Origin: Agriterribacter humi
Lineage (GTDB): Bacteria > Bacteroidota > Bacteroidia > Chitinophagales > Chitinophagaceae
Reading direction: 5' to 3'
Assembly: GCF_009192765.1 (NCBI RefSeq)
Contig: NZ_VOHQ01000003.1
Coordinates: forward strand, 372,001-436,000
Length of the DNA: 64,000 nucleotides
A model generated the notes under the pieces. That model did no database searches, was not told where the DNA came from, and saw nothing but the letters and a program-made list of their open reading frames with translations. The position numbers and the translations under genes were made by a program. Shown here in pieces: positions 1 through 64,000 of this stretch. Numbering within the stretch: position 1 is the stretch's first letter; the number at the start of each line of letters is the position of its first letter.

Positions 1-489
1 GTTATTTTACTCATTGATCTTAAAACGGAGACGCTTTCTGCACTTAATAAAGTAATTGCGATTATTGAAAAATATCCCATGCTGACAAAAACCACTGCTG
101 TACAATTTGTCATTACCGGTAATCAGCCTCCGCCCTCAACCTTCGGTCAGTATCCTCCTTATATTTATTTTGACGGTAACATCAATAACCCGGCACATAT
201 AGAGCAAATAAGCCGCATTGGCATGTTCAGCGATAATTTCAGAAAGTATTCCGGATGGGACGGGAAAGGTAATATTCCTGAAAAAGAGAAGCATGCATTA
301 ACAACGGTTATTCAAAAAGCCCATACCCTGCATAAAAAGATCCGTTTTTGGGGATGCCCGGATAACATTCATACATGGCATACTTTTATGGATCTTCAGG
401 TGGATTATATCAATACAGATCACATTGAAAAGCTCGCAGATTTTCTAAAGAAAATGCCTGCTACAACTTCCCTGCCTGCAAATCAGTAA
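1..489 (+). CDS. Phosphodiesterase-like protein (PI-PLC/GDPD fold), 3' part only
   Basis: The reading frame is open from base 1 and ends at the TAA at 487-489, so the start lies before the window. The 162 visible residues resemble the C-terminal half of bacterial phosphatidylinositol-specific phospholipase C / glycerophosphodiester phosphodiesterase-like proteins: a strand LLIDLK near the beginning, a conserved-looking FDG segment, and near the end IRFWGCPDNIHTW followed by VDYINTD, which in this family forms the last barrel strands. The catalytic His and Glu residues would be in the missing part, so activity cannot be judged. Family assignment is from remembered sequence pattern; the substrate is unknown. 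Confidence 0.6.
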   Translation, partial: VILLIDLKTETLSALNKVIAIIEKYPMLTKTTAVQFVITGNQPPPSTFGQYPPYIYFDGNINNPAHIEQISRIGMFSDNFRKYSGWDGKGNIPEKEKHALTTVIQKAHTLHKKIRFWGCPDNIHTWHTFMDLQVDYINTDHIEKLADFLKKMPATTSLPANQ

Positions 490-608
490 GAAAATAAAAG
501 CTTATATTTTTTCGTTTAGTCATTACTGTAAATTTGTAATTTCATTATCCTAATTTCGCACCGCAATTCAAAAATTCACCGGTGTTGGTTATTTTTAAGA
601 CAGGCGAT

Positions 609-1430
609 ATGAATATTAAGCGTATTGGTGTTTACCTGGTAACCCTTGGTTTAATCTTTTCGGTTTCAAACAGTGTAGCACAAAACAAAAAAGTTTATCC
701 TAAAAGCGAATGGTATCTCTCGTGGGGGTACAATACGGAATGGTATACACGCAGTAATGTGCATATTAGTCAACCCGAATTGGCTAACGATTATACCTTT
801 AACCGTATTAAAGGACATGATAAGAAAGGCTGGGATAACGGCTTGTTTCGTAAAGCTATTTCCATACCGCAATACAACTACAGGCTGGGTTATTTTTTTA
901 ATCCTCAAAAAGGGTGGGGTGTTGAGATCAACTTTGATCATACCAAATTTATTTTTGAAGACGGGCAGGATGCTTCCATTACGGGAACCCTGCATGGAAA
1001 ACATGCAGATACCACCGTGCGATTTTCAAAGGATAATGGTTTTTATTATTACCTGAATAATGGCGCTAATTTCCTTTTGTTTAACCTGGTAAAAAGATGC
1101 GAATTGCTTTCTGCAAAAGATGGGAATCTGAAATTGGATTTTCTGGGTAAAGCGGGTGTAGGCCCCGTTATACCACACGTAGAAAACAGTTTCTTCGGTG
1201 GCGCCAACACACCGCATTTTCAGTTGGGCGGGTGGAACATGGGTGTTGAAGCGACAGTAAAAGCAACCTTTTTTAAATATGCTTTTATTGAGTATGCCAA
1301 TAAGCTGGATTATGCCCGCTACTCCCATCTTAAAATTTACAAAGGAACCGCCAAACACGCTTTTGGCACCTATGAAATGATATTGAGCATAGGAGTTAAT
1401 TTACCAGTAGGGAAGCACGCCGCTTTATAA
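609..1430 (+). CDS. Outer-membrane beta-barrel-like protein
   Basis: The protein has 273 residues from the ATG at 609. An in-frame ATG at 582 is less likely because the hydrophobic signal peptide begins at the later Met (IGVYLVTLGLIFSVSNSVAQ, cleavage after AQ). The mature part has many alternating aromatic and polar strands (YLSWGYNTEWY, YNYRLGYFF, GWGVEINFDHT, FGTYEMILSIGVNLPVG), as expected for a transmembrane barrel of about 8-12 strands. No named family was recognised. It stands alone on the plus strand between the truncated phosphodiesterase gene and xth. Function unknown. Confidence 0.6.
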   Translation: MNIKRIGVYLVTLGLIFSVSNSVAQNKKVYPKSEWYLSWGYNTEWYTRSNVHISQPELANDYTFNRIKGHDKKGWDNGLFRKAISIPQYNYRLGYFFNPQKGWGVEINFDHTKFIFEDGQDASITGTLHGKHADTTVRFSKDNGFYYYLNNGANFLLFNLVKRCELLSAKDGNLKLDFLGKAGVGPVIPHVENSFFGGANTPHFQLGGWNMGVEATVKATFFKYAFIEYANKLDYARYSHLKIYKGTAKHAFGTYEMILSIGVNLPVGKHAAL

Positions 1431-1497
1431 TTTTCACCAGCAATTGAGTATTGACTTTATTTGTAGTTGCAGTATTTTGCAGCTACAATTACATACC

Positions 1498-2265
1498 ATG
1501 CGTATTATCTCTTATAATGTTAATGGCATCAGGGCGGCAATTAAAAAGGGGTTTTTAGAGTGGCTGAAAACCGATCCTGCCGATATTATTTGTGTTCAGG
1601 AAACCAAAGCGCAAAAAGAAAATGTAGATCATACAAGGTTCAATGAGCTGGGTTATTACGACTACTGGTTCAGTGCGCAAAAAAAAGGATATAGTGGTGT
1701 GGCGGTGTTTACCCGCATTAAACCCGACCATATTGAATATGGCACGCAACACAAAGTAAGCGATGATGAAGGAAGGGTTTTGCAACTGGATTTCGGCGAT
1801 ATACGATTAATCAACGCTTATTTTCCTTCGGGCACCAGCGGCGAAGAAAGACAGAAATTCAAATACGAATGGCTGGATGAATTTTTTACTTATCTCAACA
1901 AACTGCGTTTACAATATCCCAAACTGATTTTGTGTGGCGATTATAATATTGCCCATAAAGAGATAGATATTCATGATCCGAAAGGCAATAAAAAATCATC
2001 TGGTTTTTTGCCTGAGGAAAGAGTATGGATGGATAAGTTTTTTGAGGCGCAATGGATAGATAGCTTTCGTCATTTTTGCGCTGATCCCCATCGGTACAGT
2101 TGGTGGAGCCAGCGTTTTCCCGGCGTTCGTTTAAACAATAAGGGCTGGCGTATTGATTATATTAATGTAACAAAAGGGCTGAAAGATCAATTAATTGCCG
2201 CCGAAATATACCCCGATGTAAAACATAGCGATCACTGCCCGGTATACCTTGAAATAGAATCATAA
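1498..2265 (+). CDS. xth: Exodeoxyribonuclease III
   Basis: This encodes a 255-residue exonuclease III / AP endonuclease of the EEP superfamily, which cuts DNA at abasic sites in base excision repair. Visible family motifs in order: the metal-binding N-terminal strand SYNVNGIRAA (Asn), CVQETKA with the catalytic Glu at about 34, the central LINAYFPSG, the active-site CGDYNIAH (Asp, Asn), YSWWSQR, and the C-terminal RIDYI and SDHCPV with the Asp-His pair. The start was set at 1498 because family members begin MRIISYNVNG; the longer frame from 1444 adds an unrelated leader. Length is normal for the family. Confidence 0.95.
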   Translation: MRIISYNVNGIRAAIKKGFLEWLKTDPADIICVQETKAQKENVDHTRFNELGYYDYWFSAQKKGYSGVAVFTRIKPDHIEYGTQHKVSDDEGRVLQLDFGDIRLINAYFPSGTSGEERQKFKYEWLDEFFTYLNKLRLQYPKLILCGDYNIAHKEIDIHDPKGNKKSSGFLPEERVWMDKFFEAQWIDSFRHFCADPHRYSWWSQRFPGVRLNNKGWRIDYINVTKGLKDQLIAAEIYPDVKHSDHCPVYLEIES

Positions 2266-2376
2266 AGTATTGCCATGATACGCACCTGCTGCCGGGTTAA
2301 TTGTAATGTGCGTATGGCTGGTCAGAGATGAAAGGAGAGAAGTAAAAGAATCTTTAATGGCTTAGCTGTTTATAAT

Positions 2377-2682
2377 ATGATTGTATATAACATTACCACA
2401 AAAATCCTCCCTCAAATTAAAGAACAATGGCTGCACTGGCAAACCAATGAACATATTCCTGAAATTATGGCTACAGGCTTGTTTGATGAATACAAAGTTT
2501 ACCGTTTGATGGAGCAGGATGAATCGGAAGGGCTCACTTTTACGGTTCAGTATTTTACTTCTTCCTGGCAGCGGTACCAGCAATATGTAGATACCTGTTC
2601 TGCTTCCGCGCGTAAAAAAGCTGTGGATAAGTGGGGAAATCAATGCATTGCTTTCAGAACAGTTATGCAGCTTGTGGACTAA
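2377..2682 (+). CDS. DUF4286 family protein
   Basis: The 101-residue protein resembles the small Bacteroidota family DUF4286. It begins IVYNITTKI, has the family's WLHWQTNEHIPE segment near residue 20 and a FTVQYF strand in the middle, consistent with a ferredoxin-like (dimeric alpha-beta barrel) fold. No catalytic residues are evident and no function is known to me. It is a single plus-strand gene between xth and the HU gene. Confidence 0.75.
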   Translation: MIVYNITTKILPQIKEQWLHWQTNEHIPEIMATGLFDEYKVYRLMEQDESEGLTFTVQYFTSSWQRYQQYVDTCSASARKKAVDKWGNQCIAFRTVMQLVD

Positions 2683-2979
2683 TTGTGGAAAAGAATTAAA
2701 AACAATTTGGTGAATTGAAATTTATTGTAAATTCCCTTAAAACCCTTAACCGGCAAGCATTTCAATTATCAGGTCGTGAAACGTAGTGCCAGCAAGGATT
2801 TTGGCTTGTTTTGCTGTTTAGTGCCGGCTATTCAGACAGGCTGTTTCAGCATGTAATCCTTATCCGGTGCGGGTTCCGAAAGGAAATTGCATAAGGTTAA
2901 AAAGCGTAAAAAAATTTTGTTGGATGCAAAAAGCATCTATATTTGTTTTTCCTAAATAAAATTCTAAAAACGCTCTATC
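2683..2979. other. Intergenic region upstream of HU
   Basis: These 297 bases contain no convincing open reading frame. The right end holds the HU promoter described separately. The middle (about 2790-2890) is richer in G and C and has several short self-complementary words (GTGCCAGC, GTGCCGGC), but I could not build a convincing structure from it. Confidence 0.5.
2916..2945 (+). promoter_or_regulatory. Promoter of the HU gene
   Basis: TTTG at 2916-2919 and TATATTTG at 2938-2945 are separated by 18 bases. This matches the Bacteroidota promoter pattern TTTG / TAnnTTTG. The predicted transcript would start a few bases later and have a leader of about 25-30 bases before the ATG at 2980. Confidence 0.65.
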
Positions 2980-3249
2980 ATGAACAAAGCTGAATTAATC
3001 GCAAAGATTGCAGATGATGCAGGCATCACAAAAACTCAGGCTAACGATTCTTTGGATTCTTTTATTGAAGCGGTTACCAAAACCCTTAAAGGCGGTGGTA
3101 AAGTAACGCTTGTTGGCTTCGGAACGTTCTCTGTTTCCAAACGTGCTGCACGCAATGGCCGCAACCCACAAACTGGCGCTGTTATTAAGATCAAAGCTAA
3201 AAAAGTTGCCCGCTTTAAAGCCGGTAAAGAATTGTCTGCAAAATTGTAA
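2980..3249 (+). CDS. HU family DNA-binding protein
   Basis: An 89-residue histone-like protein of the HU/IHF family, which binds and bends DNA as a dimer. It starts [17 protein letters not shown], continues with [17 protein letters not shown], and has the beta-arm motif GRNPQTG near residue 60 whose Pro intercalates into the minor groove. The C-terminus ends KELSAKL, normal for the family. The gene has its own promoter and terminator, so it is probably transcribed alone and strongly. I cannot tell the HU-alpha from the HU-beta type. Confidence 0.95.
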
Positions 3250-3270
3250 TTCCAGCAGTAAGAACATTTT

Positions 3271-3304
3271 AAGCAGGATGCACCGGTTGTATCTTGCTTT
3301 TTTT
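3271..3304 (+). terminator. Intrinsic terminator after HU
   Basis: AAGCAGGAT (3271-3279) pairs with ATCTTGCTT (3291-3299) over nine positions with one G-U pair and an 11-base loop. A run of seven T follows (3298-3304). It begins 21 bases after the HU stop codon. Confidence 0.75.
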
Positions 3305-3357
3305 ATTTTTGCCGGGAGGTATAAAACTATTTTTTCAAAACAATAAACATCAGTAAT

Positions 3358-3471
3358 ATGGGAAGAGGTGATAAAAAAACAAAAAAGGGGAAAATATCGC
3401 AGGGATCATTTGGCAAAAGCCGCCCCGCTAAACCTGCTAAAGCCAAGACCGCCCCAAAAAAGCCAGAATAG
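3358..3471 (+). CDS. 30S ribosomal protein THX
   Basis: A 37-residue, very basic reading frame starting MGRGDKKTKKGKISQGSFG and continuing GKSRPAKPAK. This is the pattern of the small Bacteroidota ribosomal protein THX, which sits in the head of the 30S subunit; the MG(K/R)GDKKTKKGKI start is nearly diagnostic. The last ten or so residues are an A/K/P-rich tail ending KKPE, somewhat longer than in short relatives. It lies between the HU terminator and the repeat element at 3485. Confidence 0.85.
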   Translation: MGRGDKKTKKGKISQGSFGKSRPAKPAKAKTAPKKPE

Positions 3472-3484
3472 CACGGCAGGCTGA

Positions 3485-3619
3485 GAGCTTATAGCTTATG
3501 GTTTGTAGCTTGTTACAGGTTACAGGTTTCAGGTTTCAGGTTACAGGTTACAGGGAAGCACAGACACAATCCGTTGATTGCTTATACCTGTAACCTGGAT
3601 ACCTCATACCTGACACCTC
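3485..3619. repeat. Inverted-arm repeat element without gene (element 1), against the pdxH stop
   Basis: The left arm (about 3485-3554) is built of degenerate words such as TTACAGG and TTTCAGG. The right arm (about 3583-3619) carries the same words on the other strand. CAGGTTACAGGT at 3516-3527 is exactly matched by ACCTGTAACCTG at 3586-3597. The arms enclose a spacer of about 28 bases with no gene. The right arm ends at the base before the pdxH stop codon (3620-3622). The architecture matches the two elements that enclose four-helix-bundle genes in the arginine operon. Confidence 0.7.
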
Positions 3620-4264
3620 CTACGGCGCAAGCCGTTCTATTTTCCATTCATTATTATTTTGCAAAGTATATTGTATGCGATCATGTAAACGGCCCGGTCT
3701 GCCCTGCCAGAACTCCATAATTACCGGACGAACAATATACCCTCCCCAGTAATCGGGTCTTTTAATCGTTTTGCCGGATAATCGTTTTTTATTTTTTTCA
3801 TACCGTTCATCTATCCATTCCCTGCTTTCTATTACCCGGCTTTGCGGCGATGTAACTGCGCCAATACGGCTTTCTTCGGGTCGCGATTGAAAATAAGTAT
3901 CACTTTCTTCAGGTGTTGCTTTTTGAACCAGTCCGGTGATACGCACCTGCCGTTCCAGCTCTTTCCAGAAAAAAACCAGGCAGGCCTTGGGATTATTGTC
4001 TAATTGCTGCGCCTTAAAGCTTTCGTAGTTGGTGAAGAACATAAATCCTTTTTCGGAAAAGCCCTTTAACAAAACGATACGTGCCGATGGAATACCATCC
4101 GGTGAAGCGGTGGCAAGCGCCATAGCATTTACTTCATCAATTTCAGACAGCACAGCTTCCTGCCACCACTTGTTAAACTGTTTAACGGGATCATCTTCTG
4201 CATCATCTTCCAATAAAACTTTTTGGGAATAATTAAGACGGATGGTGGCTATTTCACTTTTCAT
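3620..4264 (-). CDS. pdxH: Pyridoxamine 5'-phosphate oxidase
   Basis: The 214-residue enzyme oxidises pyridoxine or pyridoxamine 5'-phosphate to pyridoxal 5'-phosphate using FMN. Family signatures: DPVKQFNKWWQEAV near residue 30, MALATASPDGIPSARIVLLKG for FMN binding, FFTNYESFKAQQL, the SRPEESRIGAVTSPQS segment, and the C-terminal PVIMEFWQGRPGRLHDR that binds substrate. Translation is taken from MKSEIATIRL at 4264; the longer frame to 4357 adds 31 residues untypical of the family and would overlap the promoter. Transcribed away from the SNF2 gene. Confidence 0.95.
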   Translation of the reverse strand: MKSEIATIRLNYSQKVLLEDDAEDDPVKQFNKWWQEAVLSEIDEVNAMALATASPDGIPSARIVLLKGFSEKGFMFFTNYESFKAQQLDNNPKACLVFFWKELERQVRITGLVQKATPEESDTYFQSRPEESRIGAVTSPQSRVIESREWIDERYEKNKKRLSGKTIKRPDYWGGYIVRPVIMEFWQGRPGRLHDRIQYTLQNNNEWKIERLAP

Positions 4265-4294
4265 AATATGTAAACTGTTTAATGATCGGAACCG

Positions 4295-4302
4295 CAAAGG
4301 TA
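4295..4302 (-). promoter_or_regulatory. pdxH promoter -7 element
   Basis: On the minus strand TACCTTTG (4302 to 4295) matches TAnnTTTG and lies 30 bases before the pdxH ATG at 4264, which also supports that start. No clear -33 TTTG was found at the right distance. Confidence 0.5.
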
Positions 4303-4359
4303 ATTGCAAATAAGATTGTTTTATTTGGCGCATGCCTGCTTTTGCCGCGTCAATCATTT

Positions 4360-4367
4360 TATTTTTG
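4360..4367 (+). promoter_or_regulatory. SNF2 helicase promoter -7 element
   Basis: TATTTTTG at 4360-4367 matches TAnnTTTG and lies 32 bases before the ATG at 4400. A TTTG at 4341-4344 is only 15 bases upstream, shorter than usual, so the -33 box is uncertain. The element lies inside the longer frame from 4304, which argues for the start at 4400. Confidence 0.45.
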
Positions 4368-4399
4368 CAGCATTGTATCTCTTTGTAATACGATTCTTA

Positions 4400-7261
4400 A
4401 TGGGAAAAAATGTTCGTACCGTATTGTTGCTTTCTCCATGGATCATACCGGAAGGTAAGCCAGCGGTGAATTTACTGAAAATTGAAAAAAAAGATAAAGC
4501 AACAAGTTACAGCACTGCTGCTCTGGAATGGTCTGTGGTAAGAAAGCATTTCAGGGATTATCCCAAACCACTCAGGGATATACTGATGAATTGCTGCACG
4601 GAGGCTTTGGCCGAAACCCGTTCGGCTATAAAAAAAACTTTTGCACTGAAGAGAAATGAGGAAGCGTTTGATGTATTCTCAGGTAAAAATTTTGTCAAAT
4701 ACTGGCATAAAATACTTGACGCGTTTCAGCCTTATTTTCCCTTAATAAAATGGTATCATCAAAAGCAGCAACCCGGTAAAAAAACATTGCTTACCGCCCC
4801 TTGCAGCTTCAGCAGTTTTAAACCTAAGCTAAGCTTTGAGGTATCTAAGGAGGAGGAGCGGCTTCACCTAAAAATCAATGTGCATATTCATAACAATGTT
4901 TACCCGATAGAAATATTTACCCGTACCCATTTTTTATTAGAAAGTAAAAATGAATATTTTATACTGTCTTATACCGATTATCTTACCCTCGAAAAACTGC
5001 AGTGGGTAAATGGGGAGCAGTATGAAAATGCGCCTGATCTGTTCGCCCTGCACGTATTGGCTCCGCTGGAAGAACGCTATACCGTAAACCGGAACAATCA
5101 TTTCTCTAAGTATGAACTTGCGGTGGTTCCTGTTAACCGGCTTATGTTAAGCGAGCTGAATAACGCTTTTTTGATGCTTACCCCGCAATGGCTATACAAC
5201 GGGCATTTAATTGACGGAGAATGGAAAGATCGTTTTGAAGTAAAAGTGGAAGGGGCTATACAGGTGATGAAGAGAAATAGGGAAGCCGAAACGAGTTTCA
5301 TTCAAACGCTGGTTGCTCTTCATCCAAATTTTATCAACCAGCGCAACGGTTACTTTTACCTGTCTTTTGCTGATGCACAAAAAAAACAATGGTTCCTCAA
5401 AGTATATCACCAGTTGCTGCAAATGGATATTGAAATAGCGGGTATGGATATGCTCCGGCATTTTCGCTATTCTTCCCATGCAGCAGTAACTACCATGAAA
5501 CCAATAAGTGAAGATGAAAACGTCCTGTTGTTTGAAATGGAATTGTTGTTCGGGGAAGAGAAAATACCATTGAATGAATTACAAAGAATGTTATTGGCCG
5601 GACAAAAAGCGGTTTTATTAAAAGACGGGTCATTGGGCATACTCGGGGAAGAATGGCTGGGGGAATATGCGTCCATTGTTAAACACAGCAAGATAAAAGG
5701 CAATACAATTGAATTGCTTCGCTGGATGGCGGTAGCAAAGCAGGACTCTGAAACAGAAACACCTGAGCTGAAGCTGGCTATTCAAAATAGCTGGTGGCAA
5801 AAATGGAAGCATTGGCAAACAAACGCCGGACAATTGTATATACTTCCGCCAACCATAAATGCTACGCTCCGGCCCTATCAGCAAAAAGGGTACGAATGGA
5901 TGTTATTGCTAAATGAAATAGGTGCGGGCGCCTGCCTGGCCGATGATATGGGTTTGGGTAAAACCCTGCAGGCCATTTGTGCAATCGTTCATATTATTGA
6001 AAAACTTCCCGCTTCAAAGCATATAATCATTTGTCCCGCATCGCTGGTTTACAACTGGCAGCAGGAACTGGAGCGCTTTGCCCCTGGCATACGAGCTGTT
6101 GTGTATCACGGCGCCTTACGGCAAAAAGAACAACTTACAGATACGCAGGTGCAGGTTATTATTACTACTTATCATACCATGCGGAGCGATGTGGAGCTGA
6201 TCGGTGAGCAGACTTACGGAGTTGCCGTAATTGATGAAAGCCATAATATAAAAAATCCGGCTACCCAGATAGCGCAGGCGGTAATGAAACTGCAGTCCGT
6301 TTTTCGGTTGGCCTTAAGCGGTACCCCGGTAGTGAACAACACGTTTGACCTGTATACACAGCTTAATTTTGCTGTGCCGGGTTTATTCGGAAGCCGCGAG
6401 TTCTTTAAAAGAGAATACGCCGATCCTATAGATAATAACCAGGATGAAGAGAAAATAGCTACATTAAAAAAACTTACCGCGCCATTTATACTGCGCCGCA
6501 CCAAGGAGCAGGTGGCAAAGGATTTGCCGGAGAAAACCGAGTCCATTTTGTGGTGTGAAATGAACGGATTGCAAAGAAATGTATATGAAGAGATTTTAGT
6601 GCAAACCCGCAGCAGTATTTTCCTGGAGATCAAAAAAAGCGGGCTGGCAAAAAGTAAGTTATCAATCCTGCAGGGCATGACGAAACTCCGGCAGGTGTGC
6701 AGTTCGCCTTTATTGCTGGCTGATAAGGAGTTGCAGCATTGCACCGAATCAATAAAAACGGAAGTATTAATGGAGGAGTTGAATAATATTCTGGGCAACC
6801 ATAAAGCACTTGTTTTTTCACAGTTCAGTTCCATGCTGCACTTACTTGCCGGCGAATGTAAAAAAAGAGGATTGGAGTTTTATCATTTCGACGGGCAAAC
6901 GCCTCCTGCCAAAAGAACGGAGATGGTGAACGCATTTCAAAAGGAAGACAATAAGGTTAATTTATTTCTGATAAGTCTGAAGGCGGGAAATACAGGGCTT
7001 ACGCTTACCTCCGCCGACTATGTGTTTTTATTTGATCCCTGGTGGAATACCGCTGTGGAGGCTCAGGCGATAGACCGTACGCACCGCATCGGACAAACAA
7101 AAAACGTATTCGCTTATAAAATGATTTGTAAAGATACCATCGAAGAAAAAATAATTACCCTGCAGCAAAAGAAAAAGAAACTCTCTGAAGATCTTGTATC
7201 AGCCGATGAAGGTTTTGCCAAATCGCTTACTGAAGAAGATGTGCAATACCTTTTTAGTTAA
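4400..7261 (+). CDS. SNF2/DEAD-box helicase family ATPase
   Basis: A 953-residue Snf2-type double-stranded-DNA translocase. The N-terminal half (to about residue 480) is poorly conserved and not recognised. The C-terminal half holds the two RecA-like lobes: LRPYQQKGYEW (Q-like motif), the Walker A ADDMGLGKTLQ, the DESH box in VIDESHNIKN, LALSGTPV (motif III), then ALVFSQFSSML, FLISLKAGNTGLTLTSAD and QAIDRTHRIGQ (motif VI). ATP-driven DNA translocation is known for the family; the biological role here is not. The start at 4400 avoids an improbable leader. No nuclease or methyltransferase partner lies nearby, so it does not look like part of a defence island. Confidence 0.85.
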   Translation: MGKNVRTVLLLSPWIIPEGKPAVNLLKIEKKDKATSYSTAALEWSVVRKHFRDYPKPLRDILMNCCTEALAETRSAIKKTFALKRNEEAFDVFSGKNFVKYWHKILDAFQPYFPLIKWYHQKQQPGKKTLLTAPCSFSSFKPKLSFEVSKEEERLHLKINVHIHNNVYPIEIFTRTHFLLESKNEYFILSYTDYLTLEKLQWVNGEQYENAPDLFALHVLAPLEERYTVNRNNHFSKYELAVVPVNRLMLSELNNAFLMLTPQWLYNGHLIDGEWKDRFEVKVEGAIQVMKRNREAETSFIQTLVALHPNFINQRNGYFYLSFADAQKKQWFLKVYHQLLQMDIEIAGMDMLRHFRYSSHAAVTTMKPISEDENVLLFEMELLFGEEKIPLNELQRMLLAGQKAVLLKDGSLGILGEEWLGEYASIVKHSKIKGNTIELLRWMAVAKQDSETETPELKLAIQNSWWQKWKHWQTNAGQLYILPPTINATLRPYQQKGYEWMLLLNEIGAGACLADDMGLGKTLQAICAIVHIIEKLPASKHIIICPASLVYNWQQELERFAPGIRAVVYHGALRQKEQLTDTQVQVIITTYHTMRSDVELIGEQTYGVAVIDESHNIKNPATQIAQAVMKLQSVFRLALSGTPVVNNTFDLYTQLNFAVPGLFGSREFFKREYADPIDNNQDEEKIATLKKLTAPFILRRTKEQVAKDLPEKTESILWCEMNGLQRNVYEEILVQTRSSIFLEIKKSGLAKSKLSILQGMTKLRQVCSSPLLLADKELQHCTESIKTEVLMEELNNILGNHKALVFSQFSSMLHLLAGECKKRGLEFYHFDGQTPPAKRTEMVNAFQKEDNKVNLFLISLKAGNTGLTLTSADYVFLFDPWWNTAVEAQAIDRTHRIGQTKNVFAYKMICKDTIEEKIITLQQKKKKLSEDLVSADEGFAKSLTEEDVQYLFS

Positions 7262-7293
7262 GTCCGGCTGTTTCCTGTAACGGCGTATTGTTA

Positions 7294-8004
7294 TTACTTT
7301 ACAAGGGTACCTACTTTTTCACCCTTCACCACACGGAGCAGGTTGCCTGGCTTATTCATATCGAAAACAATGATGGGTAGTTTGTTTTCCATGCAAAGCG
7401 TAAAAGCAGTCATATCCATCACCTTCAGGTTTTTGTCAATGCATTCTTTAAAGCTGACGGTTTCATATTTAGTAGCTGATGGATTTTTTTCAGGATCGGC
7501 AGTATATATACCGTCAACCCTTGTTCCCTTTAAAATTACATCCGCTTTTATTTCTATCGCCCGTAAGGAACCTGCGGTATCTGTAGTAAAGTAGGGGTTA
7601 CCTGTGCCTGCGCCAAAAATCACTATTCTTTTTTTCTCAAGATGGCGCATCGCTCTTCTGCGAATATAAGGCTCGGCAATCTGTTCCATTTTAATGGCAC
7701 TCAGTAAGCGGGTAAATAAGCCTGCCTTTTCGAGCGAGGCCTGCAATGCCATGCCATTAATAACGGTAGCAAGCATGCCCATATAATCCCCATGAGCCCT
7801 TTCTATTCCTGTTTCCGATTCGTTCATGCCCCGGTAAATATTTCCGCCGCCAATTACAATAGCTACTTCCACGCCGGCATCATGCACCGACTTGATTTCA
7901 GTAGCGAAGCTGGTTAAAATATCAGGATCTAATCCAAAACCGCTGTTGCCTATTAATGATTCTCCGGATAATTTAAGCAGGATACGTTTGAATTTTTGTT
8001 GCAT
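7294..8004 (-). CDS. pyrH: UMP kinase
   Basis: A 236-residue bacterial UMP kinase of the amino acid kinase fold, making UDP from UMP and ATP. Motifs: KLSGESL at the N-terminus, [12 protein letters not shown] near residue 50, [38 protein letters not shown] around residues 130-150, and [13 protein letters not shown]-like [13 protein letters not shown]. Length and order are normal. It is convergent with the SNF2 gene. Many bacteria place frr or tsf next to pyrH; neither is here. Confidence 0.95.
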
Positions 8005-8126
8005 GCGGGTGAAATTTTCGCTGCGAAGATAGGGGAAATTATGAATGACAGCAGCCTGCCATTGGAAGGAGTGTAGCTCGCCGAAAGCAGATATATGTCC
8101 TGGGAAGACGACTTTTTATATTTGCT

Positions 8127-8163
8127 AAAAAGACATCAACCCCTGAAAGGTTGACATCTTTTT
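8127..8163. terminator. Probable terminator between the hibernation factor gene and pyrH
   Basis: TCAACC (8136-8141) pairs with GGTTGA (8149-8154). The stem extends through two mismatches to AAGA/TCTT, with A-rich and T-rich flanks on the two sides, so it could work in either direction. It lies after the hibernation factor stop codon on the minus strand. Confidence 0.4.
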
Positions 8164-8210
8164 AATATTGAAAAATAATTTAGAAAAAATTCCTTTAGAG
8201 GATTTTGCTG

Positions 8211-8570
8211 TTATTTGCCCGCTTTTTTTGCCAATTTTGAAGCTACTTTCCTGTTGGCTGTATTCTTTTTATTGGCCAGTTGTAATTGTGTTTTACGGAT
8301 GCGAAGCCTTCTTTTAGCTGCTTCAGCGGCTTTCAAAACAGCATCTTCAAAAATGTAAGATTTGGTTTTAATGTATTCGTCTTTACCCGGAATGCGAATA
8401 TTGAGCGTACAGTTCACTACTTCATTTTTACCTTTTACTTCATTCAGCAGCGTTACTTCTATTTCCTGGATGTCTTTATAATACCTGTTGAGCGAACCCA
8501 GCTTTTTGGTCACGAATTCTTTCAAAGAAGGACTTGCTCTGTGTCCGGGCGTTTCAATACGGAATTTCAT
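8211..8570 (-). CDS. Ribosome hibernation-promoting factor (HPF/YfiA family)
   Basis: A 119-residue member of the ribosome-associated inhibitor family that binds the 30S decoding region in stationary phase. It has the beta-alpha-beta-beta-beta-alpha pattern: MKFRIETPGHRASPSLKEFVTKKLGSL, IEVTLLNEV, NCTLNIRIPGKDE and the second helix AVLKAAEAAKRRLRIRKTQL. A lysine- and alanine-rich tail of about 20 residues follows. It lacks the long C-terminal domain of long-form HPF. A promoter-like TATGTTTG lies about 30 bases upstream. Confidence 0.85.
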   Translation of the reverse strand: MKFRIETPGHRASPSLKEFVTKKLGSLNRYYKDIQEIEVTLLNEVKGKNEVVNCTLNIRIPGKDEYIKTKSYIFEDAVLKAAEAAKRRLRIRKTQLQLANKKNTANRKVASKLAKKAGK

Positions 8571-8597
8571 AATCGAATGCTTTTAATATATGACCTA

Positions 8598-8605
8598 CAA
8601 ACATA
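8598..8605 (-). promoter_or_regulatory. Hibernation factor promoter -7 element
   Basis: On the minus strand TATGTTTG (8605 to 8598) matches TAnnTTTG and ends 27 bases before the ATG at 8570. No good -33 box was found. Confidence 0.45.
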
Positions 8606-8733
8606 AGCACGTTAAAGAAAGAAAAGGATGATTCCCGACAACTTTTCAATTGATTCCCATCAGGTGTTAAAACGAATGCCGGTTGCTCATGGAAATATAT
8701 ACTTCAGTGCTCAGGTAATTCTTACTTAAAGTT

Positions 8734-10035
8734 TTACGCAAACTTCCCCAGCACCTTCCGCATCTCTTCCACTATTAAATCATTACATAAATTGCCTATA
8801 CTTCCCTCATGCGTGTGGTGGAGTTGTTTTTTATAATCGAAATTAAATGCTCCCTTTTCTATGTCGTTTCCTACCTGGCGGTATGCATCGCGGAAGGAAA
8901 TGCCTTTATTTACCAGTTCATTCACAGCTTCTACACTAAAAAGGTATCTGTATTTTTCATCATCCAGTATATTATCCTTAATGCTGATATGGGATAGCAT
9001 CAATACCGCCATTTGAATGCAGGCTTTCAGTTCCTCAATGGCAGGAAATAATATTTCCTTCGTAAGCTGGAGATCGCGGTGATAGCCCGATGGTAAATTA
9101 TTGATTAGAAGGGTGAGCTCATTGGGTGTAGATTGAATACGGTTGCACTTCGCCCGTATCAGTTCAAATACATCGGGATTTTTTTTGTGCGGCATAATGC
9201 TGCTGCCCGTTGTCAATTCATTTGGAAAAGAAATGAAACCGAAGTTCTGGTTCATATATAAACAGGCATCCATTGCCAGCTTGCTTAAGGTTGCAGCAAC
9301 GGTACTCAAACCTGTAGCTACTAACTTTTCTGTTTTACCCCGGCTCATTTGGGCATATACGGAATTATAGTGGGGAGAGGCAAACTGCAACAATTGTGTA
9401 GTTAATGTTCTGTTTAGCGGAAATGAAGAACCATAGCCTGCGCCACTACCCAATGGATTTTTATTGGCTACATGATAGGCGGCTGCCAGCATTTCCAGAT
9501 CATCCGTCAGACTTTCTGCATAAGCGCCAAACCATAGCCCAAATGATGAGGGCATGGCAATTTGCAGATGTGTGTATCCCGGTAATAATTTATCCTTATA
9601 CTTTTCGCTTTGGTCAATCAGTAAATCAAACAATCCTTTTACTTCATCTTTGATATTCAAAATTTCTGCCCGCAGGTATAATTTCAAATCAACGGCTACC
9701 TGGTCGTTGCGGCTTCTGCCACTATGTATTTTCTTGCCTGCTTCGCCTATGCGTTGGGTTAACAGGTATTCCACCTGGGAGTGCACATCTTCTATACCTT
9801 CTTCTATAGTGAATTTTTGCTGGTCAATGTCTCCAAGAATAATTTCCAGCCCCTTTACGGCCTGCTCCCCGTCTGCTTTGGTCATCAGCCCTGCTTCCTG
9901 CAGCATTTTTACATGGGCTACAGACCCCTGTACATCGTAGCGGGCAAGCAGCAGATCAAATTCTTTGTCGCGGCCTACCGTAAATTTTTCAATCAGTTCG
10001 TTCGTTGAAGCGTTGTCTTTTTGCCAAAGTTTCAT
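8734..10035 (-). CDS. argH: Argininosuccinate lyase
   Basis: The 433-residue enzyme splits argininosuccinate into arginine and fumarate, the last step of arginine synthesis. It belongs to the fumarase/aspartase superfamily: IHSGRSRNDQVA near residue 105, LPGYTHLQIAMPSSFGLW near 155, and the signature GSSIMPHKKNPD near residue 280 with the mobile-loop catalytic Ser. It is the last gene of the minus-strand arginine operon, separated from argE by the second four-helix-bundle element. Length is slightly short of the common 450-470. Confidence 0.95.
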   Translation of the reverse strand: MKLWQKDNASTNELIEKFTVGRDKEFDLLLARYDVQGSVAHVKMLQEAGLMTKADGEQAVKGLEIILGDIDQQKFTIEEGIEDVHSQVEYLLTQRIGEAGKKIHSGRSRNDQVAVDLKLYLRAEILNIKDEVKGLFDLLIDQSEKYKDKLLPGYTHLQIAMPSSFGLWFGAYAESLTDDLEMLAAAYHVANKNPLGSGAGYGSSFPLNRTLTTQLLQFASPHYNSVYAQMSRGKTEKLVATGLSTVAATLSKLAMDACLYMNQNFGFISFPNELTTGSSIMPHKKNPDVFELIRAKCNRIQSTPNELTLLINNLPSGYHRDLQLTKEILFPAIEELKACIQMAVLMLSHISIKDNILDDEKYRYLFSVEAVNELVNKGISFRDAYRQVGNDIEKGAFNFDYKKQLHHTHEGSIGNLCNDLIVEEMRKVLGKFA

Positions 10036-10104
10036 GTGTGTAAGTTACAAGTTGCAGGTTTCAAGTCGCAGGGTTGAATACAAGCGTCTCAGGTTTTAGA
10101 TACG
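10036..10104. repeat. Left arm of element 2
   Basis: Degenerate words of the AGGTTTCAAG / TTGCAGG type fill this stretch directly after the argH start codon. GTTGCAGG at 10051-10058 is exactly matched in inverse orientation by CCTGCAAC at 10600-10607 in the right arm, on the far side of the four-helix-bundle gene. Confidence 0.6.
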
Positions 10105-10113
10105 GGAAATTCG

Positions 10114-10476
10114 TTAAGGTTTGCTGAAACTCACTGAATATACGTTGATCTTTTCGCTAAGAGATTCATATTCTGCCCTGATTCTTTTATAATTATTTTC
10201 GTCTTTTAATGATTGTGTTTCAAAAAGAAAATCCAAATGTATTATTGTTTCATCGCATTCAGAATGTGCGTATACCAGAAATTTTATAACATCCGCCTTG
10301 TATCTCTTTCTGCCATATCCTTCAACAATGGAAGAAGTAACACTTTTCGAAGAACGTCTTATTTGTGATCCTTCCTCATACAATTCAAATTTTGGTAATG
10401 TCAACGTGATCTTATGAATTTCAATCGCCAGTTGTTTTGATTCTGCATATATCTGCAGATCATGCTAACTTTTCAT
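10114..10476 (-). pseudogene. Four-helix-bundle (S23-like) protein gene with stop at codon 4
   Basis: From the ATG at 10476 the frame reads M-K-S-stop and then continues without further stops as [20 protein letters not shown] and on to FSKP, 120 codons in all. Members of the 23S-rRNA-intervening-sequence / four-helix-bundle family usually begin M-x-(x)-[YF]-xDL-x-[IV]-[WY], so TAG at 10467-10465 most simply replaces a Tyr codon. The later [20 protein letters not shown] matches the family core (SQIRRA..S...NIAEG). Translation could only begin downstream, for example at the TTG at 10404, losing most of helix 1. It lies inside element 2 between argE and argH. The function of the family is not established. 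Confidence 0.75.
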
Positions 10477-10527
10477 GGTTGAATATTTCAATAAAAATAC
10501 AAAACAAATGTTTGCGGTACATTACGT

Positions 10528-10612
10528 ACTTCCCTGCCCCCTGTAACCTGGAACTTTCACCCTGCATTACGTATTTCCCCTGTACCTTGCATCTTGTACC
10601 CTGCAACCCGCT
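10528..10612. repeat. Right arm of element 2, against the argE stop
   Basis: Words such as CCTGTAACCTG, CCCTGCA and CCTTGCA are repeated here in the inverse orientation to the left arm. CCTGTAACCTG is the same word found in the right arm of element 1. The arm ends next to the argE stop codon (10613-10615). Confidence 0.65.
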
Positions 10613-11701
10613 CTACAATAGTTTTTCCAGCAACTTCACATACAACTCAATCCCTTCTTTTATTTCATCAATATATATGTATTCATCTGCTGTATGACTT
10701 CTTGCCGAATCACCCGGCCCCATTTTTAATGCAGGGAAGGGGATCAGGGCCTTATCTGAAGTTGTGGGGGATCCATAACAGGTTCTGCCTGCTTCCAGCC
10801 CGGCTTTAACGATCGGGTGGTCTAAAGCGATGGAAGATGACTTCAGGCGCAAGCTTCTTGGCTGTACATCACAGGTTACATTGCTTTTGATGATATCCAG
10901 TATTTCTTCAAAGGTATACAGCTCATTTACTCTTATATCGGTTACAAAGCTGCATTGCGATGGCACCACATTATGCGCTTTATTTTCCGTTTCAATAACG
11001 GTGATACTCATCTTTACAGGTCCTAAAAAATCCGATACCCGCGGAAAACGGAAGTTGCTGAACCATTCAATGTCTTTTATGGCCTTGTAAATGGCGTTAT
11101 CTCCTTCTTCCCGCGCCGCATGCCCGGCAATACCGGTAGCGATACAATCCAATACCAGTAAGCCTTTTTCAGCCACTGCCATCTGCATTTGCGTAGGCTC
11201 GCCTACTAACGCAAAGGCCCACTGTCTTCCGGGTGGATTGAATGAAGGATTATTCAGCATGTACTCAATGCCATTTTTACCGGAAATCTCTTCTTCTGCG
11301 CTGGCTGCATATACGAGATTGTATTTCAGATCGGCACGATCATAAAAAAATAAAAAGGAAGCCAGCAGCGCAACCAGCGGCCCGCCTGCATCATTGCTTC
11401 CCAATCCATACAGCTTCCCATCTTTTTCAAGAGGATTGAAGGGGTTGAGTGAATATGCTTTATTGGGTTTTACCGTATCGTGATGCGAGTTAAGCAGGAT
11501 AGTGGGTTTGCTTTCATCAAAATATTTGTTTGAGGCGTATATATTATTGCCAATGCGGAAATGCGCTATTCCTTTATTGGCAAAAAACAAACCTATTATA
11601 CCGGCAGTTTGATCTTCTTCCCTGCTGAAAGAGGGAGTGGTGATCAGTTCTTTTAACAAATGAATTGCTTCGGCGGCTAATATGGAAATGAGTTTACTCA
11701 T
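10613..11701 (-). CDS. argE: Acylornithine/acylcitrulline deacylase (M20 family)
   Basis: A 362-residue metallopeptidase-fold deacylase that removes the N-acyl group in arginine synthesis. With an N-acyl-ornithine transcarbamylase in the operon, its substrate should be N-acylcitrulline. Motifs: LNSHHDTVKP (metal His and Asp), GLGSNDAGGPLVA (bridging Asp), AASAEEEISGKNG (catalytic Glu pair), and a C-terminal GPGDSARSHTADEYI with the last metal His. Translation is taken from MSKLISIL at 11701: its ATG overlaps the argB stop (shared bases 11694-11701), the usual translational coupling. The longer frame to 11728 is less likely. Confidence 0.85.
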   Translation of the reverse strand: MSKLISILAAEAIHLLKELITTPSFSREEDQTAGIIGLFFANKGIAHFRIGNNIYASNKYFDESKPTILLNSHHDTVKPNKAYSLNPFNPLEKDGKLYGLGSNDAGGPLVALLASFLFFYDRADLKYNLVYAASAEEEISGKNGIEYMLNNPSFNPPGRQWAFALVGEPTQMQMAVAEKGLLVLDCIATGIAGHAAREEGDNAIYKAIKDIEWFSNFRFPRVSDFLGPVKMSITVIETENKAHNVVPSQCSFVTDIRVNELYTFEEILDIIKSNVTCDVQPRSLRLKSSSIALDHPIVKAGLEAGRTCYGSPTTSDKALIPFPALKMGPGDSARSHTADEYIYIDEIKEGIELYVKLLEKLL

Positions 11702-12632
11702 TGGTGATGGTTGTGCCGGCGCTGCCATTAAGCAATAGCTCCAGTGTTTCCGCTTTTCCGATAACCACCTTTTTTACACCGCTGTTCAGTGCTGCAAAAG
11801 CATTATCCAATTTGGGAATCATACCGGCAAATATTTTTTGTTGCGATTTTAATTCCTGGTAAAAAGAGGGGTTGATTTCTTTAATTACCGTTGTGTCGTC
11901 TTCAGTATCTAACAGCACGCCGCTTTTCTCAAACGAATAGATAAGCGTTACATTATAGAAAGTGGAGAGCGCTTTGGCCGTTTCCTGCGCAATGGTATCG
12001 GCATTGGTATTGAGCAATTGCCCTTTTTTGTCGTGGGTTATGGGAGCAAGCACTACCGCAAAATTTTGTTCCAGTAAAGTTTTTAGAAATGCTGCATTTA
12101 CTTCATCCACATCCCCGGCAAAACCGTAGTCCGTATTTCCGGCTACTATTCTTTTGTGGGCAAGTATAGCATTGCCATCCGCGCCACTGAGCCCTATCGC
12201 GTTGCAGCCATTGGCCTGCAACTGTGCTACAATGTTTTTATTGATATAACCTGCATATACCATAGTAACAATCTTCAATGTTTCTGCATCGGTAATTCTT
12301 CTTCCTTCAACCAGTTGCTGTTTGATGCCCGCTTTTTCTGCGAGTTTGGTCGCTAACTTTCCACCGCCATGCACCAGGATAAGCGCAGTGCCGGTATTGA
12401 GCGCAGCGAAAGATTCAAGGAAAGAACACAGCATTCTATCATCATCAATGATGTTTCCGCCAATCTTTATTACGTAAAGCGATGGTTTGCCCCCATCCCC
12501 CGACTGTACCGGAACGGGCAGGCCTAAAGGAAGGCTTGTAAGCTTATGTATAGTTTGCGATATTGCAGCCAATGTAAGTGTCAAATTATTAATTATTTCT
12601 TCATTTTTAAATCTTAATAGATTTTCTTCCAT
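11694..12632 (-). CDS. argB: Acylglutamate kinase with unusual N-terminal extension
   Basis: The kinase phosphorylates N-acyl-L-glutamate, the second step of arginine synthesis. The amino acid kinase fold begins only at about residue 52 (YVIKIGGNIIDDD), followed by LVHGGGKLATKLAE, the NAG-site-like EGRRITDAETLKIVTMVYAG, and VLAPITHDKKGQLLNTNADTIA. The first 50 residues have no counterpart in typical ArgB proteins, which start a few residues before the VIKIGG strand. The extension is encoded partly by a DUF559 gene remnant and a G/C-rich repeat-like stretch (about 12487-12535). In-frame TTG codons at residues 17 and 21 are possible later starts. Confidence 0.85.
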   Translation of the reverse strand: MEENLLRFKNEEIINNLTLTLAAISQTIHKLTSLPLGLPVPVQSGDGGKPSLYVIKIGGNIIDDDRMLCSFLESFAALNTGTALILVHGGGKLATKLAEKAGIKQQLVEGRRITDAETLKIVTMVYAGYINKNIVAQLQANGCNAIGLSGADGNAILAHKRIVAGNTDYGFAGDVDEVNAAFLKTLLEQNFAVVLAPITHDKKGQLLNTNADTIAQETAKALSTFYNVTLIYSFEKSGVLLDTEDDTTVIKEINPSFYQELKSQQKIFAGMIPKLDNAFAALNSGVKKVVIGKAETLELLLNGSAGTTITNE

Positions 12633-12712
12633 AATATTTCTTCGGCAGGCGTCATTTTGTTACGCAACGCTTTGGCTCTTTCAAAAATCAGGTTGCCTGC
12701 ACCATAGAACAT
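12614..12712 (-). pseudogene. Remnant of a DUF559 (Vsr-like endonuclease) gene
   Basis: From the ATG at 12712 the frame reads MFYGAGNLIFERAKALRN, then KMTPAEEILWKKIY and a stop. This is the N-terminal pattern of the DUF559 family, proteins of about 110-130 residues related to very-short-patch-repair-type endonucleases. Everything after the first 32 residues, including the putative nuclease core, is missing. The fragment overlaps the 5' end of argB in another frame. The G/C-rich stretch just upstream (about 12736-12775, on the minus strand CCCTTCGGGAGGAGAGGG) resembles boilerplate repeats I associate with such genes. Confidence 0.65.
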
Positions 12713-12841
12713 ATTGCTTTCCCCGACTCCCTTTCCACCCTCTCCTCCCGAAGGGACGCTATAATATTTATTTGAAAGGAATATTTCCACTTTGCATTTT
12801 ATTGTAGTTATGCAAATTATTTTGCTCTTGCCAGCGCCCCT

Positions 12842-13861
12842 CTAAGAGATGGCGGTTAACATTTCTGACAAAACCGCCTGTGCCGCCCATACCCGGTTGG
12901 AAGCCTGCAGCGTAACAATACTGCTGGATCCGTCTAATATTTCATCGCTCAGTTCCACATTTCTTCTTACTGGCAGGCAGTGCATTACTTTTGCATTACT
13001 GGTTAAGCTTAATTTTTCATTCGTCAGCATCCACTCCGGGTCATTGCAATATATTTTTCCGTAATCCTTATATGTACTCCAGTTTTTTACATATACAAAA
13101 TCGGCGTCTTTCAGCGCCTCTTCCTGGTTATGTGTTATAGCTGCACCCTTCGTAAATTTTTCATCCAACTCGTAATCTTCAGGATGAGTAATCGTAAAAT
13201 CAGCTTCTCCCCATGCATTCACCCATTGCGAAAAACTATTGGCTACACACTGAGGCAATGCTTTTACATGCGGGGCCCAGGCGAGCACAATTTTGGGTTT
13301 GCAATTTGTGATTTGTGGTTTGTGGTTTTGCAGAACCTCAGTAATAGTTATAATATCCGTTAAGCTTTGTAAAGGGTGTAATGTGGCGCTTTCAAGACTT
13401 ACTACAGGAATACCGGCATATTTAATAAACTGATTGATGTATAACTCGCTGTAATCGTCTTCCCTGTTTTTTAAAGAAGGAAAAGTACGGATACAAAGGA
13501 TATCAAAATATTTGCCCATAATAGGAGCCGCATCTTTTACATGTTCCACTTTATTTCCGCTCATGATGGCTTCATCTTCAAATTCCAAAGCCCAGCCTTC
13601 GCTGCCTACATTAAATACGATTGCTTCCATCCCTAAATTCTGCGCAGCAATTTGCGTGCTTAAACGGGTTCGCATGCTGGGGTTCAGAAATAACAGGCCT
13701 ATGCGTTTATTGAGTCCCCTTGTTTTGTGCATGAACGGATCTGCCTTGTATGTTAAAGCCAGCTTTGCCAAAGCATTAATATCATTTACGTCATTTGCAG
13801 AAACAAACCGGGCAATGCCGGATGGTGGAATTTGGAGCAGTTCTTTTGATTCGAAACCCAT
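12842..13861 (-). CDS. argF': N-acyl-ornithine transcarbamylase (probably N-succinyl-ornithine type)
   Basis: A 339-residue transcarbamylase of the Bacteroidota/Xanthomonas branch that carbamoylates N-acyl-ornithine. The carbamoyl-phosphate motif is FLNPSMRTRLST (residues 58-69), followed by HPLQSLTD (162-169) and MHCLPVRRNVEL near the C-terminus. In Bacteroides fragilis succinyl-ornithine transcarbamylase a Pro, and in Xanthomonas acetyl-ornithine transcarbamylase a Glu, occupies the position before EH; here it is Val105 in GNKVEH. Published swaps of that Glu to Pro, Ser, Val or Ala converted the enzyme to succinyl specificity. Residues 178-190 (QNHKPQITNCKPK) look like an insertion encoded by an intergenic repeat word. 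Confidence 0.9.
   Translation of the reverse strand: MGFESKELLQIPPSGIARFVSANDVNDINALAKLALTYKADPFMHKTRGLNKRIGLLFLNPSMRTRLSTQIAAQNLGMEAIVFNVGSEGWALEFEDEAIMSGNKVEHVKDAAPIMGKYFDILCIRTFPSLKNREDDYSELYINQFIKYAGIPVVSLESATLHPLQSLTDIITITEVLQNHKPQITNCKPKIVLAWAPHVKALPQCVANSFSQWVNAWGEADFTITHPEDYELDEKFTKGAAITHNQEEALKDADFVYVKNWSTYKDYGKIYCNDPEWMLTNEKLSLTSNAKVMHCLPVRRNVELSDEILDGSSSIVTLQASNRVWAAQAVLSEMLTAIS
13296..13333. repeat. Intergenic repeat word inside the argF' reading frame
   Basis: On the plus strand this stretch reads as tandem variants of ATTTGTGGTTT and ends in TTTTGCAG. It closely resembles ATTTGTGGTTTATGGTTGCA at 44661-44680, which is intergenic. Here it encodes residues 178-190 of the transcarbamylase, a place where the Bacteroides enzyme, as I remember it, is about seven residues shorter. 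Confidence 0.55.
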
Positions 13862-13932
13862 TTCTTAATGATTATAAAAGCGTACAATATTTTTATAAGT
13901 CTTTTCTTCTTCTTATTCTAAAGTGCATGTGG

Positions 13933-15084
13933 CTATGCTTCCTGAACAACCATAGCGGCAATTTCTTCTTTGATAGCCTCAATAAAATCTTCAGCGTCTC
14001 TTTTTTTCAAAGCCAAAGAAGGCAATAAGCGGATGACATTGGGCTTGGCCTCTCCCGTAAATATTTTCTGGTTCAGCAACAAATTCTTTTTTAAATCTTT
14101 CAATGCCTCAGGCACATCAAATCCAATCATCAAACCCCTGCCACGAACATTTTTCAGTTCAGGAATATTCTTTAATGCTTCTTTCAAATATTTACCCACC
14201 ATTACCGCATTGCCTAATAATTTTTCCGATTCTAATACTTCTAATACGGCCAGCCCTGCAGCACAGGCTAAATGGTTACCGCCAAATGTGGTGCCCAACT
14301 GAAAATGTTTGGGCTTAATATGCGGTGCAATAATAATACCCGCTACCGGAAATCCGTTGCCCATGCCTTTGGCCATGGAATAGATGTCGGCTTTTACGCC
14401 GGCAAAATCGTGACTGAAAAATTTCCCTGTTCTTCCATAACCACATTGCACACTATCGGCAATGTATACTGCACCATATTCATCACATAAACTGCGGATC
14501 TTTTTCAAAAAGCTGTCTTCCGCCACATTAATGCCGCCAACCCCCTGTATGCCTTCTATAATAACTGAAGAAATTTCTTTGCCATTTTTTACAAAGCAAT
14601 CTTCTAAAGCCTGTTCATCGTTGAACGGAAGAAAGAGTACATTCCCGGTTTCATTTATGGGAGCGACATAATTTTTATTATCCGTAACGGACACCGCTAA
14701 TGATGTACGTCCGTGAAAAGATTTACTGAAAGCCACTACCTTTTTTCGGCCGTTATGAAAGGAGGCCAGTTTTAAAGCATTTTCATTGGCTTCGGCGCCG
14801 CTGTTGCACAAAAAAAGCTGATAGTCTTCCTTGCCGGATAACTTTCCAAGTTTGGTTGCCAGTTCCTGCTGCAGGGGAATTTTAATGGAATTGGAATAGA
14901 AAGCTATTTTTTTTAGTTGGTCTTCTATGCGCTGAACCCAATGGGGGTGTGTATGCCCTATGGAAATAACGGCATGTCCGCCATACAGGTCAAGGTATTG
15001 CTCTCCTTTATCATCCCACACATAAGAACCTTTGGCTTTTACAATATTGATATTGTTGATGGGATAAACGTTGAATAAGTTCAT
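13933..15084 (-). CDS. argD: Acylornithine aminotransferase
   Basis: A 383-residue class III PLP aminotransferase converting N-acylglutamate semialdehyde to N-acylornithine. Motifs: YLDLYGGHAVISIGHTHP near residue 30, LFLCNSGAEANENALKLA near 95, SFHGRTSLAVSVTD near 130, and the PLP lysine in SMAKGMGNGFPVAG near 240. The usual Asp-Glu-x-Gln after the cofactor strand is ADSVQCGYGRTG, so Glu is replaced by Ser, which is uncommon. It sits between the four-helix-bundle element and argF' in the operon. Confidence 0.93.
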   Translation of the reverse strand: MNLFNVYPINNINIVKAKGSYVWDDKGEQYLDLYGGHAVISIGHTHPHWVQRIEDQLKKIAFYSNSIKIPLQQELATKLGKLSGKEDYQLFLCNSGAEANENALKLASFHNGRKKVVAFSKSFHGRTSLAVSVTDNKNYVAPINETGNVLFLPFNDEQALEDCFVKNGKEISSVIIEGIQGVGGINVAEDSFLKKIRSLCDEYGAVYIADSVQCGYGRTGKFFSHDFAGVKADIYSMAKGMGNGFPVAGIIIAPHIKPKHFQLGTTFGGNHLACAAGLAVLEVLESEKLLGNAVMVGKYLKEALKNIPELKNVRGRGLMIGFDVPEALKDLKKNLLLNQKIFTGEAKPNVIRLLPSLALKKRDAEDFIEAIKEEIAAMVVQEA

Positions 15085-15103
15085 GGTATTAAAATATTTT
15101 TTT

Positions 15104-15160
15104 TGGTGTAGGGTATTAGGTGTACGGTATAGGGCCTAAGGTGTAGGGTATAAGGTGCAT
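15104..15160. repeat. Left arm of element 3
   Basis: Degenerate tandem words with GGTGTAGGGT at 15105-15114 and again at 15140-15149. Both are exactly matched in inverse orientation by ACCCTACACC at 15577-15586 in the right arm. The arm lies between the argD start and the four-helix-bundle stop. Confidence 0.7.
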
Positions 15161-15164
15161 GCTG

Positions 15165-15518
15165 CTATCGCAAAAATTTTAGGAATGCTATCAGCATTCC
15201 TCTGGTCTCATTTATCATTTTGTTTACTATTGTGTATTCCGCATGGTTAATATAGCTCAGTTCAGATGCGGCAAAGCAACAATAGTCAGTTTCGTTTACC
15301 GATCCTAATGAATTATTAAGAAAGTGAGCAAAGTCTTTCTCTGTATCCCTTCCACATACTTCTGCAATATTCAGTGGTATAGACAGTGCCGCTCTTTGTA
15401 ATTGAGAGGTCAGTTCGTATTTTTCTTTCCTATGAAATTTCACCACAATAACTTTTTTAATATGCAAATACAATTCATGTGATTTCCTCCATACTTCAAG
15501 CTTTTTATAGTCTCTCAT
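15165..15518 (-). CDS. Four-helix-bundle protein (S23 / 23S rRNA-intervening-sequence family)
   Basis: A 117-residue protein from MRDYKKLEVWRKSHEL, which is the standard start of this family; the frame to 15539 adds seven residues. The core reads ELTSQLQRAALSIPLNIAEVCGR, matching the family's LTSQIRRAA.SIP.NIAEG, then FLNNSLGSVNETDYCCFAA on helix 3. The fold is known from structures of relatives but no biochemical function is established. The gene interrupts the arginine operon between argC and argD and is enclosed by inverted repeat arms. Unlike the copy at 10114 it is intact. Confidence 0.88.
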   Translation of the reverse strand: MRDYKKLEVWRKSHELYLHIKKVIVVKFHRKEKYELTSQLQRAALSIPLNIAEVCGRDTEKDFAHFLNNSLGSVNETDYCCFAASELSYINHAEYTIVNKMINETRGMLIAFLKFLR

Positions 15519-15564
15519 AACTGGTGTTTTAGTTAGCAAACTTTATTGAGAAGAATATTTCTCC

Positions 15565-15593
15565 TTACAACCTCACACCCTACACCCACCTCT
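15565..15593. repeat. Right arm of element 3, against the argC stop
   Basis: CACACCCTACACCCACC-like words lie here in inverse orientation to the left arm at 15104-15160. The arm ends at the base before the argC stop codon (15594-15596), the same placement as in elements 1 and 2. Confidence 0.65.
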
Positions 15594-16589
15594 CTAGAAA
15601 CCTGTTGCCTTCAACTTCAGTCCTGCCGCTTCGTTTAATCCAAACACCAGGTTCATGTTTTGAACGGCCTGCCCGCAGGCACCCTTCAATAAATTATCGG
15701 TAATGGAATGCACCACCAGCTTGGTACCTACTTTTTCTAACTGAACAACGCATTTATTGGTATTGACCACCTGTTTTAAAAATATTGGTACATCACTTAC
15801 CATAGTAAATAATTGATCTTTATAAAAATCTTTATACAACCGGATCAGCTCTTCATACGAACGCTCACAATGTACAGTGGAACTTATAAAAATGCCACGT
15901 GTAAAATCCCCGCGCCAGGGCACAAAATTAAGTTGTTGCTCACGACCATTGGGCGGTGACACCTGCATAAGCGACTGTGCAATTTCCCCGAGATGCTGGT
16001 GGGTTAAAGTTTTGTATGCCTGTATATTGTTTGCCCGCCAGCTAAAATGAGCAGTGGATGAAAGGCTTTGCCCGGCGCCGGTGCTGCCGGTGATGCCCGT
16101 AGTATACACTTCCTCTAACAACCCGGCCTTTGCTAAAGGGAGTAACCCTAATTGTATAGCGGTTGCAAAGCAGCCGGGATTGGCTATGTCGTGTGCGGAC
16201 TGTATTGCTTCCCTGTTTATTTCAGGTAAGCCGTATACAAAATTTCGTTTGCCAATTGTGGACTGAGCGGTGAGCCGGAAATCATTTGCGAGGTCTATGA
16301 TTTTGGTATGCTCCGCCACTGTATTTTCTGAAAGGAATTTTCTTGACTCGCCATGGCCCAGGCATAAAAACAAAACATCAAGATTGCCATTTTGTACGGG
16401 AGTAAGGTCGTTGGTGAATATTAAATCCGTATCCCCCAGCAGGTCCTGGTGAACCGAATAAAGTGGTTTACCTGCATTGCTGCGGCTGTGAATAAAAGAA
16501 AAATCCACATCCGGATGATTCAGTAATAACCTGATCAATTCCCCGCCGGTATATCCTGCGCCGCCTATTATTCCTGCTTTTATTTTCAT
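15594..16589 (-). CDS. argC: N-acyl-gamma-glutamyl-phosphate reductase
   Basis: A 331-residue NADPH-dependent reductase making N-acylglutamate semialdehyde. It begins MKIKAGIIGGAGYTGGELIRLL (dinucleotide-binding loop); the frame to 16637 adds 16 residues and would run into the palindrome at 16635. The catalytic Cys lies in DIANPGCFATAIQLGLLPL near residue 135, followed by TGITGSTGAGQSLS and HQHLGEI. The C-terminal CGQAVQNMNLVFG is typical. It follows argG with a gap of about 156 bases that holds repeats and a long palindrome. Confidence 0.94.
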   Translation of the reverse strand: MKIKAGIIGGAGYTGGELIRLLLNHPDVDFSFIHSRSNAGKPLYSVHQDLLGDTDLIFTNDLTPVQNGNLDVLFLCLGHGESRKFLSENTVAEHTKIIDLANDFRLTAQSTIGKRNFVYGLPEINREAIQSAHDIANPGCFATAIQLGLLPLAKAGLLEEVYTTGITGSTGAGQSLSSTAHFSWRANNIQAYKTLTHQHLGEIAQSLMQVSPPNGREQQLNFVPWRGDFTRGIFISSTVHCERSYEELIRLYKDFYKDQLFTMVSDVPIFLKQVVNTNKCVVQLEKVGTKLVVHSITDNLLKGACGQAVQNMNLVFGLNEAAGLKLKATGF

Positions 16590-16634
16590 GTTTATAGTGG
16601 TGTCATGTTTATCATAAAACGAGGTATTTTTTTC

Positions 16635-16664
16635 CACGCATGCACGAATGTTCGTGCATGCGTG
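16635..16664. promoter_or_regulatory. Long perfect palindrome upstream of argC
   Basis: CACGCATGCACGAA (16635-16648) and TTCGTGCATGCGTG (16651-16664) are exact reverse complements separated by two bases. The centre lies about 60 bases before the argC ATG. Neither side has a T run, so it is unlikely to be an intrinsic terminator. It may be an operator or an RNA hairpin between argG and argC. Confidence 0.5.
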
Positions 16665-16699
16665 ACTATATCTTTGATAATTTACGCTTACTTAACAGT

Positions 16700-16760
16700 A
16701 GTATGAGGTTTAAGAAATAAGCTATAAGGTATCATATCCTCCACCTTATACCTGTTTATT
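16700..16760. repeat. Degenerate repeat running into the argG stop codon
   Basis: Words AGGTTTAAG, AAGGTATCA and, inversely, CCTCCACC and TTATACCTG fill this stretch. The last word includes the argG stop codon (TAA on the minus strand, 16748-16746) and its last sense codons. No gene is enclosed. Confidence 0.45.
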
Positions 16761-17936
16761 TACCAAATGATGTATAGCAACCTGGTTGCCAAATATTTTG
16801 CTGAATCCTCTTACATCTTCACCGGTGAAACCAGTATTCATCTCGCCATACTTTCCAAACCTGCTGTTCATTAAATCATAAGGCGATTCAATACCAATGA
16901 TCTGGAAACGGTAAGGCAACAACTGAACAAATACTTCACCGGTAACATTTTGCTGCGAATTTTCTAAAAACGCTTCAATATTCCGCATTACAGGATCCAG
17001 TATCTGTCCTTCGTGCAACCAGTTGCCGTAAAACTGCGCCAACTGGTCTTTCCAGTTAAGCTGCCATTTGGTAAGCACATGCTTTTCCAGTGCATGATGC
17101 GCTTTTAATATAACCATGGGTGCAGCTGCTTCAAATCCTACACGTCCTTTTATGCCAATAATGGTATCCCCTACATGAATATCGCGCCCTATGCCATAAG
17201 GGCCGGCAATGGTTTGCAGGTATTGAATGGCTTCTGTGGGATGACCAAAATGCTGGTTATTCACCCCGGTTAGCTCGCCCTTTGTAAAACTTAGTTTTAC
17301 TTCCCTTGCATCCGATGCGGTAACCTGTGTAGGCCACGCTTCTTCGGGTAATATGCCTTTGGATGATAAAGTTTCTTTACCGCCTACACTTGTGCCCCAC
17401 AGCCCTTTATTAATGGAGTATACGGCTTTTTCAAAATTCATCTGTACTCCTTTGTCCTTAAGGTAAGCTATTTCTGCTTCACGGCTTAGTTTCAGGTCGC
17501 GGATAGGAGTAATGATCTCAACACCGGGAATCATAATATGGAAGATCATATCAAACCGCACCTGGTCATTGCCCGCCCCTGTGCTGCCATGCGCCACCGC
17601 ATCGGCATGCAGCTTTTTTGCATGTTCTGCAATATGCAGCGCCTGGCTCAGTCTTTCTGCGCTTACGCTTAAAGGATAGGTATTGTTTTTTAATACATTT
17701 CCGTAAACCAGGTATTTGATAATACTGTCATAATACGATGATACAGCGTCAACAGTAGTATGCGTTTTTACTCCAAGGGCATAAGCGTGTGCTTCAATTT
17801 TCTTCAGCTCATCGCCGGTAAAGCCGCCGGTATTTACAATAACAGAATGTACTTCATAGCCTTTGTCTTCACTTAAATACTTTACACAATAGGATGTATC
17901 CAATCCACCACTAAAGCCCAGAACAATTTTTTTCAT
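16746..17936 (-). CDS. argG: Argininosuccinate synthase
   Basis: A 396-residue ATP-dependent ligase joining citrulline and aspartate. The N-type ATP pyrophosphatase loop is LGFSGGLDTSYC at residues 5-16. AHGSTGAGNDQVRFDM lies near residue 115 and KGLWGTSVGGKETL near 180. Length is normal. It is the second gene of the operon, 57 bases after the GNAT acyltransferase. The spacing and shared direction suggest one transcript from GNAT to argH. Confidence 0.95.
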   Translation of the reverse strand: MKKIVLGFSGGLDTSYCVKYLSEDKGYEVHSVIVNTGGFTGDELKKIEAHAYALGVKTHTTVDAVSSYYDSIIKYLVYGNVLKNNTYPLSVSAERLSQALHIAEHAKKLHADAVAHGSTGAGNDQVRFDMIFHIMIPGVEIITPIRDLKLSREAEIAYLKDKGVQMNFEKAVYSINKGLWGTSVGGKETLSSKGILPEEAWPTQVTASDAREVKLSFTKGELTGVNNQHFGHPTEAIQYLQTIAGPYGIGRDIHVGDTIIGIKGRVGFEAAAPMVILKAHHALEKHVLTKWQLNWKDQLAQFYGNWLHEGQILDPVMRNIEAFLENSQQNVTGEVFVQLLPYRFQIIGIESPYDLMNSRFGKYGEMNTGFTGEDVRGFSKIFGNQVAIHHLVNKQV

Positions 17937-17993
17937 TACTTTTTACTTTTTAAACTGATATACGCCGAAAGAATATATTCCGGAACTGCAAAT

Positions 17994-18710
17994 CTACAGG
18001 TTAAAGAAAAAATGCAATATTGTCTTCATATTTCGCCCGCTTTTGGATTCTTCTTTTTCCTTCCTTAAAAAAGGCTGCAGCAGTTTCCATTTTTTTATAC
18101 GCATAAAGCGCTCATACAATTTTGAATGTTGCTGAAATGCTTCTTTGGTTTCTTCCGGTTCGTAATGGTCTTTGGGATCATAGAGCATAGCAGTACAAAA
18201 GCAGTTCTTCCGCTCCTTACTCATCAATATATCATAGTTTACACAATTTTTGCAACCCGCCCAAAAAGCCTCATCCTGCGTTAATTCTGAATAAGTAACC
18301 GGTTCATACCCCAATTCGGAATTGATTTTCATTACCGCCAAACCAGTAGTAAGTCCAAATATCTTTGCTTCAGGATATAATTTACGGCTCAGTTCAAATA
18401 TTTTTCTTTTAATAGCGCGTGCTAATCCGCCTTTTCTGAAAGGGGGCGCTACAATGAGCCCGGAGTTGGCTACGTATTCGCCATGGCTCCAGGTCTCGAT
18501 ATAGCAAAATCCTGCCCAAATCCCTTCTTTATTAAAGGCGATCACCGCCTTGCCTTCACGCATTTTTTGTTGTATGTATTCGGGGCTTCTTTTGGCTATA
18601 CCTGTTCCCCGGGCTTTGGCTGAAGAAGCCATTTCATCGCAAATGATCTGTGCAAAGCTGAGGTGGCTTTCATTGGCAATGAGTATCTGAAATTGTTCCT
18701 GCGTTTTCAT
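17994..18710 (-). CDS. GNAT acyltransferase, candidate N-acylglutamate synthase
   Basis: A 238-residue protein with a GNAT fold in the first 150 residues: the acyl-CoA loop is in APPFRKGGLARAI near residue 90, preceded by SHGEYVANSGLIV. The C-terminal part has a four-cysteine cluster, GCKNC and, 14 residues on, NCFC, that could bind a metal. Being the first gene of the arginine operon and the only acyltransferase in it, it is a good candidate for acylation of glutamate, the entry step. Whether acetyl- or succinyl-CoA is used cannot be read from the sequence; the Val105 of the transcarbamylase favours succinyl. No classical ArgA or ArgJ is present. Confidence 0.7.
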   Translation of the reverse strand: MKTQEQFQILIANESHLSFAQIICDEMASSAKARGTGIAKRSPEYIQQKMREGKAVIAFNKEGIWAGFCYIETWSHGEYVANSGLIVAPPFRKGGLARAIKRKIFELSRKLYPEAKIFGLTTGLAVMKINSELGYEPVTYSELTQDEAFWAGCKNCVNYDILMSKERKNCFCTAMLYDPKDHYEPEETKEAFQQHSKLYERFMRIKKWKLLQPFLRKEKEESKSGRNMKTILHFFFNL

Positions 18711-18824
18711 TCTTTTTGTTCCTTAATAGCAAGTGATAGAAGGGGATAACTGCCACCATGCCGCCATCAGCTTTTCTGATGCGGTGTTTTTTCCATAACG
18801 GTGGGTGTGCTATGGTAAAATGTA

Positions 18825-18956
18825 TCAACGTCGTACCCGAAAGGGCGTTTGGGGACAGAAAAAAACTGCTCCTGGCAGAACAGGAAAAACCCCACGCAAT
18901 GTAGCGTTTGCCCTGGCAAACACATCAGCGAGTACTGTGGTGAGATTTTTTTGCAT
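18825..18956 (-). CDS. Possible 43-residue leader peptide, Arg-rich
   Basis: The frame begins ATG at 18956 (MQKNLTTVLADVFARANA) and ends PFRVRR-stop. Five of 43 codons are Arg (codons 15, 21, 40, 42, 43), three of them in the last four positions. It ends 114 bases before the acyltransferase ATG. The terminator-like hairpin lies inside it, before the Arg codons, so the classical attenuation geometry does not fit simply. It could also be a chance frame; no homologue is known to me. Confidence 0.3.
   Translation of the reverse strand: MQKNLTTVLADVFARANATLRGVFPVLPGAVFFCPQTPFRVRR
18859..18883 (-). terminator. Terminator-like hairpin in the arginine leader
   Basis: On the minus strand CTGTTC pairs with GAGCAG across a six-base loop (18883-18866), followed directly by seven T (18865-18859). 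It lies about 150 bases before the first arginine gene, so it would act as an attenuator unless read through. Confidence 0.5.
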
Positions 18957-19055
18957 TATAGCTACGCTTTAATAAGTTTTTGACGATGCAAAGAAAATAC
19001 TTTTTTTACTTGCAGGGGTATTTTTTATGTGAAATTTTGAAAATGTAAGATAAAT

Positions 19056-19811
19056 CTATAAACGAACCGGCACACTATGTACAGCGGCACTTATTTCTTT
19101 TATAAGAGAAACGTCTTTTTCTATGGCATTGCCTACCACTATTACATCTGCGCCCGCTTTGCAGTTAAGATAGGCCTTTTCAGGATTGGTGATGCCTCCC
19201 CCAACAACAAGGGGTACCTCAATTACGTTGGCTACCCCGGCAATCATTGCTTCGGTAATGGGCCATTCAGCGCCGCTGCCCGCATCCATATATATGAGTT
19301 TCATGCCCAGCATTTCACCCGCCATGGCAGTGCACATGGCAATTTCATTTTTATTGGACGGTATGGGGCTGGCATTGCTGATATAGGAAACCGTTGTGGG
19401 AGCACCGCCATCAATGACCATATAACCCGTTGAAATAATTTCCAGTCCGCTTTGCTTCACAAATGGGGCCGAAATTACATGTTGTCCTATCAGCAATTCG
19501 GGGTTTCTGCCCGAAATCAGGGAGAGGTAAAGCAGCGCATCGGCAAAGCGGGTAACCTGCGAAGGGGTGCCGGGAAAAAGTATGACCGGTATGCTGCATT
19601 GCTTTTTGATCTGTTTCACTACTTCATCTAAGTGATTGCTGATTACCAGGCTTCCTCCTACTAATAAATAATCCACTTTGGCTTCAGCGGTGAGATCCAA
19701 CAGTTCAGTTATCTTTTGTTCGTCTACTTTATCGGGATCAATAAGTACGGCAAATGATTTCTTACCCGCCTTTTTTTTGCCTGCTATGGATTGATAAATG
19801 AGATCGGTCAT
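19056..19811 (-). CDS. Geranylgeranylglyceryl phosphate synthase family protein
   Basis: A 251-residue TIM-barrel prenyltransferase of the GGGPS/PcrB family, which joins a polyprenyl diphosphate to glycerol 1-phosphate. Motifs: FAVLIDPDK near residue 20, YLLVGGSLV, VILFPGTPSQVT, LSLISGRNPELLIGQH, LIYMDAGSGA near 180 and PLVVGGGITNPEKA near 205 with the phosphate-binding glycines. Bacteroidota carry such homologues though they lack archaeal lipids; the product's role there is unclear to me. It is upstream of, and in line with, the arginine operon but separated by the leader. Confidence 0.88.
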   Translation of the reverse strand: MTDLIYQSIAGKKKAGKKSFAVLIDPDKVDEQKITELLDLTAEAKVDYLLVGGSLVISNHLDEVVKQIKKQCSIPVILFPGTPSQVTRFADALLYLSLISGRNPELLIGQHVISAPFVKQSGLEIISTGYMVIDGGAPTTVSYISNASPIPSNKNEIAMCTAMAGEMLGMKLIYMDAGSGAEWPITEAMIAGVANVIEVPLVVGGGITNPEKAYLNCKAGADVIVVGNAIEKDVSLIKEISAAVHSVPVRL

Positions 19812-20207
19812 GCTATGAATTCCTTATTTGCAAAAATGCAAAAAGTTTTTGGGTTAGCCCGGTTTAAAAAAATAATATTGCTGCATCGTAAATATAAGGA
19901 AGCGCCGGGTAAAAGTACGCAAAACGCATTATTTGGGTTGTTTGTAAAAGCAGATATTCAATGCTCCTGCCTTTGCTGAAATAGCAGATTTTTATGAACA
20001 TTTCTATCCTGATGAATAGAAATATACCCGGTCAAAGAAAAAGCCTGCATTTCCATAAATCTTCACCCTGCCTGCAAAATGCCGGGCAGTGCAGTGTTAA
20101 CCAATGCTTTAATAGTATTTAAAAAACTTTAGCCGTAAAACCAAATTTTTTTTTCAGATAAATGTGAAAAAATAGTAAAAGCAAACCCTGTATTACCTAT
20201 TCCGCAC

Positions 20208-20216
20208 TTATCCACA
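20208..20216 (+). promoter_or_regulatory. DnaA-box-like site before nrdJ
   Basis: TTATCCACA is a perfect match to the DnaA box TTATNCACA. It lies 20 bases before the -33 element of nrdJ. The 12-mer CACTTATCCACA around it recurs exactly at 31035-31046. A single box can occur by chance. Confidence 0.4.
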
Positions 20217-20235
20217 CGCTGTTGATATTTAACAG

Positions 20236-20266
20236 TTTGACAAAACAATTAAGCCTGATATTTTCG
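20236..20266 (+). promoter_or_regulatory. nrdJ promoter
   Basis: TTTG at 20236-20239 and TATTTTCG at 20259-20266 are separated by 19 bases, close to the Bacteroidota pattern with one substitution in the -7 box. The leader to the ATG at 20331 would be about 60 bases. Confidence 0.55.
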
Positions 20267-20271
20267 TCCTC

Positions 20272-20316
20272 TTATCATTTGATAATAGTAACTTAACTTA
20301 TCAGAAAAACTTATCA
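20272..20316 (+). promoter_or_regulatory. TTATCA operator-like cluster before nrdJ
   Basis: TTATCA at 20272-20277 faces TGATAA at 20280-20285 as a perfect inverted pair with a two-base gap. Two further TTATCA copies follow at 20298-20303 and 20311-20316. The first pair overlaps the expected transcription start. A repressor site is plausible; no regulator is known. Confidence 0.4.
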
Positions 20317-20330
20317 AACCCAGCATAATT

Positions 20331-23300
20331 ATGACAAATGAAAAACAAAGCGGTGGCTTGAGGTATCACCGTCTCTTTACCAGGGATGGAGCAGATGTTT
20401 TTGACCAGTTTGAATACGATTACCGCACTTCTGTAATACGTAATCCCAATGGGGAAATCGTATTTGAAATGAAAAATGTAGAGGTTCCCAGACAGTGGAG
20501 CCAGATAGCTACGGATATAATAGCGCAGAAATATTTTCGCAAAGCCGGCGTGCCCCAGCCTGACGGATCTCTGGGTCGCGAAACTTCAGCAAAACAAGTT
20601 GCGCATCGTATGGCCAATTGCTGGAAAGTATGGGGAGAACGGTATGGTTATTTTGCTTCCGCACAAGATGCACAGGTATTTTATGAAGAGCTGGTGTATT
20701 GTATTTTAAACCAGGCCTGCGTGCCCAACAGTCCGCAATGGTTTAACACCGGATTGTATGAAAGCTATGGTATTAAAGGAAAACCACAGGGACATTATTA
20801 TGTAGACCCCAAAGACGCCAAATTAAAAAGATCAACTTCGGCATACGAGCGCCCGCAGCCCCACGCCTGTTTTATATTAAGTGTTGAGGACGACCTGGTA
20901 AACGAAGGAGGCATTATGGATCTGTGGGTAAGAGAAGCCCGTATATTCAAATATGGCAGCGGCGTAGGCACCAATTATTCCAATATACGCGGCGAAGGCG
21001 AAAAATTGAGCGGAGGCGGCACTTCATCCGGATTGATGAGCTTTTTAAAGATTGGCGACAGGGCAGCAGGCGCTATTAAAAGTGGTGGCACTACCCGTCG
21101 TGCCGCTAAAATGGTATGCCTTGACCTCGATCACCCGGAAATAATGGAATTTATTAACTGGAAAGTGGAGGAAGAAAATAAAGTAGCTGCATTGATTGCC
21201 GCCGGTTATGCATCCGATTATGAAGGAGAAGCCTATAAAACGGTGAGCGGTCAAAACTCAAACAATTCGATCCGCATTTCAAATGATTTCTTTGAAAAAC
21301 TGAAAAATAACGAGGATTGGGAACTGAAGGCGCGTTCTGACGGAAGAGTAATGAAAAAAATACCTTCCAAAGAAGTATGGAACCAGATTGCGTATGCAGC
21401 CTGGCGTTGTGCAGACCCGGGTACCCAATACGATACCACCATTAATGAATGGCATACCAGCCCCCAAGGTGGACGTATCCGGGCCTCCAACCCTTGTAGT
21501 GAGTACATGTTCTTAGACAATACTGCCTGCAACCTCGCTTCTGTAAACCTTCGTAAGTTTTTTAATGAAGACAACAACGTTTTCGATGTAAAAGGCTTCG
21601 AATATACCGTGCGCCTATGGACAACTGTTCTGGAAATATCTGTGCTTATGGCGCAGTTCCCTTCTAAAGAAGTAGCCCAGCTTTCATATGATTACAGAAC
21701 CCTGGGATTGGGATATGCCAACCTGGGTTCTATGCTTATGATAAGCGGTATTCCTTACGACAGCAGGGAAGCTCGCGGCATTGCCGGGGCCATTACGGCA
21801 ATTATGACAGGTGTTTCTTATAAAACATCTGCTGAAATTGCGCAGCACCTGGGGACCTTTGCCCGGTATGAAGAAAACAGGGAAGATATGATGCGCGTAA
21901 TGCGTAACCACCGCCTTGCCGCATATGATGCCGATGAATACGAGCAACTGAGCATTAAGCCACAGGGTATTCATGCTAAGTATTGTCCGGATTACTTATT
22001 AAAAGCGGCCTGCAACGCATGGGATGAAGCTGTGGAAATGGGAGAGAAATACGGATACCGGAATGCCCAAACTACTGTTATAGCCCCTACCGGCACTATC
22101 GGCCTGGTTATGGATTGCGATACAACCGGGGTGGAACCTGATTTTGCTTTAGTGAAATTTAAAAAGCTGAGCGGCGGAGGTTATTTTAAGATCATTAACC
22201 AGTCGGTACCGCAGGCATTAAAAAACCTGAGGTATAATCAAAAAGAAGTTGACGCTATTATTAAATACGCTGTTGGTTCGGCTGCATTTGCCGGCGCTCC
22301 TTTTATTAATCCTCAAACATTAAGTGAAAAAGGATTTATAGCTGAAGAGATCAAAAAGCTGGATGCTGCACTCGCCTCTGCATTTGAGATCGGCTTTGTA
22401 TTCAATAAATTTACTTTAGGAGAACCCTGCTTAGAACGGCTTGGCTTTACACCTGAGCAATACAATGACTGGAATTTTAACCTGCTTGCAGCATTAGGCT
22501 TTACAGAAATTCAAATTGAAGCAGCTAATGACTATATATGCGGTACGATGACCATTGAAGGAGCGCCGCATCTGAAAAAGGAACATTATCCTGTATTTGA
22601 TTGTGCCAACAAATGTGGTAAAAAAGGCGAACGCTTTATCCATGCACACGGGCATATCCGTATGATGGCTGCCGCACAACCTTTTATCAGCGGGGCGATC
22701 TCCAAAACCATTAACCTGCCTCATGAAGCAACGGTAGAAGAAATAGCCGATTCATATATGCTTAGCTGGGAACTGGGTTTGAAAGCCTGTGCTTTATACC
22801 GCGATGGATCAAAACTCAGTCAGCCGCTAAGTAATAAAAGCGATACAAAGAAGACAAAGGTCAAAGAAAAAGAAGAGCGTGCAGAAACAACACCCGGCCA
22901 GGACAGCCATTTTATTGATATGGGTAAGCTTACTGTGGATGAATTGTTAGATGAACTGCACAAGCGCATGCAGGAATCAACCGATACCAAGTTAAAGCGC
23001 CAGCTATCAATGATTGTGGAGAGAAAAACCTTACCTGCCAAACGCCGTGGCTTTACCCAAAAAGCTAAAATAAACGGCCAGGCGATTTTTCTCCGCACAG
23101 GGGAGTATGGAGATGGAACATTGGGTGAGATATTCATTGACCTGGCAAAAGAGGGCTCTACATTACGCAGCCTGATGAACTGTTTTGCCATATCGGTTTC
23201 CGTTGGGCTTCAGTATGGAGTGCCATTAGAAGAATTTGTAGAAAAATTTGTTTTTACCAAGTTTGAGCCCGCCGGCATGGTAGATCATCCAAATATCAAG

Positions 23301-23684
23301 TCTACTACTTCTATTGTAGATTTTGTTTTCCGCTGCCTGGCATATGAGTATTTGGGAAGGACAGATTTAGTGCATGTACTGGATAAACCAGAAGTCGGGA
23401 ATGCGGGTAATGATGCGTGGGACGATGTGCCAGCAGGCCCGGAATACGCTCCTAAGCCACCGGCACTCAGTGATGTAAGGGTGGTGGGAACTTCACCCAA
23501 TAGTGGTTCTGCAGTTCAGCCCTCTAAAGCGCAAAGGTCGGCAGCAAGTACAAATGTGGTGAGCCAGCATCTTAAAAGCATGCAAAGCGATGCACCCGCC
23601 TGTAATACCTGCGGACACATTACCGTACGGAGCGGCACCTGTTACAAATGTTTGAACTGTGGCAACAGCATGGGTTGCAGCTAA
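20331..23684 (+). CDS. nrdJ: Adenosylcobalamin-dependent ribonucleotide reductase (class II)
   Basis: A 1117-residue enzyme reducing ribonucleotides with a B12 radical, without need of a beta subunit or oxygen. Motifs: [12 protein letters not shown] near residue 130, [13 protein letters not shown] near 180, the active-site [21 protein letters not shown] near 390, and [22 protein letters not shown] near 590. A TSCPD-like domain follows (about 900-1010), and the C-terminus is a cysteine-rich zinc ribbon ([16 protein letters not shown], ending MGCS) that also supplies the swinging redox cysteines. No cobalamin riboswitch was seen upstream. Single-gene transcript with terminator at 23722. Confidence 0.95.
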
Positions 23685-23699
23685 AAAAATCATTTTAGG

Positions 23700-23761
23700 A
23701 CGGTTAGGAATATAAACCTACACAAATCCGTTCCGGGTCTCCGGGATGGATTTTTTTTGCT
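23700..23761 (+). repeat. 62-bp direct repeat, left copy (contains nrdJ terminator)
   Basis: This stretch matches 24674-24735 at 58 of 62 positions in the same orientation, by my alignment. It begins ACGGTTAGGAATATAAA, and its second half is an imperfect hairpin around two CCGG words followed by eight T. It starts 15 bases after the nrdJ stop codon. The two copies enclose a 912-bp segment with two overlapping genes. Confidence 0.85.
23722..23758 (+). terminator. nrdJ terminator
   Basis: CCGG words (around 23732 and 23740) and flanking TCC/GGA can pair into an imperfect stem, directly followed by eight T (23751-23758). Confidence 0.6.
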
Positions 23762-23839
23762 TAAGGGAGGATTGGTAATGTTTATTTCAGCCTGAACTAT
23801 TTATCGTTTGGCAATGACTACAATTATATATCAGGAGGG

Positions 23840-23955
23840 ATCGCCGGAAGCGATAAGAGGAACGTGCTAAATGACCTGACGGGTTACTTGCCGTAACGAA
23901 TGGCAGTCAGGGACGTTTAGTACAATGGTTACCGGGCAAATACCGCTCAATGCGG
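23840..23955. ncRNA. Highly structured segment, possible small RNA
   Basis: Three consecutive stems can be drawn: ATCGC/GCGAT (23840-23854); GTGCTAAATGACCTGAC (23864-23880) with GTCAGGGACGTTTAGTAC (23906-23923), imperfect, enclosing GTTAC/GTAAC (23883-23897); and CCGC/GCGG (23943-23955). The segment lies between the nrdJ terminator and the 3' end of the nucleotidyltransferase gene, inside the 62-bp repeats. It encodes nothing visible. It may be an RNA, a recombination site, or chance. Confidence 0.35.
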
Positions 23956-23969
23956 CATAAGCCTATATT

Positions 23970-24437
23970 TTATTTTTCCTTTCTTTTCCGGAGTTGTTGA
24001 ATGTCATCGAGGTCTTTTAAACGGCCCGCAGCTTTCTTGGCTTCCATAAGGTGATTAATATGTAGCACCCTGATGAATAGTCCGTCATCATCAAATATTG
24101 TTGAAAGTTTATAAGCGTCTTCAAAATTCAAACCCTTTACCGCTGTCATTACATCAATACCCACCGGGTTGCGGCCAAATGAAAAAACATCATTCGCACT
24201 TACATTTAAAAACCGTTCCAATGTCATATCAAATACCGGCATGTGAAACTGTTCAAAAGCTTTTGCCAGTTTCTTATAATTATCTTCTGTACAGTCTACC
24301 CAAATATCCATATCGCCTGTCACTCTTGCATGTCCATGAAGAACCACAGCAAGACCACCGACCATAATATATCTTACTTCATGGTCGTTAAGTGCGTGTA
24401 AAAAATCTCTGAAATCTTCCTGGAAAATATCAGGCAT
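23970..24437 (-). CDS. Nucleotidyltransferase-fold protein (DUF6036 / AbiEii-like)
   Basis: A 155-residue protein with the minimal nucleotidyltransferase pattern: YIMVGGLAVVLHGHAR near residue 25 and TGDMDIWVDCTEDN near 40, where Gly-Gly and Asp-x-Asp correspond to the catalytic loop and metal ligands. Such proteins are annotated as DUF6036 or AbiEii/AbiGii-type and are often paired with a small partner gene. Its ATG shares one base with the stop of the preceding 71-residue gene, so the two are translationally coupled. Toxin or antitoxin activity is only inferred from family and context. Flanked by the 62-bp repeats. Confidence 0.7.
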   Translation of the reverse strand: MPDIFQEDFRDFLHALNDHEVRYIMVGGLAVVLHGHARVTGDMDIWVDCTEDNYKKLAKAFEQFHMPVFDMTLERFLNVSANDVFSFGRNPVGIDVMTAVKGLNFEDAYKLSTIFDDDGLFIRVLHINHLMEAKKAAGRLKDLDDIQQLRKRKEK

Positions 24438-24652
24438 CAGCTTTGATGTTTTCTCATGCCAAAAAAAGTTTTATCCATTTTAGGTGGGTTGTTCAAATCA
24501 AATTTGTAGGCAATGCTGGTAAGGTGCCAATAGATATGTAACCGTTCCCTGAACGTATGATTACTGTAATCCCGCATGGCATTATCCGCTTCCTCAAATG
24601 TATGAATGCTGAAAGCTGTTTTATCCATCCGGTATTTTTTGAAAACTGCCAT
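24437..24652 (-). CDS. Small partner of the nucleotidyltransferase, unknown function
   Basis: A 71-residue protein beginning MAVFKKYRMDKTAFSIHTF, with EEADNAMRDYSNHTFRERL and the ending PPKMDKTFFGMRKHQS. I recall similar small Bacteroidota proteins next to nucleotidyltransferase genes; no domain function is established to my knowledge. It is probably mostly helical. The stop overlaps the start of the downstream gene by one base (TGATG). A promoter for the pair would have to lie in or beyond the right 62-bp repeat. Confidence 0.6.
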   Translation of the reverse strand: MAVFKKYRMDKTAFSIHTFEEADNAMRDYSNHTFRERLHIYWHLTSIAYKFDLNNPPKMDKTFFGMRKHQS

Positions 24653-24957
24653 GTATCAAAGTTAGGAACAATAACGGTTAGGAATATAAAACTGCACAAA
24701 TCGGTTCCGGATCTCCGGGATGGATTTTTTTTGCTCCTCCTGATATTGAAAATCAATATTATAGTTTGAAACAGGGCGCTTTAAGGCTTCAACTATTGTT
24801 TTTATAGCGGGCTGTTATGTAGCTGTTTACGTTAAATGAACAATTTTTATCGTTTTTTGCGTTTGAGCAGGCGGTAAGTGTAATCTCGTAGAATTAGCGT
24901 CCATATAATTTTTTTTATGCATGCCTGGTATTTTCTTTACAGTCTAAACTTTTAAAA
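24653..24957. other. Intergenic region with right 62-bp repeat
   Basis: It contains the right repeat (24674-24735) and a small perfect hairpin ATATTGA/TCAATAT near 24743-24759. The rest is A/T-rich without a recognisable gene. Confidence 0.5.
24674..24735 (+). repeat. 62-bp direct repeat, right copy
   Basis: The second copy of the repeat at 23700-23761, with four differences in 62 positions. It includes the hairpin and the eight-T run (24725-24732), although no plus-strand gene ends here. That suggests it is a duplicated boundary sequence rather than an independent terminator. Confidence 0.85.
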
Positions 24958-25074
24958 ATGATAAGATTAATCGCTGCATTACTTTTCGTTCTTTTTCTTT
25001 CTTCCTGTGCCCAATCTATAACACCTTACCAGGCTGCAAATGGCGGGTACAAAAAATGCCGTGATATCAGATGA
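24958..25074 (+). CDS. Very small lipoprotein, possibly truncated
   Basis: The frame starts ATG at 24958: MIRLIAALLFVLFLSSCAQS is a clear lipoprotein signal with lipobox L-S-S-C, followed by only about 20 residues and a TGA. The frame one base later stays open to 25122 and reads DDVKGKRIGSGCTFSGK, so a frameshift in a longer secreted protein is possible. No family recognised. Confidence 0.4.
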   Translation: MIRLIAALLFVLFLSSCAQSITPYQAANGGYKKCRDIR

Positions 25075-25187
25075 TGTGAAGGGAAAACGCATAGGCTCAG
25101 GCTGTACGTTTTCCGGAAAATAAAATGCTGTGCATGGCGCTGTTTAAAGTTCCGCAAAACTTTACCGGTTCCGGTTACCAGCGCAGT

Positions 25188-25242
25188 AAAAGTTTAAATT
25201 CCCTAATTTATATAATGCAGGAATTTAAACTTTTCTTTTTTT
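25188..25242 (+). terminator. Intrinsic terminator before the YcxB gene
   Basis: AAAAGTTTAAATTCC (25188-25202) and GGAATTTAAACTTTT (25220-25234) pair perfectly over 15 positions with a 17-base loop, followed by C and seven T. It ends 13 bases before the next ATG, so it may attenuate that gene as well as end the upstream one. Confidence 0.65.
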
Positions 25243-25255
25243 ATCTTCATGGCTT

Positions 25256-25741
25256 ATGCAGGTAACAGTAACATATAAAAAAGCCCAGGTATTACAAGCG
25301 CTGCGCTATCATTTTATCAGTAAGCGGGAAATTAAATTTATGATCATACTGGTAAATGTTTTTACCTCAGTGGCTGCCATTTTATTCTATTATAAAAAAG
25401 TAACCCCGCTCGCTTTTTTGATCAGCTTTGTTTTATGGGTTGTGCTGATGCTCGCTTTCTGGCGATGGTTACCCTCAGCCATTTACAAAAAATCTGTTAC
25501 ATTCCGCGACAGCTTTCAGGTTTCGCTGGAAGAGAATCATTTTTTTATTGAAAATCCAAAGGGAAGTAAAAGCTGGGCATGGAGAGAATTTAGCGAGATG
25601 ATAGAAACACCTAATTTTTTCCACCTTTATTTTAATCCCCGCAGTTTTTTTTTACTGCCTAAAGATGCATTTGGCGATAGTGACAGGATACATGCAGCAA
25701 GAACATTCCTCAAAAATAAAATAGGCAAAGCAAAACTGTAG
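25256..25741 (+). CDS. YcxB-like membrane protein
   Basis: A 161-residue protein. After 27 N-terminal residues come two hydrophobic segments (about residues 28-46 and 50-70), then a soluble C-terminal domain with VSLEENHFFIENPKGSKSWAWREFSEMIETPNFF and FFLLPKDAF. This matches the YcxB-like domain pattern (short strand with W-x-x-[IF]-x-x-[IV], then LPKR/K-type strand). Function unknown. The start at 25256 is preceded closely by a terminator. Confidence 0.7.
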   Translation: MQVTVTYKKAQVLQALRYHFISKREIKFMIILVNVFTSVAAILFYYKKVTPLAFLISFVLWVVLMLAFWRWLPSAIYKKSVTFRDSFQVSLEENHFFIENPKGSKSWAWREFSEMIETPNFFHLYFNPRSFFLLPKDAFGDSDRIHAARTFLKNKIGKAKL

Positions 25742-25761
25742 AAACGTGCAATTGATACGTT

Positions 25762-26214
25762 CTAATATTTTCGGATCAATATTACGCCTGCAATTAATAA
25801 AACAGCGCCTATTATTCTTCCCGCGCTTATTTCCTGTACACTCATTCCCAGCCATCCGTAATGGTCAATAACCATAGCAGCCAGCAATTGTCCTGCTATA
25901 ATAAGAGCAAAGGTCAGGGCGGTTCCAAGGGTAGGTATAATAAAAGTAATAGCCGCTACATAAAAAGCGCCGATCAATCCCCCCGTAAACAACCATAGCG
26001 GCGCCGACTGTATTCCATTCCACTGAAAGCTGTGCTTACGGCTAATCATCAGGTAAGCGGCTAAAAAAACAGTTCCTACTAAAAAAGATATAAAGGCAGC
26101 AATTACCGGCCCTCCCGAGACTTTACCTAATTTGGCATTTATTGCTGCCTGTATGGGGAGAATAGAGCCTGTGATGGCTGTAATTAGCATTAGCAGAAAT
26201 AGTCTTGATTGCAT
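25762..26214 (-). CDS. DMT-superfamily transporter (YdcZ/DUF606 type)
   Basis: A 150-residue inner-membrane protein with five predicted hydrophobic helices. The N-terminal ITGSILPIQAAINAKLGKVSGGPVIAAFISF is the family signature, and a mid segment LWLFTGGLIGAFYVAAITFI follows. The start was placed at MQSRLFLLM (26214); the frame to 26298 adds 28 residues that overlap an inverted region and lack membrane character. Substrate unknown. It converges with the YcxB gene. Confidence 0.8.
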   Translation of the reverse strand: MQSRLFLLMLITAITGSILPIQAAINAKLGKVSGGPVIAAFISFLVGTVFLAAYLMISRKHSFQWNGIQSAPLWLFTGGLIGAFYVAAITFIIPTLGTALTFALIIAGQLLAAMVIDHYGWLGMSVQEISAGRIIGAVLLIAGVILIRKY

Positions 26215-26326
26215 ATGATTTTTATTTGGCAGAACTTCCGCAGAAAGGAATTCGGCAGAAGGCGGTATAAAAAAACCGGATGCTTTTTCAATGGGCATCC
26301 GGCTTTAAAATAGTTTGGGCAAACAA

Positions 26327-27205
26327 TTATTGAATGTTGGGGTTTTTAGCGTATCCCATTTTGGCTTCCATGCTTAAAGTAGCGTGAGGCACTGCACGTA
26401 ACCTTGCTTTATCTATGAGCTTGCCGGTAACCCTGCAAATACCATATGTTTTGTTCTCAATACGCATCATGGCTTTTTCCAAATGATCAATGTATTGAAT
26501 CTGGCGGCTTGCCATCTGGCTCAATTGTTCTCTTTCCATGCTTATGCTGCCATCTTCCATTGTCATGTACCTGTTTTCACTTTCATCTCCCCCCATATCA
26601 TCTTTACGGGTAATAAGCCCCTGAAGATAATTGAGCTCTTTTTTTGCGGCTTCTAATTTCCGTACTATAAGTTCTCTAAATTCAATTAATTCAGAGTCGC
26701 TATACTTCATAGTAGGGCCACTTTGCTGAGCTGCCGGACGATCAAGTACAGACTGGGTAAATTCGGGCTCGTATTTCCTTGCATGGTTTGTACTTAATTT
26801 GGGAATAACAACGGGTTTGCTTGCTTTTGTCTTTTCCACTTGTGCTTTCGCTGCTTTTTTTATTTGTTCAAATTTTGAAGGTGATTGTTTTATTGGGGCA
26901 GCCGGTACTTCCTTAGCTACTTTTTTAGCTGGCTCGTGACTAACTGCATGCGCAACTTTTTTTACAGGGGCAACAGGTTTTGTTGCTGTTTTTGGGTGTG
27001 CAGGCTTTTTAGTTTCCAGCTTTTTCTCTGTTTTTTTCGCAACAGGCTTGTGCGCCACCGCTTTGGCAGGTTTAGCCTGTTTAGAAGGCTTTGCAACCTT
27101 TTTAGGTGCGGGTTTTGCAGGTTTCACTGCTTTTTTGGGTGCCGCCTTAGCAGGTTTTCCTTTAGGAGTTGCTGCTTTTTTTGCTGCTTTCTTATTGGTT
27201 GCCAT
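26327..27205 (-). CDS. DksA/TraR-like protein with histone-H1-like tail, zinc cysteines lost
   Basis: A 292-residue protein. Residues 1-150 are low-complexity, rich in Lys, Ala and Pro (repeats of AKPAKAAPKK type). The C-terminal 120 residues are the DksA-like coiled coil and globular part: SELIEFRELIVRKLEAAKKEL, then MASRQIQYIDHLEKAMMRIENKTYGICRVTGKLI. In classical DksA two Cys pairs hold zinc; here only one Cys remains (GICRVTGK). It starts four bases after the ileS stop, so it is co-transcribed with ileS, a pairing I remember from other Bacteroidota. Confidence 0.85.
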   Translation of the reverse strand: MATNKKAAKKAATPKGKPAKAAPKKAVKPAKPAPKKVAKPSKQAKPAKAVAHKPVAKKTEKKLETKKPAHPKTATKPVAPVKKVAHAVSHEPAKKVAKEVPAAPIKQSPSKFEQIKKAAKAQVEKTKASKPVVIPKLSTNHARKYEPEFTQSVLDRPAAQQSGPTMKYSDSELIEFRELIVRKLEAAKKELNYLQGLITRKDDMGGDESENRYMTMEDGSISMEREQLSQMASRQIQYIDHLEKAMMRIENKTYGICRVTGKLIDKARLRAVPHATLSMEAKMGYAKNPNIQ

Positions 27206-27209
27206 GCAT

Positions 27210-30200
27210 TTATACTTTTTTGGTCACTAAAATTTTTAAAGGTATGTCATTTATTTCTATATCAATACCATTCGTAATATCTGGTAACCATTCTAATTTA
27301 TCTGCCAAAATTTCCGCGCAAATATATGTATTATATTCAGTGATAGACGGTTTGAGAGCAGTATTTTCAGATAGTTTTACCAGAATTCTGTCAGTCAGTT
27401 CATAGCCATTGTCTTTACGGATTTTTTGGATCCTGTTAACGATTTCTCTTGCATTGCCTTCGCTTTCTAACTCGGGCGTAAGTGTTACATCAAGGGCCAC
27501 GGTTAGCATTCCCTTATTGGCTACCATCCAACCCGGTACATCTTCGCTCTGAATTTCCACTTCCGACAGTTGAAGCGGAATTTTTTCTCCGTTTACATGA
27601 AGTGTGTAAACACCTTCTGTTTCTATTGTAGCTATATCTTCCTGGGTAAATGATGCTATCGCAGTACTTACAGGCTTCATTTTTGCTCCCAGTTTTTTGC
27701 CCAGGGCTATAAAGTTGGGCTTTATCTTTTTGCTTATAAATCCATTTCCTTCTGTAATATATTCTATTTCCTTAATATTCACTTCGTTTTTGATGAGGTC
27801 TTCCACTTTGATTATCTGATCCTTCATTTGTTTGTTTTGTACAGGAATGAGGACTTTCCGCAGCGGTTGACGAACTTTTATGTTTACTTTCTTACGAAGC
27901 GAAAGTATCAGCGATGAAATATCCTGGGCCATTTGCATTCTTTCTTCCAGTGCTGCATCTATTATTGCTGCGTCTGGTTCCGGGAATAAAGTATGATGAA
28001 TGGATATTGCCTTGTTTCTACCGGAAACAGCATTCAGGTTGTTGAATAAGGCATCGCAAAAGAAAGGTGAAACAGGCGCCATAAGTTGCAGTACGGTTTC
28101 CAAACATTCGTACAGCGTTTGATAAGCGCATATCTTGTCATGCTCATATTCGCCTTTCCAGAAGCGGCGGCGGCACAATCTTACATACCAGTTGCTTAAA
28201 TGCTCATCTACAAAATCTTCAATCGCCCTTCCGGCATGGGTAGGTTCATAATCGTCCATGTATTCCGTCACCCGCTTCTTCAGGCTGTTTAAAGAAGAAA
28301 GGATCCAGCGGTCTATTTCCGGGCGCTGATCTAAAGGAATATAGGCTTCCTTAAATGCGAACCCGTCTACATTGGCGTATAGCGCAAAGAACTGGTAGGT
28401 ATTATACAAGGTACCAAAGAATTTGCGCTGTACTTCTTTTATTCCCTGGAGGTCAAACTTTAAGCTATCCCAGGGGGAAGCATTCGTAATAAGATACCAC
28501 CGGGTAGCATCTGCCCCGTATTGTTCAATAGTGGCAAAGGGATCTACTACGTTACCCACGCGCTTGCTCATCTTGTTCCCATTCTTATCCAGCACCAGAC
28601 CATTTGAAACACAGGTTCTGAAAGCGAGCCCGGGGTATTTCTCATCATTCACTTCTATACCGGCTTTTTGAAGTTCTTCCTGTACCGATTCTTTAAGCAG
28701 GCTTCCCAGGGCGTGGAGCGTATAAAACCAGCCACGGGTTTGATCTACCCCTTCGGCTATAAAATCGGCAGGGTAGTTTTGGGCGAAAATTTCAACATTT
28801 TCAAAAGGGAAATGCCATTGGGCATAAGGCATGGCGCCACTGTCGAACCATACATCTACCAGGTCGGGGATGCGTTTCATGGGTTTCCCGGTATTGCTCA
28901 CCAGAATTACTTCATCTACATAGGGTTTGTGGAGGTCGAGGATACCGTTGTGCAAATAATTTTCATTTACATTGCCACCCAGTACTTCATTCGCCTTTTT
29001 AATTTCCTCGTTTAGTTCATGTATTGAGCCAATACATTTTTCTTCAGAGCCATCTTCCGTTCTCCAAACAGGTAACGGTGTTCCCCAATACCGGCTCCTG
29101 CTTAGGTTCCAGTCAACCATATTCTCTAACCAGTTGCCAAAACGACCTTCACCTGTTGATTTGGGTTTCCAGTTGATGGTTTTGTTCAATTCAACCATCC
29201 TGCCTTTTAAAGCAGTTGTTTTTATAAACCAGGCATCCAAAGGATAATATAGTACCGGTTTATCCGTACGCCAGCAATGGGGGTAATTGTGTTCGTATTT
29301 CTCAATTTTAAAAGCGCGGTTCTCTTTTTTTAGTTTTACAGCAATATCCACGTTCACATCCGCATAATCCTCCTGATCCTTATAGTTTTTTACATATCGG
29401 TTACTGAATTCTCCAAGCCCCTCAATAAATTTTCCTTCCCTGTCTACCATAGTAAGGATGCCAATATTGTACTTTTTCCCCACTTTATAGTCATCCGCAC
29501 CAAAAGCCGGAGCCGTGTGTACTATACCGGTGCCATCTTCGGTTGTTACAAAATCGCCCAGCATAATGCGAAATGGATCTGCGCCGGGAGTTATTTCCCG
29601 GATGGCTTCAGCAGAGTTTGCTTTAAATGGAAGGAGTTGCTCATAGCTTATCGTTTCAAGGTCTTTTCCTTTGAACTCCCTGAGTATTTTCCATGGCAGT
29701 GTTTTGGCTGGGGGGGAGTATCTTTCAAAATCTCCGTTCTCATCTTCAGCCTTAAAATATGTATGGATCAGGGCTTTGGCAAGCACAACATGTATAGGCA
29801 AATGTGTATAAGGATTAAATGTTTGCACCAATACATAATCAATATTAGCTCCAACGGTAAGCCCAAGATTGGAGGGCAAAGTCCATGGGGTAGTGGTCCA
29901 GGCCAGAAAAAAAAGCTCATCACTCTGGGCGGCATCAAATAAGAACTTGCTTTTTTCGTCTTTCACTGCCTTAAACATAACAACAGCGGAAGTATCCTTC
30001 ACCATTTTATAAGTGCCGGGCTGGTTCAATTCATGCGAGCTTAAACCCGTACCTGCTGCGGGCGAGTAAGGCTGAATGCTTACACTTTCATAGAGCAATT
30101 TTTTTTTATATAACTCTTTCAGGCACCACCAGAGTGTTTCAATATACTTATTCTCAAAAGTAATATATGGATCAGAGAGGTTTACCCAGTAACCCATTTT

Positions 30201-30635
30201 GGTGGTTAGCTCATCCCACTTGTCTTTGTATTTTAATACCTCCCTGCGACAGATAGCGTTGTATTCCTCAACCGATATTCCTGCCTGTCCGGCAGACGGG
30301 TTTTTGCCAATATCTTCTTTTGTAATGCCCAGCATTTTTTCAACCCCTAATTCTACAGGAAGCCCATGGGTATCCCAGCCTGCCTTACGTTTTACCTGGT
30401 ATCCTTTCATGCTTTTATAGCGGCAAACCAGGTCTTTTAGGGTACGGCCTATAACGTGGTGAATGCCCGGCATGCCGTTGGCGCTGGGCGGCCCTTCATA
30501 AAATACGAAAGACGGCGCTCCGTTGCGCAGGCTTATGCTTTTTTCAAACGACTGATCCTCAGCCCATTTTGCTAATATTTCCTGCTCTGTAGCCGGCAGG
30601 TTCAATCCCGTATATTCCTTATACCTTATTGCCAT
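27210..30635 (-). CDS. ileS: Isoleucyl-tRNA synthetase
   Basis: A 1141-residue class Ia synthetase. The HIGH-like motif is in PPSANGMPGIHHV near residue 50, the editing-domain segment TTPWTLPSNLGLTVG near 250, and the KMSKS-type loop in GNKMSKRVGNVVDP near 690, followed by an anticodon-binding domain. The length and arrangement are those of the eukaryote-like IleS common in Bacteroidota. The start MAIRYKEYTG at 30635 fits the family; a -7 like TAACTTCG lies 21-28 bases upstream. Forms an operon with the DksA-like gene. Confidence 0.95.
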   Translation of the reverse strand: MAIRYKEYTGLNLPATEQEILAKWAEDQSFEKSISLRNGAPSFVFYEGPPSANGMPGIHHVIGRTLKDLVCRYKSMKGYQVKRKAGWDTHGLPVELGVEKMLGITKEDIGKNPSAGQAGISVEEYNAICRREVLKYKDKWDELTTKMGYWVNLSDPYITFENKYIETLWWCLKELYKKKLLYESVSIQPYSPAAGTGLSSHELNQPGTYKMVKDTSAVVMFKAVKDEKSKFLFDAAQSDELFFLAWTTTPWTLPSNLGLTVGANIDYVLVQTFNPYTHLPIHVVLAKALIHTYFKAEDENGDFERYSPPAKTLPWKILREFKGKDLETISYEQLLPFKANSAEAIREITPGADPFRIMLGDFVTTEDGTGIVHTAPAFGADDYKVGKKYNIGILTMVDREGKFIEGLGEFSNRYVKNYKDQEDYADVNVDIAVKLKKENRAFKIEKYEHNYPHCWRTDKPVLYYPLDAWFIKTTALKGRMVELNKTINWKPKSTGEGRFGNWLENMVDWNLSRSRYWGTPLPVWRTEDGSEEKCIGSIHELNEEIKKANEVLGGNVNENYLHNGILDLHKPYVDEVILVSNTGKPMKRIPDLVDVWFDSGAMPYAQWHFPFENVEIFAQNYPADFIAEGVDQTRGWFYTLHALGSLLKESVQEELQKAGIEVNDEKYPGLAFRTCVSNGLVLDKNGNKMSKRVGNVVDPFATIEQYGADATRWYLITNASPWDSLKFDLQGIKEVQRKFFGTLYNTYQFFALYANVDGFAFKEAYIPLDQRPEIDRWILSSLNSLKKRVTEYMDDYEPTHAGRAIEDFVDEHLSNWYVRLCRRRFWKGEYEHDKICAYQTLYECLETVLQLMAPVSPFFCDALFNNLNAVSGRNKAISIHHTLFPEPDAAIIDAALEERMQMAQDISSLILSLRKKVNIKVRQPLRKVLIPVQNKQMKDQIIKVEDLIKNEVNIKEIEYITEGNGFISKKIKPNFIALGKKLGAKMKPVSTAIASFTQEDIATIETEGVYTLHVNGEKIPLQLSEVEIQSEDVPGWMVANKGMLTVALDVTLTPELESEGNAREIVNRIQKIRKDNGYELTDRILVKLSENTALKPSITEYNTYICAEILADKLEWLPDITNGIDIEINDIPLKILVTKKV

Positions 30636-31372
30636 ATAAAGCCAAAAAATGTTGGCGAAGTTACAGAAATATAAGCTATTGAGCGGCATATTGTTCCTGT
30701 GTGTGCGTTCACTACAGGGTTGGCATGATTATTCTGAAGTTATAACAGGAAGCATTTTAAAGCCATAATGAATAAGGTGTGGTTATTTGAATTACCGGAT
30801 GTTGATGATTCAGCAAATGAGGAAAGCGGAACCCGATAATCTTCCGCTAATCTTCAGGTATGCATATACGGTAGATGATGCAGATGCGGGAATAATTTCC
30901 CCATCATAACCAAAAGTGTGTGTGCATTTACACAATGCGCACAAAATAAAACAGGAGGAAGTGTAAAGAAAGGTTATACCTCAAAGTGGTTATAAGGTTT
31001 GTAATCAATGGTATTTAATGAGGTGAAAGATGTTCACTTATCCACATCTTTAAAGTTTGGCACAGTTTCTGAAAATTAAAGACTTACATACGAAGACAGC
31101 AGCATTTTAAGTAAGTGTTTTCATTCTTTAAATACAAACACATAGATTTCTTTAAATAAAAATACTAAGTTTTTCCAGGGTTTAGGGATTAGGGATCGAG
31201 GGGAGCAGTCGTGCTCCCTTCTTCTTTTACATAACCGCCGGACTAAAAATAGAGAGCTTATTTTTTTATTGATTTTGCATTATTTTAACAACACTCTTAT
31301 TTAATCAGTGCTGTCGTTCACTTCTACTTTCAGTCAGTATCCTTTTTTAGAAAATACATCTAACGCTTTGGG
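30636..31372. other. Long non-coding region between ileS and the nitroreductase gene
   Basis: 737 bases without a recognised gene, upstream of ileS and downstream of the nitroreductase. It contains two short unsupported frames (23 codons from 30768, 36 codons from 30799), a perfect DnaA-box TTATCCACA at 31038-31046, and a terminator-like hairpin at 31201-31218. Nothing else could be named. Confidence 0.55.
31201..31228. terminator. Terminator-like hairpin
   Basis: GGGAGCA (31201-31207) pairs perfectly with TGCTCCC (31212-31218) across GTCG, followed by a T-rich stretch on the plus strand. It is well placed to end transcripts in the gap, though on the minus strand it is 155 bases past the nitroreductase stop. 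Confidence 0.5.
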
Positions 31373-31957
31373 TTAACGGATCCAGCTTACCTTCCGATTT
31401 ATATGGATACGTTTGCCTTTTGCAGAAGGAACAGCAATATAACCGGTATAAAAAAAGCCAAGTAACTTATCCGTTTCTCCCAGTCCAAAAAAACTTTTAG
31501 CTTTTTCATAATAAGTGATGCCCCCTGTAGTCCAGTATCCTCCTAATCCATATGCAGCAACAGAAAGATAAATATTTTGCACCGCACAGGCAACAGCTTC
31601 TATGTCTTCTATTTCAGGTATTTTGCTATTTGCGTCCCGTTTCATGCCCAAAGCAATAATATGCGAGGCTTTTAGAGGCTGCTGCTGTAATTTAATGTAT
31701 TTGCTTTCTGTAAACTTACTTCCGGATTCCTGCTTATACAATTCACTTTGGAATGAAGCCAGTTGTTTTATCCCGTCTCCTGTATATACAGAGAAATGCC
31801 AGGGCTCATTTTGCCCGTGCGTTGGCGCCCATGTGGCATTGATCAATATATTTTCAATGATTTCATCGGGTATGTATTTGCCTGTATCAAACTGGTCCGG
31901 AAATACGGAACGCCTGTTACGGATAAGATGGTTGATGCTATCGGTGTTGTATTGCAT
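31373..31957 (-). CDS. Nitroreductase family protein
   Basis: A 194-residue flavin reductase of the nitroreductase fold. LIRNRRSVFPDQF is the FMN-binding N-terminal motif, then NATWAPTHGQNEPWHFSVY near residue 45 and AVACAVQNIYLSVAAYGLGGYWTTGG near 125. Likely an FMN-dependent NAD(P)H oxidoreductase acting as a dimer; the substrate cannot be predicted. It is the last gene of a minus-strand run after hemJ. Confidence 0.88.
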   Translation of the reverse strand: MQYNTDSINHLIRNRRSVFPDQFDTGKYIPDEIIENILINATWAPTHGQNEPWHFSVYTGDGIKQLASFQSELYKQESGSKFTESKYIKLQQQPLKASHIIALGMKRDANSKIPEIEDIEAVACAVQNIYLSVAAYGLGGYWTTGGITYYEKAKSFFGLGETDKLLGFFYTGYIAVPSAKGKRIHINRKVSWIR

Positions 31958-31965
31958 ACATTAGT

Positions 31966-32149
31966 TTTTAAAGGTTTCAGGTTTCAGGGAAAACGCGTTT
32001 CCATCTGGGCCTATCGTTTATTATATGTGGTTTATGGTTGCATTTGTCTTCGGATTTCGAAATTTAATTCTTCGGGGTTTTGTATCTACCATGGCGGACA
32101 GGATTTTTTTGTTTTTTGTAGTTTGGTTCTGGGTTCTTTGTCTTTCCGA
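31966..32149. repeat. Degenerate repeat region next to the hemJ stop
   Basis: The gap between hemJ and the nitroreductase gene is filled with family words: AGGTTTCAGGTTTCAGGG at 31973-31990, TGTGGTTTATGGTTGCA at 32026-32042, then CTTCGGATTTCGAAA and GTAGTTTGGTTCTGGG. The 17-mer TGTGGTTTATGGTTGCA recurs exactly at 44664-44680. Confidence 0.6.
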
Positions 32150-32692
32150 TTATTTCCTCCCCTTGGATTCTTTCTCCCTCAGCCTTCTGTATACTTTTAT
32201 TGCACTCATTAAAGCAATTACAAAAGCTATTAGTCCCAATAATCCCCAGGCCCAGCTCATATTTTGTTTTACGGAAACCAGCATTACAATAGCAACCAAA
32301 AAAATGGTCGCTACTTCATTCCATATTCTTAATTGCCGGGATGACCAGCGGAAAATGCCTTTCATTTGCTGGGTGTAAATGTGTTGCAGGGAAAAATGAT
32401 ATAAAAATAATCCCAGTACAAAGCAAAGTTTAATAATCAGCCAGCCTGGCAGAGAACCCAGCATATACCACATCCATGATCCGAAAACGAGGGTAAGTAC
32501 AGCAGAAGGCCAGGTAATGCCCATCCACAATCTTTTGATCATAATACGGTACTGGTCGTGGAGTATGGTTTTGGCCGGTTCCGGTTTTTCTGCGGCTTCC
32601 GTATTGTAAATAAACAGGCGCACTATGTAAAACATACCGCTGAACCAGGTTACTATAAAAATAATATGAAGCGCTTTAATGTAGAAGTACAT
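32150..32692 (-). CDS. hemJ: Protoporphyrinogen IX oxidase HemJ (CopD-like)
   Basis: A 180-residue membrane protein of the HemJ family, which oxidises protoporphyrinogen IX in heme synthesis. The N-terminal YIKALHIIFIVTWFSGMFYIVRLFIY carries the conserved heme-ligand His, and four further hydrophobic helices follow with the W-x-K-L-type LIIKLCFVLGLFLYHF near residue 85. It is only five bases after the flippase gene, so the two are likely co-transcribed. Confidence 0.85.
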   Translation of the reverse strand: MYFYIKALHIIFIVTWFSGMFYIVRLFIYNTEAAEKPEPAKTILHDQYRIMIKRLWMGITWPSAVLTLVFGSWMWYMLGSLPGWLIIKLCFVLGLFLYHFSLQHIYTQQMKGIFRWSSRQLRIWNEVATIFLVAIVMLVSVKQNMSWAWGLLGLIAFVIALMSAIKVYRRLREKESKGRK

Positions 32693-32697
32693 ATTTT

Positions 32698-34206
32698 TTA
32701 CTTTAAAAGCCTGCCCACAACAGGAAGTTTCTGAAACTCATTCTTTTCTATTTTAAGAACAAAAAGCAGGAAGGCGCCTAATATTACAGTAGCCGTAGTA
32801 TAATTAAAAGCCATATTAGACCATAAGTGTGTTAGCAGCTTGTGCAGGTAAAACAATAAAACCACAATAACAATATAGGCACTGAGTTTTTTCCAGGCAT
32901 AAGGAACAGGGTATTCTTTTTGTCCCCATATATAGCAACTTACCATCATGGCAAGATAGCAGAAAAAGGTTGCCCAGGCACTTGCCATATAACCAAAGCG
33001 TGGAATAAACAGGTAATTAATAAAAATAGTGATCAGTGCCCCTCCAATAGTGATCCATGCGCCTGCTGATATTTTATTGGTTATTTTATACCATACCGAC
33101 AAGTTATAATAAATGCCCAGGAACATGTTGGCCAATAAAAGGACAGGTACAATTTTCAGCCCCTCCCAAAAAACAGGATTTTGTATAAAATATTTCCATG
33201 CCTCCATGTACAATGCCACAAAAAGGAACATAACACAAATAATGATCACAAAAAATTTCATCACTCTTGCGTAGATACGCTGGGGATTTTCACCGGAGGC
33301 CTGCTTAAAGAAAAAGGGTTCTGCTCCCAGGCGGAAGGCTTGTATAAAAACTGTTATCAGAATTGCTAATTTATAACAGGCGCCATATGTGCCTATTTCA
33401 ACCTTCATATCGCCACCGGCTGGCGGTACACCCCACCACCCCAGCATCAGGCGGTCAATTGTTTCGTTAACCATACCTCCAAACCCCACTACTAACATGG
33501 GCAGGGAATAGATCATGATTTCCTTCCATAATTTTACATTAAAGTGCCAGCGGATTAACCGGAATTCGCTCCATAATAATAATACCGCAAAAGCAGACTG
33601 AAACAGGTTGGCGATAATAACATAGGTAGTCCCCATGTTTTTATTGTTCAGGACGGAAAAAACGCTGTTGGGGTTTGAAGCTGCAAGTTTTGGCGTAACG
33701 GATAGCAGGAAATAGAGTGTGCCAATATTTAAAAGTACAGAAGTTAAACGGACAAAGGCATATTTTAGTGGTCTGCCATCCTGCCGTAGCCTGGCAAAGG
33801 GTATAGTAGAAAGGCTGTCAAAAGCTACTATCAGTATAGCAATGGTAATGTACTCAGGATGATCGGCTACATTAGCAAAACTGGCCAGCGGCGATGTACA
33901 TAGCAACAATAATCCTGTAAGCAAAATGGTAGAAGTAATGATTGAAATACTTGTAGTATTATACAAATCCTTTTTGTACTGCGGGTGCTGACTAAACCGG
34001 AAAAAGCCGGTTTCTAACCCGTAGGTATAAATGACATTTAAGAAAGAAGTAAGGGCGTAAACCAGGGTCATATCGCCATAGCTTCCCCCGCTTAGCTTTA
34101 ACGTAAGGTAAGGGGTAAGTATATAAGTTAGCAGCCTGGCAATAATACTGCTTACTCCATACCATAACGTTTGTCCTGCTAATTGTTTAATGCCTGCCAA
34201 AAACAA
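32698..34206 (-). CDS. Oligosaccharide flippase / MOP-family exporter
   Basis: A 502-residue protein with about 12-14 hydrophobic helices. The N-terminal LAGQTLWYGVSSIIARLLTYILTPYLT is typical of Wzx-type polysaccharide exporters, and the GTYGACYKLAILITVFIQAFRLGAEPFFF segment near residue 280 is conserved in Bacteroidota members. Probably exports a lipid-linked saccharide or similar. No glycosyltransferase neighbours support a specific pathway. Confidence 0.8.
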   Translation of the reverse strand: MFLAGIKQLAGQTLWYGVSSIIARLLTYILTPYLTLKLSGGSYGDMTLVYALTSFLNVIYTYGLETGFFRFSQHPQYKKDLYNTTSISIITSTILLTGLLLLCTSPLASFANVADHPEYITIAILIVAFDSLSTIPFARLRQDGRPLKYAFVRLTSVLLNIGTLYFLLSVTPKLAASNPNSVFSVLNNKNMGTTYVIIANLFQSAFAVLLLWSEFRLIRWHFNVKLWKEIMIYSLPMLVVGFGGMVNETIDRLMLGWWGVPPAGGDMKVEIGTYGACYKLAILITVFIQAFRLGAEPFFFKQASGENPQRIYARVMKFFVIIICVMFLFVALYMEAWKYFIQNPVFWEGLKIVPVLLLANMFLGIYYNLSVWYKITNKISAGAWITIGGALITIFINYLFIPRFGYMASAWATFFCYLAMMVSCYIWGQKEYPVPYAWKKLSAYIVIVVLLFYLHKLLTHLWSNMAFNYTTATVILGAFLLFVLKIEKNEFQKLPVVGRLLK

Positions 34207-34431
34207 AAATGTTTAAACGAAAAAGAGTGCGGTAAAGATAAGTGGAATAAGTATTTTGATCACAAACCCTTTTGAATAATCAATTTCTCCCGTTCGGGTT
34301 CACATGCTATAGTTTTTCTTTCCCGGCTTCAGCGTAATGGTTTTTATTGTGCTTTTGCTTTTTGGAATGAAATTTTTATAGGGATGCAACCTTTTTTCTG
34401 TAATATATAGTCTCTTATTACAAATGAGTAT

Positions 34432-35070
34432 ATGAAAAAATATTTTTTACTTCTTTTGATATCTATTGCCTGTGGTATAACAGTGTCCGCCCAGGTTGGC
34501 GAAGCGGTTGTGGAGTTCAATAAAGCCAAAAGAACGGTAAAGTCAATGGAAATAAGTGACGCGCCGGATATTGTAGAGCAGGCCATAAAAAGCAAAATGC
34601 TCAAATCGGGATATAAGCCGAAGGAAAGCAAAGGCTGGATGATATTTAAAGATATTGACGATCCGGAAATCAGTAATGAACGTAGTGACCTGTATATAAA
34701 AGTAGAAAGAAAAAGCAGGAAAGAAAAAGAAGCCAGCCTGGTGTATTTTTTTGCGAGTAAACCGGGTGACCAGGCAACACCTGTACCCTTCGAAAACAAC
34801 ATGTTGTCGGGAGATGGTTTTTACAGCAGCATTGCTTCTTACACTGTAACTGAGCGATTGGAAAAAGATATCCGGGACCAGGAGGAGGTTACTAAAAAAA
34901 CTCAAAAGAAATATGACGACCTGGTAAAAGACCAGGCTTCATTAGAAAAGAAGATCAAGAACCTCCAGGAAGATCTTGAAGACAACAAAAAAAAGCAGGA
35001 AACCCAGGTAACGGAAGTAGAAACCCAGCGTAAGATTTTAGAACAATTAAAGTCAAAACGAAACAGTTAA
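34432..35070 (+). CDS. Exported protein with C-terminal coiled coil, unknown function
   Basis: A 212-residue protein with signal peptide MKKYFLLLLISIACGITVSAQ. A globular middle (about 22-140) follows, and then a strongly charged coiled coil (about 145-210: KDIRDQEEVTKKTQKKYDDL, KKIKNLQEDLEDNKKKQE). No family was recognised. It would act in the periplasm. A strong terminator follows at 35108, so it forms a single-gene transcript. Confidence 0.7.
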   Translation: MKKYFLLLLISIACGITVSAQVGEAVVEFNKAKRTVKSMEISDAPDIVEQAIKSKMLKSGYKPKESKGWMIFKDIDDPEISNERSDLYIKVERKSRKEKEASLVYFFASKPGDQATPVPFENNMLSGDGFYSSIASYTVTERLEKDIRDQEEVTKKTQKKYDDLVKDQASLEKKIKNLQEDLEDNKKKQETQVTEVETQRKILEQLKSKRNS

Positions 35071-35107
35071 AGCGCAAAAGTGCGCTACTATGAAAGATAG
35101 CCGTTGG

Positions 35108-35139
35108 TGCCTGCCGGATTTTCCGCGGGCATTTTTTTT
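35108..35139 (+). terminator. Intrinsic terminator
   Basis: TGCCTGC (35108-35114) pairs with GCGGGCA (35125-35131) with one T-G pair, followed by eight T (35132-35139). It lies 38 bases after the coiled-coil gene. Confidence 0.7.
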
Positions 35140-35202
35140 ATAAAAGCAAAAATTTAGTAATTCTCCATTATTGTTGTTACTGATTCTTTAGTATAAACCA
35201 TG

Positions 35203-35210
35203 TACCTTTG
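35203..35210 (+). promoter_or_regulatory. Promoter -7 element of the amidophosphoribosyltransferase gene
   Basis: TACCTTTG at 35203-35210 matches TAnnTTTG and is 23 bases before the ATG at 35234. The nearest TTG is 26 bases upstream, a little far. Confidence 0.5.
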
Positions 35211-35233
35211 CGGCTTCTTTTTTAATATTCTTC

Positions 35234-37081
35234 ATGAGCGATCCTATAAAACATGAATGCGGACTGGCATTTATAAGACTAAGGAAACCCTTCTCGTATT
35301 ACCTGCAGCAATATGGTACTGTAATGTACGGACTTAATAAGCTGTACCTGCTTATGGAAAAACAGCATAACCGGGGGCAGGACGGGGCGGGGATAGCTAC
35401 GATTAAACTGAATACAGAGCCCGGCTATCCATTTATGCATCGTATCCGCAGTATTCAAAACATGGCTATTGCCGATTTGTTCCGCCAGGTATCGGAAGAA
35501 ATTGCCGAATTGGAAAAATATCAGCCGGAATTAAAAAAGCACCCTGGGCTGATGAAAGGCAATATGCGGTTTATGGGAGAGTTATTACTGGGCCATTTGC
35601 GGTACGGTACGCAGGGAAGAAATAATGTTGAATTTTGTCACCCTTTTATTAAATGTCATACTATTCCGGCTTTAAACCTTGCATTAGCCGGTAATTTTAA
35701 TCTTGTAAATACAGAAGAACTGTTTGCTTTAGTGAATATTGAACCTGGCGTATTTCAAAAGCAAAGTGATCTTGCTGCAATGATGGAAGTGGTCCATCAT
35801 TTTTTGGTTAAAGAAGATGAGCAGCATCCTGAAAGGCTTGATATTGTGAATGTATTAAGGAAATCAGCAAGTCTTTTTGATGGCGGTTACCATGTAGGCG
35901 GGCTTATCGGCAACGGGGATGGTTTTGTTATGCGTGACGCTCATGGCATACGTCCTTCCTATTATTATATAAGCGATGATATTATTGTGGCGGCTTCAGA
36001 ACGTGCCGCTATCCGTACTACGTTTAATGTTGGGGAAAGTGAAGTGAAAGAGCTCATGCCCGGCCATGCATTGATTGTACGGGCAGACGGCAGTTACGGG
36101 ATTGAACAGATTATTGAGCCCAGGGAGCGTAAAGCCTGCAGCTTCGAACGGATCTATTTTTCCCGGGGTAACGATAAAAAAATTTATAAGGAAAGAATAG
36201 CCTTAGGAAATCATTTAAGCGACCATGTGCTTAAAGCAATTGATCATGATCTTAAAAACACTGTTTTTTCATTTATTCCCAATACCGCGGAAGTAGCTTT
36301 TTATGGCTTGTTAAAGGGTATGGAGAACTATTTGAATAAAATTAAAGTACAGCGAATAACCTCCTGGGGAAAGGATTATGATGAAGAAAAGCTTGCTGAA
36401 ATGATCAACCGGCGCATCCGGGTTGAAAAAATCGCCAATAAAGACGTGAAAATGAGAACGTTTATTACGGAAGATGTTAGCCGTAATGAATTGGTACAGC
36501 ATGTTTACGATATCACCTATGGATCAATAAAGAAAGGGGAAGACACTGTCGTAGTAATTGACGACTCCATTGTGCGTGGTACTACGCTTAGAGAGAGCAT
36601 AATAAAGATGCTGTCAAGACTTGAACCCAAAAGAATTATCATTGTTTCTTCGGCTCCACAAATAAGGTACCCGGATTGTTATGGCATTGATATGAGTAAG
36701 ATGAATGATTTTATTGCTTTTCAGGCAGCTATCATCTTGCTCAAGGAACAAAAAATGGACTATATTCTGCAGGATTTGTACAATAAATGCAGGGAGATGG
36801 AAAGGAACAACCAGTTACATACCGAAAACGTAGTGCGCGGAGTTTATAAGCCATTTACAGCGGAGGGTATATCTAAAAAAATAGCACAACTCATTACACC
36901 GCCGGATGTTACTATACCGGTTGATGTGATATACCAAACTATTGAGGATCTTCATGAGTCATGCCCTACCAATACAGGCGACTGGTATTTTACCGGTAAT
37001 TACCCTACCCCGGGCGGCAACAGGGTTGTGAATAAAGCGTTCATAAATTTTATGGAAGGAAAGAATATCAGGGGATATTAA
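35234..37081 (+). CDS. Amidophosphoribosyltransferase-like protein
   Basis: A 615-residue protein of the PurF type: an N-terminal class II glutamine amidotransferase and a C-terminal phosphoribosyltransferase. The likely nucleophile is Cys9 in KHECGLAF, so an eight-residue propeptide must be removed. Other motifs: MEKQHNRGQDGAGIA, LLGHLRYGTQG and the PRPP loop VVIDDSIVRGTTLRE near residue 440. Bacteroidota carry this longer form in addition to a canonical PurF, so its exact role in purine synthesis is uncertain and I give no symbol. Confidence 0.82.
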   Translation: MSDPIKHECGLAFIRLRKPFSYYLQQYGTVMYGLNKLYLLMEKQHNRGQDGAGIATIKLNTEPGYPFMHRIRSIQNMAIADLFRQVSEEIAELEKYQPELKKHPGLMKGNMRFMGELLLGHLRYGTQGRNNVEFCHPFIKCHTIPALNLALAGNFNLVNTEELFALVNIEPGVFQKQSDLAAMMEVVHHFLVKEDEQHPERLDIVNVLRKSASLFDGGYHVGGLIGNGDGFVMRDAHGIRPSYYYISDDIIVAASERAAIRTTFNVGESEVKELMPGHALIVRADGSYGIEQIIEPRERKACSFERIYFSRGNDKKIYKERIALGNHLSDHVLKAIDHDLKNTVFSFIPNTAEVAFYGLLKGMENYLNKIKVQRITSWGKDYDEEKLAEMINRRIRVEKIANKDVKMRTFITEDVSRNELVQHVYDITYGSIKKGEDTVVVIDDSIVRGTTLRESIIKMLSRLEPKRIIIVSSAPQIRYPDCYGIDMSKMNDFIAFQAAIILLKEQKMDYILQDLYNKCREMERNNQLHTENVVRGVYKPFTAEGISKKIAQLITPPDVTIPVDVIYQTIEDLHESCPTNTGDWYFTGNYPTPGGNRVVNKAFINFMEGKNIRGY

Positions 37082-37252
37082 CAGATTGTTGGCTTGATTT
37101 TTGTTCAAACACTGAAATGCTTTTTGCACCCGTTTTTAGATCCTGCATTTCCTATATTGTTTTCTAGATTGTAATGAAGTACCCTTTTGAAATTTTCATT
37201 ATAAGTATGCTCCTATCGTTAAACTATTGTTCCCCTAAATGTATGAGAACAG

Positions 37253-37750
37253 ATGAAGTCTGTATTATTCATTCGCCATGCCAAAAGCAGTTGGGATAAT
37301 GCATCTGTAAGCGATTTCGACCGTTCTCTGAATGAACGGGGTAAGAAAGACGCCCCGGAGATGGCAAGGCACCTGATAAGCAGAAAAGTTCCTCTCGACT
37401 CCTTTATTTCCAGCCCTGCCAACAGAGCCAGAAAAACAGCCGAATTTTTTATTAAGGCTTATGGGTTGCCCGAAAGCATCCTTGTTTTGAAACCAGAACT
37501 ATACCTGCCTTCCACTGATATATTTTATGAAGTAATAGAAGGTACTGCAAACCAGTTTCACCATCTTGCAATATGTTCCCACAATCCTGCTATTACCAAT
37601 TTTGTAAATCTCCTCACTAATGAGATTAAAGTAGACAATATTCCTACCTGTGGCATTTTTGCAATAAAAGCCAATATCAAAGAATGGCAGGACTTCCGAA
37701 AAGCTCCCAAACAATTTTGGTTTTTTGATTACCCTAAAAACCACGCATAG
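37253..37750 (+). CDS. Histidine phosphatase family protein (SixA-like)
   Basis: A 165-residue phosphatase of the branch-1 histidine phosphatase superfamily. The phospho-accepting His is in LFIRHAKSSWDN (RHAK in place of RHG), followed by RSLNERGKKDA, SSPANRARKTAE with the second Arg, and CSHNPAITNF with the second His. The size and RHAK motif are those of SixA, which removes phosphate from phosphohistidine; the substrate here is unknown. Confidence 0.88.
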   Translation: MKSVLFIRHAKSSWDNASVSDFDRSLNERGKKDAPEMARHLISRKVPLDSFISSPANRARKTAEFFIKAYGLPESILVLKPELYLPSTDIFYEVIEGTANQFHHLAICSHNPAITNFVNLLTNEIKVDNIPTCGIFAIKANIKEWQDFRKAPKQFWFFDYPKNHA

Positions 37751-38028
37751 ATTTCCTTGGTAGATGGTATTATAAAATAGCCGTCACCGTATCTTCTATT
37801 AGTCTCAGGGCTTTAGTATATAGCTCCCTCTTTCTCAACCTGTTCCGTGTAGTTTCATTCCATTAGCAAAAGTCAAAATCGTAAAAATACTATGCTTTTT
37901 TAGTAAAAGTACAGTTACTTTGCGCCCAGTTTACTAAGTGTAAACTTTTAGAATAAAATAAATGTCTTTCCTATAAACAATAGGGGATTATTTGTAAAAG
38001 CACTTGGTAAAACCTTAAACCCTATAAA

Positions 38029-39615
38029 ATGAAACAGAATTTTACCCTTGTTCTTTTCTTTGTTATGCTATCATGTTCAGTTTTTTCGCAAACTACCTAT
38101 GTTGATAATGGCAGTTCCGCAACTTACACTTTAAAAACCGGCGACAGTCTTTATATCAGGCAAGGCACTTTTACGGGAAAAATAAATGACTGGGACCAGG
38201 GAGGCAAAGTAACAATAGCCGTTGGCGCTACTTTTAAACCCTCCTCGGTAAATGGTTACCACAGTAAATATATTGTATACGGTTCAGCTATTTTACCTTC
38301 CCTCCAAACAGCGGACGGCTTTGAATTGCAAAATTATGGCGCCACTACGGTTAACGGAAATGCCCAGATGAATGGCGGTGCACAAACCTGGACCAACGCT
38401 AATAATGCGACCATTCACTTTACGGGTTCTCTTGCTTTAAATGCAAATGGAAGCCATTTTATCAATTATGGAGAAATAATTATAGAGAAAGATCTCAGTA
38501 CTTACGCATCTGTTTCCATAATAAACAGGAAGAATGTTTTGATAGGAGAAGATTTTGCCATAGGTAACGGGCAATTACAAAATGAAGGATACTGGTATGC
38601 TCAAAAAAGCATTACGGTGAATAGCGATGCTACCATAACCAATACCTGCAGAATGGCATCAGGAAAAACGATTACTATTAATTCAGGTATGGTTTATAAC
38701 AGCGGACTATTTTGGGCTTCTAATGATCAAAAGGCATCCGAATTCACTAATAATAAAAAGGGAACCTTTATAAGCCTGGGCCATGGCATTATCAAAGCTG
38801 TAAAATTTACCAACTACGGCATTATAAAAGGAAATGGCTTTATGTATTTAACGGGTAAAACCACTGGTAGCGGAACGATAGGGATAAACGGGTATACTAC
38901 CGATACCTTAAAAGTGTATACGGTAAACCGCAGCACAACTACCCAAATATTTGATGATCAGTGGGGTACTGTGCATCCCAACACTATATATTTTCCATTT
39001 CAGGCGCCAGATACTGCAACCGCCTCCATTTATCCCTGTTATACTGCTTCCGCTCCCATCATATTGCCCCTGGTGTGGAATGATTTTTCTGTAAGCCTTG
39101 CGAATCAAATACCCGTATTAAACTGGTCTGCCGAATCTGATCCCGGAACATTGTTTGAGGTGCAGCGCAGTAACAATGGAAAAGAATTTGTTCCGCTTAT
39201 TAAAATGCCGCGACAGGATAATGCGACATATCAATATTATGACAGGGAATTACCCTCTAATCAGCCGGCAATAGTATACTATCGCATTAAAGTTATAGAA
39301 CCCGGTGGCATAGAAAAATATAGTGATATTAAGACAATCAGGTTTGGTTCCAAGGCGGTTAACGGTATTGCAGCTTCGCCTAATCCCTTTACCAGCCAGG
39401 TCAACATCAGTTATCCATCCTTCCGGAAAGAAAAGATCAGTATTGCCATTTTTAATCTTCAGGGACAACTGCAATTGGTAAAGGCAACAACGGTAACCAG
39501 TGGCAACAACAATATCGTTATTGCGGAAACCGCCCGGTTTGAAAAAGGATTTTATATCATCAAAATCACAGGTGAAAATGGCACAGTTGGTTCCCGGAAG
39601 CTCCTGAAACAATAG
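38029..39615 (+). CDS. Secreted T9SS cargo protein
   Basis: A 528-residue protein. Signal peptide MKQNFTLVLFFVMLSCSVFSQ; residues 22-310 are Gly/Asn/Thr-rich beta structure, probably a right-handed helix (many NGSHFINYG-like turns). A Fn3-like VPVLNWSAESDPGTLFEVQRSNNGKEF-type module follows (about 350-440), and a type A sorting domain ends it (ASPNPFTSQVNISY, ISIAIFNLQGQ, KGFYIIKI, SRKLLKQ). It would be exported through SprA. No enzymatic domain is visible; adhesion is a guess. Confidence 0.85.
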   Translation: MKQNFTLVLFFVMLSCSVFSQTTYVDNGSSATYTLKTGDSLYIRQGTFTGKINDWDQGGKVTIAVGATFKPSSVNGYHSKYIVYGSAILPSLQTADGFELQNYGATTVNGNAQMNGGAQTWTNANNATIHFTGSLALNANGSHFINYGEIIIEKDLSTYASVSIINRKNVLIGEDFAIGNGQLQNEGYWYAQKSITVNSDATITNTCRMASGKTITINSGMVYNSGLFWASNDQKASEFTNNKKGTFISLGHGIIKAVKFTNYGIIKGNGFMYLTGKTTGSGTIGINGYTTDTLKVYTVNRSTTTQIFDDQWGTVHPNTIYFPFQAPDTATASIYPCYTASAPIILPLVWNDFSVSLANQIPVLNWSAESDPGTLFEVQRSNNGKEFVPLIKMPRQDNATYQYYDRELPSNQPAIVYYRIKVIEPGGIEKYSDIKTIRFGSKAVNGIAASPNPFTSQVNISYPSFRKEKISIAIFNLQGQLQLVKATTVTSGNNNIVIAETARFEKGFYIIKITGENGTVGSRKLLKQ

Positions 39616-39711
39616 TATTAAAGAATATTGGACGGTTAGATACGGGCTGCCTGAAGTATATTTGGGTGGCCCTTTTTGTTACCATTGTTTTTATTATGCA
39701 ATACAGCAGCA

Positions 39712-40626
39712 TTAAGGCATTTCCTGAAGCACTACTTTTTTTTGTGCAACGTTTAAATGATAAACAACACCCACTTTTAATGCATAATTTTCCTTATCGT
39801 GACTTACCGGGAAGCCCATACAAACCGGGTAATCATAAGCTTTTACAATATCGAAAATAATTTCGTATATCGTTTTCCCAAAAGGTCTTGTGGTATCTTT
39901 CATATCCGTAAATCCGCCAATTACTAAACCTGCCAGCTTATTTAATTTCCCGCTGCGTTTTAATTGATACAGCATCCGGTCGGCACTGTACAGGTATTCA
40001 CCTGTTTCTTCTATAAAGAGTATTTTGCCTTTGGTTTGAATGTCGGAAGAAGTACCTGTAACATGTGCTAACAAGGAGAGGTTGCCCCCTACTAACTGTC
40101 CTGAAGCTTTACCTTTTATATTCAGCGCATTTGTTTCGCAGATATATTTTGCTCTTTTACCTGTTAAGGCTTTTTTTAAAGATTGTACATACTCGTTTTT
40201 ATATTCCTCATCATTAAAAGCGGCAGCCATAGGGGCATGCAGGGTAGCGATACGGTAGTTGGAATAAATGTGGGTATGTAAAATGGTAATATCACTGAAG
40301 CCAATGATCCATTTGGGATATTTTTTTAATTTTTTAAAATCAATATGCTCAACTATGCGCCCAGCGCCATAACCACCGCGTCCGCATAAAATGGCCTTTA
40401 TATTTTTATCATCCAGCATTTGCTGAAACTCGGCTAATCTTTCTTCATCGGTACCGGAAAAATAAGTGGTTGAAGTGCCACCAACTGTATTTCCGGTTTT
40501 CACTTTATAACCCCATTCTTGCAATGTCTCAATACAGGTCTGTACTTTTTCGGCCGCCATATATCCTGCGGGGCAGGTAATGCCAATGGTATCGCCTTTT
40601 TTAAGGTAAGGAGGTATTTTTATCAT
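39712..40626 (-). CDS. S66 family LD-carboxypeptidase-like protein
   Basis: A 304-residue member of peptidase family S66, which cleaves the L,D bond in muropeptides. Signatures: YLKKGDTIGITCPAG at the N-terminus, AILCGRGGYGAGRI near 85, and the nucleophile Ser in WIIGFSDITILH near 110. The catalytic Glu is in LFIEETGEYLYSADRM and a His in GFPVSHDKENYAL. No signal peptide, so cytoplasmic recycling of peptidoglycan is likely. It lies 52 bases after its paralogue at 40679. Confidence 0.9.
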   Translation of the reverse strand: MIKIPPYLKKGDTIGITCPAGYMAAEKVQTCIETLQEWGYKVKTGNTVGGTSTTYFSGTDEERLAEFQQMLDDKNIKAILCGRGGYGAGRIVEHIDFKKLKKYPKWIIGFSDITILHTHIYSNYRIATLHAPMAAAFNDEEYKNEYVQSLKKALTGKRAKYICETNALNIKGKASGQLVGGNLSLLAHVTGTSSDIQTKGKILFIEETGEYLYSADRMLYQLKRSGKLNKLAGLVIGGFTDMKDTTRPFGKTIYEIIFDIVKAYDYPVCMGFPVSHDKENYALKVGVVYHLNVAQKKVVLQEMP

Positions 40627-40678
40627 TTATTGAGCGCTGTTAATTTGTTTGTAATTCTGTATCTCACTTACATCTCTC

Positions 40679-41692
40679 TCACACTTCCCGTAATTCCACA
40701 CCATTAGTGGTAACGCTTAGGCGATGCAATACACCGCACTTAAGGGCATAATTGTTTTTTTGATGTCCTACAGGAAAGTCAAAGCACACAGGATAATTGT
40801 AGGGTTTCACTTTTTCCCATACAATATCATATAATGTTCTTCCAAATTCTTCGCCCGGATCGTCGGGCTTTATTTTAAAGCCGCCAATAATAAGTCCTTT
40901 TAAATGCGAAAGCTTCCCGGTACGTTTCAGGTTCCAGAACATTCTGTCAATGCTGTAAAGGTATTCGCCTGTATCTTCCACAAATAGAATTTTGCCGGCA
41001 GTTTTAATCTCAGATTTTGATCCGGCAAGCGTTTCAATGGTTTTTAAATTGCCTCCTGTTAGTGTGCCTTCGGTAATACCATTCCGGTTTTTTAAATTGG
41101 GTAAAGCGGTGTATTTCATTTTTACGCCTGTTAAGGCATCTTTTATGGATTCGATGGTTTCTCTCTGCACAGGTTCAGCTAGAACCCAGTCGTCGGGAAA
41201 ACTATTGCACATTTTTGAATGAATGGTAGCTACTTTGTAATTGCTGTTGATATGGCAATGCATAACGGTAATATCGCTGAAGCCAATGATCCATTTGGGT
41301 TTGATAAGGAATTTTGAAAAATTAAGCTGATCAATGATCCGGATGGAGCCATAGCCACCTCTTGCGCACATAATGGCTTTTATGGATGGATCATCCAGCA
41401 TCCGCTGAAAATCCTGTGCTCTTTCATGGTCGGTTCCGCCAAAACCAAAATCTCGTTTCCCTATGGCATCGCCCAGTCGTACTTTCAGCCCCCAGCTTTC
41501 TATCTGCTTTATTGCGGGTTGAAGTTCATCAATGGTAATATATCCGGCAGGAGAAGTAATGGCTACCACATCTCGGGACTTAAGGTGCTGGGGAATGCGT
41601 ATAGATGGATCCGGATTGTGCAGGGAGGCCGATAAGGCTTTAAATGAAACACCGGTCGTAAACAGGGAAGAAAGGAAATGTTTTCGATTCAT
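40679..41692 (-). CDS. S66 family LD-carboxypeptidase-like protein, exported paralogue
   Basis: A 337-residue paralogue of the preceding gene with the same order of motifs: DVVAITSPAGYI, AIMCARGGYGSIRI, WIIGFSDITVMH with the Ser nucleophile, LFVEDTGEYLYSIDRM and FDFPVGHQKNNYAL. It has an additional N-terminal segment of about 30 residues (MNRKHFLSSLFTTGVSFKAL) that resembles an export signal, so this copy may act outside the cytoplasm. The tandem pair probably arose by duplication. Confidence 0.88.
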   Translation of the reverse strand: MNRKHFLSSLFTTGVSFKALSASLHNPDPSIRIPQHLKSRDVVAITSPAGYITIDELQPAIKQIESWGLKVRLGDAIGKRDFGFGGTDHERAQDFQRMLDDPSIKAIMCARGGYGSIRIIDQLNFSKFLIKPKWIIGFSDITVMHCHINSNYKVATIHSKMCNSFPDDWVLAEPVQRETIESIKDALTGVKMKYTALPNLKNRNGITEGTLTGGNLKTIETLAGSKSEIKTAGKILFVEDTGEYLYSIDRMFWNLKRTGKLSHLKGLIIGGFKIKPDDPGEEFGRTLYDIVWEKVKPYNYPVCFDFPVGHQKNNYALKCGVLHRLSVTTNGVELREV

Positions 41693-41794
41693 GCCTTAAA
41701 GTAAAAGAAAATGTTGTTGATGCAGCCATTGCAAAACGCCAATCGCAGCACCAACAACACCAAAAGTTCATATAAAGACGTTGTGCTATACTCG

Positions 41795-41879
41795 TGTTAT
41801 GTCAAACGTGAGACGTGAAAGTTCATTTCACGTCTCACATCTCACGATAATATACAGACATAATTTGATTGACTTGACA
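41795..41879. repeat. Palindromic repeat element against a stop codon
   Basis: GTGAGACGTGAAA (41808-41820) and TTTCACGTCTCAC (41826-41838) pair perfectly over 13 positions with a five-base loop. Outer parts GTGTTATGTCAA (left) and TTGACTTGACAC (right, to 41879) are also nearly inverse. The element ends at the base before the stop codon of the gene at 41880, the same placement as the other elements. Confidence 0.55.
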
Positions 41880-42260
41880 CTAGCTCTTTTCCTTCAATTC
41901 GTCCACAACCAAACCCTGCAAACCACCTTTTGTTGAGGCAGTACCCTTAACCGTAATTTTTTCGCCGGCATGATCTTTTATTTTGGCATACGCCTCTTTT
42001 TTATCGTGATTTTCCACCAGTAAGTATATTTTGCCATCACTGGTAAGTAAGCCCATTGGGGCGCCACCCTTTATACACGCTGCAGCACATCCCTTATGCT
42101 TTTCACCGTGAGCGCCCTTAGCCATATAGCAGGCCATGTCGAGCACTTCGCCTGAAACTGTTTTGGATTCATCCTGCGCATTTGCTCCAAAAGCGAAGAA
42201 ACAAAAGCTTACGGTTGCAAGCATTGCTGTTTTGCGAAAACTAAAATGAAGACTTTTCAT
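41880..42260 (-). CDS. Exported cysteine-containing protein of unknown function
   Basis: A 126-residue protein: signal peptide to about residue 29 (MLATVSFCFFAFGANAQ), then VSGEVLDMACYMAKGAHGEKHKGCAAACIKGGAPMGLLTSDGKIYLL. The pattern of three Cys (MACY, KGCAAACIKGG) with His nearby suggests metal or heme binding, and the remainder (KITVKGTAS, VVDELK) looks like a small OB-fold. I recall similar sequences annotated only as hypothetical exported proteins. Periplasmic location inferred. Confidence 0.6.
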   Translation of the reverse strand: MKSLHFSFRKTAMLATVSFCFFAFGANAQDESKTVSGEVLDMACYMAKGAHGEKHKGCAAACIKGGAPMGLLTSDGKIYLLVENHDKKEAYAKIKDHAGEKITVKGTASTKGGLQGLVVDELKEKS

Positions 42261-42349
42261 AAAAGATTATTTTTGATGTAAAGAATAAAAACAAGTTTTA
42301 TAGAAGACAGTAAATGTATGAAATTCCGGGATAAGAGCCTTTATTTATC

Positions 42350-42368
42350 TAAGTATTCTCAATACTTA
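42350..42368. repeat. Short perfect inverted repeat upstream of metG
   Basis: TAAGTATT (42350-42357) and AATACTTA (42361-42368) are exact reverse complements around CTC. It lies between two divergent genes, about 155 bases before the metG ATG, and could be an operator. Confidence 0.35.
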
Positions 42369-42496
42369 ATCGGGTAGGTATTGCTATGATTAGCAGATTG
42401 TCTGGCCAAGATAATTGCTGTAGCCTCACGGCAAAATGGGAGCATTTGGTGTTATTAAGCTTTACGAATTGATATAGGCATGTCGCCATATTGAGT

Positions 42497-42504
42497 TACT
42501 TTTG
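42497..42504 (+). promoter_or_regulatory. metG promoter -7 element
   Basis: TACTTTTG at 42497-42504 matches TAnnTTTG and is 18 bases before the ATG at 42523. It overlaps the longer open frame, supporting the later start. Confidence 0.5.
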
Positions 42505-42522
42505 CATTCCTTTTTAACAAAT

Positions 42523-44613
42523 ATGAAAGATTATAAAAGAATTTTGGTTACAGCGGCATTACCCTATGCAAATGGGCCGGTGCATATAGGTCATTTGGCA
42601 GGCTGTTATATACCTGCGGATATTTATGTACGTTACCAGAGAGCGCAAAAACAGGATATTAAATTTGTGGGCGGCAGCGATGAGCACGGCGTTCCTATTA
42701 CCATCAGGGCTATGAAAGAGGGGGTGAGCCCGCAGCAGATCGTTGATAAATATCATGCTATCATTAAAGATAGTTTTGAAAAGATGGGCATTTCATTCGA
42801 CATCTATTCACGAACAACCAACCCTGTTCATCATAAAACAGCAGCAGATTTTTTTAAGAAATTGTATGATGACGGGTTGTTTGAAGAAAAAGAGACGGAA
42901 CAATTCTACGATGAAAAAACCAATACTTTTTTAGCCGACAGGTATATCACCGGTACCTGTCCTGTATGCGGGAATCCTAACGCTTATGGCGATCAGTGCG
43001 AAAAATGCGGGTCATCGCTTAGCCCCGAACAACTCATTAATCCCCGCAGCACCCTGAGCGATGCTGTGCCGGTAAAAAAATTAACCAAACACTGGTATTT
43101 CCCTCTGCAAAATTATGAACCGTGGCTTAAGCAATGGGTGCTGGAAGATCATAAAGAATGGAAGAATAACGTATACGGACAATGTAAAAGCTGGTTGGAT
43201 AATGGATTGCAAAGCAGGGCGATGACACGCGACAGCAACTGGGGCGTTAAAGTTCCATTGCCTGGTACTGAAGGCAAAGTATTGTATGTATGGTTTGATG
43301 CGCCCATAGGCTATATCAGTGCAACAAAGGAGCTAACAAAACAATGGGCGGATTACTGGTGTAAAGAAGATACCAAACTGGTGCATTTTATTGGTAAAGA
43401 TAATATCGTATTTCATTGTATCATTTTTCCGGCCATGCTTAAAGCGCATGGTGGCTTTGTGTTACCCGATAATGTACCTGCTAATGAATTTTTAAATATT
43501 GAAGGAGAGAAAGTTTCTACCAGCCGCAACTGGGCGGTATGGGTACACGAATACCTCAAAGATTTTCCGGGATGCGAAGATGTATTGCGGTATGTGCTAT
43601 GTGCCAATGCTCCCGAAACCAAAGACAATGATTTTACCTGGAAAGATTTTCAGGACAGGAATAACAGTGAACTGGTATCCATTTTCGGCAACTTTGTAAA
43701 CCGGTCGCTGGTGCTCATGCATAAATTGTGCGGCGGCAAAGTGCCCCCTTTTCATAATGCCATTATTGATGGAGATGATAAACAGCTTATGGAGGATATC
43801 AAGGCTGCTAAAATAAAAGTTACACAATCCATAGAGGAATACAGGTTTAGGGAAGCTTTGTTCGAGATCATTGACCTGAGCCGCAAGGGTAATCAATATC
43901 TTCAAAAAAAGGAACCCTGGAAGAAAGCCGGCGCGGAAAACGGGCAGCAACAAATAGATAATTGTATCCACCTGAGCCTGCAACTCACAGCTAATCTTGC
44001 CATTCTCATCAACCCGTTTTTACCCGTCACTGCGCGGAAAATATTACATATGCTGAAAGTGGTAGAAAAAATGTTAGACTGGGAAAACGCAGGCAGCTTC
44101 AAATTACTGAGCGTGGGATATACTTTACGTGCGCCTGAATTGCTGTTCAGAAAAATAGAGGATAGTGAAATAGCCGCACAGGTGGAGAAGTTGAGGGCAA
44201 ATGCTATTGCCGGTTCCAATACGCAAAATGTTGAAAAAAAATCTGCCGGAGGCAATGTGGTTCAGCCGATGGAAAATATGCTTAAGCAGGAAATTGTTTA
44301 CGACGATTTTGCAAAATTGGATCTGAAAACAGGGAAGATATTATCTGCCGAAAAAGTAGAAAAAGCGGATAAACTGTTAAAGCTGGAAATTGATCTTGGT
44401 TTCGAGAAGCGCATTATTGTTTCGGGCATTGCATTGCATTTCAAACCTGAAGAGATTATTGGGAAACAGGTGGTAGTTGTTGCTAACCTGGCACCCCGTA
44501 AAATGCGCGGTATTGAAAGCAATGGTATGATATTGATGGCAGAAGATAAAAACGGCAAGCTGCATTTTATAAATACCGAAGAAGCAATAGAACCGGGAGC
44601 GGGGGTGAGTTAG
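42523..44613 (+). CDS. metG: Methionyl-tRNA synthetase
   Basis: A 696-residue class Ia synthetase. HIGH-like motif [22 protein letters not shown] at the N-terminus, a zinc knuckle with two pairs (CPVCGNP, CEKCGSS) near 150, and the KMSKS-type loop as [12 protein letters not shown] near 330, a variant usual in Bacteroidota. The C-terminal 110 residues are a tRNA-binding (EMAP/Trbp111-like) domain: [36 protein letters not shown]. The start [10 protein letters not shown] at 42523 is preferred over the frame from 42502. Confidence 0.95.
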
Positions 44614-44733
44614 GAGCGGGGTTGCAGGTTTCAGGGTGCAGGTTACAGAGTGTGCTTATCATTTGTGGTTTATGGTTGCAGTTTATAGTTGCATTTCTCT
44701 TCGGACTTCGAATTCCTGGCTTCGAACTTGCTC
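44614..44733. repeat. Repeat block filling the gap between the metG and SDR stop codons
   Basis: All 120 bases between two convergent stop codons consist of family words: GGTTGCAGGTTTCAGGG, TGCAGGTTACAG, ATTTGTGGTTTATGGTTGCA (44661-44680), GTTTATAGTTGCA, then CTTCGGACTTCGAATTC and CTTCGAAC. The block begins right after the metG stop and ends right at the SDR stop (44734-44736). Confidence 0.7.
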
Positions 44734-45423
44734 TTATGCATCATTATATACCTTGTATACAGGTTCCCGTAAAGAAAGTCCCTTATCGCTGCAGATAAAT
44801 TCAAGCACATCTGCAACCTGTTCGGATTTTACCCATTTGCTCCAGTCGGCATTGGGCATACTTTCACGGTTAGGTGCGGTATCAATGGTGCTGGGTACCA
44901 CAACAGAGGCGGTTACGTTTTTGCCTTTGGCTTCTGCATTCAGTATATTGGCTAAATTAAATAATAAAGATTTGGAAAGGGTATAGGCTACTGAATTTTT
45001 TGCATGTTCCGGTTGAATTACAGGTTTTGCACCTATGAAAATCAACCTTCCATAATCATTTTGCAACATGTGCTGAAACAACATGCGTGAAATATGGTAA
45101 GCCGTCTGAAAATTAAGAGTAAACATTTTTTTCAGATCATCACCTGTGGTATTTTCTATATTGCCCATGCCAAAACCACCGGCCAAAAATAAACCGGCTT
45201 CAATGCTGCCATATAAGCTGATCGCTTCTTTAATAAAAAGGAGGGAAGCACTTTCATCGGCCAGATCTAACTGGTGCAACTCAAAGTTCTTGTTGTCTTT
45301 TGCAAAACCCAATTCGCTTCCCGAACGGGCAACGGCAATTACCCGGTAATCATTCTCTATAAATTTTTTTACCGTAACGGCCCCCAAATTTCCATTTGCT
45401 CCTGTAATAATTATGGTTTTCAT
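44734..45423 (-). CDS. Short-chain dehydrogenase/reductase
   Basis: A 229-residue SDR oxidoreductase. It starts MKTIIITGANGNLGAVTVK with the glycine-rich NAD(P) loop; the frame to 45471 adds 16 unrelated residues. Later the cofactor and active-site elements AGLFLAGGFGMGNI, GRLIFIGAKPVIQPEHA and SVAYTLSKSLLFNLANIL are seen: the catalytic Tyr-x-x-x-Lys is YTLSK. Substrate unknown. It is downstream of sprA on the same strand, but a repeat intervenes. Confidence 0.88.
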   Translation of the reverse strand: MKTIIITGANGNLGAVTVKKFIENDYRVIAVARSGSELGFAKDNKNFELHQLDLADESASLLFIKEAISLYGSIEAGLFLAGGFGMGNIENTTGDDLKKMFTLNFQTAYHISRMLFQHMLQNDYGRLIFIGAKPVIQPEHAKNSVAYTLSKSLLFNLANILNAEAKGKNVTASVVVPSTIDTAPNRESMPNADWSKWVKSEQVADVLEFICSDKGLSLREPVYKVYNDA

Positions 45424-45471
45424 AATGTGAAATATACAAAAAAACCGGCTGCCGCCGAAGTCTGGGGACAT

Positions 45472-45510
45472 TTCAAATTTTAAATATCAAATATCAAATC
45501 TCAAATCCTG
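45472..45510. repeat. Short TCAAAT repeat against the sprA stop
   Basis: About four copies of an ATATCAAAT-like word lie between the SDR upstream region and the sprA stop codon (45511-45513), and the last copy ends directly at the stop. The word differs from the CAGGTT family, but the placement is the same. Confidence 0.45.
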
Positions 45511-48500
45511 TTATTGCGCCAGCGATATATTAACCTGTACGCCTGCCCTTGTAGTTACCATTGGCGCTGAGGAAGAAATATAAGGTATGGTTCTTTGCTG
45601 GTCGAAATAGAATTTTAGTTGTATACGATTGCTTAATACATAATCAATAGAAGGGTTTATAGTGATCACTTTTTGTCCCTGGGTAGCAAAAGCGTTGGCC
45701 TGGTCGAGCCGGCTGTTGGAAGTAATATTGTCCGTTACGCTAAAGTCTATGGTAAATTTCACATCGCTTTCGGCTCTTTTACTGGTCGTATCTGAGCTTT
45801 TATTGAACAGGTTAATGTTGAAAGGCAATGAGAAGCCGCGTATACGCCATGATGCGTTAAGATTGATGCCTGAAGAGCGCATTTCGCTTAGCTGGTAATC
45901 AATAAGACTTAAACTCAGGGTGCGGCTTTTAATATATTCAAATCTTACGGCTAACTGGTTGGTCAATGAAAAATCAATGCCCAGCAATGGGGCAAACTGC
46001 TCTTCTATAGTAATATTGGGCACTAAAAAGTAGGGAATGAAATTGTTGGACATGGTGTCCAGGAAAGAAGGGAAGCCCAGTCTCCACCTGTCCTGGAAAA
46101 GCAGGTTGGAATTAAATGCATTCATCCCGAGTGTGCTCTTGTAATCGTGACGAAGGGTAAAGCTGGTGAATATTTTATCTAAAGGTGCAATGCGGTTCAG
46201 TCCGCTATATTCAATATGCCAGTTCGGTTTTGGCAGGTACCCCGAAAACGGGTTGGAACGCACATTGGTTCCGCCTGTTTTTAACAGCGATACCTGGTTA
46301 GGATCTTTATTGGTATAAGCAGCAACAAAAGAAGGAATCAGCACATCCTGCGCATACCGGCTGTATCCGAGGTAATATCCATCAGACCCTTTTACCTGGC
46401 TGTATGGATTTTTAACGCCTAATCTTTCCGACATGATCAGCCTGTAGTCCTGGAATTTTTGGAAAGTTTCGCTGATAAGATTAGGGTCGGTTTTTTTGAA
46501 TAAGGTTTGAAATGCAATATAGCTGATGCTGAAACCGCCGCCTGCGTAGGGATTAAGATGCCCAAACTGCCCGTTCCCGATCGTATCTTTAAACAATTCG
46601 CTATATGTTCGGTTGAACGTTTTGCTCAGGCTAAGATCAATACGCAGGTCACGTACAGGCTCTAATTGAGCGGTGGCCGTAAACTGCTGATCAAAGGTTT
46701 GGCGTGTCAGATTATTCTGAAGACTGTCTCTTGATATCCACCCTTTTTGTGCTGCCCTGTCGAGCCAGGCACTATTGGGTTGGTTCCCCAAAATAAAACC
46801 CAGTCCCGGAGCCATGCTGCCCCAGTTTTGCCCCAGGTATTTTGTGCTGTCGGTATAGCCAGGAATAAATGAAGTAGCACCCTCACTGTAAGTAAAGTTA
46901 ATCCGTTTAACGGATGTGATGATTTTACCGATACCTTTTACAAAACCATTCAGTTCGGGTAATTCATTCGGGTCGCGTTTTTTTCCGGTATTGGAAGTGT
47001 CAGCTTTTTGATTGCCTGCTGCCGGTGGTGGTTTGGGAGCGTTATCGCCCTGTTGCTCTAATGCCCTCAATATCCTGAATTTGCCATACAGCCTGTTAAA
47101 ATCAAGATCAACCGTAGCGGATTTTGCATTGCTGTTTTGTATGGTATTGCCGAGGTTAATGGCTAACCGCGATGCGCCTATCCAGCTATAGGTTGTTTTA
47201 TATGCAAGGTTTGCGTTTGTCCAGTCTAATAGTGGCAATTTGGAAGTGGGTAATGAATAGGTAAGGTCAGTTCTTTGATTATACAATACATTTCTTCCTC
47301 CTTTAAACAAATTTTTGAATACGGTATCTTTTTTGGCTTTATTATCCAGTCTGCCGGCAGGCTCATCTATCCTGGCATTATTCATTGCTTCAAAATCGAA
47401 ATTCAGAGAGCGGCTGATATCCCAGCGATAATTATAATGCCTGTCGAAAGTAAAAAACTTGTCGTAGGTTTCCGGTATTTTAAAGGGGCTGGGAGCGGTG
47501 CCGGGAACGTATACTTCACGTGGCCGCAAGGCCCCAAACTGCCGGTTCACATCCCAACGTATACCAATAAGCGAAGGAGTGAAATTGAGATTAAAATCAC
47601 GGACCATAGCAAGCCATGCCGATTTACTTTTGAACATATTTTTGAATGGCTCCCACGATTTTACCTGGCCGGTGTAATTGTATCCTATACCCGCTTTATA
47701 TTTTTTTATCTCATTGTTTTCAACCAGCGGATTGTGCTGTTTGATGGAAGTATAGGAGTAGCTGAGATCGAAATTGGAAATACTCCAGATCCTTTGCCGT
47801 TTACCTTCGGGCAGCACCTTCCGCACATTGGTGAAATTGACTGTTTTAATAGTGGTGATATCAATGGCTGCATTTCTTATAGAATCTTTTAAATTACCCT
47901 GTGCCGCCCCCAGCTTGTCTTTCAGTTTGATATCCATATCATAAGGGTCGTATTCCGGTGTGCTTATGGTTTGGGATACACTGGCGTAAAAAGGAATTTC
48001 TATTCCTGCGCCCCGGGGTAATAATTTGCCCAGCTCAAGGTTGGCAGCAGCATCAAACTGAACAAAATTATCTCTTGCCCTTTCGTTTACTCTTTGCTCC
48101 AGAGCCCCAAAGCCAACGCTATGCGTGTTGCCCGAAAAGGTAAGGGTACCCAAATCAGCAAGTGCAAGATCAACCCTGCCCAATGCGGCCCATCCTCCTT
48201 TTTCATCAATTTGTGAAAGCCGCAATTCATTTATCCATACTTCGGTACAAATGGGTGATCCTGTGCCATCGCCTGGATTTTCAATACCTACCAGAAATCC
48301 TTTTACCTCACCAAAGTTGGGATTACCGATTACTGAATACGTACGGTTATCAACGGTTGTGCGGTAAATGGCATTGGGATTAACCAATTGGAGGTTTCTT
48401 TCTGCCTTTAGTTGTTCTAATATTCCGAGATCAAAATCAAGATTGTTTTCTTCCGGCCATATATCTGTATCGGCAGTAGCACCGGAAGGAGTAATTTTCA

Positions 48501-51500
48501 GTGGTATTTTTATTTCATAAAAGTTATTGATGAAATCATTGCCAATTCTTATTACGGCATTAATTCTTCCGTCTGCCAGTGCTGGCTGGCCATTTACACT
48601 TTCTGCATGAACGAACATCATCAACCTGCGAAACTGCCTGATGTCTAAGTTCAGGGTTTTAAACACACTTCTTGATTCACCATTAGGCAGATTACAGATC
48701 TGCATGTTCATGGATTGCTCATTCTGCAAAATATTAATGCCGCCATTACTGAGCGACTGTACTCTTTCAATACCCGGGGGCATGCGATAGGGAATGGGCT
48801 GACGCCGGTCGTTTTCTTCGATATTTACTGCACCTACATTAAAGTTTACCGGGTCGGATGCATCAATGGGCTTGTAAACGCCTGCCGTATCTAATTCGTA
48901 AGTAAATTTCCTCCATTGATTCCTTACCAGTTCCAGTTTGGCAAAACGCAGTACGGTAGAGTCTTCGAAACCGGTAAGGAACATCCTGATGAATTGTATG
49001 GATTTAAAATCCGGGATGTTTCCTATTTTTTTATCGTATGCATTGATGGGAACACGAAACTGGTACCATATCTGGTTTTCTTTGTTTCCGTTCGCCAACT
49101 GAACAGCTACTTCTTTTTTATCTATGATAAAATTATTACCGATCTGCATTTCAGGATCGTTTGTAGGCTTAATTGCTATACGGTACTGAAAATATTCTTC
49201 ATTTTCATTGAGCGTATTATCCTTATTAAGGTCTTCGGCATCGGGATACATGGTGGCTGCAGAGGAAAATTCTGAGCTTCCCGATGATACGGGAGAATTG
49301 CCCTGTGGCCCGTTGAAATTCTTATAACGGCCAAGGATACCTGTATTGGATTGGTCGTATGCGCCATCCCGGTAGTACCTGAAATTATCTGAAGAGGGAT
49401 CATTGAGCGCCTGCTGGTATGCCTGTGAACCGGCGCCAACAGTGCTTTGTAATCCCTGCAGGTATTGCTGATGCAATGTTTGTTCATCCTCATCCCTGTT
49501 ACCATCATAACCCACATCCTGGTAAGGCCTGTCATCGGGTTCGTTACTAAACGCCTGGGTAACCTGTATGGGATTAACAGGAACGGTACCCCAGATAGAA
49601 TTCTCCGTTTGGGCAGGAATTTTGGGCGTGGGAAGTCCATTTTCATAAGCTCTCTTGCCATCCTTCAAAATATCTTCCGACACATTGCCTAAATTAAAAT
49701 ACAGTTGTCCGCCGGTATTATTGGTGTTTTTTATAAAAGGATCCAGGATCCAGAATTCTATGAACTCTACATTATTGGTTTCAAAATCTGTCTGGTCAAT
49801 AGAACGCATCATGCCACCCCACCTTTTTAACGGATTATTCAATCTTCCGGTACCATCTATTCCGGTAGCATCGTAGTTATAAGGACCTCTTTCTTTTGGA
49901 TAATATGCAAGGTCAAACGTTACCAATTGATTTAACCCAAAATCCGGTGTTCGTAAGGGGAATATTTCTGATTGTGAAACAGCACGTACGCGCGGATCAG
50001 AAAGTTCCTCTATGTTGTTTTGCAGCGGGTTATTGGCGTTCCTTCTTTCCTGCAGCACCGGTTCAATATTATACCAGGCCAATTTTGCCCTGTTTTTGCC
50101 ATAATCATAATTATTGTAAACGCCCGCTTCGGGAAAAAGAACATTACCATCTTTATCGGTGGCGCCTAAGGGTGTACTGGCCAAAGCCCAGCTTATAAGC
50201 GGGAAACGTAAATCAATACTGGCCCTTGTTCCTTCAAAATCATCAATATAAATCAATCCATTTTTACCTTTGCCGATTTGGGGTGCATGTCCGGGAATAA
50301 TTTTTGCCGCTTCGCCAAAAGCTGTAAGGGTAGACACGCCTTCTGGGGTATAAAAAGGAAGCTTGTCTAACAGCCTGTTCAGTCGCGGCACTTCATTGCG
50401 GTAGCTGAAATCCATACCAAGCATGGTATTGCGTATGGGATCTTCACCATAACTCATTTTGGTAAAATAGGGTCTTTCGCTTAGCCTTACTGCAGTGGCG
50501 CCAATAGTAAGATTTTTGTTTGCCAGGTAATCCAAACGAAGTCCCATATAATTGCGCTGCTGCATACCAAAGGCTGCCTGGTTTTCGAATTGTACATCTA
50601 CGGGTATGCCCGAACTGAGAATGGCCTGGTTAAGTATTTTAACTGTGCCCAAACTATAATTTACCTCATAGTCGGCGCCTTCCTGCAATTCACGTCCCCC
50701 GGCGGTAACAGTTACAGAACCCTGGGGTACATTAAAAGCATTCAGGGATATTTCGGATTGTCCAAGTGAAGAAGCCTTTGCCATTCCTTTCATTACAAAG
50801 CGGTTAAGATTGGCATAAGTTTGGGCGATGGCTTTAATGGTATCGTATAGCGGAAGGTAAAGATATTTTTGTTGCAGGGCCGGATCACTAAACGCAAAGG
50901 CGAGGTCGCGGCCAAAGGGCTCCAGTACGGGAAATACGATCTGGGCCTTGTCGGACATAACCGTATAGCCTTCCATAAAGTCAAAAACGCCATCCGGCTG
51001 AGGATCGTTTTGGTTATTCAGCCGGTCAAGATTCAGCAAAGTAAGTAAAGGCACACCTGCCTGGTTGCCTTCCGGCAAATATCTTTTTTGTCCTCCTCCG
51101 GGTTCATCATACAAAACATTTAACTGGAAGTCAGTACGGTCTAATGAGGAGAGATAATCCCCGTTATCACTTTTGAGTGTATAAATGTTTTTCATCATCA
51201 GGTCCCATATGGGTAGTTGGGTGCGGGCTGATGTGGCTTTTAATAATTTCAGGAACAGCACTTTCTGAACGCCGGAGGCAGAATCAACCGGGATATCCTG
51301 TGAAAACTCGCCTACCTGGTATACCCGGCCGTTATAGGAATATTGAAAGGCTACTGCCAGAACTTCGTTGGGTTGCAGCGCCCCGTTTAGTGACAAGTAC
51401 CCTAATTGCGGGTTAAAAATATATTGGCTTGAATCAAGTTTCCGGGCAAAGGTCTTTTCAAAATCCTGTACCTGACGCAAACCCATCCCGGTAAGGTTGC

Positions 51501-52755
51501 CCACTACCAAAGAAGGGTTCCTGTTGGCCTGGTTTCCGGTAATCTGGCGATAGAGGTTGTTGGCATCGTTTCCGGGCAGCTCAAGATCATTCCCTGATCC
51601 ACCCCAGGGGCCATAGGGATTGGGTTCGCCAATATCCATCAAACCAACAATATCCCTTGTATCGGTAGTGGTGCCCATCCTGTTGGTTACCCAAACTTCC
51701 AGCCGCATTACCTGTACCTGCGAGCTTATTACCGGTATGGTTTTCATGGCATCGTTATACTTTTTGTTAAAGTACTGCGCCAATAAAAAGTGCCGGTTCT
51801 CATCATAATCATCACCCCTGACTGTAATTTGCGATGTAGATGCACCGCCCTGTAAAGCTCTTGATTGTCTTTGTGACTTTTGAGTGGCAAATACGCCGGT
51901 TACCCAAAGTTTGCCAAACTGCAATTGTGTTTTTATCCCAAAAAGTGATTGTGCACCAGGTATTAAAGTGCCTTTTGATGCAAAACTGGTATTGCCCAGT
52001 TCAATTTTTTTAATGATTTCGTCTGTAGTGCCGGTATATTCTAATTTCAACTGGTTTTCCCAATCGAAAGTGGATTGTGTGTTATAGGAAATGGGAAGCT
52101 TTACTTTACTGCCAATATTGGCGATCACATTAAGATTTGCCGCCATGTCGAAATCGAAGCCCCCGTTTTTTCTGGCTCTTTCGGGCAAGGTGGGGTTTTT
52201 AATGTTTTGTCCCTGGTAACCAGCAGTTATGGTTACATTACCCTGGGGGCGAATATCAATTTTACCATTTCCAAACAAGCGGTTAAACAGATCATCGGTA
52301 GCGGTAAGCTTAGGGCGGAGGAGGCTTCTGTTCAATAAACTGATCGTATTGGCACGCTGCCTGAAATAATCATTTTCCTGCTTTCTTGCCTGTATCCTGG
52401 TAAATTCTTCAAAAGTGAGGGATGTGGGTTTCCGGTAATACTTGTTGCCTATTTTTTCAATGATATAATATTTCTTTTCCTTAGGATCGTAAATCACCGA
52501 ATCGGTAATGTTGGCCGGGTCTTTAAGATCAAAGCCACGAAGCCGTGATGAAGTAAGCTGATCGCCCCGCCTGTCTGATATGGGATATTTTAATGAATCC
52601 CGGAATGGCAGTGAATCTGGGGGCAAGGGTATAGTATCTTTAAGCTGGTATGTATTACCAGCATGCACAGGGGTGGCATATGCCCCGGCGCCAAACATTA
52701 ATACTGCAGCAGCACATACTATTATACGTAGTATGTTCCAATTTCGTAAAGCCAA
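45511..52755 (-). CDS. sprA: Cell surface protein SprA, T9SS outer-membrane translocon
   Basis: A 2414-residue protein with an N-terminal signal peptide (ILRIIVCAAAVLMFGAGAYA). It has the SprA pattern: RPQGNVTITAGYQGQNIKNP near 170, YNTQSTFDWENQLKLEYTGTTDEIIKKIELGN, GQSEISLNAFNVPQGSVTVTAGGRELQEGADY, YIDDFEGTRASIDLR near 860, and beta-rich C-terminus ending VTTRAGVQVNISLAQ. SprA forms the very large single-chain beta-barrel pore through which folded T9SS cargo crosses the outer membrane. It follows ruvA by 33 bases on the same strand, an association I recall from other Bacteroidota. Confidence 0.95.
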   Translation of the reverse strand: MALRNWNILRIIVCAAAVLMFGAGAYATPVHAGNTYQLKDTIPLPPDSLPFRDSLKYPISDRRGDQLTSSRLRGFDLKDPANITDSVIYDPKEKKYYIIEKIGNKYYRKPTSLTFEEFTRIQARKQENDYFRQRANTISLLNRSLLRPKLTATDDLFNRLFGNGKIDIRPQGNVTITAGYQGQNIKNPTLPERARKNGGFDFDMAANLNVIANIGSKVKLPISYNTQSTFDWENQLKLEYTGTTDEIIKKIELGNTSFASKGTLIPGAQSLFGIKTQLQFGKLWVTGVFATQKSQRQSRALQGGASTSQITVRGDDYDENRHFLLAQYFNKKYNDAMKTIPVISSQVQVMRLEVWVTNRMGTTTDTRDIVGLMDIGEPNPYGPWGGSGNDLELPGNDANNLYRQITGNQANRNPSLVVGNLTGMGLRQVQDFEKTFARKLDSSQYIFNPQLGYLSLNGALQPNEVLAVAFQYSYNGRVYQVGEFSQDIPVDSASGVQKVLFLKLLKATSARTQLPIWDLMMKNIYTLKSDNGDYLSSLDRTDFQLNVLYDEPGGGQKRYLPEGNQAGVPLLTLLNLDRLNNQNDPQPDGVFDFMEGYTVMSDKAQIVFPVLEPFGRDLAFAFSDPALQQKYLYLPLYDTIKAIAQTYANLNRFVMKGMAKASSLGQSEISLNAFNVPQGSVTVTAGGRELQEGADYEVNYSLGTVKILNQAILSSGIPVDVQFENQAAFGMQQRNYMGLRLDYLANKNLTIGATAVRLSERPYFTKMSYGEDPIRNTMLGMDFSYRNEVPRLNRLLDKLPFYTPEGVSTLTAFGEAAKIIPGHAPQIGKGKNGLIYIDDFEGTRASIDLRFPLISWALASTPLGATDKDGNVLFPEAGVYNNYDYGKNRAKLAWYNIEPVLQERRNANNPLQNNIEELSDPRVRAVSQSEIFPLRTPDFGLNQLVTFDLAYYPKERGPYNYDATGIDGTGRLNNPLKRWGGMMRSIDQTDFETNNVEFIEFWILDPFIKNTNNTGGQLYFNLGNVSEDILKDGKRAYENGLPTPKIPAQTENSIWGTVPVNPIQVTQAFSNEPDDRPYQDVGYDGNRDEDEQTLHQQYLQGLQSTVGAGSQAYQQALNDPSSDNFRYYRDGAYDQSNTGILGRYKNFNGPQGNSPVSSGSSEFSSAATMYPDAEDLNKDNTLNENEEYFQYRIAIKPTNDPEMQIGNNFIIDKKEVAVQLANGNKENQIWYQFRVPINAYDKKIGNIPDFKSIQFIRMFLTGFEDSTVLRFAKLELVRNQWRKFTYELDTAGVYKPIDASDPVNFNVGAVNIEENDRRQPIPYRMPPGIERVQSLSNGGINILQNEQSMNMQICNLPNGESRSVFKTLNLDIRQFRRLMMFVHAESVNGQPALADGRINAVIRIGNDFINNFYEIKIPLKITPSGATADTDIWPEENNLDFDLGILEQLKAERNLQLVNPNAIYRTTVDNRTYSVIGNPNFGEVKGFLVGIENPGDGTGSPICTEVWINELRLSQIDEKGGWAALGRVDLALADLGTLTFSGNTHSVGFGALEQRVNERARDNFVQFDAAANLELGKLLPRGAGIEIPFYASVSQTISTPEYDPYDMDIKLKDKLGAAQGNLKDSIRNAAIDITTIKTVNFTNVRKVLPEGKRQRIWSISNFDLSYSYTSIKQHNPLVENNEIKKYKAGIGYNYTGQVKSWEPFKNMFKSKSAWLAMVRDFNLNFTPSLIGIRWDVNRQFGALRPREVYVPGTAPSPFKIPETYDKFFTFDRHYNYRWDISRSLNFDFEAMNNARIDEPAGRLDNKAKKDTVFKNLFKGGRNVLYNQRTDLTYSLPTSKLPLLDWTNANLAYKTTYSWIGASRLAINLGNTIQNSNAKSATVDLDFNRLYGKFRILRALEQQGDNAPKPPPAAGNQKADTSNTGKKRDPNELPELNGFVKGIGKIITSVKRINFTYSEGATSFIPGYTDSTKYLGQNWGSMAPGLGFILGNQPNSAWLDRAAQKGWISRDSLQNNLTRQTFDQQFTATAQLEPVRDLRIDLSLSKTFNRTYSELFKDTIGNGQFGHLNPYAGGGFSISYIAFQTLFKKTDPNLISETFQKFQDYRLIMSERLGVKNPYSQVKGSDGYYLGYSRYAQDVLIPSFVAAYTNKDPNQVSLLKTGGTNVRSNPFSGYLPKPNWHIEYSGLNRIAPLDKIFTSFTLRHDYKSTLGMNAFNSNLLFQDRWRLGFPSFLDTMSNNFIPYFLVPNITIEEQFAPLLGIDFSLTNQLAVRFEYIKSRTLSLSLIDYQLSEMRSSGINLNASWRIRGFSLPFNINLFNKSSDTTSKRAESDVKFTIDFSVTDNITSNSRLDQANAFATQGQKVITINPSIDYVLSNRIQLKFYFDQQRTIPYISSSAPMVTTRAGVQVNISLAQ

Positions 52756-52788
52756 TTTTCCCTTCTTGTTTAGTAGGTAAATTTTTTC

Positions 52789-53373
52789 TCAAATAAGCTG
52801 TAATGCTTTTTTAATTAATGTTTCCAGATTTTCGGTAGAGGGGGCGGATGCGGCGGCTTTTTTAACTGCATTTTCTGCCATATTGCGTACAATGCCCAAT
52901 GCCACCAGGGCATTTAACGCATCCTGCTCCAAAGTATTGTTTATGAGCGCAGAACCCGTGGTTTCAAAACTGGTTTTGCCCATTTTATCTCTCAGTTCAA
53001 GTACGATCCTTTCTGCTGATTTTTTGCCTATTCCTTTTATTTTTTCCAAACGTGTGGTATCTCCTTTTACAATAGCCTGCGCCAGTTCATCGGGCTGCAT
53101 GGCCGAAAGCATCATCCTGGCTGTAGAAGTGCCCACCCCATTCACACTGATTAACTGGGTAAATATATTTTTTTCAGCCATGTCAAAAAATCCATACAGA
53201 GTATGCCCGTCTTCCTTGATATGCAGCCAGGTGTACAGGGAACCTTTTTCGAGCGATTGTATTTTTGAATAGGTATTAAGGCTTACCTGCACTTCATAAC
53301 CCACTCCATTAACATCTACATGCACTACCGCAGGAGACTTATATACAAACTTACCTGTTACAAAAGCTATCAT
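52789..53373 (-). CDS. ruvA: Holliday junction branch migration protein RuvA
   Basis: A 194-residue subunit that binds Holliday junctions and loads RuvB. It begins MIAFVTGKFVYKSPAVVHVDVNGVGYEV (OB domain), then TWLHIKEDGHTLYGF and two helix-hairpin-helix motifs (LISVNGVGTSTARMML, KIKGIGKKSAERIVLEL). The C-terminal domain (DALNALVALGI...) contacts RuvB. Normal length. Upstream and in line with sprA. Confidence 0.95.
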   Translation of the reverse strand: MIAFVTGKFVYKSPAVVHVDVNGVGYEVQVSLNTYSKIQSLEKGSLYTWLHIKEDGHTLYGFFDMAEKNIFTQLISVNGVGTSTARMMLSAMQPDELAQAIVKGDTTRLEKIKGIGKKSAERIVLELRDKMGKTSFETTGSALINNTLEQDALNALVALGIVRNMAENAVKKAAASAPSTENLETLIKKALQLI

Positions 53374-53696
53374 CTCTTATTTAAAGAGGGCAAAGATAAC
53401 GGATTGTGTTTGCAGAAAAAGAGCTATTTCATATTTGTTGTTTCGATAAAACAATGCATAAAAGCGTTTTTTTTTAAAAATCAGTGTGTCTGTTGTACCC
53501 TGTTCAATTTTTAAGCCGGAATTTTGAGAAAGAGTATTGTTCGTGTTTTTAGTGGCACAGAAATGATAAGATGTTTAAAAAACACTTTAAGACTGGTTGA
53601 TACTTAAAATATAATTTAACCAGAAAAGCAGTACCCTAAGATTTGGTTTATCACTATAATTGTATTTTCGTGCCCAATTTTGAAATACAAGTGAAT

Positions 53697-54689
53697 ATGA
53701 GTTCAAAAATTACTGCCGCTATTACTGCTGTTGGTGGTTATGTGCCTGAATATCGCCTGACCAATGCTGAACTGGAAAAAATGGTAGACACCAATGACGA
53801 GTGGATACGTACACGCACAGGAATAACGGAAAGAAGGATATTGAAGGGCAAAGATCTAGGTACATCTGATATGGTAGTGCCGGCAGTGCAGGAAATTTTA
53901 GACAAAAGAAAAATAAGCGCTGAAGAAATAGATTGTTTAATTGTTGGAACTGTTACACCTGATACTATATTTCCTTCTACTGCAAATATTGCCTGTTATA
54001 AACTGGGTGCTGTAAATGCATGGGGATTTGACCTGGCGGCTGCCTGTTCAGGATTTTTATATGCTTTAACTACCGGAGCGGCCTTAATAGAAAGCGGACG
54101 TTACAAAAAAGTTATAGTAGCCGGAGGAGACAAAATGAGCGCCATAGTTGACTATAGTGACCGTACTACGTGCATTATTTTTGGTGATGGTGCAGGCGCT
54201 GTTTTACTGGAGCCCAATACGGAAGGATATGGTGTGCTGGATAGTATTTTAAGAAGCGATGGCGCAGGCGGGCATCACCTGCATATGAAAGCAGGAGGTT
54301 CTCTTAAGCCCGCATCCATAGAAACGGTTACCAATAAAGAGCATTATATATACCAGGAAGGGCAACCTGTGTTTAAGCATGCCGTAAGGGATATGGCGGA
54401 TGTAAGCTATGAATTAATGCAGCGTAACCAGTTGGGCGCCGACGATATAGCCTGGCTGGTTCCGCACCAGGCCAATAAGCGTATTATTGATGCCACAGCC
54501 AACCGCATGGGACTGCCGCATGAAAAGGTGATGCTCAATATTCAAAAGTTCGGCAATACAACCGCAGGTACTATTCCGCTTTGTTTATGGGAATGGCAGG
54601 ATCAGTTGAAAAAAGGAGACAAGATTGTACTGGCTGCTTTTGGCGGAGGGTTTACCTGGGGATCTACATTGATTAAATGGGGATGTTAA
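53697..54689 (+). CDS. fabH: 3-oxoacyl-ACP synthase III
   Basis: A 330-residue thiolase-fold enzyme that starts fatty acid synthesis by condensing acetyl-CoA with malonyl-ACP. Motifs: [16 protein letters not shown] near residue 35, the catalytic Cys in [17 protein letters not shown] near 115, the active-site His in [13 protein letters not shown] near 255, and Asn in [11 protein letters not shown] near 285. The start [10 protein letters not shown] at 53697 follows family practice. It is convergent with plsX, while in many genomes fabH follows plsX in the same direction. Confidence 0.94.
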
Positions 54690-54798
54690 ATCATTTATGG
54701 GTTGTCGTTTATAGTTTATTGTTAGGTGCATGCGGGCTATAGAATATTTCCGGTAACCTCACCCGTACTTATTGCCGCAGTAACCTGGCCGAAATCCA
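54690..54798. repeat. Repeat words after the fabH stop
   Basis: Starting directly after the fabH stop codon, ATCATTTATGGGTTGTC and GTTTATAGTTTATTG (about 54690-54725) resemble words at 44658-44692. The rest of the 109-base gap up to the plsX stop also contains inverse GGTAACCTCACCC and GTAACCTGG words. Confidence 0.5.
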
Positions 54799-55743
54799 TT
54801 ATTGTGATTTGAAGCTCTTCTTAATTTTTTCAATAAGGTCTATTTCAATAATTTTTTGAGCCATCAGGATCATGTTCTTAAAAGATGGCCCATGTGAAAT
54901 GCCATGGCCTATGATCACTGGTTTATTAACGCCCAGAACCGGAACGCCGCCATATTGCTCAAATTCGAAACGATCGAAATAGGCATCATGGATATTGCGG
55001 CGTTTTACTATATCGTAAACACTCTCTGCCATTTTAAGCATTACATTACCCGTAAATCCTTCACAAACTATTACATCTGCTTTGTCTAAAAAGATGTCAC
55101 GTCCTTCAACATTACCAATAAAATGGATTAAAGCGTTTTCCTTAAGCAGTGGGTAAGTGGCTTGTGCCAGCAGGTTCCCTTTCCCTTCTTCTTCACCAAT
55201 ATTCAGCAATCCTACTCTCGGATTTTCAATATTCCATACATGCTGTACAAATAAGGAGCCCAGGATGGCAAATTGGGCAAGATTCTCGGGTTTACAGTCA
55301 GCATTAATCCCTGCGTCTAATAAAAGTCCAAGCTTACCATTTTCCCGGGGCATATATGCACCTATAGTTGGACGGCTTACACCTTCTATTGGTTTGATGC
55401 TGTATAATGCCCCAACCAGCATAGCCCCGGTATTACCCGCACTAATAACAGCATCTGCTTTTCCGGAGGCTAATAAATGAAAACCAATGGCAATAGAAGA
55501 TTGTTGTTTTTCTTTAAGCGCTTTTGTGGGATGTTCGTGCATGCCAATTACCTGTGCTGCATGAACAATTGTAAAATCGCCTGACTTTAGCGGGTATTGC
55601 TGCAAAAGCGCTTGCAATTGAATTTCATCTCCTATTAAAAGAAGATGGGCGGGAACTGGTGCTTCCGATAAGTATGCCGATGCTCCTTTAATAGCTTCAA
55701 GAGGGGCGAAGTCGCCACCCATCATATCTAAGGCGATGTTCAT
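54799..55743 (-). CDS. plsX: Phosphate acyltransferase PlsX
   Basis: A 314-residue enzyme making acyl-phosphate from acyl-ACP for phospholipid synthesis. It begins MNIALDMMGGDFAPLEAIKGA, the family start (the longer frame to 55776 is rejected). It continues with VISAGNTGAMLVGALYSI near 95, LGLLDAGINADCKPENLAQF-like LLLDAGINADCKPENL near 145 and VCEGFTGNVMLKMAESV near 225. It follows rpmF by 96 bases in the yceD-rpmF-plsX operon. Confidence 0.95.
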   Translation of the reverse strand: MNIALDMMGGDFAPLEAIKGASAYLSEAPVPAHLLLIGDEIQLQALLQQYPLKSGDFTIVHAAQVIGMHEHPTKALKEKQQSSIAIGFHLLASGKADAVISAGNTGAMLVGALYSIKPIEGVSRPTIGAYMPRENGKLGLLLDAGINADCKPENLAQFAILGSLFVQHVWNIENPRVGLLNIGEEEGKGNLLAQATYPLLKENALIHFIGNVEGRDIFLDKADVIVCEGFTGNVMLKMAESVYDIVKRRNIHDAYFDRFEFEQYGGVPVLGVNKPVIIGHGISHGPSFKNMILMAQKIIEIDLIEKIKKSFKSQ

Positions 55744-55839
55744 GCAGCAAATTTGGGGAAAATCTGAAAAATACAAATCCCAAATCCAAATAATATTATT
55801 TATCCGGAATTGGGAACCATATCAAAAAAGTAAAAAATA

Positions 55840-56031
55840 CTATTTAATCGGCGATTTTTCTACTACTACTTTTCCTTTGTAATAGAGTTTTCCTTCACTC
55901 ACATGTGCACGGTGGCGTACATGCGTTTCGCCTGTAGCGCTGTCTTTGCTTAACGTCACTGTCTCAGCTATGTAATGTGTTCTTCTTTTCGCACTGCGTT
56001 GCTGAGAGTGTCTGCGTTTTGGATTGGGCAT
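55840..56031 (-). CDS. rpmF: 50S ribosomal protein L32
   Basis: A 63-residue ribosomal protein beginning MPNPKRRHSQQRSAKRRTHY, the standard L32 signature, with the mid-segment HVRHRAHVSEGKLYYKGKVV. The zinc cysteines found in some bacteria are absent, as is common in Bacteroidota. It starts 11 bases after the yceD stop, so it is in the same operon. Confidence 0.95.
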   Translation of the reverse strand: MPNPKRRHSQQRSAKRRTHYIAETVTLSKDSATGETHVRHRAHVSEGKLYYKGKVVVEKSPIK

Positions 56032-56042
56032 AACACTAAATT

Positions 56043-56582
56043 TTAATTGTTTCTGAATTTGTCCAGATCTTTCCAGATCGGATTTTCATTTTCTGTATTG
56101 CGTTCGTTCAATTTTCTGAGCATATCCAGCGCTTCCTGGTTGCATTTCGAACTTCCGTCGGAATTTTCCCCGCAGGTGCGTTGCAATGGAATACTCAGGT
56201 TAATAAATTCGTATATCCAGCCTGCCACGTTAATATGACTTTCTGTTCTTGATATGTAATAAACATCCGGATCCTCTTCAGAGGCATTCATTTCATCCGG
56301 GTTGTCTACCATCTTCACCAATACTTCAAAATCATCCCACAGACTTTTTTCCAGGGTATTGCCACATAAGTCGCATAACAAGGTAACCGTTCCTCCTATC
56401 TCAAACTTAAGCATGAGAAAAGAGGCTTTTTTGTCCAGGATCAATTTTACAGTAACGTGAGTATCTGTAAAATCCTGTGGTTGCTGCTCTGCAAAGAACT
56501 TGTCATTTATCTCGTAAACATATTCATGCTTGCCCGGCTTTAGCCCTACAAAAGCAATCTCGTATTCATGCCGGTTCGCCAT
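56043..56582 (-). CDS. yceD: YceD family protein (DUF177)
   Basis: A 179-residue protein of the DUF177/YceD family, linked to rRNA and ribosome metabolism and generally found before rpmF. The conserved zinc-type pair is in VTLLCDLCGNTLEKSL near residue 70; YISRTESHINVAGWIYEFINLSIPLQRTC follows near 110-140 with the ending KWKDLDKFRNN-like IWKDLDKFRNN. First gene of the operon; promoter at 56603. Confidence 0.9.
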   Translation of the reverse strand: MANRHEYEIAFVGLKPGKHEYVYEINDKFFAEQQPQDFTDTHVTVKLILDKKASFLMLKFEIGGTVTLLCDLCGNTLEKSLWDDFEVLVKMVDNPDEMNASEEDPDVYYISRTESHINVAGWIYEFINLSIPLQRTCGENSDGSSKCNQEALDMLRKLNERNTENENPIWKDLDKFRNN

Positions 56583-56602
56583 GCTTTTTGTTTTAAGGTT
56601 TG

Positions 56603-56634
56603 CAAAGGTAGTAAAATCAGGTGAAATTATGCAA
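56603..56634 (-). promoter_or_regulatory. Promoter of the yceD-rpmF-plsX operon
   Basis: On the minus strand TTG (56634-56632) and TACCTTTG (56610-56603) are 21 bases apart and match the Bacteroidota pattern. The -7 box ends 20 bases before the yceD ATG. Confidence 0.55.
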
Positions 56635-56765
56635 TGATAAAATAAGCAGGATACAATAATTTCTTAACTGCACGAGCTGTTGTTGGCTAAATAGTTATAC
56701 AGTATTTTTTTTGAATATAAGAATAATGCAGCGCTACGCACAGGATTATATCGCGTCAACCGAAA

Positions 56766-56795
56766 TTGGCTTTCATTCAGCTTGTTGTAGATTTG
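56766..56795 (+). promoter_or_regulatory. Promoter of the membrane protein-SprT pair
   Basis: TTG at 56766-56768 and TAGATTTG at 56788-56795 are 19 bases apart. The -7 box ends 20 bases before the ATG at 56816, which supports that start over the frame beginning at 56711. Confidence 0.55.
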
Positions 56796-56815
56796 CTTTT
56801 TGGAATATTGAATAT

Positions 56816-57205
56816 ATGAGTGGATTAAAAGCCTTTTTGCCTTCTTTTTTTCTTTTTCTGCTGCTCAACGGGCTGTTTGTGCTTTTTCAGCGTATGCTCA
56901 CCGGATATGGTTTTAGCACGCAGGTATTGTTGTGGGGAAATGTGTTTTTATTTGGGTTAAGTATCATTTCATTTTTGCTTCAGCAAAAAGCGGCGAAATC
57001 TACTTCGCCACAACTCATCGTCCGTTATTTCTATATTTCTTTCCTGGTAAAACTCATATTAGTAGCTGTAGTGGCTTTGATATATGCAAAAGCGGCCACT
57101 AAGGTGAATAAGGCATCTGTAATTGCCTGTATGGTGTTTTATATGTTATATACTTTTATTGAAATAAGCATGCTGCTCAAAGCCGGTAAGCAAAAAAATG
57201 CGTAA
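56816..57205 (+). CDS. Four-helix membrane protein of unknown function
   Basis: A 129-residue protein with four hydrophobic segments (about residues 5-25, 35-53, 70-88 and 98-117: FLPSFFLFLLLNGLFVLF, LLWGNVFLFGLSIISFLL, YFYISFLVKLILVAVVALI, ACMVFYMLYTFIEISMLL). The start MSGLKAFLPS at 56816 is supported by the promoter position. The arrangement resembles the small AtpI-like proteins, but I see no decisive motif. It overlaps the SprT-like gene by eight bases, so they are coupled. Confidence 0.65.
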   Translation: MSGLKAFLPSFFLFLLLNGLFVLFQRMLTGYGFSTQVLLWGNVFLFGLSIISFLLQQKAAKSTSPQLIVRYFYISFLVKLILVAVVALIYAKAATKVNKASVIACMVFYMLYTFIEISMLLKAGKQKNA

Positions 57206-57818
57206 AAAAAGAGAAGCCCCACTTGCTACTTTGGATTCTTATTTGCCCGCTGGTTCTTATCATGCGGTAATGCAATACCTCCAGCACTACAAAGTGCATC
57301 TTACCGTTACCAGAGAGCGAAGAAGTGTTTTAGGCGATTACAGGTTCGCTGTTCATGGAAAAAATCATCGTATCAGTGTAAACGGCAATCTTAATTCGTT
57401 TGCATTTTTAATTACGCTGTTGCATGAACTGGCGCATCTCATAGCCTTTGCAAAATATGGAAACCGGATCGCATCTCATGGAAAAGAGTGGAAATTAGTA
57501 TATGGTGAGATTTTGCATCAATTCCTTTTGCTTGATATTTTTCCGGGAGACATAGCTATGGAAATAAAAACTACAATGCATAGTCCAGCGGCCGGCAGTT
57601 GCGCCGAAGACGGTTTGATAAGAGTGCTGCGAAAATATGATCAGAAACAAGATCAGAAAAAGCTGGTGGAAGAAATTGATGTCAACGGGTCATTCCAAAC
57701 AGATGATGGCAGAATATTCAAGCGGGGTGATCAGTTGCGGAAGCGCATCAGGTGCTTAGAAATAAAAACGGGGAAAATATATTTATTCAGCCCGGTGTAC
57801 GAGGTAACTCCTGTATAA
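57198..57818 (+). CDS. SprT-like zinc metalloprotease-domain protein
   Basis: A 206-residue protein with an SprT-like domain: the zinc-binding HELAHLIAFAKYGNRIASHGKEW near residues 75-95 gives the HExxH motif and the third ligand His. A C-terminal zinc-ribbon-like or beta part follows (GRIFKRGDQLRKRIRCLEIKTGKIYLFSPVYEV). The eukaryotic relative Spartan cuts DNA-protein crosslinks; whether this bacterial protein does so is unknown. Coupled by overlap to the upstream membrane gene. Confidence 0.85.
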   Translation: MRKKREAPLATLDSYLPAGSYHAVMQYLQHYKVHLTVTRERRSVLGDYRFAVHGKNHRISVNGNLNSFAFLITLLHELAHLIAFAKYGNRIASHGKEWKLVYGEILHQFLLLDIFPGDIAMEIKTTMHSPAAGSCAEDGLIRVLRKYDQKQDQKKLVEEIDVNGSFQTDDGRIFKRGDQLRKRIRCLEIKTGKIYLFSPVYEVTPV

Positions 57819-57835
57819 TATTCTGTCCTTTCGGC

Positions 57836-58312
57836 TTAAGCTTTTTCCAGGATGATGGTATACGTGCCATCGGCACCAGGTATACCCGTACCTGTAATTG
57901 CATAAGCTATCTTTAATGTAGTGGTATTTACTTCAATAAGATCAAAGATTAACGGGTCTCCGGTAGTTGGAGTAAACTGGATTTTGGTTTCATTATCGGT
58001 TAGCTTCCATGTGCCCGATTGAGCAGTAGAGGGCTCACATGCTACGGCGCCTTCATCAATTGTATAAGTATCATCTTTCTTGAGTGTAAAAATATTGTCT
58101 TTCAGGCATACTATCTGTGGAAGAGGAAAATCAATAACGCTGGTTCCGCCTGCATTTTTCACATCAGATACCTTCCATTTATTAGACAACAGCTCTTTTT
58201 TGGTTGGGGGAGCGGGTTCTTCCTCTTTATCTTTCTGGCAGGAAATGAGTATAGAAGTTGAAAAAAAAGCGAATAGTAAAATATATTTTCCGAACAATAT
58301 GCTATTTTTCAT
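57836..58312 (-). CDS. Lipocalin-like lipoprotein
   Basis: A 158-residue lipoprotein: signal MKNSILFGKYILLFAFFSTSILISCQ with lipobox around Ser-Cys at residue 26. A lipocalin-like domain follows: LLSNKWKVSDVKNAGG, ICLKDNIFTLKKDDTYTIDEGA-like strands, SGTWKLTDNETKIQFT and LKIAYAITG. The start at 58312 is preferred over 58366, as the latter gives an atypical leader. Surface or periplasmic anchoring is inferred; ligand unknown. Confidence 0.8.
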   Translation of the reverse strand: MKNSILFGKYILLFAFFSTSILISCQKDKEEEPAPPTKKELLSNKWKVSDVKNAGGTSVIDFPLPQIVCLKDNIFTLKKDDTYTIDEGAVACEPSTAQSGTWKLTDNETKIQFTPTTGDPLIFDLIEVNTTTLKIAYAITGTGIPGADGTYTIILEKA

Positions 58313-58404
58313 AAAAAAAAGGGGTTTATAACTATTGGGAAAAGATATAACGCATTGCCTGTGCAAGGCGATATAAATATAAAGATAAAGATAAGGAGAC
58401 GAAA

Positions 58405-58488
58405 TTAACTCAGCATAGCCATAACCCCATAAAGTATAAAATAACTTATGGCAACAAAGGCGAAGAAAAGTTTATCTGCATTTTTCAT
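58405..58488 (-). CDS. Possible 27-residue membrane peptide
   Basis: The frame reads MKNADKLFFAFVAISYFIL and ends YGVMAMLS. It would be a single transmembrane segment after a charged N-terminus, a composition typical of real bacterial small membrane proteins. It lies in the 337-base gap between the lipocalin-like and the gliding-motility genes on the same strand. No homologue comes to mind, so the evidence is composition only. Confidence 0.35.
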   Translation of the reverse strand: MKNADKLFFAFVAISYFILYGVMAMLS

Positions 58489-58649
58489 ACCGGCAGGAGT
58501 TTATATTAATAATTAAAACGATTTTCCTGTAAATAATGTTGTATAAATAGTTTGTTTTTCTTTGTACAGGAGCCATATAATTCATATTCCATGCCAGATA
58601 TGAATGAGAACAGTAAAAATGAATGTAAAAGCGTGAAGGAACGGGAAAG

Positions 58650-60668
58650 TTACCTTATTAGTGTGGTAGTGCCCTTTAAATGAAATACCCGACCGGTATC
58701 CGTATGTATGTATTGCAGTGTCCATACATAAGTGCCACTGCCCTGCATCTTTCCGTTGATCGTGCCATCCCATTTTTTTAAACGATCGGTAGTTTCAAAC
58801 ACTTTTTGACCATATAAGTTATATACCCTGAAAATAAGATTACTGGCTTTATAGGCATTTAACGGGTAGAGATAATCATTAAGGTTATCGCCATTGGGGG
58901 TAAATGCAGAGGGTATGTCAATGTAACAACTGCTTACCAGTTTAACTTTTTTAACTGCAGTATCCATGCAGCCATGGTTATTTGTAACAACAAGCCGGAT
59001 ATTGTATTCCTGGTCTGTTAACGGTGCCGAATAGGATTGTGCAGGAGGAGATTTAAGAATGCTGTTTGTGCCATTACCAAAACTCCAGTCCCAGCGCAAA
59101 ATATTTCCGGTGCTTGCATCTTCATATATTGTTGAATCCCGGGGACATATAAATTCCGGAGCCTCAAAATCCGCTTTCAGTTCATTATCAAGGATAATAT
59201 CAGCGGAAGCAGTGTCATGGCAAACACCGTTCGATGCTATTAGTGTGGCCGTTTTTTGGCCAAAAACCGAATATGTTTTTTGAAAATGCTGCCCGGTTCC
59301 TGAAGTATTATCTTCAAATGCCCATTTCCATAAATTTGCCTGGTTTGCCCCGTTGTGTGAAAATATAATTGTATCGGTGTTGCAGCCATATAATATAGAG
59401 TAATTAAAGGCGGCTGAAATAGTATCTTTAGTAATAAAATGTAAGGCAGCGCCTTCCGGTGTTTCTTCTCCGCATTCATCAATAATAGTGTTGCCATCGC
59501 TTCCTTTGTTTAGTGCAATGGTATATGTGCCATTGTGTAAGATCGGGGCAGCAAGTTGTACATGAATTACACTGCTCATATCATTATCATTGCATTGGCC
59601 GGAAGCAGAAGCAATTGCTATTGCCGGCGATCCGTTTATCATAAAATCACTTCCATCCGCAGCTATGGAATTACAGCGTATAGGTTTTTTAAATACCAGT
59701 TGCAGAAAGTTTGGCGCACAGCCCGGGGTGGTTAAGCTATCCATTGGGGTAGGCTGAACGGGCAAAACGCTAAATGGAATGTTTTCACCTTCTTCAATAC
59801 CCCGGTCGCAATTATCTAAGAGGGTATTATCATCTGAACCCTTTTTTATAGTGAGTGAATAATCGCCGGCAGGCAATGGATTGTTGAGCGTAATGGTAAC
59901 AGAGTCCATATCAAAGCCGGTAAGGCAGGCTGTTGCAACTGCCCCGGTGATGGTTGCGCCTCCGTATGAAACGGAAAAGTCGCTGCCATCAGCCGCAAGG
60001 GTATTACATCTCATTTTTTTGTTCAGCTTCACAATAATATTTGTTCCGTCGCAATAAGCTCTTGCATCCTGGAGATGCGGAACTTTTGGGTCTGTTATGT
60101 TCGCTGTACCACCTTCAAAAGAAAGTTTATACCCGCTTTGGTTGGTTATTGTAAAATGACTCACCAGCAAAAGATATTGGTGTCCTTCAAGAAGTGCGGG
60201 CATTTTACTTGTATTGGGATAGTCGAATCCGGCACAATTTGTAAATGAGCCGGCATTGGTTGCGGTGCCGGTTGCACCGGGGTGTGCCGACCAGTTGCTT
60301 CCAACATATAAGCTGCGGTCGGTATATACATCGGCAGCATCATGGCCGGTAATATCAAACAATTGCCAGTCATAATCATCCGATGCAGTAAGTGGAGTGA
60401 TGGTTAATCCGAGGGTTCCTGCAGTAAAACATGTGAACTTATACCAGAACGGGTTGAGATCTCCATAAGCCGCATTATCATTTTCGCAGCCTGGAACGGG
60501 GATTGAGCGCCCGCCGCAGGCCGGGACAGTTTGTTGCGTAAAAGTAGATGTGCCACATACCGGGAATGCTGTGCCCGGATTTTGTCCTAAGTTGGTACAG
60601 ATTTGCGCATAAACACTACTCAGAAAAGTGGTACAAATGAAAATAAGAGGAATAGTTTTCCAACGCAT
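58650..60668 (-). CDS. Secreted PKD-domain protein with T9SS type B (gliding motility-associated) C-terminus
   Basis: A 672-residue protein with signal peptide (IPLIFICTTFLSSVYAQ). An N-terminal region has paired Cys and a lectin-like look. It is followed by two homologous Ig-like modules (MRCNTLAADGSDFSV and IRCNSIAADGSDFMI, both with PLPAGDYSLTIKKGSDDNT-like ends), then PKD-type modules (ILRWDWSFGNGTNS). The C-terminal domain is the gliding-motility type: IPSAFTPNGDNLNDYLYP, FRVYNLYGQKVFET, KWDGTINGKMQGSGTYVWTL. Such type B sorting domains direct export by the T9SS. Confidence 0.88.
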   Translation of the reverse strand: MRWKTIPLIFICTTFLSSVYAQICTNLGQNPGTAFPVCGTSTFTQQTVPACGGRSIPVPGCENDNAAYGDLNPFWYKFTCFTAGTLGLTITPLTASDDYDWQLFDITGHDAADVYTDRSLYVGSNWSAHPGATGTATNAGSFTNCAGFDYPNTSKMPALLEGHQYLLLVSHFTITNQSGYKLSFEGGTANITDPKVPHLQDARAYCDGTNIIVKLNKKMRCNTLAADGSDFSVSYGGATITGAVATACLTGFDMDSVTITLNNPLPAGDYSLTIKKGSDDNTLLDNCDRGIEEGENIPFSVLPVQPTPMDSLTTPGCAPNFLQLVFKKPIRCNSIAADGSDFMINGSPAIAIASASGQCNDNDMSSVIHVQLAAPILHNGTYTIALNKGSDGNTIIDECGEETPEGAALHFITKDTISAAFNYSILYGCNTDTIIFSHNGANQANLWKWAFEDNTSGTGQHFQKTYSVFGQKTATLIASNGVCHDTASADIILDNELKADFEAPEFICPRDSTIYEDASTGNILRWDWSFGNGTNSILKSPPAQSYSAPLTDQEYNIRLVVTNNHGCMDTAVKKVKLVSSCYIDIPSAFTPNGDNLNDYLYPLNAYKASNLIFRVYNLYGQKVFETTDRLKKWDGTINGKMQGSGTYVWTLQYIHTDTGRVFHLKGTTTLIR

Positions 60669-61191
60669 TATCGAAAAATAATGATATTTTTTAATAGAGG
60701 ATGATTAATAAATTTAAAGAAGCGTTGCACTGGTATTAATTCATTTAATCAAAAAGAGCTACTCAATACCGGTAACAAAACTACCGGCAATTGTTCTGAT
60801 TAGAAGATTAAATAAAAACAGTAATGACAGCGTATTTAAAAAGTGTTACAAAAAGAATGAGAAAGTACCTCTGCATTTTTATCATAAGATAAAGGGAGCG
60901 TATTTTAACAGGCTGGTTATCAATGAGTGCTTATTTAAAGTAAAATTCTGATGTGAATGTATTGTATAATCAAAAATACTTTTATACCTTGCAATCCCTA
61001 TTGATGTTTCGGGTCTGCACTTTAGCATCAATTTTCTTTCCAATTGTCTTCTGTCAAACCTATTTCCGTTTTTTTTCGTATAATGTTTAAAGAAGATCAA
61101 AGCCGTTGATTTTATCTTAATAAACACCAGTAAGTTTCTACTAATACCCAATCTCCTCCCTGGAACCTTTAAACAGTTACAAAAAATTAAT
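60669..61191. other. Intergenic region between two divergent secreted-protein genes
   Basis: 523 bases containing no recognised gene. A minus-strand frame of 138 codons (60882-61298) has no family resemblance and overlaps the divergent gene, so it is not called. A short direct pair TACCGG(T/C)AA is seen at about 60768 and 60781. Promoters for both flanking genes should be here, but I could not place them confidently. Confidence 0.5.
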
Positions 61192-64000
61192 ATGAACCAA
61201 TTCGTACACAAATTAGTTTGGGGTTGTCTCTCGTTTTTTATGATAGGAGCGGTTGTGTCAACCCAGGGGCAATCTGTTTTTAACCCTAATGATCCCATAG
61301 TAATTTACAATCCTTCCAATCCCCCAACTGAGCCCGTTTTCGGTCAACCTGGTAAATGGGTAAAAACAAACCGGTTGCCTTGGAACACTTCTTCATTTAA
61401 AGCTTATATATATAAAGGAGTTGCATTTCGGCTTAAATGGCCAAAAAATTATGATATTTCCGGAAATACGAAGTATCCTTTATTTCTGTTCTTCCATGGA
61501 AAAGGTGAAAGAGGTAGTATTTACGATAACGAATATCAATTGTTTCATGGAGGCGAATTGCATAGAAATGCAGTAGATAACGGTACCTATAATGGTTTTC
61601 TTTTATATCCACAAACCTCTGATCCCGATGGTCACTGGAGTACGGCACAACGACAGTTTGTAATGGAATTATTAGAGGACTTTCTTATTCCCCAGGTTAA
61701 TGTAGATCCGTTTAGAATATCTGTAGACGGGCTTTCAGGGGGTGGGTTTTCAACGTGGAAGTTTTTTGAATTCTATCCTAAACTGGTGGCAGCCTGTTTG
61801 CCAATAAGCAGCTCCTCATCCAGTCACAATACTACTATAGTGAACAATAAATTTACACCAATCTGGTTATTTCAGGGAGCCCTGGATCTAAACCCTATGC
61901 CGAGTGTCTCGCAATATCTTAATGGTGTAGCGGAAAATGCAGGTGCGAATTTTACATATACAGAATATCCAAATTTAGGGCATGGTTGTTGGTATTCAGC
62001 TTGGGGTGAACCTGATTATTTTCCTTTTTTAAACAGGGCAAACAAAGCGAACCCTTGGCCCTTGTATGGCAGAACTGAGTTTTGTAACACAGGTCCGGGT
62101 TCTGTTAATACAACTATTGGTGTTACTGCGGGGTTCGATGAATACCAATGGCGAAAAAATGATGTAGTGCTCACCGGGTTGGGAACCAGTTCCAATACGC
62201 TTACGGTTACGGATATTGGCGTTTACTCATGCCGGATAAGAAAAGGAACAACCTGGTCAGGATGGTCTCCTATTCCGGTTGAGATTAAATACAAAACCAG
62301 CACTATTCCGCCTGCAATAAAAGTGAGTGGTTTGGCAAGTAGAGTTTTGCCCGCTCCTGATGGGAAGACTACTGTAAATTTAGAAGTGCCTAAGGGTTTC
62401 GCAGGATATAAATGGGAGAAAGTGGGTGATACTACAACACTCAGTACTGGTAACGCGGTAAATGGAGTTGGTATAGGTAGCTATAAGGTGAAGGTTACCG
62501 AACAATTTGGTTGTGCCAGCGCATTTAGCGATCCTTTTACAGTTATTAATGCCAATGGTCCCAATAAACCAGATGCTGCAACCGGTCTGATCGCTATCCC
62601 GCTTTCCTATACTTCTTTGAAATTGAATTGGAGTAGCAACCCGAACCCGGTTTACCCTCAAACCAATTTTGAAATTTACCAGGCAACCCAGTCCGGCGGC
62701 CCTTATCAATTTATAAGCCTGGTTGATGGTAATGTGTTTTCCTTTGTAAAAGAAGGGTTAACTCCCGGAGTTAGATACTATTATATTGTAAGGTCTGTGA
62801 GCGGTACAGCAGCAGCCCCTGTTTCAAATGAAGCTTCGGCCATTACGCAAAAGGATATCAATCCTCCAACGGCTCCGGGTAATTTGAATGTGACAGGCTC
62901 AGCGAGAAATTACATATCGCTCGCCTGGGGCGAATCAACGGATGATGTGGGTATGGATCATTATGAGATTTATGTCAATAGCATCAAATCCTATGTTACC
63001 TCAGAGACGGAGTATACGGTATATGGGTTGGATTTTGGTAAATCGTATAATTTTACCGTTAAAGCAGTTGATATTGCGGGTAACAAATCCGCAGCCAGTA
63101 ACCAGGTTACAGCTCAGCCTCTGGCTAAAGGGTTAACCTTTAAGCATTATACAGGTATCTGGAATAATTTGCCTGACTTTAATACACTTACTCCAATATT
63201 AACCGGGGTAGTGCCTAATGTAACGCTCGCAAACGCCAGCCAGGCCGAGAATTACGCTTTTTTATGGGAGGGATATATTCGGATTCCGTCAACTGGCAAC
63301 TATATTTTCAGCACCACTTCTGACGACGGAAGCAAGTTATACCTTGCTCCATATAATAGTACAGCAACAGCATTGGTTAATAATGATGGACTTCATGGAT
63401 CTAAATATGCAGAGGGTGCTATTGATAACCTCGCAGCAGGCGTTTATCCCATAACTATTACCTTCTTCCAGCAAGGTGGCGGGGCAAACATGAGCGTATC
63501 CTGGCGGAAAACAGGTCAGAACGGCTGGTCAATGGCTCCCATTCCCGATTCTGCTTTTGTTGATCCTCCATCTACGCCTGCGGGAGCTGTGCCAGCAAAG
63601 CCGTCGAACCTGGCTGCTACAGCGGTTTCTTTTAAAAGAATTAATCTTACATGGACCGACAACGGCAATAATGAAAAATCTTTTGAGCTTTTCCGCTCCA
63701 CAAATCCTCAGGAAAACTTTGTTACTGTTGGAGTGGTGCCTGCTAATACTACCAGCTTTGCAGACACTTTGGTTGAGCCTGCCACAACTTATTATTACAA
63801 GATCAGGGCGATAAATCAATATGGGGAATCGCCGTTTGATAAGACAGGACCGGGTGTGGATTATGCTTATTATGAAAGAACCGGTATGTCGGTAGTGCCA
63901 GATTTCAATACAATGACTTCTGTCAGAACAGGAAGGGTGAGCGCATTTCAATTGGGTATGCAACTAAGGGGGGATAATTTTGCAGTAAAGTTTGATGGAT
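61192..64000 (+). CDS. Large secreted multidomain protein: esterase, Fn3 and PA14 domains (3' end beyond window)
   Basis: The frame is open from ATG 61192 to the last base, at least 936 residues. Signal peptide about residues 1-27 (FFMIGAVVSTQGQ). Residues about 70-290 form an alpha/beta-hydrolase of the esterase/depolymerase type: LFLFFHGKGERG (oxyanion), nucleophile Ser in VDGLSGGGFSTWKFF, and NLGHGCW with the catalytic His. Two Ig-like stretches follow (about 300-460), then two Fn3 domains (PDAATGLIAIPLSYTSLKLNW, APGNLNVTGSARNYISLAW). A PA14-like domain (GLTFKHYTGIWNNLP, IPSTGNYIFSTTSDDGSKLYL) and another Fn3 (KPSNLAATAVSFKRINLTW) complete the visible part. Likely a T9SS-exported glycan- or polymer-acting enzyme; the sorting domain would be beyond the window. 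Confidence 0.85.
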   Translation, partial: MNQFVHKLVWGCLSFFMIGAVVSTQGQSVFNPNDPIVIYNPSNPPTEPVFGQPGKWVKTNRLPWNTSSFKAYIYKGVAFRLKWPKNYDISGNTKYPLFLFFHGKGERGSIYDNEYQLFHGGELHRNAVDNGTYNGFLLYPQTSDPDGHWSTAQRQFVMELLEDFLIPQVNVDPFRISVDGLSGGGFSTWKFFEFYPKLVAACLPISSSSSSHNTTIVNNKFTPIWLFQGALDLNPMPSVSQYLNGVAENAGANFTYTEYPNLGHGCWYSAWGEPDYFPFLNRANKANPWPLYGRTEFCNTGPGSVNTTIGVTAGFDEYQWRKNDVVLTGLGTSSNTLTVTDIGVYSCRIRKGTTWSGWSPIPVEIKYKTSTIPPAIKVSGLASRVLPAPDGKTTVNLEVPKGFAGYKWEKVGDTTTLSTGNAVNGVGIGSYKVKVTEQFGCASAFSDPFTVINANGPNKPDAATGLIAIPLSYTSLKLNWSSNPNPVYPQTNFEIYQATQSGGPYQFISLVDGNVFSFVKEGLTPGVRYYYIVRSVSGTAAAPVSNEASAITQKDINPPTAPGNLNVTGSARNYISLAWGESTDDVGMDHYEIYVNSIKSYVTSETEYTVYGLDFGKSYNFTVKAVDIAGNKSAASNQVTAQPLAKGLTFKHYTGIWNNLPDFNTLTPILTGVVPNVTLANASQAENYAFLWEGYIRIPSTGNYIFSTTSDDGSKLYLAPYNSTATALVNNDGLHGSKYAEGAIDNLAAGVYPITITFFQQGGGANMSVSWRKTGQNGWSMAPIPDSAFVDPPSTPAGAVPAKPSNLAATAVSFKRINLTWTDNGNNEKSFELFRSTNPQENFVTVGVVPANTTSFADTLVEPATTYYYKIRAINQYGESPFDKTGPGVDYAYYERTGMSVVPDFNTMTSVRTGRVSAFQLGMQLRGDNFAVKFDG

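Follow-up and report, generated by a model that had tools for sequence, protein, structure and literature searches.

The window examined here, a stretch of 64,000 nucleotides from Agriterribacter humi (contig NZ_VOHQ01000003.1, positions 372,001 to 436,000), carries protein-coding genes, among them those of an arg operon, with degenerate repeat blocks at many of their junctions (Table 1). When scored for matches at a lag of seven bases, blocks are recovered at 3474-3564, 3577-3634, 10039-10077, 10532-10611, 15100-15165, 16698-16737, 31961-31995, 32105-32145, 44607-44690, 45460-45507 and 54687-54732. A block at 31174-31208 is new relative to an earlier note on this DNA, three further blocks lie within called genes, that at 15565-15593 is detected only at a laxer threshold, and the hairpin at 41795-41879, located in a MITE-like element, falls below the lag-7 threshold. 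The words occur in two orientations, G-rich words and their complements, termed here G-words and C-words. The first array pair of the window reads as G-words to ~3555 and as C-words from ~3577; judged by eye it starts just beyond the stop of a 37-aa ORF (3358-3471), and its final bases overlap the end of pdxH, which was assigned by TIGR00558. Two genes that the earlier inventory had overlooked lie between arrays in the arg operon, and both belong to PF05635, the S23 or 23S rRNA-intervening sequence protein family. One is located between argC on one side and argD on the other, and the second looks 5'-truncated relative to the copy in congener G008, as judged by eye from the sequence. Throughout, G000 is the own genome, G001-G011 are 11 congeners and L-numbers are other fetched loci.

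Table 1. Repeat arrays and associated features of the window (positions from its first letter).
Feature	Coordinates	Strand	Context and evidence
Array pair	3474..3634	.	between 37-aa ORF stop (3471) and pdxH stop (3620)
G-word array, GTTACAA type	10036..10104	.	between argH start (10035) and S23-like gene
S23-like gene, PF05635	10114..10404	-	E 1.9e-18, profile positions 22-105 of 106
C-word array	10528..10612	.	touches M20 deacylase stop (10613); partner of 10036-10104
G-word array, GGTGTAG type	15100..15164	.	between argD start (15084) and S23 stop (15165)
S23 gene, four helix bundle	15165..15518	-	PF05635 E 5.8e-32, TIGR02436 E 1.3e-29
C-word array, CTACACC type	15558..15593	.	touches argC stop; partner of 15100-15164
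156-nt argG-argC insert	16590..16745	.	argG stop to ATG matching G006 argC start
Composite array	31961..32149	.	between nitroreductase start (31957) and stop at 32150
MITE-like element	41786..41885, edges approximate	.	ends judged by eye
Composite array	44607..44733	.	between metG stop (44613) and SDR stop (44734)
C-word array, TCAAATA type	45460..45510	.	touches stop at 45511
G-word array, GTTTATA type	54687..54732	.	touches fabH stop (54689)

Several features of the window stand somewhat apart from the simple arrays. The argG-argC insert contains heptad words and a perfect palindrome, and its counterpart in G006 is 3 nt long; if the argC ATG matches that of G006, from which the start codon was inferred, 156 nt have been gained with both coding sequences intact. 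Positions 16635-16664 of this gap form a perfect 14-bp inverted repeat with a 2-nt spacer (GCATGCACGAA...). The MITE-like element ends in TAGTGT...TCAA and TTGA...ACACTA and has inverted CGTGAGA-type words inside; copies lie in the window (~41786-41885), at L098:2681 and at L142:4830, and others, judged by eye, are likely in L147, L170, L171 and L179. The gap at 12633-12841 is absent or shorter in most congeners, and its right part resembles what we take to be the start of a DUF559-type protein.

Each block is a tandem array of degenerate words that recur every 7 bases, and the blocks are mostly intergenic. In a 464-kb sample, composed of 20 stretches and the 64,000-nt window, the threshold of 21 matches in 35 positions at lag 7 was reached in 1213 of 57878 intergenic scoring windows vs 131 of 377691 coding ones, and each of the remaining lags from 3 to 13 gave only 3 to 154 intergenic scoring windows. 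A larger sample of the own genome (1.004 Mb, 48 stretches, 787 called genes, 617 gaps) contains 222 blocks and has blocks in 131 of its gaps; 40 blocks lie mostly within called genes, and 45 without a gap assignment were omitted from the gap statistics. Genes were called by a simple codon-usage caller, so that start positions are rough. The arrays sit in the gaps between genes, and coding ends bound them. Blocks make up 11.1% of the sequence of convergent gaps, 7.4 to 7.6% of tandem gaps and 2.0% of divergent gaps, and this scarcity in divergent gaps is the pattern expected from selection near promoters.

The words fall into many families, including GTTACAG, GTTTATA, GTGAGTA, GGTATAA, GCTGATA and GATTTGA, and the commonest, for example AGTTTAT and AGATTTG, are without GGG. 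Aligned in phase, they share a skeleton of approximately RGTKWVW (fit 0.154 vs 0.092 to 0.095 with permuted columns), so that the 'nine unrelated repeats' of the earlier note are better described as members of one polar heptad family. One 18-base word pair, allowing up to 2 mismatches, is found at 241 places in the genome (0 for the reversed control), at 1 to 160 places across the 11 congeners and at 0 to 2 in 11 genomes from the family's other genera, whose fetched loci contain heptads of different words. The GTTNCAG pattern likewise varies through the genus, with 308 places in G000, 205 in G006, 9 in G007, 2 in G011 and 0 in G001; G000, G006 and G009 are the three genomes richest in such words. 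At G006:C126:56778-57503 a 154-nt unit resembling the composite heptad array L095:4686-4828 is repeated in tandem about five times.

The proposal that almost every block has one edge at a stop codon proved largely sound. Nine stops in the window are abutted in this way, namely those at 3620 (pdxH), 10613 (an M20 deacylase, argE in the earlier note), 15594 (argC-like), 16746 (argG), 41880 (no family found), 44613 (metG), 44734 (SDR), 45511 (a 2414-aa ORF, sprA in the earlier note) and 54689 (fabH). The block at 10036-10104, however, touches the start of argH, that at 15104-15160 sits between the start of argD and the stop of S23, and that at 31966-32149 touches a start at one end and a stop at the other. 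In the 1.004 Mb and its 617 gaps, the outermost block edge lies within 15 nt of the stop at 78 of 150 stop boundaries (52.0% vs a null of 28.7%), and none of 500 randomisations, of which promoters were not a part, gave so high a share; the corresponding value at starts is 29.5% of 112 boundaries (null 25.7%, p 0.15). The excess holds in tandem gaps of at least 150 nt (stops 46% vs 16% null; starts 20% vs 16%) and in convergent gaps alone (28 of 58 edges near a stop, null 27.9%). The stop excess recurs in congeners, with 60.0% of 60 stop boundaries against 38.6% under the null and 30.8% of 52 start boundaries against 31.8%. In the family loci the shares are 64.9% of 94 stops (46.3% under the null) and 53.7% of 82 starts (45.7% under the null, p 0.03), a small excess at starts as well. 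The family loci were all fetched around argD, so that their junctions are no random sample, and some possibly come from the same genomes as the congeners (e.g. L009 and G011:C164). With the period, the intergenic confinement and this excess, the blocks at gene ends described earlier are real.

Proteins whose genes end at an array mostly keep the C-terminus of their orthologs, and it is the sequence beyond the stop that differs (21 genes, 19 with orthologs); at L098 gene 11325 the end of the protein differs from its orthologs and seems to have been written by the array. TAA is scarcer at array-abutting stops than at others, both in the own sample (30 of 78 vs 383 of 670, p 0.0025) and in congeners (7 of 37 vs 196 of 333, p 3e-6). 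The first base beyond such stops is G in 32 of 78 cases vs 108 of 670 elsewhere in the own sample, and many arrays start with GGAGG-like runs that are out of heptad phase. Regularity along the array seemingly differs (0.683 vs 0.620, p 0.003) in gene-abutting arrays and in no others, but because blocks are clipped at gene ends no weight is placed on this.

The arrays are also polar. Among 187 gaps of the own genome and congeners, scored by word patterns that were selected after inspection of the data, 38 of those with both orientations have G-words followed by C-words and none the reverse, with one CGC and one GCG; 56 contain G-words only, 51 C-words only, and 40 were unclassified. The order of the arms depends on the scoring scheme: base skew gives 34 G-C and 5 C-G gaps, and an earlier rule gave 28 G-C pairs, two CG gaps and one CGCCC. 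Within 30 nt of a boundary in the own genome, G-words exceed C-words at left stops (35:5) and left starts (9:3), and C-words exceed G-words at right stops (32:6) and right starts (9:2), others being undecided; the words therefore tend to run outward from the nearest gene end, irrespective of gene strand. In single-orientation gaps the nearer gene is the one 5' of the G-words in 75 of 107 cases (convergent gaps, 17 of 24). Word-scored polarity is weaker at starts than at stops, polarity at starts by skew is confounded by local base composition, and in the family loci boundary polarity by skew is weak.

A profile search of ORFs in the fetched Bacteroidota loci identified 23 S23 genes. Of these, 20 are flanked on both sides by arrays no more than 150 nt away, vs 65 of 2164 other genes (10 of 442 when only other genes of up to 200 aa are considered), and 22 of the 23 are flanked on at least one side, vs 563 of 2164. 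Base skew is towards G on the left and C on the right at 13 of the 20 bracketed S23 genes vs 8 of 65 bracketed others, and the arms around S23 match each other with an identity of 0.628 vs 0.534 when shuffled (n=20). Twelve of the 23 genes, from twelve different species, occupy the argC-argD junction. Here the arms of a gene match each other better than they match arms across species (0.722 vs 0.607, permutation p 5e-5), such that arms fit each other within a species while the words differ among species; the left-to-left comparison (0.663) takes in 30 nt of S23 coding sequence. Median S23 identity is 46% both within this junction and to other S23 genes, and the argC-argD copies may represent one old insertion or several. 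The duplex formed by the two flanks is stronger than that of swapped flanks in 20 of 23 Bacteroidota cases and in 12 of 14 cyanobacterial ones, and since control genes also form strong duplexes (mean -48.1, n=318), only this own-vs-swapped comparison counts. The cases are not independent, with 12 of 23 at one junction, nearly identical arms in L076 and L077, and near copies in L205 and L206.

Comparison of the argC-argD junction among congeners reveals a series of S23 genes in different states, with remnants and arms judged by eye. The gene with its arms is found in G000, G006 and G004; decayed S23 has arrays on both sides in G010, G009 and G008 and on one side in G003 and G005; a remnant without arrays occurs in G001; and neither is seen in G002, G007 and G011. 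Both arms in G008 are of another word family, and G004 and G010 carry additional C-words left of S23, which would not be expected of a simple pair of arms. The argE-argH junction, for which rows were available for 7 of 11 congeners, has a long S23 in G008 and a shorter one in G000, with remnants visible by eye in G006 and, less certainly, in G009. G010 has arms alone there, G002 and G004 hold several word families, and G007 has other sequence. Decayed S23 copies thus lie beside arrays at two junctions.

Orthologous gaps further show that arrays are absent, or made of different words, in some congeners. At fabH, G009 and G010 have array-free gaps of 13 and 27 nt, G000 and G006 carry related arrays, and G008 has a different family. 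In the SDR-sprA gap, the words are of the TCAAATA type in G000 and of the GCTATGG and GTTTATA types in G002; none was seen in G010 and G007. By eye, the 12842-13933 gap is array-free in G000 and consists entirely of array (24 to 54 nt) in G002, G003, G004 and G005, and one convergent gap has hairpins in G010 and G001 vs arrays in G000 and G006. As gaps that are array-free in one congener are filled with arrays of differing words in others, arrays have been gained at gene junctions. This bears out one part of the earlier suggestion of insertion aimed at gene ends; nothing observed here points to the stop codon itself as the target.

The same arrangement is found beyond the Bacteroidota. A search of 72,556 plasmids with the S23 protein returned 14 records, all from cyanobacteria, and 12 of the 14 genes are bracketed by arrays, built of other words, at two thresholds (11 of 14 at a third), compared with 1 to 6 of the 84 other CDS on two plasmid stretches that served as the control. 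All of these S23 genes are between annotated protein genes, including two ribonucleotide reductase genes as well as other pairs. Three occur in CRISPR neighbourhoods (L193, L196 and L197), with the order cas6-S23-cas4 twice and cas10-S23-cmr3 once. Inverted arms are visible in L197, where period 7 is not clean, and both arrays of L201 have the same orientation. No S23 relatives were found in viral contigs. The occurrence of this arrangement on cyanobacterial plasmids suggests that it may represent an overlooked and widespread gene-junction element.

A number of known systems share features with these arrays. The 23S rRNA intervening sequence (IVS) of Coxiella contains an S23 ORF and a 28-bp terminal stem cut by RNase III, and is called selfish in the passages cited here (PMC4990558). 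The likeness extends to the encoded S23/PF05635 protein, represented by two genes in the window although most arrays are without a gene, and to complementary ends around the ORF, as judged by arm identity and the duplex tests. However, the present elements lie in junctions of protein genes (the arg operon, plasmids) rather than inside a 23S rRNA gene, and their arms are heptad arrays with species-dependent words. Rehm et al. (2015) described the heptamers GGGAATC in Xanthomonas and GGGGA(C/T)T in Nostoc, and the cited parts of that article (PMC4692102) likewise report outward placement; they make no link to S23. The period of 7, the intergenic location, and the outward placement with few arrays in divergent gaps (this last weaker in the family loci) are common to both, and S23 relatives exist in both kinds of host, as XCC0516 (PDB 2gsc) and on Nostoc plasmids. 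The words differ: here there are many degenerate families, most without GGG runs or G-quadruplex tracts, which renders quadruplexes unlikely as the common cause.

Further comparisons concern direct repeats and intron stems. MacGregor (2015) reported TAACTGA direct repeats in Beggiatoaceae, some cyanobacteria and Bacteroidetes, intergenic and in some cases after stops; this is one fixed word that, in the cited parts of the paper (PMC4679880), is found in the main genome in forward orientation and, for the most part, immediately ahead of starts, in contrast to the many words and stop-favouring edges observed here. Heptad repeats TDNGATT and NNTGAGT occur in the trnL intron of Nostoc, in its P6b stem, according to the part of the source cited (PMC4476775). 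These word classes fit two of the families seen here: the tandem pattern GATTTDN is found at 127 places in G000 vs 1 for its reversed control, and TGAGTNN at 45 places, the reversed control of which is the identical pattern and so offers no contrast; the trnL repeats differ in being located inside an intron stem. Many short inverted intergenic repeats accompanied by few possible helper genes, the RAYT transposases, characterise the REP/BIME system. All 12 genomes of the genus have Y1 transposases; the arrays differ from REP/BIME in having a period of 7, and no fixed palindrome or tag was noticed in them. A link between S23 and heptads is absent from titles and abstract openings among the matches listed, and may still be in print.

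The telling partner of the arrays is S23, and 'aimed at stop codons' is only partly right. It appears about as likely as not that the blocks represent arms of a gene-junction element resembling an IVS, most copies of which are gene-less. In its full form this element would run from a stop codon through a G-rich heptad array, the S23 (PF05635) gene and an inverted similar array to the start of the next gene, with most copies reduced to two arms or, after decay, one. An element placed between two genes, with one arm against each, would give rise to the polarity, the stop edges and the single arms left by decay. Gene-less arrays would then share an origin with the S23 cassettes, and the whole unit may move; the arms would pair in the transcript and, by analogy, be cut like the ends of 23S rRNA IVSs, the S23 protein would participate, and the words may turn over through slippage and by one arm being copied from the other. 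What is observed comprises the seven-base period, the polarity, the gain of arrays in orthologous gaps, the bracketing of most S23 genes by arrays in Bacteroidota loci and on cyanobacterial plasmids, the mutual fit of arms within a species at argC-argD while the words differ from species to species, and the degraded S23 genes next to arrays at two junctions in congeners. Extending the account from the S23 cassettes to every array is an inference on our part: in the own-genome sample an S23 remnant was detected by HMM in 1 of 123 array gaps vs 0 of 382 array-free gaps, the lone case adjoining the S23-like gene of the window itself, a result that argues against relics as the general source of arrays, and arms across gaps in general match only weakly (0.566 vs 0.536, p 0.01; 4 of 51 pairs at 0.75 or above). 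Also counted against the element are the excess of array-bearing gaps over S23 genes in the 1.004 Mb (131 vs 4), the 107 of 187 gaps of single orientation, the G-left/C-right skew in only 13 of 20 cases, the extra C-words of G004 and G010, the same-way arrays of L201, the non-independence of the S23 cases and the S23 proteins of one junction being no closer to one another than to the rest. More tentatively, the S23 protein might itself write, copy or maintain an inverted pair of heptad arms whose words change whilst the arms stay complementary, forming a selfish class that crosses phyla, in which the cyanobacterial, Xanthomonas and Bacteroidetes heptads would be its arms and 23S rRNA IVSs a special case.

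Other processes could place repeats at gene ends. In the main rival, the healing of broken ends, G-rich heptads templated by existing arrays would be added to the 3' ends in the gap, which would then be joined, sometimes trapping a fragment such as S23; this would lead directly to outward polarity and G-then-C order, and loss of the gap would be tolerated up to a stop but not through promoters. Several observations fit this, including the 24 to 54 nt gaps made wholly of array in four congeners, the substitution, in G000 and G006, of arrays for the hairpins seen in G010 and G001 (both by eye) and the deficit of TAA, as if arrays rebuild stops. Nevertheless, it gives no reason why S23 should be the gene between the arms, the three genomes richest in GTTNCAG words have no match to PF00078 (reverse transcriptase), Ku is absent in G009, and palindromes at arm junctions show no significant excess (3.62 vs 3.38, p 0.15), and we consider such healing rather doubtful. 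Two specific routes were rejected: telomerase-like addition or a DGR product, as no PF00078 match was found in G000, G006, G008, G009 and G011 (in G000, 0 of 4 candidates scored), and Ku-dependent joining, given the lack of Ku in array-rich G009, though it is also absent in the three poorest genomes.

It is unlikely that the arrays are ordinary seven-base microsatellites, grown by slippage from common seed words and kept where harmless, with S23 genes tolerating or favouring such flanks. A period of 7 is coprime to 3 and would be tolerated mainly outside genes, the divergent gaps are array-poor as such a process would leave them, and a polymerase-slippage idea for heptamers is cited by Rehm et al. 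in the parts used here (PMC4692102), yet the outward polarity, the bracketing of S23 and its matched arms would be left unexplained. Very improbable is a role as transcription terminators or mRNA 3' end hairpins, which the location after stop codons and the inverted order might evoke. Folding z-scores of gaps with and without arrays do not differ (-1.01, n=86, vs -0.83, n=120), nor do those of the first 80 nt downstream of the stop (-0.42, n=68, vs -0.81, n=150, p 0.21), convergent gaps without arrays are more structured than those with them (-3.01, n=9, vs -1.39, n=16), and arrays also occur within operons and touch starts. The hairpin or terminator candidate was therefore rejected, stems in gaps and in the 80 nt past stops being no more stable than chance.

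The role of heptad repeats is still to be elucidated according to the cited part of Rehm et al. (PMC4692102), and the association with S23 joins two orphans, the heptad repeats of bacteria and the S23 proteins outside rRNA. If true, the IVS-like gene-junction element would explain why repeat edges lie at stop codons and would offer a direct genetic test of the repeat maker. It would also constitute an additional class of element that enters core operons (arg, ribonucleotide reductase, cas) whilst leaving the coding sequence unbroken.
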